This document shows, one piece after another, positions 1 through 30,563 of a DNA stretch of 30,563 nucleotides. Source of the stretch: a virus. Location of the stretch: the IMG/VR virus record IMGVR_UViG_3300009000_000029, positions 1-30,563 of that record. The stretch is one strand, 5' to 3'. Positions within the stretch are counted from its first letter, which is position 1. Every line of letters starts with the position of its first letter. A program made the position numbers and the translations under genes. The notes beneath the pieces were generated by a model. The model did no database searches, had not been told where the DNA came from, and saw nothing but the letters and a program-made list of their open reading frames with translations.

Positions 1-2460
1 GGAGTTACAGAAGGTGTTACTGAAGGTGTAACGGAGTTTGTTGGTGTAACTGAAGGAGTAACGCTCGGAGTAACGCTTGGCGTAACTGAGCTGGTAGGTG
101 TTATTGAAGGAGTAACGCTTGGTGTTACTGAAGGTGTAACACTTGATGTAGGAGTAATCGATGGAGTAACTGATGGAGTAACTGATGGAGTAACACTTGA
201 TGTAGGAGTTACACTTGGAGTTACAGAAGGAGTAACGCTTGGAGTTACACTTGAAGTAGGTGTAATCGATGGAGTAACACTTGATGTTGGTGTTACACTA
301 GGGGTAACACTAGGAGTAACAGAAGGTGTTACACTTGATGTAGGAGTAACGGAAGGTGTAACTGAAGGTGTAACTGAAGGAGTTACTGAGCTAGTAGGAG
401 TTATACTAGGAGTAACTGAAGGGGTAACGCTAGGTGTGACGCTTGAAGTAGGGGTAATACTTGGAGTTACCGATGGTGTAACGCTTGAAGTAGGGGTAAC
501 TGATGGGGTAATGCTCGGTGTTACACTAGGGGTAACAGAAGATGTAGGTGTAATTGAAGGTGTAACACTTGGAGTTACACTAGGTGTAACAGAGCTTGTA
601 GGAGTAATACTCGGAGTAACTGATGGAGTAACTGAAGGAGTTACCGAGCTCGTAGGAGTGATGCTCGGAGTAACAGAAGGTGTAACGCTAGGTGTAACAG
701 ATGAAGTTGGAGTAATCGATGGAGTAATCGAAGGGGTGACACTCGGAGTAATAGAAGGTGTTACAGAACTAGTAGGAGTAATACTTGGCGTAACTGAAGG
801 AGTTACGCTAGGTGTTACAGACGGTGTAACACTTGAGGTAGGGGTTATACTAGGAGTCACCGAAGGAGTAACAGAAGGTGTTACTGAACTTGTTGGTGTA
901 ATCGAAGGTGTAACACTAGGAGTAACGCTAGGAGTAACAGAGCTCGTAGGTGTTATAGATGGTGTTACTGAAGGAGTAACACTCGGTGTTACTGAGCTAG
1001 TAGGTGTAATCGATGGAGTAACGCTCGGAGTAACGCTTGGAGTTACTGAGCTCGTTGGTGTTACAGAAGGCGTAACACTAGGAGTTACTGACGGTGTTAC
1101 TGAAGAAGTAGGAGTTATACTCGGAGTAACACTTGGCGTAACGCTCGGGGTAACCGAGCTAGTAGGAGTGATGCTTGGTGTAACAGAAGGTGTAACGCTC
1201 GGGGTAACAGAGCTCGTAGGAGTGATGCTTGGAGTAACAGAAGGAGTAACGCTCGGAGTTACAGAGCTCGTCGGGGTGATTGATGGAGTTACGCTTGGTG
1301 TAACTGAAGGTGTAACCGATGAAGTTGGAGTTATACTTGGTGTAATCGAAGGAGTAACACTTGGAGTTACGGATGAAGTTGGGGTAATCGAAGGGGTAAT
1401 TGATGGAGTTACACTTGGAGTAATCGAAGGTGTGACACTCGATGTAGGTGTAATTGATGGCGTAACACTAGGAGTTACTGACGGTGTTACTGAAGAAGTC
1501 GGAGTTATACTCGGAGTAACACTTGGAGTAACTGAAGGTGTAACCGAGCTAGTAGGAGTGATTGAAGGAGTAACACTTGGAGTGATTGACGGTGTGACAG
1601 AAGGAGTAATCGATGAAGTTGGAGTTACGCTTGGTGTAACAGAAGGCGTTACTGATGGTGTTACTGAGCTAGTAGGAGTAATCGAAGGAGTTACTGAAGG
1701 TGTTACAGATGGTGTTACAGAGCTCGTAGGAGTGATTGACGGTGTTACAGAAGGTGTTACAGATGGAGTTACTGAGCTAGTTGGAGTTACGCTTGGTGTA
1801 ACAGAAGGTGTTACAGAAGGAGTAATCGATGAAGTTGGAGTAATCGAAGGTGTTACAGAAGGAGTAACTGAAGGCGTAACACTTGAGGTAGGTGTAATAG
1901 ATGGTGTAATAGATGGTGTTATAGAAGGAGTAACACTTGGAGTAACTGAAGAAGTAGGAGTTATACTCGGAGTAACAGAAGGCGTTATTGAGGGAGTAAC
2001 ACTTGATGTAGGTGTTATACTCGGAGTAACTGAGGGAGTAACAGACGGGGTTACTGAGCTAGTGGGGGTAATAGACGGTGTTACGCTAGGAGTAACTGAA
2101 GAAGTTGGAGTTACGCTAGGGGTTACGCTCGGTGTAACGGAAGGAGTAACTGAACTAGTAGGGGTAATAGAAGGCGTTACGCTAGGAGTTACTGATGGTG
2201 TAACAGTTGATGTAGGTGTTATACTTGGTGTAACGCTAGGAGTTACCGAGCTCGTTGGAGTTATTGATGGTGTTACACTAGGAGTTACAGAAGGTGTTAC
2301 AGAACTCGTAGGCGTTATACTCGGCGTAACAGAAGGTGTTACAGATGAAGTTGGAGTGATCGATGGAGTTACACTTGGAGTAATTGAAGGTGTAGGTGGC
2401 GGTGGTGTTACACTAGGTGTAACTGAAGGTGTAGGAGTCGGTGTAGCGCTTGGAGGGGTA
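1..2460 (-). repeat. 12-nt tandem repeat with 54-nt higher-order period
   Basis: The DNA is built of degenerate 12-nt units, each coding for Ser-Val/Ile-Thr-Pro. Every fourth unit or so is followed by an extra 6 nt coding Thr-Ser, giving a 54-nt (18-residue) super-unit. Variants of 42 and 66 nt differ by exactly one 12-nt unit. By eye there are roughly 35-40 super-units. Third codon positions vary freely, so exact DNA identity between copies is short. There are no unique spacers between copies. Confidence 0.9.
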
Positions 2461-2474
2461 GGAGTTACAGACAT
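1..2474 (-). CDS. Ser-Val-Thr-Pro repeat protein, 3' end outside window
   Basis: An open minus-strand frame starts at an ATG at 2474-2472 and stays open to the left edge, about 824 codons without a stop. Apart from a short N-terminus ([17 protein letters not shown]) everything visible is S-[V/I]-T-P tetrapeptides, grouped into units of about 18 residues such as [18 protein letters not shown]. There is no globular domain, signal peptide or membrane segment; any folded domain must lie beyond the window. The minus frame is chosen because every substitution is silent or conservative there, while the plus-strand reading of the same DNA swaps Glu, Leu and Asp. The frame is the same as that of the upstream 982-aa gene but is separated from it by TAA-TAG and then a TGA at 2480-2478. 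No late promoter or Shine-Dalgarno sequence is visible, so the start is uncertain. It may be a second fibre stalk, or a part split from the upstream gene. Function unknown. Confidence 0.6.
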
Positions 2475-2504
2475 AATTCATAAGTTGTAAAAAGATTGTG
2501 TCTA

Positions 2505-5453
2505 TTATGTTGGAAGTGGGGTTGATGCGCTTGGTGTAGCAGAAGGAGTAGCTGAAGGTGTTACACTAGGTGTAACGGAAGGAGTTACAGAGCTAGTAGG
2601 AGTAATACTTGGTGTTACACTAGGTGTAGCTGAAGGTGTTACAGAGCTAGTAGGAGTAATACTTGGTGTAGCAGAAGGTGTAACGGAAGGTGTTACAGAG
2701 CTAGTAGGAGTAATACTTGGTGTAGCAGAAGGAGTAGCTGAAGGTGTTACAGGTGGTGTAGGTGGTGGTGATACAGCTGGTGTAGCGCTTGGTGTAGCGC
2801 TTGGAGTAATCGATGGTGTTACGCTAGGAGTAACACTAGAAGTAATCGATGGTGTTACGCTAGGAGTAACACTAGGAGTAACAGAACTAGTAGGAGTGAT
2901 TGAAGGTGTTACTGATGGAGTAGGTGACACTGGTGGCGATACCGGCGGTGTTACAGATGGTGTTACAGATGGTGTTGCAGAGGGTGTTACAGATGGTGTT
3001 ACAGATGGTGTTACAGAGGGTGTTACAGAAGGTGTTACAGAAGGTGTTACTGATGGAGTAACAGAGCTCGTAGGTGTCGTAGTTGGTGTTGGTGTTTGTG
3101 ATGCACCTGGCGTATATGTAACACTTGGCGTTACGGAAGGTGTAATACTTTGTGTTACTGAAGGTGTTATAGATGCTGTAGGTGTTACACTTGGTGTAAC
3201 TGAAGGAGAGCACTCAGGGAAAGGATTAATAGGGCTAAGCACAACGCGTCGTAGTTGTTCAAATCTACGAGAGACATCACATAGAAACTCATCAGTTATT
3301 CCACAAGATAAGGTGTAGAAAGGGCATCCGACAAATACTTCCCAATCGGCTGCTGAAGTTGGAGCGTATATAGTAACTTTAAGTCGTGATGTATCTGTAT
3401 CTTTATAAATAGAACTTGTTGCTGTAGTCAATGAGCTATTAACATAAGGATAACCATCTGGTGCAAGAGCAATTGGTGGATAGCTCGCATACTTTAAGGA
3501 ACTTTCTAGACCTGTAGTAAAGCTACTCCTTAATGCACCACCGTAATTCCAAGTTTCGTTACCAACAAACCCTGTATCTAATCGGATAATATCATCGTAT
3601 GTATAGACAAAACGATATGGGTTTACCGGTGTACTCCATTTTAAATCAATATCACCAATATAAGCAGACATTCCATATAAAATGGTATGTTCAAATATAC
3701 CTGGGTAATCAGACCCGAGAGTAGTTAAATCGCATGTATTATCCGGGCAACCGATATTTGGCTCCATACCTAAAAACGGTAATGTAGGTGTATCTTCGAA
3801 AATTGGAGGTTCTTGTGGTACAGGTCCGGTTGTTGTATTGTTAATTGCGAAAGCTGTTAGTGGGGTGAAGGTAAACTCACTTTCATTAGTTTCAGCACTA
3901 TTACCTTCAACATGAAATCCAGTCGTCACGATAACACCATTAGTATTAGAACTCGTAAGCGGTTTAACGAATGAAACTCCCGGTCTATAACGTGTATCTG
4001 AATATACATCAATACCAGTTAACTCCTGCGTAAGGAGTTGTGTGTAGAAAGTATCTGTTTCATTTTTATAATCAACAACAATCCTACGCCCATAGTTTCC
4101 AAGACGCGCTCTTATTGTTTTCTTTCCAGAACTAACCAAATCAAAAGCACTGATTGCTTGTGTTGTGATTACGTTAAAATCTTTATCTCTTACAGTAATG
4201 CTATTAGGCGCATATGATACACCTGATCGAGTAGGTCCATCAGTATAAATAAGTTCTGATGCAAAGACACCAAGACTATCAAATCCGATACCTAATACTG
4301 GCTTATTAAGTGGTTGTGAGGATAATGATGCAGAGAGAAGAGTATTACCAGTAAATCCAAGATCAGGTCCAACACCACCCCCGCTCAATGGATAGTTGGC
4401 GTCCTGCAAAAACATGCAATATCCAAATTCATCTCCAGATGTATACGCACTAAGCTCGTAAGTGAACGACCATGTTATATCGTATTGTGGAGACATACCC
4501 TCTTCAAATATCTGCACTGATACAGCGGATAGAGGTAGCTCTGTTGGGTAGTTGTAAGCAGATCGGTAATTAGTAAAGCCAGTTAAATTAAATTGTGTAG
4601 CCGTATAGCCAGTACTAACACCCGCATCAGCATCTGCATCCTCAATCAACCTATTGAGATCATTAATGTTGCGTAGATTGCCAAAAATATCAAGATCATT
4701 TGTTGTACTTACAACGCCGAAAAGTACGAGTTGATTATCAACAATAGCCATCATTGGCGAGCCAGAGTCACCAGGAATCAATGGTTCGTGCCAAAGTAAA
4801 GCATCACCACCTATTGGACTTTTAAAACCTGCACTAGCATTACCTGCAGTATCGTAATCGTTAGGAAAATCGTCATTAAACTGCCTGAAGTTAATGTAGT
4901 TCATTCTATGAACAAGCGACTTCTCTTCTTGATCAGTTGATACAACAAGTGCATCATTTATAGCAGCATATGCTGATGATGTAAAGATATCCGTATTTAT
5001 ATACTTATAGAAATCTGTAGGGAAGATAGGTAGAGGTTCAATAGCAGCAGGTAGATCAGAGTCGAATGTAACGACCATAAAATCACCGTATGGTACACCT
5101 AAACCAGTGGCTGCAGTACCCGATACCGTTCTTGTGTAGACGTTATTGTCTCTATCCCAAAAGTAAAAAATGTTACCTACTTGTGCTGATGCGTGAAGAG
5201 CAAAAACAGCATGTCTTGGTGTAATAAGAGCACCACCTAAAATAGTACCATCGACATAGCCACCAAGTGTTCGGTTGTTGAGAGGTGGTATACCAGTAGA
5301 ACCGGAGAGACCATACATCCAGTTATCTGTATTTCTTGTCATTGCTGACAATGTAGGGTAGTTATTAAACATCTCCTTATCGGTAGATGCATCATAACCG
5401 CTAATAGCTGTGAGTACAGAATCGGAAAGTGTATTTTTAAGGTCTCTCGCCAT
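2505..5453 (-). CDS. virion protein with trypsin-like serine protease domain and SVTP-repeat stalk
   Basis: 982 aa. Residues about 60-260 look like a chymotrypsin-fold protease: [16 protein letters not shown] gives a His at 87 in the place of the TAAHC motif, YGDFMVV gives Asp124, and IPGDSGSP gives Ser230, so order and spacing of the triad fit family S1. Residues about 300-540 are beta-rich, with a stretch around 345-400 (FLQ, SGGG, LGF, then [11 protein letters not shown]) recalling lectin or ConA-like folds; that is tentative. Residues 560-745 are unassigned and hold several Cys. From about residue 749 to the end the chain is S-[V/I/A]-T-P repeats. There is no signal peptide, so it is more likely carried on the virion than secreted. 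It is the last recognisable gene of the fibre block, after the collar proteins, which suggests a host-surface role. A pseudo-protease with only structural function remains possible. Confidence 0.8.
2508..3209 (-). repeat. SVTP repeat region of the protease gene
   Basis: This encodes residues about 749-982 of the protease protein. It has the same 12-nt units and TPTSS breaks as the block at 1-2460, but is less regular: Ala replaces Val in many units, and there are interruptions with [17 protein letters not shown] and YTPGASQTP. It is probably related to the neighbouring block by duplication. Confidence 0.85.
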
Positions 5454-5479
5454 AGTATTTTTATCTTAAGGTATGCAAT

Positions 5480-7102
5480 TTACACTCCCCACTCAAACTT
5501 AACAAGACCGTCTGCAGTATCATTTGATGTGCCAGCATGGCCTCCCCCACCTGCACCTGCAACACTATCAGAGCCCCAGAAGGAAGCAGTACTACTAACT
5601 TCTTCACCTCCATCACCGTCAGTATCCCAACCACCACGGCCACCTTCAATAACATGACCACCGAGAATGTAAGCTGACTCACCTCCTGCAAGGCCTGTAC
5701 CATTTGTTGAAAGATTACCGGTATTAGTAGTACCATCAGGTACTGTCCCACTAGTTTGAAATTCAGCACCAACTGATCTTGCAAGTTCCGTACCACCAAT
5801 AGAAATGTAAGAAGGTTCGCCATCTGTATCATTTGTTGTAATACCAGGAGCAACAAAGTATTTAACGTCAGTACCGATGGGGGCTGAAAGAACACCTGTA
5901 ACTGTAGCAGCAGCACCACCTGTACGTGTACCACCTTTAGCACCAGACCCTGTAATCCAGAACTTTGTATATGTTGCTTTTGTCGTAAATGTTGATAGTA
6001 CAGCAGTAGTTGTGTCAAACACTGCAACTCCGGGTACTGGTGTAGAAATTACAACATTATCTTCAAACGGATCAAAAGACTCACCTTCTATTACTGCAGT
6101 ACCATCTGTAGTTGCTTGTAAATTACCGCTTAATGTAAATGACGGTGTTGCAACTGTGTCTGGTAGTGCTTTAATAAAGAATGTTACCGCTTTAGCGCTT
6201 AACCCGCTTGTACCAGTGTCTAAATGGTATTCTGTCCCACCTACAGGGTTTGAATTAACTCCATATAAAACCGAATCTTCGTAATCAGGTAAATTGAAGT
6301 TTACATCATCACCACCATATTGCGAGCCAATAACAGCAGATAAGTCGCGGTAATCAGCTCCTGCTATTGACTGACCATTACAAAGCAAATATCCACTAGG
6401 TACGCTTGATCCCGAAGCAACAGGTATAATAGTTCCAACGGGAATAACAGATGAAGAGTTAAAGTAGACAGTAGCATTTGCTTCTGGAGTGGTCCATTGG
6501 AGATTACCATTAGCATCTGAACGTAAAAATACATTAGCACCGCCTAGACCACCAACAGGAAATTGATAATCAACATTGTTAATGTTAATATTCTGTGGTA
6601 ATTTAAGGTGTGAAACTGAATGAGCAGAAACTCTATCTGTTTTAATTTGCGTACTACTTAACGAGATCTTAGTATTGCTAAGATCAATTGAATTACCTAA
6701 CGCATTAACAGAAACATTAGCTCCAGAAATTGTACCGACTGAAATAGTACCGTTACTATCATCGATATCAATAGTAGTATCACCAGCCTCTAAAATACGA
6801 CCAGCTGATAACCAAGTAGACTCTTCGGTGAGTACGTAAAATATATTACTCGTAGATTCAAATGCATAATCTCCTGTAATAGCGTCTGTAATAGTAGAAA
6901 TATCTGTAACTGACCCCTTCCATTTATTACCTACAACTATACCACCGGCAGTTTGACCATCTCCTACAAACAGACGTTTACCATCAGTAGTGTACCCTAA
7001 CTCACCTTCTGATAAGGTAACATTAACGCGATCTAAATTATCACCACGACGGACAAGTAATTTAAGAAGGGTGTTTTCGAGAATTTCGATTTTTTTAGCC
7101 AT
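5480..7102 (-). CDS. tail fibre protein with collar domain and glycine-rich C-terminus
   Basis: 540 aa. The N-terminus (residues about 15-60: VRRGDNLDRVNVTLSEGELG, then GYTTDGKRLFVGDG and TAGGIVVGN) matches the short fibre-attachment module also present in the next gene and resembles the N-terminus of major tropism determinant proteins. Residues about 219-280 form a phage tail collar domain (PVGTIIPVASGSSVPSGYLL, CNGQ, QYGGDD, NLPDY). The C-terminal 155 residues are rich in Gly (GSGAKGGTRTGG, GAGGGGHAG), like the glycine-rich tip domains of phage adhesins, and are the likeliest receptor-binding part. The upstream sequence has only a weak late-promoter-like CTAAAAATA. No reverse transcriptase or template repeat accompanies it. 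The role as a distal fibre is inferred from domains and place. Confidence 0.8.
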   Translation of the reverse strand: MAKKIEILENTLLKLLVRRGDNLDRVNVTLSEGELGYTTDGKRLFVGDGQTAGGIVVGNKWKGSVTDISTITDAITGDYAFESTSNIFYVLTEESTWLSAGRILEAGDTTIDIDDSNGTISVGTISGANVSVNALGNSIDLSNTKISLSSTQIKTDRVSAHSVSHLKLPQNININNVDYQFPVGGLGGANVFLRSDANGNLQWTTPEANATVYFNSSSVIPVGTIIPVASGSSVPSGYLLCNGQSIAGADYRDLSAVIGSQYGGDDVNFNLPDYEDSVLYGVNSNPVGGTEYHLDTGTSGLSAKAVTFFIKALPDTVATPSFTLSGNLQATTDGTAVIEGESFDPFEDNVVISTPVPGVAVFDTTTAVLSTFTTKATYTKFWITGSGAKGGTRTGGAAATVTGVLSAPIGTDVKYFVAPGITTNDTDGEPSYISIGGTELARSVGAEFQTSGTVPDGTTNTGNLSTNGTGLAGGESAYILGGHVIEGGRGGWDTDGDGGEEVSSTASFWGSDSVAGAGGGGHAGTSNDTADGLVKFEWGV

Positions 7103-7113
7103 GATTTTTATTT

Positions 7114-8124
7114 TTAGTATGGAAGTTTAAATACTGGGATAGCAAAATTACCACATGTACCAGATGCTATTTTAACAAACCCCGCGGATTTGATAGTTTC
7201 GGAGACTTGTGTGCCGCAAGCATTAGCTGATAATACTGATATACATGTTTCACTCGCGCCCCCGTCGCAGAATAAGGAGCCAAAGTAAGGGCCGTTAGTA
7301 GTACAACCAGATAAATTTTGCAGAATTGTTGTTTCTGTTGAAGTGACCCTACCTGTACTATCATATACAGCACTATTGAACGGGTTGATAGTAGCCCCTC
7401 CAATAGTTTCAAGTCTTATAGTGGATCCATCACCACTCTTTTCAAGTCCGTTACCAAGGGCAGAATCACAGATTGCTTCAGCATCAATGGTATCTGCTGG
7501 AGCATTTCTAAACTCTAATTGAGTGCCATCATAAGTAAAAGAATCTGTAGTATATACTCCAATAGGATCAGCACCACCACCACTTAAACCATTACCAATG
7601 TTACTAGTACTAACCGTACCACCAATAACACTAAGTTGTCCAGTGCTAGAATCAACTGCAATAGTAGAACCATCAACATTAGCTGAGAGACCAGAGGTTG
7701 TATATAAAAGACCACCATTTTCACGAACAACGTTACTACTTAGCTGTGCAATACCAACACCGTTATCAACTATGTGTAATTGATTACTTAAACTATATTC
7801 AATAGTTGTGTTATCTGTTTGTGAACCAATAAAGGCCCATGATGATAAATTATCTGCATATGTACCGGAAAGTTGGTATAGAAAATTATTATCATATACT
7901 AAATCCCCATTAATTGCATAATTAAGATCTGTTCTACTACCTACAGTTATTGGTGTATGTGCAACATTACCGACGTTAACTCCACCAACTGTAAACCCAT
8001 CTCCAACCCAAACCCGCTTAGCGTCTGTAGTATACCCAAGTTCACCTTGTTCGAGAGTAATAGCCTGACGCTGTGTATCAGTACCTCTTCTTAATTTTAA
8101 TTTTACTATTTCAATATCTGGCAT
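7114..8124 (-). CDS. tail fibre protein, paralogous N-terminus
   Basis: 336 aa. Residues 8-53 (KLKLRRGTDTQRQAITLEQG, ELGYTTDAKRVWVGDG, TVGGVNVGN) closely match the N-terminus of the 540-aa fibre next door, so the two probably dock on the same virion site. The middle is low-complexity beta-type sequence with Ser, Thr, Asn and Gly (for example GNGLSGGGADPIG), typical of trimeric fibre shafts. The C-terminus (about 275-336) has six Cys and ends in FKLPY; it has no collar or Gly-rich domain, so its tip differs from its paralogue. The start follows from the conserved N-terminal motif. No clear late promoter or Shine-Dalgarno sequence lies upstream, and it is only about 12 nt from its neighbours, so co-transcription with the gene at 8137-8769 is likely. 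Confidence 0.75.
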   Translation of the reverse strand: MPDIEIVKLKLRRGTDTQRQAITLEQGELGYTTDAKRVWVGDGFTVGGVNVGNVAHTPITVGSRTDLNYAINGDLVYDNNFLYQLSGTYADNLSSWAFIGSQTDNTTIEYSLSNQLHIVDNGVGIAQLSSNVVRENGGLLYTTSGLSANVDGSTIAVDSSTGQLSVIGGTVSTSNIGNGLSGGGADPIGVYTTDSFTYDGTQLEFRNAPADTIDAEAICDSALGNGLEKSGDGSTIRLETIGGATINPFNSAVYDSTGRVTSTETTILQNLSGCTTNGPYFGSLFCDGGASETCISVLSANACGTQVSETIKSAGFVKIASGTCGNFAIPVFKLPY

Positions 8125-8136
8125 TGTTTTAAAATG

Positions 8137-8769
8137 TTAAGCTGTTCGTTTCCACACATACAAACCAAATGCAGGTGGTAAATTATTATGTGATTGATCA
8201 CCGCCTGTAGAAAATGTTTTGGTGCTAATTGTCCCACGGTTGCTATCGATATCTGATTTTCTCCCTGATGTCACAGTAGAAGCAAGTAATGGATCGACTA
8301 ACATATCTACTCTCTCAACACGGTTGTTTTGTTCGTGGTAGTGACTAGGTAGTTCATCTTCTGTTAATGTATGATTATATTCACCTACTGTTATGTCGTC
8401 ACCAGCTGCTACTGTTTGTGTGGCAGCATTTTTATCCGTTCCTTCCCCTACTCCAGCAATAAACTTACCTTCTGCAACCTGAGTCCAAGTTGAGCCAGTA
8501 AATCTTCCTCCAGGGTTAGTATTATCAGTAGAAAAAATAACTGAACCGACTGGGTACAGTGAATCTACTAATGCATCAACTAAATTTGTGCCTAAGCTAC
8601 CATCAACATCAATTCCTTGACCAGCTCGTCCAATTTTAAGAGAGCTCTTATTACCAAAACCATCATATACATCTTGCAATCCAGATGCCGGAATAGCCTC
8701 CCCTTTAGCATGAAGCACACCGACATAAGTATCGGAAATGTTGGTGTTCGTTAATGATTCACTTGCCAT
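8137..8769 (-). CDS. collar/gp10-C-like baseplate or fibre protein
   Basis: 210 aa from the ATG at 8769. The frame is open further upstream to 8802, but a CATAAATA late element ends 5 nt before the 8769 ATG, so that start is preferred. The N-terminal 80 residues are unassigned (ISDTYVGVLHAKGEAIP). From about residue 80 the sequence (LYPVGSVIFSTDNTNPGGRF, TGSTWTQVAEGKFIAGVG) is the classic start of gp10-C/collar-type tail domains, and it ends with PSHYHEQN and LPPAFGLYVWKRTA, a metal-binding-like His pair and the usual C-terminus of this family. It probably sits at the baseplate periphery or a fibre joint. It begins a transcription unit that includes the two fibres. Confidence 0.8.
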   Translation of the reverse strand: MASESLTNTNISDTYVGVLHAKGEAIPASGLQDVYDGFGNKSSLKIGRAGQGIDVDGSLGTNLVDALVDSLYPVGSVIFSTDNTNPGGRFTGSTWTQVAEGKFIAGVGEGTDKNAATQTVAAGDDITVGEYNHTLTEDELPSHYHEQNNRVERVDMLVDPLLASTVTSGRKSDIDSNRGTISTKTFSTGGDQSHNNLPPAFGLYVWKRTA

Positions 8770-8774
8770 ACATA

Positions 8775-8782
8775 TATTTATG
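8775..8782 (-). promoter_or_regulatory. T4-type late promoter element CATAAATA
   Basis: CATAAATA on the minus strand, followed by TATGT and then the ATG at 8769. The match to the T4 late consensus TATAAATA is 7 of 8. The 5-nt spacer would put the transcript start at or next to the A of the ATG. Confidence 0.65.
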
Positions 8783-8802
8783 GTAGTGGCAGTATTAAGC
8801 AA

Positions 8803-10767
8803 TTAAATTTCTATAATACCTCCAACAGTATATGACCGTTGTACTGAAGTATCAACATCCGGTTGCACAAAATTAATTAATCTGGTCTGCAGCTCGTAAA
8901 TCAACTTAAAGCATCTGTTTAAAACACCATTAAGGTTTTCTTCATTACCATGTATATAGAAATTTTCGATTTCTTGTGTTATAAATTTATCAAACTCTAC
9001 GTTATAATTATAGTCATCAAGCTCTAAAATGTCATTATTATAGGATCCTGAAAATCTACCAATAATATTATTTTTAAGAGTTAAAACATCGTCGATAAGC
9101 TTATAAATTTCCAAATTAATAATTGATTGCTGTATAAATCCATCCGGATTTAATGAAAATCCTTCGCTTCCATAGTTAGGGTAGTTAACATCTTTTAGTA
9201 CTCTTTGATATGATGTAGTTATAGGCTCGTCAAAGAAATAAAGACGGCCATTCGTTAACATATAAGTCTTATCATAGCTACTAGTAGATTGGAAAATTGA
9301 GAAACTATTAATTTTAGAATCAAGCAATCCAGTAACTTGTTCTGTGGCAGCAGCCTCCCCAAATTGAGTACCTAAATTCCAAATAAATTGTGCTTGAGAA
9401 AAATTAATGTCATTGAAATTCCAGCGATTATTAATAGTTATTGGGTCAGTAGCAACTTCAATTGTCTCATCCGTAAAGTTTAGAAGATATAGACGCTCAG
9501 TACGGTACTTACCAATAACTTTAGTTGGTCTGGTTTTAAACTTTTTATAGACAGTTTTATTTGTGGCAAAATACCAGTAGTTACTGTCAGTACCCGAAAA
9601 GGTTATATCAACTATTTCTTCATCAAGAGCTAATTTATCGTCTAAAACAATTTCCTCTTTAAACCTAAAGTTATCACCACTAAAGCGATATAAGGTTGTT
9701 ACACGATTGTTAATATCATTAGTAGTTACATCCTTATAAGTTAAAATATATAACGATCCGAAGTCTGGATCGAACCCCATAGCACCTAATGTCTCTACAT
9801 TAAAGTTAATGGATGTAATACGGGTGATATAGTTAAATTCTTCATCAAAAAGCTTAACTACTTTATTTCCAGAATCAAAAACAGCTACAGTATCGGGATT
9901 TACTGCTAATTTGGTTGGCCTTATAAATTTAGTTTGCCGTCTAGCATCTCCATAACCACCGACGAGCTCAATATAGTTACGCTTATTCCTAAGAGAACTA
10001 TCATTGTTAACGTACCCAGCAATATCGTATCGAAGTACTACATTATTACCAGTATCTTAAAGAAACAGATATTTACTTGTAGATGCAATTCCACCTAGCT
10101 CTTTAAATGATAAATTATTTTCTTCTGTCGTTTCGTAACCAGTTGTATCCTCTATAACTGTTAAATCGGTATTCGAACCAGTAAGGCATATAAGATCAGA
10201 AGATGTGCAGACAAACAAAGAGAATTTATCATCAAAATCTAAATTAGTTTGAGCAGTAGCTCCTACAACATATCCAAATGCACTTAAATAGTGACTATTC
10301 TCAAATCTAATATTGTCTACAAACTGTGGGGTTTCTGTATCCGATGTTCTTATTTCAAACGCTGTTAAAGTATTAGAAGAGAGAGATGCATATCTCAATG
10401 ACTCCGTATATGGTAGCTTATTAGAGGAGATAAATAAGCGTGAGTAAACAAACGTATTATTCTTCCGTAAATTATCTAATTTAAATTTAAATAAATCGTA
10501 ATTAAAATTATCGTTGAGATTAAACGTGCAATCGTCTATAGTTGTTGGTAGTGATATTTCTATATCACTAATTACCCGATCTGTAAAATCATTAGTAAAA
10601 AATAAATCAGTGGCAAAAGTATTTTTAGAAGATAAAGCCTTACCAGTTGTTACCTCTCGTGCAACCCCATCTACTGTTTCTGCAAAGCCGTAAAAATCCG
10701 AGCCTGTAAGTGTAAATAATTCACCAGAGGTATAAACTTTTTTATATGAAGTATAATCAGTAATCAT
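8803..10767 (-). pseudogene. beta-propeller virion protein interrupted by in-frame TAA
   Basis: One reading frame covers the whole interval but is broken by a single TAA at 10059-10057, after 236 codons. Coding continues in the same frame for 417 codons to the stop at 8803. The stop falls inside an NHL-like beta-propeller motif: before it GGIASTSKYLFL, directly after it DTGNNVVLRYDIAGYV. The codon missing at the stop would normally be a small residue (Ala, Ser or Thr), and TCA to TAA is one base change. Later propeller-like strands include TKLAVNPDTVAVFDSGNKVV and FDPDFGSLYIL. The next ATG after the stop is at 9780, too far inside the propeller to be a natural start. It lies 3 nt from the 1113-aa gene and is probably co-transcribed with it. 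Alternatives are a sequence error, a population variant, or stop read-through. Confidence 0.8.
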
Positions 10768-10770
10768 CTT

Positions 10771-13700
10771 TTAATAATCTTTAAATACAATATCATTTAT
10801 CGTAACACCAACTGGTGCAAAATTTCTAGCTTCAGCTAAAATAGATGTTTTTATTTGCTCACGTATAACCGGGTCAGTAATATTGAGATTCTTCACAACA
10901 ACGTCAATAGTGTTTGAAGAATTAGTTCTGTTAAACTTAAAGAACTGCTGAATTTCGGTTTTCGAAGTTCGTTGACCTGCAGGTAGTGATAACACTATAT
11001 CATCAATTCGTTTTTCTAGCAAGTATAAAGCATATACTAATTCTGTATCAATAGCTTCATTATAAACAAATGGATTTCTTACAATAAGATCTTTGGTGTA
11101 ATAATACCCTGGTTGTTTGAGATATGTTGATAGATCCATATTACTCTGGAATCCAGTAGATCCAATAAATAATTCATCACTAAATATATCTTGTATCATA
11201 TATTTACCAGGCGCAAAAGTTTGATTGTCATATAACTCAGCATTAATATATAACGTTGAATTGCCCTGCACTGTATCTAACCTATATGTAAAGTTATAGA
11301 ACCCAGGTTCGAAGTCATTAGGATCAAACGAAATAGTTTTAGTAAGAATGTCCTCATTATCTAGATAATTTCTTAATGTTAATTTAAAATCAATTGATGT
11401 TGAATCATACAAATGATTAATTACATTATAATTTGTTAGTTTAGAACCGGGGGTGTTATGACCAAATGAAACTCCTGATAATGCAATAGCTGTATTATTT
11501 AAATTTTTGTACATGTACAGGTTATCTTCACTATCTTTTGCAAGTACAATAGGGTACTGATTATTTATACCATTTACATATTCATTTACCCAATCTATTG
11601 ATATAAACTCACCACCAGAAAGTCCTTCCGACAGGATTGTATCTGGTTCTGTATCAGAACCAGCGCTATCAAGACTACCGATTGATCCGGATAATTCAAA
11701 AACGCCGCTTGTATTGAATACAAAATATTCAGAGGACTTTAAGATATAAACTTTATCTTGCGCAACTAAGAAGTCTTTAATATTCGACTTAAGGAAAGCT
11801 TCTGGAGCTCCATCTAAATTATGCTTAACAATAAAATTGCTAACCTGATAAAATACAGTTGAATCGTTTTCCCAGTTGTTATTACCACCAGGTAGTTTAT
11901 AGACCGTATCGTTATATTCTAATACATTATCATACAAGCAAAACTCGTTTTCATATACATCAAATTCATCTGCTGAAAGAGTGGAAACAGAAAATGTATT
12001 TGTGTTAATACGTCTTACCTTTTGATCACCTGAAATAAAATCTATATGATCGTGCATTTGATAGTATCCAATATACTCTAGAATATCACTACCACAGTCT
12101 AGCTTAATTTTATTACCTTGTGTGTTAACTTTATAAAATAAATTTCCAGAGGTGGTGACAATGTAATCATCTAAAGCACTTCTTTTAAATACCTGTTTAA
12201 TCTTAGTTTTGAACTCAACTTTATTTCTTAATTCAAAGTCAGTGTTAAAAATATATAACGTTTGATCACTTACGACGTGAATAAATGGTGTAACAGTTTG
12301 ATCTTGGAAAATACCAAATCCGCGATTGGTGTTGTTGCCTAGTAATTCAAATCCATACTTATTAGCAGGATCTAAATACATATCAAAGTTTAGAGTAAAG
12401 TTTTTTGTTTCATCAATACTGTCAGAAACATTAAATACACTGTACCTATCGCCATTAAAAGTAAGTTGGTTGGTATCAACCTCCGTACAGTAGTTTTCTG
12501 TTTCACCCCTTACCTCCTTAGATGTAATATAGCTGTCAAAAGATGAAATTAATGGAGATGAACTTTCGATAATCTCTCTTATATCAGCATTACCAATACG
12601 TTGGTATTTAATTGCAATATTAGGTTCAATGGCTGCATCACTTAACTTATCAAAGAACTTTTCTCGGTTAAGTACCGCGTCAGAAGCATTGAGCGTTAAT
12701 GTATCGACACTATCATAAAAAGATGGTGCATAAGTAGGAGTAGCAGATAGCGCTGCACCTTTAGAGATTTTATCAGGGTAATAATATCTGTCAACCCATA
12801 CACCAGCTTCACCCAAAACACCACCTGACAGCCAAGTGCAGAGATATCTGCCGTTATCATACTGAGTCGTATTCTGTCTCTTTATAAAAATTTTATCTGA
12901 CAATACAGGTGTCGGCCCGGCAAATGCTCCATTATAAACAAATTGTGTATCATTAATATTGAGCTTTTCATATGGGTAAATAGATGAAGGTGCTATAAAG
13001 AATGTATCCGTTCCATTTTCAATAAAGACATCTTTATCGTAAAAACTGTAATTGAGATTAATTTTATCTAAACCTTTTTCCTGATCGTTACCAGAATTTA
13101 TATTATAATACTCACGTGGGTCACGGCCTAGGCCAATCGAACTATCAACCATATTTGAGCCACGTTTGATATAGTTAAATTCTGATCTATTGGTGTCTAG
13201 TGAAAAATAGTTTATTGGTAGTGACTCTGCAGAAACTGTGTTGTAAGCAGTAGTAAATACATATTGCCCATCCTCATTAAAACTACTAGTCTTTGTATCG
13301 AGAATTAAGTTAGATGATGTTTTGTTGTTATAAGATATAAAACTCTTGTTAATGGAATTTACATTTTGATCTAATGTATAATCAATATGCATTAGATTAT
13401 CAAGCCCACGATTTAAACTGCCTTGTACTAATGGAGTGAGAACTAGCTCGCCTCCACTTAGCGTAACAATGTTAAGAACACTATCTTCAAATTTAAACAA
13501 TTGTAAATACCCATCACTATCTAAAACATATCTAAACACATCACTCTGCTCACGAGTAATGTCTCTATAATTGTCTGTGTTTTGATAAAACACAAACCCA
13601 TATGGGAGATTGGTCTCCGGATCAACCCCGTTATTATAGTTAAGATAAAAATCAAACAATCCATTATTATGCTTAATTCGGCATAAGTTGTTATTTAATG

Positions 13701-14112
13701 CTTCTATTTCGAAAAAATAGTTATTAGCGAATAACCCAGTTTTGTTAAGAGGTTGTATACCTAATGCTTTTTGATCATTAGTTTGATCTGCGTTACTCTT
13801 GAAAATGTATAAATATTGACGCGGCTCATTATTTGGTCGCTCAAACCCAATTTTTGTTACTAAAGAGGTTGTCTCATCACTACTTGTAGATGACAGTGAT
13901 ATAAAATTCTCTAATTTATTTTTACCAGTAAGGTAAAAAGAAGAATAGTTATTTATTCTACTATCACGTGCACCTGAAAGAGCATCAATAAGATTGACAT
14001 TTAACCCCTGCTCTAGAGTTGATTTAGTTTGCTCAATAGAGATATATCTATCATTATATTCTGCATTAGGAAATGCAATTGAACTAACTGAGTATGTATT
14101 GGTGTTCGCCAT
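10771..14112 (-). CDS. large virion protein, baseplate or fibre component
   Basis: 1113 aa, not recognised as a named family. It is acidic and rich in Asn, Asp, Tyr and Ser, as virion proteins of marine T4-like phages often are. Residues roughly 580-660 and 900-1010 look like LamG or ConA-type beta-sandwiches (for example FTLNFDMYLDPANKYGFELL and FYNFTYRLDTVQGNSTLYIN). Between them lie short repeated strands (VRRINTNTFSV, KVYILKSSEYFVFNTSGVF) like propeller blades. The last 90 residues (SKTEIQQFFKFNRTNSS, TDPVIREQIKTSILAEARNF, APVGVTINDIVF) read like the end of baseplate-J-type proteins. A late element lies upstream. The position after the gp6-containing block supports a baseplate-linked fibre. 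The exact role is unknown. Confidence 0.7.
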   Translation of the reverse strand: MANTNTYSVSSIAFPNAEYNDRYISIEQTKSTLEQGLNVNLIDALSGARDSRINNYSSFYLTGKNKLENFISLSSTSSDETTSLVTKIGFERPNNEPRQYLYIFKSNADQTNDQKALGIQPLNKTGLFANNYFFEIEALNNNLCRIKHNNGLFDFYLNYNNGVDPETNLPYGFVFYQNTDNYRDITREQSDVFRYVLDSDGYLQLFKFEDSVLNIVTLSGGELVLTPLVQGSLNRGLDNLMHIDYTLDQNVNSINKSFISYNNKTSSNLILDTKTSSFNEDGQYVFTTAYNTVSAESLPINYFSLDTNRSEFNYIKRGSNMVDSSIGLGRDPREYYNINSGNDQEKGLDKINLNYSFYDKDVFIENGTDTFFIAPSSIYPYEKLNINDTQFVYNGAFAGPTPVLSDKIFIKRQNTTQYDNGRYLCTWLSGGVLGEAGVWVDRYYYPDKISKGAALSATPTYAPSFYDSVDTLTLNASDAVLNREKFFDKLSDAAIEPNIAIKYQRIGNADIREIIESSSPLISSFDSYITSKEVRGETENYCTEVDTNQLTFNGDRYSVFNVSDSIDETKNFTLNFDMYLDPANKYGFELLGNNTNRGFGIFQDQTVTPFIHVVSDQTLYIFNTDFELRNKVEFKTKIKQVFKRSALDDYIVTTSGNLFYKVNTQGNKIKLDCGSDILEYIGYYQMHDHIDFISGDQKVRRINTNTFSVSTLSADEFDVYENEFCLYDNVLEYNDTVYKLPGGNNNWENDSTVFYQVSNFIVKHNLDGAPEAFLKSNIKDFLVAQDKVYILKSSEYFVFNTSGVFELSGSIGSLDSAGSDTEPDTILSEGLSGGEFISIDWVNEYVNGINNQYPIVLAKDSEDNLYMYKNLNNTAIALSGVSFGHNTPGSKLTNYNVINHLYDSTSIDFKLTLRNYLDNEDILTKTISFDPNDFEPGFYNFTYRLDTVQGNSTLYINAELYDNQTFAPGKYMIQDIFSDELFIGSTGFQSNMDLSTYLKQPGYYYTKDLIVRNPFVYNEAIDTELVYALYLLEKRIDDIVLSLPAGQRTSKTEIQQFFKFNRTNSSNTIDVVVKNLNITDPVIREQIKTSILAEARNFAPVGVTINDIVFKDY

Positions 14113-14121
14113 TTACATACA

Positions 14122-14129
14122 TATTTAAT
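14122..14129 (-). promoter_or_regulatory. T4-type late promoter element ATTAAATA
   Basis: ATTAAATA on the minus strand, 9 nt before the ATG at 14112. The spacer contains an ATG followed at once by TAA. It is likely the promoter for the 1113-aa gene and those after it. Confidence 0.5.
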
Positions 14130-14149
14130 GGTACAAACATGAAACACAA

Positions 14150-14671
14150 TTAATTATTCAAGAAAGTGATATAGGTCGCGTTATTAAACTTCGATTGTAG
14201 GTTGGCAATAGTATTGCTAGCGGATGCACCTACCATCTGGGTTGAAGTAATGCCGAGCTTTTGTATATTATCGTAATAGCTTTCACGAATCAATTTAATG
14301 GGCTGGAAAACATTAGCGTAAAATCCGTTGTTGTAGTGTATTAAAAATTGCGCAGTTAAGTTAGTGAAATACGAACTTGTAGATGGTACATATGTATGCT
14401 CATACTGATTTAAAATAGTTCCACCAACCTTACCATATAGAACTTCATCAAAAATAGATTTAGTTTTATAATCGAAGACAATATCTTTTTGAGCATATTG
14501 TATAGAACTGGAATCACCCCAATTGATATCTAATGTAAGGGCTGAATTGATCGCTTCAGATATACCAGTTAATACAAAATTTATTGTAGGAGCTCCTTTG
14601 AATGATATTTCTTCCCCATACACATTTGTATTTTCTGTTATGGAAGAAAGGTTAATAAAAATCGTACTCAT
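14150..14671 (-). CDS. small virion protein with PKD-like fold
   Basis: 173 aa. Residues about 30-100 contain INWGDSSS and, 40 residues later, EHTY, the WGD...H-Y pattern of PKD-like Ig domains. The C-terminal 60 residues (FQPIKLIRESYYDNIQKLGI, QSKFNNATYITFLNN) are unassigned. The start overlaps the stop of the 972-aa gene as TAATG, so translational coupling is likely; there is no separate promoter or Shine-Dalgarno sequence. It may be a short connector between larger baseplate proteins. Function inferred only from fold and place. Confidence 0.65.
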   Translation of the reverse strand: MSTIFINLSSITENTNVYGEEISFKGAPTINFVLTGISEAINSALTLDINWGDSSSIQYAQKDIVFDYKTKSIFDEVLYGKVGGTILNQYEHTYVPSTSSYFTNLTAQFLIHYNNGFYANVFQPIKLIRESYYDNIQKLGITSTQMVGASASNTIANLQSKFNNATYITFLNN

Positions 14672-17589
14672 TATACAGTAAAGGTGAAGTGTCTAGAATC
14701 TCTGGTAAATGATCCATTACTTGCTGAAATAAAGCTGAAGTTTGTAGTATCGCCAAAGGTTGAGGTTCTGGTAATATTATTTAATGGTTCATATCTATTT
14801 GAATCAACAACGATAAGCTTATTATCCGACATCTTAAACGAAGCATCAACTAAGTGAGTGAAATCGTTTTTATCGCATACAATGTATGTCAATTTAAATA
14901 TATCATTTAAGCTATTATAAGTTAGTTTAGGAGTATGTACAGAATCCGGAGTGTAATTTCGAGATGAAAGCGATTCTACATTTAATTCAAAAGCACTTAA
15001 CGTCGTATCATCTGTACCAGTTGGGTACAGCTTAGTTGTTGAATTTTGTTGAATATTATATTCGTAAATTTCTGGATATACAGCCTTGTAGTTATCAGCG
15101 AGAGGTGCGCATGTATCATTAGCATTATCTCTAAAGCGTGCAAAATAAACTTTACCAGTTTCTTCGTTATAAAATCTATTAGTAAATACTTCAACCATAT
15201 TAGCACTATTAACTGAAAATATAGTATTAATAGTTGATGGACGAGTAAATGCCCCTTCCTTATATGAAATTTTGTCAATAATGAGGGTTGACTTTGTTTC
15301 GAGGAATATAGTATTTTGTATAATATCAAAATCTAGAACCTCATGATTAATTTGATTTTGAATTGCTGACGAATACTTTGTAATAGTTTTATTAAGTGCA
15401 GATGACAACAACTCGGAAGTAGAGTATGTACCATTTTTAACATAGAGATTGCCTATCAATGTTTGCTGCTCTTCTTTCGTGAGAGATGTATTTGATGAAG
15501 TAAGGTTAGATATAATAGTGGAGCCTCTCGAGTCGGTATTGTCTAGATAGCGGTAGTTATCCGAGTATATAAAGTCATTAGGTAATACAACCTCATCTGT
15601 AAAGTAACCACCTTCATATCTCCTATACTGTGCACCAGCCGAAAGGTAATATCTTACATCAGTTTCAAAGGTAAGTTCTCCGTTTTCAGCAATAATATTA
15701 AAGTCAGATTCTGTTGTAATATCGGACAGGGGTGTTTGTTCTGTTTGAATATCAACAGGCGTCGGGAATGTACCCTCTACTAAAACGGTGTAATAATAAT
15801 TTGTAGATGCTGGATAACCAGGTCCTAAACCTGTAAGCGGATTAGGTAGTTCGCTGCCATCTAAAAATGTAAATGCACCACCGTCACGCCAGAATGGTAG
15901 TAAGTTTCTGGTATCTTGGAGGAGTTCTTGATATGGGTAAAACTCTCTCATATATAAAGTGAGAGGAGTATCTAGAGCGGTTAATCCGTTTGTATATGTA
16001 CTGAGTCCAGATCTAATGGTTGTACCATTAACCGCTGTCAAAGAATAGTTAAAATTATAACCTTCATCGTCATCAAAAAACGTATGACCGTTTAAAAGCA
16101 AATTTTTAATTTGTGAAGATACATCCGTATCAATAGGCTTTAAAGGTTCTGTTTTAAATAATGCATACTCATTACCATATATATCAGTTTGATATTTTGA
16201 TACTAGCCCTTGATTGTATAGGTCTGTAAAGTTTAGTTTGTAACTAATATCATTACGATCTACTAACTGTGAATCGTTACGTTCCTTGGTGGTATACGAT
16301 TCGTGAGTTGTAGTTTTGTTTGTAATTCTAGGATCTCCAGTCGCTAACCCACTTGATACATTTCTAGTATTAAACCTATAGTCAAATTTATAATATATAG
16401 GGTAGTTAGATTGAGGGTTTGTAGATACGTTACCGTATTTAGATGGATCGGGAAATATATAAACTTGATCAGATTCTAACAAATTAGTATCTATTTCATA
16501 TGTGAACGTTTCAGCGTGTAGTTTAAATAATCCAATATCATCAGCTCTAAAGTTAAGACCCACATCACGCAAAAGTTTTATTTGATTACTTTCAACAGTA
16601 GCAGTATCTATTCCCTGTAAATTAAGAGCATTAGCAGCAGGAGTTTCAGCTCTTACTAACAAACCAGATACCGCTGGTGTTGAAGATGTATCAATGTAGT
16701 AAATGTCCGTACCAATGTACTTAGAAATCAACGCACGCTTTAAAGAATAAAACTCAGCAATCGTTAACCCGCCTGTTCTATACTGATTGTATAGTTGAAC
16801 TAATTCATTATCTGGATTACAAATTGCATCAAACTCTGCTGGTGTTAGAGCTGGGGGATTGACTTTGAATGATCGTAAATTTGTTAAGAAATTATCTCCT
16901 GAAGATATTGCATTAATACCGGTCGGATCAAGATAATATTTTGTATCAATTTCATTTATATTGTTACTATCTGCCGTATCAGGTAAATCAAAATAATCAC
17001 CATAAACATCAACAAATTCTTCGATTTCTATTCCTAAATCTCTAATAGCTTCGAATACAGTGGAATTTTCTGTATCTAGAGAATCTTCTGTATTGAAAAG
17101 AAAATTATAAATGTTGTCAAAAATAGCTTTTTCTAAACCAGTAGAGCTACCTTTGAGTTTGTTTCTGTCTATTACATATTTACCTTCATCACGCTTTTTC
17201 TTATAGAATAGTGCAATATCTTTAAGACGGTTTGCAAAGAAAGGTATAGCTACGTCCAAATCAGCAGGATCGTTGAAATTTATTTTTTCCAAGAAGCGCT
17301 TTTCTGTTTCAGTAGTATAGTTAATAACTATTTCTCTAATAAACTGTCTGTAATAATCTTTAAACTGTGTTTGCTGTTCTTCTTCGGATGAGTCTTGTTT
17401 AGAGTACCAGGTTTGGAGGTATTGACTATAAAACGAGCTATACTCGTCAGGGGAATAATCTGCCTGTGTATTATTGATAAAATCTAAAAACGAAAACGGT
17501 GCAATAGTATCTCTATACACACCATCTGTAATATCAGGGTTAGTGATAGAATACTCAACTAGAACTGTTCTTATAGATTGGTCAGACAT
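14671..17589 (-). CDS. large baseplate-associated virion protein
   Basis: 972 aa, no family I can name with confidence. The N-terminal 200 residues are helical and charged, with FNDPADLDVAIPFFANRLKD followed by IALFYKKKRDEG and VIDRNKLKGSSTGLEKAIFD. I recall this as a pattern in large structural proteins near gp6 in marine T4-like phages, but I could not check it. The rest is beta-rich and acidic. It comes two genes after gp6, the general region where T4 has its gp7/gp8 wedge proteins, but sequence similarity to those is not evident. Only a weak ATTAATA precedes the ATG and it lies 5 nt from the 746-aa gene, so it is probably expressed from the promoter at 19842. Confidence 0.7.
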   Translation of the reverse strand: MSDQSIRTVLVEYSITNPDITDGVYRDTIAPFSFLDFINNTQADYSPDEYSSFYSQYLQTWYSKQDSSEEEQQTQFKDYYRQFIREIVINYTTETEKRFLEKINFNDPADLDVAIPFFANRLKDIALFYKKKRDEGKYVIDRNKLKGSSTGLEKAIFDNIYNFLFNTEDSLDTENSTVFEAIRDLGIEIEEFVDVYGDYFDLPDTADSNNINEIDTKYYLDPTGINAISSGDNFLTNLRSFKVNPPALTPAEFDAICNPDNELVQLYNQYRTGGLTIAEFYSLKRALISKYIGTDIYYIDTSSTPAVSGLLVRAETPAANALNLQGIDTATVESNQIKLLRDVGLNFRADDIGLFKLHAETFTYEIDTNLLESDQVYIFPDPSKYGNVSTNPQSNYPIYYKFDYRFNTRNVSSGLATGDPRITNKTTTHESYTTKERNDSQLVDRNDISYKLNFTDLYNQGLVSKYQTDIYGNEYALFKTEPLKPIDTDVSSQIKNLLLNGHTFFDDDEGYNFNYSLTAVNGTTIRSGLSTYTNGLTALDTPLTLYMREFYPYQELLQDTRNLLPFWRDGGAFTFLDGSELPNPLTGLGPGYPASTNYYYTVLVEGTFPTPVDIQTEQTPLSDITTESDFNIIAENGELTFETDVRYYLSAGAQYRRYEGGYFTDEVVLPNDFIYSDNYRYLDNTDSRGSTIISNLTSSNTSLTKEEQQTLIGNLYVKNGTYSTSELLSSALNKTITKYSSAIQNQINHEVLDFDIIQNTIFLETKSTLIIDKISYKEGAFTRPSTINTIFSVNSANMVEVFTNRFYNEETGKVYFARFRDNANDTCAPLADNYKAVYPEIYEYNIQQNSTTKLYPTGTDDTTLSAFELNVESLSSRNYTPDSVHTPKLTYNSLNDIFKLTYIVCDKNDFTHLVDASFKMSDNKLIVVDSNRYEPLNNITRTSTFGDTTNFSFISASNGSFTRDSRHFTFTV

Positions 17590-17594
17590 AATTA

Positions 17595-19835
17595 TTAATC
17601 TTCAAAAAGTTTGAGGCCTTCATATAACGATTGCGAGAAGATATTGGACATTGTACCATCATTCTTCGACCAATCATTATATGATGTAAGGCTATATGAA
17701 ATAGTGTTATTGGGATCTGTAAAATCAATTATAGAGTTTTCAATATCAGTAGTTACATCTTTCTGATAATAAAAATTATATATATCTAAGATATCACGCC
17801 CACCTCCAGATAGCAGCGGCCATCCCCAGCTCGAATTATAATCGCTTAATCTATAGTATTGCGAGCTCGACGATAGTGCCTGAGTTAAAAGGTCATCCTC
17901 TCCTTCTGTAAGTACTTCACATTGCCCAAATTGCTCAAGTGTAATTGGGGTACCGCTATTAAGTTCTTCCGATACAGCGGATACTAGCTGACCTGTTGAC
18001 GTGCCGTATACAATACCATCTGTAATGGTAATATTAGGGGTGATTCTGGCGCTAAGTGGTAAGGTAGTATTTAACGTAGTAAATTTACCACTATACTTTT
18101 CTGAAGCTACAATTTGCTGCCCTGCAACAATAATACTACCTCCGTCTAATTTGTCACCTAAGTTGTAACCATAAAATTCGTTATTTCGATAGCCATAAGA
18201 TTGGTAGTATGTTTGATTTCTATTACGTCGACCGAATAATTGTGACTTACTAATGGATAATAAATCAATAAGCCGGTTAAGTTTAGGTGGGAAAGAATAT
18301 TTATTTAACTCTGGTAAGCTAAGCATTTGTAAAATACCATCAAGCTCATCAACATTACTTTCGTCGATAGATGAATTGTTATCAAAAAAGTTTTGTATCT
18401 TTTCATATGTAGCTTTACCGATAGAATCTTGTGTGGAGCTCAAATCTCCAAAAATTGATCCTAAGAAATCACTCATTAATACCTTAGCATCTGTAAATAG
18501 TGGTTGTTCAGCAATATCTTTAAATGCTGCTTTAAAATCTATGTTTTCACCTTTCTTTGAAATGGTATAGAAACTACTTGGGTAAACAGTAAAAGTATTA
18601 CTAGCGCCGGATATAACATTACCAGAATATGTTGTATGTCCAGAAAGGTATACGTCTTCTAATGTATCGGAATTATTACTTACAAAATAACCTTTATAAA
18701 ATCCTCCAGTATCTAAAGTTGATAGATCGAGGAAGTTTGAAGTTATATCAATATCATAATTGGTTGTACCGTTAGTTAGAACGATATTTAGCTCTGGACC
18801 ACTACCTGCACTTAATAGTGGCATATTCTTTTGAGTAAAGTTATTATCATCTTTTACTTTAGCTACAAAAGCAATTTTTGTTGTAGCGAATTTTGTAGCA
18901 CCAATATTAAAAGTTGTAAAGGAATTGTTAGGACCTTCCCCATCTAACCCATTTGATGAAAATGAAAGCTTATCATATGTATTGTTGGAGATTATAGTAG
19001 AAGATACACCGTAGTTAGTTGTGTTAGAGTATTCAAAAATATCTCCTTGCTTATAGCCAAAAATAAGATTATACTTACTCGGATAATCACTCTTAAAATA
19101 TACATCAGCCGTGCCAGTCAAGCCTGCATAAAAAGCATCAGGATCTGTCTCCGTAGTTGACACAATCTCATTGCTGCTTAGTTTGATATAGATAGGCGTG
19201 TCTTCTGTGATTACATTATCAACTTCAATATTCTCAATTACCCCACTCGACGTTAATTTTTGAACAAATGATGAATAAGGCTTTAGGTGACCATAAGTCT
19301 CATTAGCGTAACCATTTCTAAAGTAATCATTATCAGTGCCGGCGGATGAATATGCTACTATTGTTGGTATACCAGATTCAAGAGATCTATATGAATTATA
19401 CCTTTCAATAGTAATTGGATTTTCTAGCTGACCTGCATCTGCAGATAATACAGAAGATAGAGAGCTACTTACACTAATGTCAAGTTTATCTTCAATATAG
19501 TCTTTAATATCTACTTTTGAAGAAAAGGTATCTAGATAACCTGTACCAGACCCATCATATAAATAGCATGTAACTTTATAACGACCCGGTTTGTCATACG
19601 CATGAGATGCAGTAACACTCTCTACTGTAGTACCATCACCGAAATTCCATACAAGCCGTTTATTAGAAACAAAATCCTCTATACCATCATTTAAATTGGG
19701 TATAAAATGGAGAGGTGTAAATGGAAGTGCGAAAGTTTCATATGTCTCTACATTTCTATAATCTCGTACATAGAAAAAATTGTATAGCAAATCGAATTCA
19801 CCAGATGAATCGAGTTGTAGAGAACTTAACGACAT
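17595..19835 (-). CDS. baseplate-associated virion protein with PKD domain
   Basis: 746 aa. Residues about 61-98 form a PKD domain: LVWNFGDGTTVESVTASHAY, then DKPGRYKVTCYLYDGSG, with all hallmark residues (WNFGDG, HxY, GxYxV). PKD domains are Ig-like modules often used in surface or virion adhesion and as spacers. Residues about 100-400 are beta-rich. Residues 440-560 are more helical (FLGSIFGDLSSTQDSIGKAT, LNRLIDLLSISKSQLFG). It follows gp6 directly, 15 nt away, and has its own late element. It likely belongs to the wedge or its outer ring. No enzymatic motif is visible. The N-terminus is set by an ATG 6 nt after the late element. Confidence 0.75.
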   Translation of the reverse strand: MSLSSLQLDSSGEFDLLYNFFYVRDYRNVETYETFALPFTPLHFIPNLNDGIEDFVSNKRLVWNFGDGTTVESVTASHAYDKPGRYKVTCYLYDGSGTGYLDTFSSKVDIKDYIEDKLDISVSSSLSSVLSADAGQLENPITIERYNSYRSLESGIPTIVAYSSAGTDNDYFRNGYANETYGHLKPYSSFVQKLTSSGVIENIEVDNVITEDTPIYIKLSSNEIVSTTETDPDAFYAGLTGTADVYFKSDYPSKYNLIFGYKQGDIFEYSNTTNYGVSSTIISNNTYDKLSFSSNGLDGEGPNNSFTTFNIGATKFATTKIAFVAKVKDDNNFTQKNMPLLSAGSGPELNIVLTNGTTNYDIDITSNFLDLSTLDTGGFYKGYFVSNNSDTLEDVYLSGHTTYSGNVISGASNTFTVYPSSFYTISKKGENIDFKAAFKDIAEQPLFTDAKVLMSDFLGSIFGDLSSTQDSIGKATYEKIQNFFDNNSSIDESNVDELDGILQMLSLPELNKYSFPPKLNRLIDLLSISKSQLFGRRNRNQTYYQSYGYRNNEFYGYNLGDKLDGGSIIVAGQQIVASEKYSGKFTTLNTTLPLSARITPNITITDGIVYGTSTGQLVSAVSEELNSGTPITLEQFGQCEVLTEGEDDLLTQALSSSSQYYRLSDYNSSWGWPLLSGGGRDILDIYNFYYQKDVTTDIENSIIDFTDPNNTISYSLTSYNDWSKNDGTMSNIFSQSLYEGLKLFED

Positions 19836-19841
19836 ATAACA

Positions 19842-19849
19842 TATTTAAT
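19842..19849 (-). promoter_or_regulatory. T4-type late promoter element ATTAAATA
   Basis: ATTAAATA on the minus strand with a 6-nt spacer (TGTTAT) before the ATG at 19835. It predicts a leader of about one nucleotide. Confidence 0.6.
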
Positions 19850-19850
19850 C

Positions 19851-21677
19851 TTACAATCGTCGTATAGCAATCTTATTCGTGATATTTTGAGGATTGTAGA
19901 AATATGCAAATTGAAAATCTTCTAATTGATAATTTAGAGATTGTAAAACATTATCTTCGTTTTTGTAATCGGGATTCCAAATAACAAAATTCAAATTAGG
20001 TACTATACTATCACCGTTAATAGTATCAAGACCAGTTACACCAGGGATGTTAAGAATATCTGTGGTGAGCCGTGCAACATCAATAAGATCACCTAACTGC
20101 ACTCCATTAAAGTAGTTGTTGAGAATATTATATATTGAAGATTTGATGGAACCGTCATTAAGAGCTTGATTCTTATCTAAAGTAACACGTAGCTGAGAAT
20201 TATTAACTGTATCGTCTACGGAATCATCATCTACATTAGGTGCTCCAAATGCAAAGGCTTTAAATATTGGATCTGAAATAACTACATTCTGTGTAATGTC
20301 CTTTTTATTATCACAGAATTCAGCAAGGAGTTGTTTTTGAGCAGAATTTAAATAATTTGGAGTAAGCCCGTTTAAAGTAGGGTTACTATTAGGCACTGTA
20401 TATACATACACATTATTAAATGATGTCGATGCAGAGAATAAAACCTGCGAAAATAAAATCCTTGAATCATCATTACCTTGTGCGAGACCTATATCATCAT
20501 AATACGATAACACTTTAGATGTATAATCGTTATTAGATAAGATTTTAACATCACGTGTTATATTGTTAAAGTTTCTATTAAGGGTGTATTCGTAATCATC
20601 TTTGGTAACTAAACGATTTTGCGCAGCAAAAACTTTTGGTGCATTACGTCTTATATCTGCTACAGTCTCTGCTATTTTAGTTGGAGATGAAGCAAAGCGA
20701 TTGTTGAAGAGTAAGTCGCCTAATTGTGCGGCAGTAATTAACGTTTGATTAGTATCGTAAATAATATTTTTTACTGCATCGAAATTAGTGGATCCAAATA
20801 AAGTGAAAGGAGTATCCGTAAATGAATTAGGTCCCACTATACCTGCTTCATTATCCGATATAACATAAAAAATTAAAACCGTGTCATTAGCTTCTAATTG
20901 TTTACCGTTTAAATTATTACCAAATTTGAATTCGTAGTTACCACTACCATTTAAACGCTTTTCATATTTTTTAGCATCTGCACTCTCTAAGAATAAGGAC
21001 GACGTTTCTTCGTATTGCGACCATTCTCCTGTTGTATTATTTTGTACAAATATGTTAAATGAATTATCACTAATAAATTTTGAATCTCGAACGTTAGATG
21101 TACTCTGTATAAGTTGTTTAGAAGTAAAGCTATCAATTAAAATAATATTTTCATATGGCTCACCGGTAGCATTATATGATGTTTCGGTAATAGTGCCTTG
21201 ATATAAAGTACTATTAGAAGGTGCAACTTGTTCTAAAGTGTTATCTATAGTTTTTTCAAAAGTAATATCTTCAATAGTTACGTAGTTATTGCCATTAGCT
21301 GCAACTGAACTAAATCTTGGAAGAGTATATACATTAGAAGTTAAATTACGTGCAGAGAGAGATATGTTAACTAAGGACGTTTGATCACCTAGTGGATTGT
21401 ATCCAATGGTAGATACAAGCTTATTCATATTTTCATAAATAGTAGCTGTACTAAATGTAGATTCATTAGAGGTTGTGTTAAGCTGAAAAAGCAACACGTG
21501 ATACATATATGCTACAACATCAATAAATGCACTAAAGTTCGAACCTTCAAAGTTTTGATCTGTAAATGTTTCATTCTCATTAAGCCTGTCAATAATTAAA
21601 GTCTTGAGAGAATTAGCATCAAAAGAGAGATAAGCATTCTTTGGAAGGCTATAGTCTGTAAAATCTTGAAGGCTCAT
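19851..21677 (-). CDS. 6: baseplate wedge protein gp6
   Basis: 608 aa, close to T4 gp6 (660 aa). The N-terminus (NENETFTDQNFEGSNFSAFI, then DVVAYMYHVLLFQLNTTSNE) has the wedge-protein start in which an early helix packs the subunit into the wedge. The middle has the baseplate-J region: FASSPTKIAETVADIRRNAP followed by AQNRLVTKDDYE, a very typical J-family signature. Later come QLRVTLDKNQALNDGS and YFNGVQLGDLIDVARL. It forms the core ring of the baseplate by dimerising between wedges (family knowledge). It sits between gp25 and the 746-aa protein, and gp25-gp6 adjacency is common in marine T4-like phages. The start is an ATG 6 nt after a late element. Confidence 0.88.
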   Translation of the reverse strand: MSLQDFTDYSLPKNAYLSFDANSLKTLIIDRLNENETFTDQNFEGSNFSAFIDVVAYMYHVLLFQLNTTSNESTFSTATIYENMNKLVSTIGYNPLGDQTSLVNISLSARNLTSNVYTLPRFSSVAANGNNYVTIEDITFEKTIDNTLEQVAPSNSTLYQGTITETSYNATGEPYENIILIDSFTSKQLIQSTSNVRDSKFISDNSFNIFVQNNTTGEWSQYEETSSLFLESADAKKYEKRLNGSGNYEFKFGNNLNGKQLEANDTVLIFYVISDNEAGIVGPNSFTDTPFTLFGSTNFDAVKNIIYDTNQTLITAAQLGDLLFNNRFASSPTKIAETVADIRRNAPKVFAAQNRLVTKDDYEYTLNRNFNNITRDVKILSNNDYTSKVLSYYDDIGLAQGNDDSRILFSQVLFSASTSFNNVYVYTVPNSNPTLNGLTPNYLNSAQKQLLAEFCDNKKDITQNVVISDPIFKAFAFGAPNVDDDSVDDTVNNSQLRVTLDKNQALNDGSIKSSIYNILNNYFNGVQLGDLIDVARLTTDILNIPGVTGLDTINGDSIVPNLNFVIWNPDYKNEDNVLQSLNYQLEDFQFAYFYNPQNITNKIAIRRL

Positions 21678-21683
21678 TATGTA

Positions 21684-21691
21684 TATTTAAT
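21684..21691 (-). promoter_or_regulatory. T4-type late promoter element ATTAAATA
   Basis: ATTAAATA on the minus strand, with spacer TACATA and then the gp6 ATG at 21677. It lies in the short gap between gp25 and gp6. Confidence 0.6.
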
Positions 21692-21703
21692 CGAGGGGCA
21701 TTG

Positions 21704-22189
21704 TTATACAACAACGTAACCATCTTTATTGAGAGTAGCATTTAAAGATAGATTGTTGATGTCTAAATCAGGTATACTAAACCCAATTTCAATATTATAT
21801 TGATTTTCCTCAGGTAGGCCTTCAATACTAACAGTATTTAAAGTTATGCGAGGCTCTTGAACACCTAAATTTAGATAAATGAATTGACTTAAAAAGTAAG
21901 ATGTTGTTGTACTAATGGGTTCAAATAAATAGCTTCTAAAATCTAAACCTAAAAGTGGGTTGAGTAATTTTTGACCAGGTGTAGTGGTAAGAATATTTTT
22001 AACCGAATTAATAACAGCTTGACCGTCTTGTATCTCGGCAAGATCTTTTGGTCCGGATTCAGAGTATAATTCCGGTTTTACATAGCGGCTAAAATCTAAA
22101 TCAAACTTTATATCTTTATAGAGATAGCCATCCTGTAAAGATTTCTGCTCAATTGAAGATCTTTCTAAATTATCTAATCTTACCGCCAT
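21704..22189 (-). CDS. 25: baseplate wedge protein gp25
   Basis: 161 aa, somewhat longer than T4 gp25 (132 aa). The GPW/gp25 domain is visible from about residue 50: AEIQDGQAVINSVKNILTTT, PGQKLLNPLLGLDFRSYLFE, then a C-terminal half with EPRITLNTVSIEGL and IEIGFSIPDL. The first 45 residues (DNLERSSIEQKSLQDGYLYK, DIKFDLDF) carry the start common in marine relatives. In contractile injection systems gp25 joins gp6 in the wedge core and nucleates the sheath. It is the first gene of the long minus-strand virion block and diverges from the plus-strand cluster at 22230. Confidence 0.9.
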   Translation of the reverse strand: MAVRLDNLERSSIEQKSLQDGYLYKDIKFDLDFSRYVKPELYSESGPKDLAEIQDGQAVINSVKNILTTTPGQKLLNPLLGLDFRSYLFEPISTTTSYFLSQFIYLNLGVQEPRITLNTVSIEGLPEENQYNIEIGFSIPDLDINNLSLNATLNKDGYVVV

Positions 22190-22196
22190 AAATTTG

Positions 22197-22224
22197 TATA
22201 AATATTTATCTTAACGACTAAATA
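22197..22224 (+). promoter_or_regulatory. two plus-strand late elements, TATAAATA and ACTAAATA
   Basis: A perfect TATAAATA occupies 22197-22204 and an ACTAAATA occupies 22217-22224; the latter ends 5 nt before the ATG at 22230. Either could drive the plus-strand cluster. The second would give a leaderless message, the first a leader of about 20 nt. Confidence 0.55.
22203..22210 (-). promoter_or_regulatory. late promoter element GATAAATA for gp25
   Basis: GATAAATA on the minus strand, 13 nt before the gp25 ATG, so a leader of about 8 nt is expected. It overlaps a plus-strand TATAAATA, forming a palindromic centre (ATAAATATTTAT) in the 40-nt divergent region. Confidence 0.5.
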
Positions 22225-22229
22225 TTAGT

Positions 22230-22724
22230 ATGGCTAAAGACAAAAAATTTCTCCATCTTTTTGAGTACTATATGGCTAAGTACCCTGCACGTGGAACGCA
22301 AGGCGGTTTTCAGCAAAATGATGTTTTCAAATTTAATGATAACTTTAAGAGTGATGAAGCGTATGAAGGTCTTCCATCTAACGTAAAGGAAATTGTTGAT
22401 GATTTTATCGATACTGGATTACATCTTCGTGTTAGAGGAATTAGCCCGGAAGGAGATAAAGTAACCCTTTCAGTTGACCATGGAGGTGGTCGTTATGTCG
22501 GTAATGTTGATGTTCCATGTTGTCTTGGTGAGCCTGTTGATTTTGGAGTTAATTTACCTCCAATTCCTGATGTACAAAAGCGTAAAGATGATGTTAACAT
22601 TGACCCTAAAGATGTTGAACAAGATGAAGAAAATCCATCTAACATGAGTGATAAAGGAGATGGTAAGCTCTCTAAGACAGAGCTCACTCTCGAGAAAGAG
22701 AGTTATACACAACAGTACATTTAA
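22230..22724 (+). CDS. uncharacterised phage protein
   Basis: 164 aa, family not recognised. It starts MAKDKKFLHLFEYYMAKYPA and has a compact central part with VDDFIDTGLHLRVRGISPEG and VDHGGGRYVGNVDVPCC, possibly a small beta-barrel. The C-terminal 50 residues are charged and likely disordered (KRKDDVNIDPKDVEQDEENP). There is no signal peptide or membrane helix. It is the first gene of the plus-strand cluster with a tail-lysozyme-type enzyme and a propeller protein, so a late virion or assembly role is plausible. The start is fixed by the ACTAAATA element 5 nt upstream. Its stop overlaps the next start as TAATG. Confidence 0.75.
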   Translation: MAKDKKFLHLFEYYMAKYPARGTQGGFQQNDVFKFNDNFKSDEAYEGLPSNVKEIVDDFIDTGLHLRVRGISPEGDKVTLSVDHGGGRYVGNVDVPCCLGEPVDFGVNLPPIPDVQKRKDDVNIDPKDVEQDEENPSNMSDKGDGKLSKTELTLEKESYTQQYI

Positions 22725-22879
22725 TGTCTAAAAAAGAAAAGCCTACAACGAAGTGGTGCCCTGTATGCCATAGTTCGCAAAAGATATCCGGGTTTCGTTC
22801 GTATAGGTGTAAGGAATGTTGGATAGCAGCTGGTAAACCTAAAACTATAAGGCCAAAAAGCAATGACGGAACAGTTTGA
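22724..22879 (+). CDS. 51-aa zinc-ribbon-like protein
   Basis: A short frame, MSKKEKPTTKWCPVCHSSQK to the TGA at 22877-22879. It has two CxxC pairs, CPVC and, 17 residues later, CKEC, the spacing of a small zinc ribbon, and a basic C-terminus (GKPKTIRPK). The ATG overlaps the previous stop (TAATG) and its own 3' end overlaps the lysozyme start by 17 nt, a pattern typical of translationally coupled phage genes. It could bind nucleic acid or a protein partner; nothing more can be said. Codon use is like its neighbours. Confidence 0.65.
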   Translation: MSKKEKPTTKWCPVCHSSQKISGFRSYRCKECWIAAGKPKTIRPKSNDGTV

Positions 22880-23576
22880 TGAAGGGTTTAAAGAGATACT
22901 TTTAGGTCTACTCTCTCTTGGTGCAACTGCATATGAAACTGATTATATCCTTAAGTTACTAAATAAGCGTCCTGAACCAGTTGAGCAAAAAATTGAGGCT
23001 CTTAAAAAAGCTGATGATATGATATCATCAACTAAATTTGATCAGGTTGCTGCTAAAGTAATGCAACGACTTAAATTGGAAAATGAGCCAGTCGAAATTA
23101 AATCAGAGCCAGTTAAAGTTAAACCTAACATTAAGAGTAATCCTAAAAAAGGATCGCCAGAATATATTGTAAACCGTCTTCGTAAAGGTGGGCTCACCAC
23201 AACTGCTGCTGTGGGTATAGTTGCTAATCTTAAAGCAGAGTCTAATTTAAATCCATCTATTAAACAATATGGTGGTGGTCCTGGTAGAGGATTAGCTCAG
23301 TGGGAGAAGGGTGGTCGTTATGATGCCGACCCAATTAACTTAGTTAAGTTTGCTAAGCGTAGGGGTACTGATTGGAGTGACTTAGATACACAAATTGATT
23401 TTATATTATATGAAATGGATAGGCATCCTGAATATAAGAGGGTTAAAGAGATGCTTAATAATACTGATAATGTAGAAGACGCTACATTGATATTCTTAAA
23501 AAAATATGAAAAGGCTGGTACTCCACATACATCTAAAAGAATAAAGTATGCTGAAGAACTAAATGATTTAATATAA
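22863..23576 (+). CDS. tail-lysozyme-type muramidase
   Basis: 237 aa. The C-terminal 140 residues match the phage tail lysozyme domain: SPEYIVNRLRKGGLTTTAAV, GIVANLKAESNLNPSIKQYG, then GRGLAQWEKGGRYD. The likely catalytic Glu is E126 in LKAES. The enzyme class cleaves peptidoglycan. The N-terminus has a short hydrophobic helix (ILLGLLSLGATA, residues 12-23) and RPEPVEQKIEALKKAD, then a charged Pro/Lys linker; the helix is too short and polar-flanked to be a sure membrane segment or signal. It may be a virion-borne enzyme for entry or the endolysin; I favour the former slightly because of the neighbouring virion genes, but the data do not decide. It is expressed in the plus-strand cluster without its own promoter. 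Confidence 0.75.
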   Translation: MTEQFDEGFKEILLGLLSLGATAYETDYILKLLNKRPEPVEQKIEALKKADDMISSTKFDQVAAKVMQRLKLENEPVEIKSEPVKVKPNIKSNPKKGSPEYIVNRLRKGGLTTTAAVGIVANLKAESNLNPSIKQYGGGPGRGLAQWEKGGRYDADPINLVKFAKRRGTDWSDLDTQIDFILYEMDRHPEYKRVKEMLNNTDNVEDATLIFLKKYEKAGTPHTSKRIKYAEELNDLI

Positions 23577-23619
23577 AAATGTTTTGGGGTAGCAAACACT
23601 TGTTAAAGGCATTTGAAAA

Positions 23620-23627
23620 TATAAATA
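23620..23627 (+). promoter_or_regulatory. perfect T4 late promoter TATAAATA
   Basis: TATAAATA followed by GCCGT and the ATG at 23633. It is an exact match to the T4 late consensus with the same 5-nt spacer seen at other genes, and this decides the start of the next gene. Confidence 0.75.
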
Positions 23628-23632
23628 GCCGT

Positions 23633-25000
23633 ATGAGCAGTAATACAAATGTAAGTTGGCCAAAGTTTAAATATCTTGATGGTAAGATTGAAGGTAATCT
23701 CACTAAAACTCGTACACTAGGCTTGGATGACTTTAATGTTATTCACTCATTAGGTTATAAGTCTGACTACCATATAACTACAGATACAACACAAAATAAC
23801 ATAACTAGGCAAGAAGTTGGCTACAAAGGTTTTATTGGTAATGTGCATGCATCAGACGGGTATACATACTACCTACCCGCTTACTCAACTTCTTTAGGTA
23901 AGTTAGAGAGAAGCACGGGTAAGATTACATTAGAGAATAAATTTTCTATTGTACCGCAAGTTCGATCTGGAGCTGAAGGTGCTAATGGTATTATCTACAT
24001 GCCATCATATACTAAGACATTAAAAATTTATACATATAATACTAAAACTGGTGAGGTTGGATTGATAACTCCACCGCAGCCAGGTTATTATGGTCATGTA
24101 TGGGGAGCAGCAGCTGATAAGAACGGTAATGTCTATATGCCACCAGCATTGAGTAAAAAAATTCTTAAGATAGATACTCAAGGTGAAGTTTCAATACTAC
24201 AAGGAGGTCCAGTTACCTCTGGTGTATCTGGGTTTGATGTTAAGTATGTAGGTGCTACTTATGTTGAGAGCGTTAATAAAGTATTCTGCTTACCTAGATG
24301 CGGTAAAAAGATTTTGGTTATAAACTGTGCTGATGATAGCTACGAAGAAATTGATTTGCCAGCGGATTATCTGGCAGTAGCTAATAAAAATAAAAACTTC
24401 CATGGCTACTTAGCCCCTGATGGTTGGCTTTATAGCGCCTTCTGGGCTGATACTAAATGCTTTAGGATCAACCCTAACACATATGAAATTCAATGGAAGG
24501 ATTATAGTGAGGAGTTTATGGATGGTAAAGATACTATCGAAGAAGCTTCTGGTATTATGAATATAGGTACAGGATTTACAACAGCTGCCATTACAGTAGG
24601 TGATAGTGTATATTTCGGGTTAGCTGGTACTTCTAAAGCAGTTAAGTTAGAATTTGAGCCTTCAGTTGCTAAATTATCTAAACCGATAAATAATGGTATG
24701 AGTGAGATTAAAATCAATAGTAATGACCTTACACCCGGAATTAGAAATTTGATGGGTGCTTTACTAGCTACTGATGGTGATAAAGAAATTACAATTACTA
24801 TTTCTAATGAAGATGTGCAAGCAGCACCAATCCCTTCACCATCTTTAGTTTGCCCTACTCCAATGGCAAGTCCAAGCCCTTCATACAGCTGCGCAAATTA
24901 TTGCACCTGCAGTAACTGTTATTGCCCAACAACTACATGCTATTGCAGTTGTAATGTCTGCACAAGCTGGTGTCCAACTAATACCTGCTGTTGCTGTTAA
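23633..25000 (+). CDS. beta-propeller protein with Cys-rich C-terminal tail
   Basis: 455 aa from the ATG at 23633. An in-frame ATG 54 nt upstream is less likely because the TATAAATA element lies between the two. Residues about 60-370 show repeated blades of the YncE or PQQ-like kind: ANGIIYMPSYTKTLKIYTYN, ADKNGNVYMPPALSKKILKI, VNKVFCLPRCGKKILVINCA, APDGWLYSAFWADTKCFRIN. Then follow a short beta region, a Pro/Ser linker (PIPSPSLVCPTPMASPSPS) and a tail of about 37 residues holding 14 Cys, mostly as CxC and CxxC, ending TNTCCCC. No signal peptide is seen. Such a tail could bind metal, form disulphides or be lipid-modified; none of this is shown. A late virion or host-contact role is inferred from the promoter and the lysozyme next to it. 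Confidence 0.75.
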   Translation: MSSNTNVSWPKFKYLDGKIEGNLTKTRTLGLDDFNVIHSLGYKSDYHITTDTTQNNITRQEVGYKGFIGNVHASDGYTYYLPAYSTSLGKLERSTGKITLENKFSIVPQVRSGAEGANGIIYMPSYTKTLKIYTYNTKTGEVGLITPPQPGYYGHVWGAAADKNGNVYMPPALSKKILKIDTQGEVSILQGGPVTSGVSGFDVKYVGATYVESVNKVFCLPRCGKKILVINCADDSYEEIDLPADYLAVANKNKNFHGYLAPDGWLYSAFWADTKCFRINPNTYEIQWKDYSEEFMDGKDTIEEASGIMNIGTGFTTAAITVGDSVYFGLAGTSKAVKLEFEPSVAKLSKPINNGMSEIKINSNDLTPGIRNLMGALLATDGDKEITITISNEDVQAAPIPSPSLVCPTPMASPSPSYSCANYCTCSNCYCPTTTCYCSCNVCTSWCPTNTCCCC

Positions 25001-25013
25001 AGATCTTAAACGC

Positions 25014-25043
25014 AAAAAGCCGGGCTATAGCCCGGCTTTTTTT
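25014..25043. terminator. bidirectional rho-independent terminator
   Basis: The stem AGCCGGGC / GCCCGGCT with a TATA loop is flanked by five A on the left and seven T on the right, so it has a U-tract in both transcripts. It lies between the convergent plus-strand cluster and the minus-strand genes ending at 25064. It is much more GC-rich than its surroundings. Confidence 0.92.
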
Positions 25044-25063
25044 ATGTATTAATTTTATGTTAT

Positions 25064-25534
25064 TTATTTAAGAAGAGGTACTCCTTGAAGCTTAGGCTTT
25101 ACCCCATGCATAGGGCTAGCACCACCGAAGACAACCTCTTCATCTTCTTCTTTGTGCTCTTCTTCCTTTTCTTCGTCATCATCTTCTTCTTTTTCGTCAT
25201 CTTCATGACTTTCATACATAACAATCTGGACATCTTCTGCCAATACAGCAGCTAATTTACCATTATGCTCAATGTAGTATTCTTCAATAAGACCTGCTTC
25301 ATTAAGGCTATGGTGAAGAATCTTCTTAACGCCCTCAAACTGAGGTGCTTCAATGTGAGATGCTCAATCATGTTCGATGTTACCGCCTTTAAAAGCAGCT
25401 TCACCGCTATCCTCAACTGGGTTAGGAGCGTCAGTTGATTCAACAACTACTTCTCCAGCTCGCTGGTTCATGGATCCGTATGCTTCAGCGAGCAAATCGA
25501 TATCCTTTTTAAAATTATTATGTTGTTTGGCCAT
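25064..25534 (-). pseudogene. small acidic phage protein gene interrupted by in-frame TGA
   Basis: The frame starts at the ATG at 25534, placed 5 nt after ACTAAATA. It reads MAKQHNNFKKDIDLLAEAYG and continues for 56 residues to NIEHD, where TGA stands at 25366-25364. The same frame then goes on for 99 codons: ASHIEAPQFEGVKKILHHSL, NEAGLIEEYYIEHNGKLAAV, a very acidic run of about 25 residues, and FGGASPMHGVKPKLQGVPLL before TAA at 25064. The distal part has no ATG near its beginning, so it is not a separate gene. TGG (Trp) to TGA is the simplest change, but other codons are possible. Function unknown. The upstream ATG at 25600 is rejected because a hairpin lies between it and the promoter. A sequence error or read-through remains possible. 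Confidence 0.75.
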
Positions 25535-25539
25535 ATTAT

Positions 25540-25547
25540 TATTTAGT
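25540..25547 (-). promoter_or_regulatory. late promoter element ACTAAATA
   Basis: ACTAAATA on the minus strand, spacer ATAAT, then the ATG at 25534. The same element sequence and spacer are used on the plus strand at 22217. Confidence 0.6.
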
Positions 25548-25572
25548 CTCATACAATGAAAATAACATGAAA

Positions 25573-25594
25573 CCTCAGGGATATATCCCTGAGG
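25573..25594 (-). terminator. hairpin after the outer-membrane protein gene
   Basis: A perfect 8-bp stem CCTCAGGG / CCCTGAGG with an ATATAT loop lies 21 nt past the stop of the outer-membrane protein gene. On the minus strand it is followed by TTTCATGTTATTTT, only a weak U-tract, so it may act as a partial terminator or an mRNA 3'-end stabiliser. Confidence 0.6.
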
Positions 25595-25615
25595 CCTCAT
25601 TAATATTAGTTTATC

Positions 25616-26335
25616 TTAGAAAGAACGTGTAAGAGAAATACCCCCTACAAATTCAAATCCATCATTAGTCCAGATACCTCCACGATCATCAAAGGTGTGA
25701 ACACCTTTAACAAATGGTGTAAGAGAAGTATCAAGGATACGTACTGGTAGGTCTGGAAGATTTGCAACCAACTCAACATGAGTCAATTCAGTCTCTTCAA
25801 GAAGATAACCAACACTAGCTACTGCACTAATTCCACTTACAACTTCGCCTAGGTCAACAGTTACTTCACCGTAACCGTCATTATCACCATCAAGGGCAAT
25901 ATATTGTGCTAAGGTGACAGTACCAAACGAGAAGTTCTTAGCAATACCAACACCAAGCTCGGATGTGACATCACCAACAACATTCGTACCTTCTGAGTAG
26001 TAGTTAAGGTCTGCAAATGCGGTAAATGCACCAATAAATGGAGCATCTAAACCGTAAGAACCACCTACAGTAAACTCAAGCTCTTCCTGCAAATCGTTAT
26101 CACTAAGTGCAAGAGTAGCAAAGGCTGGGAACCCGACAAAATCAAGGCCTGTGGTTGCCTCAAGCCGGACATCATTATCCCCTTGATTCTGACCACGCCA
26201 AATATCTTGGGTGCTGTATGTACCAGTTACTCCAACTCCAAAGTTTAGGTCAGTTGCGACACTACACTCTGAAGCACTTCCTGCAGTAGCAATACCTACT
26301 GCAGCCAACATTGTCAATACGATTGTTTTCGTCAT
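25616..26335 (-). CDS. phage-encoded outer-membrane beta-barrel protein, TorF/Gcw_chp-porin-like
   Basis: 239 aa. Residues 1-22 are a Sec signal peptide (MTKTIVLTMLAAVGIATAGS then ASE), with likely cleavage after the Ala/Ser run. The mature part has alternating hydrophobic beta-strands, GVGVTGTYSTQDIWRGQNQG near its start, which resembles the S-D-Y-x-x-R-G motif of TorF/Gcw_chp putative porins, and it ends GGISLTRSF with the terminal Phe required for outer-membrane assembly. It would be exported by the host and inserted by the BAM machinery. It has a perfect TATAAATA late element and a hairpin after it, so it is its own late unit. Possible roles are nutrient uptake, superinfection exclusion or help in release; the sequence does not decide. 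Family assignment is by eye. Confidence 0.75.
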   Translation of the reverse strand: MTKTIVLTMLAAVGIATAGSASECSVATDLNFGVGVTGTYSTQDIWRGQNQGDNDVRLEATTGLDFVGFPAFATLALSDNDLQEELEFTVGGSYGLDAPFIGAFTAFADLNYYSEGTNVVGDVTSELGVGIAKNFSFGTVTLAQYIALDGDNDGYGEVTVDLGEVVSGISAVASVGYLLEETELTHVELVANLPDLPVRILDTSLTPFVKGVHTFDDRGGIWTNDGFEFVGGISLTRSF

Positions 26336-26342
26336 TACTCTA

Positions 26343-26350
26343 TATTTATA
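26343..26350 (-). promoter_or_regulatory. perfect T4 late promoter TATAAATA
   Basis: TATAAATA on the minus strand, then TAGAGTA and the ATG at 26335. It is an exact consensus match with a 7-nt spacer, predicting a leader of about 2 nt. Confidence 0.7.
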
Positions 26351-26389
26351 GGATATGACGGGGGGATATCAACTACCTTTCAAACTATT

Positions 26390-26644
26390 TTATGATCTAG
26401 GTGGAAAGAGACCTCTATAACATATAATAGCTTTACAGCCATTTAAATCGTCAATCTTAGGTAATGCAAATGTAGGTATAGTAAGCTCCTCTCCACTATC
26501 ATCACCACCGTATTGCGCTCTAATAACTGCATACAATACTGGTTCGTCTTCTACTTTAAATATTCGACCATCACAAGCATACCAACCTTCAGGTACATAA
26601 TTACCTGCAAAGTATATAATTGTACCTATGTAAGCGTCTATCAT
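26390..26644 (-). CDS. mini tail-collar domain protein
   Basis: 84 aa, consisting almost only of a phage tail collar domain: IGTIIYFAGNYVPEGWYACD, GRIFKVEDEPVLYAVI, RAQYGGDD, then LTIPTFALPKID. The usual PxGW, CDG, Y-x-x-L and QYGGD landmarks are all present. Normal collar proteins have fibre segments as well; this one is a stand-alone domain, known in some marine phages and in bacterial microcystin-dependent-type proteins. The start overlaps the stop of the previous gene (AATGATAG), so coupling is expected. It probably adds to the tail or fibre, or caps a fibre. Confidence 0.8.
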   Translation of the reverse strand: MIDAYIGTIIYFAGNYVPEGWYACDGRIFKVEDEPVLYAVIRAQYGGDDSGEELTIPTFALPKIDDLNGCKAIICYRGLFPPRS

Positions 26645-26898
26645 TTTTTCTTCTTCCAGCTTTTACGTGCAGGACCACGCTTTTTATATTTAGTATTCTT
26701 AATCTTTTTACAAGCAGCGTGTGTAGGTCTACATGCAGGGTACGAAGCCCCCTTCTTCCCAGCTTTCTTTCTACCACAAGGGCCACCCGTCTTGCAATTA
26801 ACCCAGCCTTTAAACTTTTTGCCAGTCCTTTTATCTGTACGAGTTTTGAACCAATCACGAAGGTTCTCACTCATCACGATTGCTTCTTTACAAGTCAT
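26641..26898 (-). CDS. small basic Cys-containing protein
   Basis: 85 aa, strongly basic, with RTGKKFKGWVNCKTGGPCGR, KGASYPACRPTHAACKKI and a KKKK end. The WVNC...GGPCGR...YPACRPT arrangement recurs in small proteins of many tailed phages and of algal viruses; its function is unknown to me. The Cys spacing may bind metal. The first ATG is supported by a GGAGGT Shine-Dalgarno sequence 9 nt upstream; the second ATG (residue 9, MSENL) is less supported. Its start overlaps the upstream stop as ATGA. It may be a DNA-associated virion or core protein because of its charge; that is inference. Confidence 0.75.
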   Translation of the reverse strand: MTCKEAIVMSENLRDWFKTRTDKRTGKKFKGWVNCKTGGPCGRKKAGKKGASYPACRPTHAACKKIKNTKYKKRGPARKSWKKKK

Positions 26899-27545
26899 TT
26901 TATATTACCTCCACGGTTAACACATTTCTGAACGTAGCCTGAAGCATACGCAGAAGGCCATACATCATACTTACGCTTAGCTTTAGCCTGACACTTTGCA
27001 CGAGTCTTAGATACCTTCTTCTCAGCATCTTCTTCACCGTGTGTCTTTCTGGATCTACCAGGCTTGTTAGGTCGTGTGCGTCTATAACGTCCTCCTGCAC
27101 CGTCACTTCTTGCATCAACGTCACTCGGCTTCCAACTATTTTGTGAATCGTAAGACTTACCTTTTGGAGCTTTAGAAGTACTCTCCTCATTCTCAGACTT
27201 CTTCTTACCACCCTTCATGTTAGCGCACCAGTGATACATCTTACCTTTCTCTCCACCATACTTCTTAGCCTTCTTACGAAGCTCAGTTACAGAACCTTTA
27301 CAGCTTGCACCTGACTTCTTAACACGACCAGGGCGACTCTTACCCTTTACTTTACCGTCGGCGTAATTCTCTTGGAAGAACTTCTTAAAGGTCTTTTTAG
27401 GTTCTTCTTCATCAGCATTAGCATGAAGAGCAGCTAAGTATTTTTTCTTAGCAGTTTCAGTACCTTTAGTACACCCTACTTTCTTACCACCTCCCTTTTT
27501 ATAGACGCAGTACTTACCGTTTACTTTTCTGACTGAATAAGGCAT
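26895..27545 (-). CDS. basic modular protein with Cys-containing modules
   Basis: 216 aa, very rich in Lys. Three modules can be seen: residues 1-42 (SVRKVNGKYCVYKKGGGKKV, GCTKGTETAKKKYLAALHA); residues about 75-115 (KKSGASCKGSVTELRKKAKK, YGGEKGKMYHWCANMKGGKK); and residues about 180-216 (TRAKCQAKAKRKYDVWPSAY, ASGYVQKCVN). The last is a motif often seen at the end of small marine-phage and algal-virus proteins. Acidic linkers (NADEEEP, GEEDAEKK) separate them. There is no catalytic motif. The genes on both sides have similar modules, so they may be a cluster of internal or DNA-bound virion proteins. The start codon is the first ATG after the stop of the 407-aa gene, 3 nt away, so it is probably translated from the same message. 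Confidence 0.7.
   Translation of the reverse strand: MPYSVRKVNGKYCVYKKGGGKKVGCTKGTETAKKKYLAALHANADEEEPKKTFKKFFQENYADGKVKGKSRPGRVKKSGASCKGSVTELRKKAKKYGGEKGKMYHWCANMKGGKKKSENEESTSKAPKGKSYDSQNSWKPSDVDARSDGAGGRYRRTRPNKPGRSRKTHGEEDAEKKVSKTRAKCQAKAKRKYDVWPSAYASGYVQKCVNRGGNIK
26907..26912 (-). promoter_or_regulatory. Shine-Dalgarno GGAGGT
   Basis: GGAGGT on the minus strand, 8-9 nt before the ATG at 26898. It lies inside the end of the upstream coding region (codons for Arg-Gly-Gly). It is the only strong Shine-Dalgarno sequence noticed at the starts examined here. Confidence 0.6.
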
Positions 27546-27548
27546 GAC

Positions 27549-28772
27549 TTACCACTTTTTACAAGACCAATAACCAGCTGAAAACTTATCCTTCTTCTGA
27601 TCGCACTTATGACGTGCACGGAATGACTTACGACGCTTCGGATTACTCTTCTTGATCTTCATATTCGGATCACCAAATCGCACAACTTTCTCTTTACCAT
27701 CTTTACAAGCCTTGACGACAAATTTTTTAGAACCACCGGAAGTACGCCTAGGGGAGTTGCACTTCATACGATCTTTATCGATCTTACCTTCAGCATCTTC
27801 TTCAGCGTCTTCCGAATGACCTAAGCCATCTTCAAGATCATCTTCATCCATAGGCTGACCATCAAGAGTAAGTGCATAACCGTAACCTCCGATTGCGCTG
27901 TCTGGATCATTTACAAAATCTTCTGGGGAATTATACTCACCAGCTGAAATCATGTAACCATTAGCATGCTTTTCAATCTCAACGATGATACCACCTTCTT
28001 TTGGATCAGGGCTACCTACTTCATAAAGATCACCACCAAGCTCAATCTCAGTGATCTTCTCTTCATAATCATCTTCGTAACCAGAATTGAATAAATCTGG
28101 ATTACCTTCAGCATCTTCTTCCCTCTCAGAGAATTCACCTAATCTTCTAATCTCTCTAGCATCAGACTGATCAATATGACCTGCAGCGAGTGCATCTTGA
28201 ATTCGATTTTCTAGGTCATCTTGATTATCCTCAGCATCTCCTTCTGTTTCATCACTACTATGGCCAAGATACTTGTGAACTAGTTCGTCTAAAGCTTTGT
28301 GAAACTCATCAATCTCTTCTCCAGTCTTATCCTCAGCATCTTCTTGACGAGCGGGATGTATTCTATAATCAATGTACATCTTCATCAGTTCAGCACCGTA
28401 ATCTCTGACAATATCTGCAACGGTTGCACCTTCATCAAGAGCGTAGTCGATTGCAGCAAGATCGGAGATTGTATCCTCATCAATATCATCATCTAGATCA
28501 CTGTAAATCATCTCACCATCTTCAACCTCCGTCTTAGAAGCAAGCCAGTTATTGTAAGAATTAACCATTACGTTATAATTTTTCTCAGCATAGTTCATGT
28601 CCTTGAGGACTTCTTCTACTGACTTACCCTTCTGCACTTCTGCATGTATAGCGCCATATAGCTTATCAGCGTCTTGCTGACCTGATATTCTATCAAGGTT
28701 ACGCATAGCGCTGCCCATATGACCCTCAGTGTAGAGGTTCATAAATTCATTGAAGGTTTCGTTAAATTTCAT
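27549..28772 (-). CDS. modular protein with acidic EDAEG linkers and basic C-terminal module
   Basis: 407 aa from the ATG at 28772. The frame is open up to 28817, but that part overlaps gp44, while a CATAAATA element ends 5 nt before the 28772 ATG. The N-terminal 130 residues are helical (MKFNETFNEFMNLYTEGHMG, LDRISGQQDADKLYGAIHAE). Several segments follow, separated by RQEDAEDK, TEGDAEDN, EREEDAEGN and SEDAEEDAEGK. The last 80 residues are a basic module (FVVKACKDGKEKVVRFGDPN, SFRARHKCDQKKDKFSAGYW, SCKKW), a C-terminus I recall from many tailed phages. Function unknown. The AEG sites between segments look like possible prohead-protease cuts; this is inference. It is the first gene after gp44 and begins a late unit. 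Confidence 0.7.
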   Translation of the reverse strand: MKFNETFNEFMNLYTEGHMGSAMRNLDRISGQQDADKLYGAIHAEVQKGKSVEEVLKDMNYAEKNYNVMVNSYNNWLASKTEVEDGEMIYSDLDDDIDEDTISDLAAIDYALDEGATVADIVRDYGAELMKMYIDYRIHPARQEDAEDKTGEEIDEFHKALDELVHKYLGHSSDETEGDAEDNQDDLENRIQDALAAGHIDQSDAREIRRLGEFSEREEDAEGNPDLFNSGYEDDYEEKITEIELGGDLYEVGSPDPKEGGIIVEIEKHANGYMISAGEYNSPEDFVNDPDSAIGGYGYALTLDGQPMDEDDLEDGLGHSEDAEEDAEGKIDKDRMKCNSPRRTSGGSKKFVVKACKDGKEKVVRFGDPNMKIKKSNPKRRKSFRARHKCDQKKDKFSAGYWSCKKW

Positions 28773-28777
28773 GCATA

Positions 28778-28785
28778 TATTTATG
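28778..28785 (-). promoter_or_regulatory. late promoter element CATAAATA
   Basis: CATAAATA on the minus strand, spacer TATGC, then the ATG at 28772. It overlaps the stop codon of gp44, so late transcription of the modular genes can start apart from the replication gene. Confidence 0.6.
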
Positions 28786-29707
28786 CTTTTAGGATCATTT
28801 CTAAAGCAACAATACAAGCAAAAGCATTAATTTCCTTATCGACAACGAAGGCAGACTTATAGAGATGATCAGCGATGATAGTAATCATTTGCTTCTTCTT
28901 AAACTCATCAATAGGTTGATCGTAGAGGTAGTCAAGAAGATTAGCAAGGAGAGTATCATAGTCACCCTGAAATCTATCTTCATTCTCAATGAGGAACTTC
29001 CTTACTTTGAGCGAGTCCTCTTTGAGTCCTTCCGCGACTGCCTTAAGAAGTTCACTGTCACTCCCGCTGCTATCAATAAGCAACTCTCCATCAACAACAG
29101 ACTTTTGTAGCTCGTTGATAGTTTTTCGGAGGTCGGGGAATGTTCTTTTAACCAACTGACCAAATTTCTTTTTCTGTTCATCACTTACTGTTACGTTTTC
29201 TTGTTGTAGGATATTAAAGCAACGTTTAGCTGCTTGTTTGATCTCAGGTTTAAGATCGATTGACTGACACCTTGATTGAAGAGCTGGGATAATCTTATGC
29301 TTATAGTTAGCAGTAAGAATAAACCTACAATACTTAGCATACGTCTCCATAGTATTGCGAAGAGCAGCTTGAGCTTGTGAGGTGAGACCATCAGCCTCAT
29401 CAAGCACTACCACCTTTACCTTGCCATCAAATGACTTGGTTTGAGCGAAGTTTGTAATATTATGGCGAATAGTATCAATACCAGATTCATCAGATGCGTT
29501 AATGTATAGGAAGTTACAGCCAAGAATATCGTTAACGATAATACGAGCTAGAGTAGTCTTGCCAGTACCTGGACTACCTACAAACAATAGGTTAGGAATC
29601 TCTTCCTTAAACTGACTAACAACTCTAAGAGAACCTTCATCAAGAATAAGATCATCAAGCTTAGTCGGCCTATATCGTTCGCACCAGATACCTTTGAAAT
29701 CAATCAT
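28781..29707 (-). CDS. 44: sliding-clamp loader large subunit gp44
   Basis: 308 aa, like T4 gp44 (319 aa). It is an AAA+ ATPase: Walker A GSPGTGKTT at residues 44-52, Walker B VVVLDEAD at 99-106, sensor 1 LTAN at 131-134, and the SRC motif SRC at 145-147 with its trans-acting arginine finger. WCERYRPTKLDDLIL at the N-terminus is the usual start of this family. With gp62 it loads the gp45 clamp on DNA, so it acts in DNA replication and, through gp45, in late transcription. gp62, often the next gene downstream, is not there; the modular protein gene takes its place. Upstream is a short TATAATA-like sequence but no late element, in line with early or middle expression. Confidence 0.93.
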   Translation of the reverse strand: MIDFKGIWCERYRPTKLDDLILDEGSLRVVSQFKEEIPNLLFVGSPGTGKTTLARIIVNDILGCNFLYINASDESGIDTIRHNITNFAQTKSFDGKVKVVVLDEADGLTSQAQAALRNTMETYAKYCRFILTANYKHKIIPALQSRCQSIDLKPEIKQAAKRCFNILQQENVTVSDEQKKKFGQLVKRTFPDLRKTINELQKSVVDGELLIDSSGSDSELLKAVAEGLKEDSLKVRKFLIENEDRFQGDYDTLLANLLDYLYDQPIDEFKKKQMITIIADHLYKSAFVVDKEINAFACIVALEMILKA

Positions 29708-29730
29708 AACTTATTATAGATGCTAACCTT

Positions 29731-29988
29731 CTAAATGCAAACATTATATATATCGGGTAGATACTCACTAAACAAGAGTGGTCGGCCTTCACTATTGAAA
29801 CAATAATCAAATAGCCAATCGTAGAGTTCACTATCTTCCATACCTTCAACCCAGTTATTGCTTTTACACTTCTCAAATAAAGTATTAAGTTGAGAATCGC
29901 ATACATGCCCTAATTTTTGAATAAATGTGGCCACCTCATGAGCTTCATCTTCAAAAGCAGGAGTTATCTTAATTTGTTCTTTTTTCAT
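29731..29988 (-). CDS. small uncharacterised protein
   Basis: 85 aa from the ATG at 29988, which follows the formyltransferase stop by 2 nt; the longer frame from 30027 would overlap that gene. The sequence MKKEQIKITPAFEDEAHEVA, TFIQKLGHVCDSQLNTLFEK, then VEGMEDSELYDWLFDYCF is mostly helical and acidic. No known motif is seen and there is no signal or membrane segment. It sits between the formyltransferase and gp44, with 23 nt to gp44, so it is probably expressed with them. It does not look like gp62 or RegA. Confidence 0.65.
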   Translation of the reverse strand: MKKEQIKITPAFEDEAHEVATFIQKLGHVCDSQLNTLFEKCKSNNWVEGMEDSELYDWLFDYCFNSEGRPLLFSEYLPDIYNVCI

Positions 29989-29990
29989 TT

Positions 29991-30563
29991 TTATAGAATT
30001 CTCTTTGCTCCTTGTGCTTGACACCAACCATTACCTGCGTATGGCTCACCATGCAACATGAAAGAATCAATTACAAACAACTTATTAGGAGTAACATATG
30101 CTATCGAATCACCATATAGGTACGACTCTCCAACTTTAAAATTACGAGAGTTGCCTACCTCATTAGCAACACGGTACGCTATTGGGAAAACTTTTTCACC
30201 GGCGGCAGTACGAACATAAAACTCTCCTGGCTTCATTATACATCTATTTGCATTTGTCTGAGCATCATACCTAAAGTCAAGCTCATAGTCTTTCTCTGTA
30301 GGAGTGTAATTGTAAGTATATTCTGGTAAATCATCTAATGTTGGAATGTAAGTCCCTAATTCGCCAGATTCTAAATCTTCCAAGAAATTCTTTACAAGGT
30401 CTCTGTCATTATCCCAAATACGCTTGTAAAGAGTATCAACTGTATCAAAATTCTTAACGGGTACAGTATTAAAATAGAGAACCTCGCCCGTATCAATACC
30501 TTCATCCATCTGATGAATAGTCATTCCAGAGGTTTTATCACCATACCAAATAGTCCAGAATCC
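29991..30563 (-). CDS. formyltransferase (Fmt/PurN-like), 5' part outside window
   Basis: 190 codons are visible; the start lies beyond the right edge. The motif SGMTIHQMDEGIDTGEVL is the hallmark of the formyltransferase fold, with the catalytic Asp of the Fmt family in GIDTG; the Asn-x-His half of the active site would be upstream, outside the window. The C-terminal part (TLYKRIWDNDRDLVKNFLED, YNYTPTEKDYELDFRYDA) is too short for the full tRNA-binding domain of Fmt, so sugar-nucleotide or glycan formylation is also possible. Known phage relatives include enzymes for modified glycans. It probably starts the message that includes the 85-aa gene and gp44. The substrate is unknown. Confidence 0.8.
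   Translation of the reverse strand, partial: GFWTIWYGDKTSGMTIHQMDEGIDTGEVLYFNTVPVKNFDTVDTLYKRIWDNDRDLVKNFLEDLESGELGTYIPTLDDLPEYTYNYTPTEKDYELDFRYDAQTNANRCIMKPGEFYVRTAAGEKVFPIAYRVANEVGNSRNFKVGESYLYGDSIAYVTPNKLFVIDSFMLHGEPYAGNGWCQAQGAKRIL

Follow-up and report, generated by a model that had tools for sequence, protein, structure and literature searches.

A predicted chymotrypsin-fold protease fused to a lectin-like tail-fibre protein in a metagenomic phage: a candidate enzyme of surface proteolysis

What a phage would do with a trypsin-like protease placed at the end of its fibre genes is the question raised by a viral record of 30,563 bases, analysed here over its whole length (the window) and probably a fragment. 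Its source is a contractile-tailed phage from a metagenome. Because the nearest counterparts of its gp6-like protein (~24-30% identity) and of its clamp loader (~40%) belong to T4-type phages of cyanobacteria, Pelagibacter and others, it appears, by sequence, to be a relative of the T4 superfamily to which no named phage comes close. An earlier note had picked out in it a 982-aa open reading frame carrying the residues of a serine protease triad, H87, D124 and S230. This frame, 2505-5453, is found on the minus strand with the three residues at these positions, and the plus-strand reading of the same interval contains stops throughout; plus-strand frames over 1-2490 and 2896-3318 were discarded as mirror readings of SVTP repeats. 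The protein is composed of four parts, with borders set by comparison with relatives, and its protease and its SVTP tail stand at opposite ends of the chain, separated by a lectin-like domain and a second domain that extends to residue ~745:

2505-5453, minus strand: whole gene of the protease-lectin-repeat protein (982 aa)
4584-5453, minus strand: chymotrypsin-fold serine protease domain, residues ~1-290, with H87, D124 and S230 and no Cys (AlphaFold2 model, Z to chymotrypsin, conservation)
5193-5195, minus strand: codon of catalytic His87 (invariant, 38/38)
5082-5084, minus strand: codon of catalytic Asp124 (invariant, 38/38)
4764-4766, minus strand: codon of catalytic Ser230 in GDSGSP (36/38)
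4920-4934, minus strand: family signature DQEEK, residues 174-178 (D174, Q175 and K178 each 36/38)
3894-4550, minus strand: L-type-lectin-like domain, residues ~302-520 (Foldseek and VIA-align to legume lectins; low-confidence model)
3219-3893, minus strand: second conserved domain, residues ~521-745 (conserved in the module alignment; low-confidence model)
2508-3212, minus strand: Ser/Thr/Pro (SVTP) repeat tail, residues 748-982 (sequence repeats)

The placement of the gene at the end of the fibre genes was likewise borne out. It closes a structural block that comprises gp25-like and gp6-like baseplate wedge proteins, a PKD-domain protein, a Gp10_C-like protein and two Mtd_N proteins, one of them with a tail collar domain, and it is the last gene of this fibre/baseplate block before a gene made of SVTP repeats. 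In the nearest relative, the contig L001, the counterpart of this repeat gene holds a LamG (Laminin_G_3) lectin domain between its repeats. Three other genes of the window will be needed in what follows:

5480-7102, minus strand: Mtd_N plus tail-collar protein, a fibre (domain match)
3-2474, minus strand: next gene downstream, with SVTP repeats, at least 824 aa, running off the contig (open reading frame)
23579-25000, plus strand: Cys-tailed propeller-like protein beside the tail lysozyme, without protease (comparison with relatives)

That the N-terminal domain is a trypsin-like serine protease, as the earlier note proposed, is strongly supported by its model and by its alignment, both of which point to a chymotrypsin-fold serine protease with the His-Asp-Ser order. 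AlphaFold2, provided with the family alignment, builds a chymotrypsin double barrel (pLDDT 90.6, pTM 0.90), and no alternative fold came out. Foldseek recognizes this model as chymotrypsin-like at E 1e-8, while VIA-align superimposes 186 residues on chymotrypsin at 3.0 Å (Z 16.2) and returns Z≥8 for 998 of 1000 chains. His87 (..FALHASAQ..), Asp124 (..YGDFMVV..) and Ser230 (..PGDSGSPMM..) lie where they should with respect to the strands and rank with the best-conserved residues; their order, with G-D-S-G around the serine, is kept in the family. As this holds across an alignment whose mean column identity is 34%, chance resemblance does not account for the motif. With the alignment later enlarged to 38 distinct homologues, His87 and Asp124 are the same in every sequence, Asp229, just before the catalytic serine, is found in 37, and Ser230 in 36; the serine is absent from a contig that stops short of it and from a sequence of a rumen metagenome-assembled genome (MAG), L169. 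R40, N59, G74, H81, E223, D229 and P233, together with DQEEK, are as fixed as the triad or nearly so in these 38 sequences, and the recurring signature of the family reads TPRH.....H, a D, DQEEK, then E....GDSG[NS]P. E223, which precedes the serine by seven residues, may be close to the base of the specificity pocket, and Arg or Lys at P1 would then be a candidate preference. The ratio dN/dS of the domain between the window and L001, ~0.23, indicates purifying selection, and the window copy is apparently intact.

The relationship with known trypsins is more distant than the fold might suggest. In plain sequence searches of Pfam, NCBIfam, PHROGs and the PDB the window protein has no match as a protease; it stays below the gathering cut-off of the Pfam family PF00089 (Trypsin), and phmmer finds no match in the PDB for the protease domain alone. 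The phmmer matches of the whole protein in the PDB, mainly low-complexity segments such as circumsporozoite repeats, were rejected because they stem from the SVTP tail. The profile built from 29 members of the family, with no known trypsin included, reaches bacterial trypsins of the PDB at E 9e-5, and one homologue, L138, passes the Pfam Trypsin model (23.1 against a cut-off of 20.6). Since the window protein has no match though L138 passes, we place it near PF00089, not in it. With peptidase S1 (clan PA) it shares the double barrel, the order of the triad, the GDSGxP motif and the profile match to bacterial trypsins; it differs from PF00089 by an N-terminal extension, by the lack of a visible activation site, and by a signature of its own (R40, N59, H81, DQEEK and E223). 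Secreted animal trypsins carry conserved disulfides, and those of the animal S1A type are activated from zymogens, their new N-terminus pairing with Asp194. The window protein has no cysteine in residues 1-308, hence no disulfides such as Cys42-Cys58; the equivalent of Asp194 is the conserved Asp229.

How did such a domain come to stand in front of a fibre protein? The module that follows it was found at nine loci, of which eight have no protease and begin their protein at MDYPTDLPLSAV..., equivalent to window residue ~302, the ninth being the contig of L001, where the protease is present. In the protease-less loci the module is 82-91% identical to that of the window, and it is followed by the Ser/Thr/Pro tail where the contig reaches. 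As relatives begin this protein directly at MDYPTDLPLSAV, without a protease, these sequences are most simply explained by the addition of the protease ahead of a fibre gene that already existed. Residues ~302-520, the first half of the module, are modelled as a beta-sandwich resembling the L-type (legume/ERGIC-53) lectins, with VIA-align Z 13.6 to legume lectins and plant lectins making up 50 of 50 among the Foldseek matches listed. The mean pLDDT of the module model is 42, mostly ~30-70 in the lectin-like part, and, unlike L-type lectins, the module has no sequence-family match, so that we take the low-confidence sandwich as a lead rather than a result, and the domain as possibly sugar-binding. 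The predicted fold of the middle module as a whole falls below confidence, including that of the second domain, which is conserved among module relatives.

The C-terminal SVTP repeats described in the earlier note are there, over ~235 residues. The idea that they present the protease on a stalk gains no specific support from the comparison: the protease lies at the other end of the chain, and the same tail is borne by protease-less homologues and runs throughout the next gene. For this reason the tail is a general feature of the fibre proteins in this phage group, not tied to the protease, and whether the protease is displayed outwards depends on which end of the protein is fixed to the virion.

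Ten aligned homologues, used to scan for further members, led to 39 viral loci, and another scan to five bacterial ones. Among the phages related to that of the window the domain appears in four settings. It is the N-terminus of the lectin-like protein in the window and in L001. In G015, G019, G021, G022 and G034, some of them cut by contig ends, it is the N-terminus of a separate Ser/Thr/Pro-containing protein of ~1,500 aa encoded directly after a stand-alone module gene. It is the C-terminus of a ~1,130-aa Ser/Thr/Pro protein in G027 and G031, and it is found inside the Cys-tailed protein beside the tail lysozyme gene, called propeller-like from a reading of its repeats by eye, in G003, G005, G036 and G006, the last cut off by its contig end. 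The protease of G036 sits in this propeller-like protein, its lectin-like protein having none. Finally, G029 and G038 possess both carrier genes, and no protease was found anywhere on their contigs. This led us to drop the idea of exactly one protease per phage and, judging from these sequences, makes the domain dispensable.

A maximum-likelihood tree sets the fibre-block proteases apart from the propeller-carried ones, with several branches fully supported, and the grouping of both main carriers in a single clade is rejected (p-AU 2e-60). The phages whose gp6 is most similar to that of the window (~84%) carry a more distant protease (32-40% to the window), whereas phages at 74-75% in gp6 carry a closer one (~51%). 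Given this mismatch, the rejected clade and the protease-less relatives, the domain is most likely accessory and was acquired more than once, at least twice, in related phages. Between the window and L001 the protease has diverged by 17% and the module by 3%. Rapid evolution of the protease alone was set aside, as dS too is about twice that of the module (0.44 against 0.22); a different history, by recombination, is the likelier cause.

The family extends to other carriers. The 1,454-aa protein of L136 (2877-7241) begins as a baseplate-wedge protein (PF23786) and carries the protease as an insertion at about residue 380; in L150, L157 and L148 the protease accompanies proteins that resemble, by eye, LamG-like lectins or the N-termini of tail fibres. 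Podovirus ct3Et533 (MW202510.1) encodes in its tail gene block a protein, UOF78081.1, that has a protease of the same family at its C-terminus, and that differs from the protein of the window by another N-terminal domain, the lack of an SVTP tail and an identity of ~28%. The member in L138 lies outside an obvious fibre block, near genes judged by eye to be neck- and terminase-like. Further members were found in MAGs of Bacteroidales and Kiritimatiellae. Two adjacent genes resembling the protease family are visible in L150 (4999-6210 and 7524-8822), each after a tail-fibre-like gene, the second being met again in contigs of 84-159 kb. The Bacteroidales homologue in L167 (7872-9062) has a signal-peptide-like start and scores weakly against Por_Secre_tail (19.2, below the cut-off of 27), which suggests a secreted bacterial relative.

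Virion enzymes that clear the way to a receptor are known mainly as depolymerases degrading polysaccharides. The present distribution resembles that of accessory depolymerases, and the comparison with tailspikes is natural, since there too a modular accessory enzyme sits in the tail-fibre block and is coupled to binding modules; with a protease fold in place of a beta-helix glycosidase or lyase domain, ours would be an analogue, not a member. A virion-associated peptidase is on record, that of Bacillus phage phiNIT1, which is directed against a poly-gamma-glutamate capsule (PMC5380687). The earlier note knew of no well-studied T4-type phage with this arrangement, and for the fibre fusion this stands: no named precedent for a fibre-fused phage protease of the chymotrypsin fold was found in the open-licence papers searched. 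It does not stand for the enzyme as such, as the T4-superfamily phages phiM9 and P10VF were reported to encode a trypsin-like protease (PMC10783043). The likeness ends with the annotation: the phiM9 gene stands alone (230 aa), beside the major head protein gene, fused to no fibre, and its membership of our family was not supported, profile comparison giving no match.

We can therefore ask which role would best account for a protease of this kind, and several have to be considered together. Since its gene lies within the fibre block, and since the domain directly precedes the lectin-like module in the fusion, close to where that module normally has its start codon, the enzyme could cleave itself or adjacent fibre proteins as these assemble, and in this way free the lectin part or activate other fibres. 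Such a maturation protease, which would agree with the processing of other fibres imagined in the earlier note, would be expected wherever the fibres occur, yet close relatives with the same fibre block lack it (G029 and G038 share the lectin-like module and the fibre genes, with no protease found on the contig), and the domain is also met at C-termini and in unrelated carriers; we hold this role to be unlikely, though the protein may still free its lectin part by cutting itself. More doubtful still is a protease that would act inside the host or on the way in, injected and directed at a defence or regulatory protein, its position in the fibre block being incidental. Members outside an obvious fibre block (L138) and the stand-alone gene of phiM9 speak for it; against it, many members are fused to lectin-like, propeller-like or baseplate proteins, and the PADLOC families returned no informative match (best E 0.027 over 46 residues), a value so weak that a link with defence systems was discarded. 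Finally, the fold could be that of a pseudo-enzyme, retained as a binding domain only, as the rumen homologue devoid of the serine might hint. Binding alone would not require that the triad and the Asp before the serine be among the most conserved positions, and we regard this as very improbable.

A conserved enzyme that comes and goes, switches carriers and was captured independently in the vicinity of adhesins argues for surface proteolysis in preference to fibre maturation. The reading that we favour, with a rough probability of 0.55, starts from the computed fold, the conserved triad, the fusion with the module, the accessory and repeatedly captured distribution and the linkage with fibre and baseplate genes; we infer that the enzyme is present in the virion and active, with a surface substrate and a role in adsorption. 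The gene product would be an accessory tail-fibre or adhesin protein made of an N-terminal protease, a lectin-like binding module and a flexible Ser/Thr/Pro tail. Its lectin-like part would bring the virion to the cell surface, where the protease would cut a host surface or extracellular protein, such as an outer-membrane protein, an S-layer, a pilus or a matrix glycoprotein, during adsorption, and this cleavage would clear the way to the receptor as polysaccharide depolymerases of tailspikes clear the capsule. We give about even odds to the broader proposal, according to which these would be virion-borne serine proteases of a family not described before, swapped by tailed phages between adhesins and baseplate proteins, and the proteolytic counterpart of capsule depolymerases. 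Were surface proteolysis to be true, phages would also remove or trim proteins of the host surface during adsorption, with a bearing on host range and on the resistance of hosts that have protein surface layers or shed glycoproteins. The idea lends itself to direct tests, thanks to the family signature and to pairs of closely related phages of which one has the domain and the other lacks it.

Other features of the window may be recorded here. An in-frame TAA at 10057-10059 (minus strand) breaks up a gene whose counterpart in L001 (L001:2682-4646) is one uninterrupted frame of 654 aa, leaving in the window a frame of 236 aa and, 92 codons later and in the same frame, one of 325 aa; this is either a point nonsense change or a sequencing error. 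The propeller-like protein of the window, 23579-25000 (plus strand), ends with a Cys-rich tail (SCANYCTCSNCYCPTTTCYCSC...) and has no match in the phage collection. At 25616-26335 (minus strand), a 239-aa protein with a signal-peptide-like start resembles, by eye, a bacterial outer-membrane protein, with no match in Pfam, and a gene of the same size adjoins the protease gene in G027 and G031.
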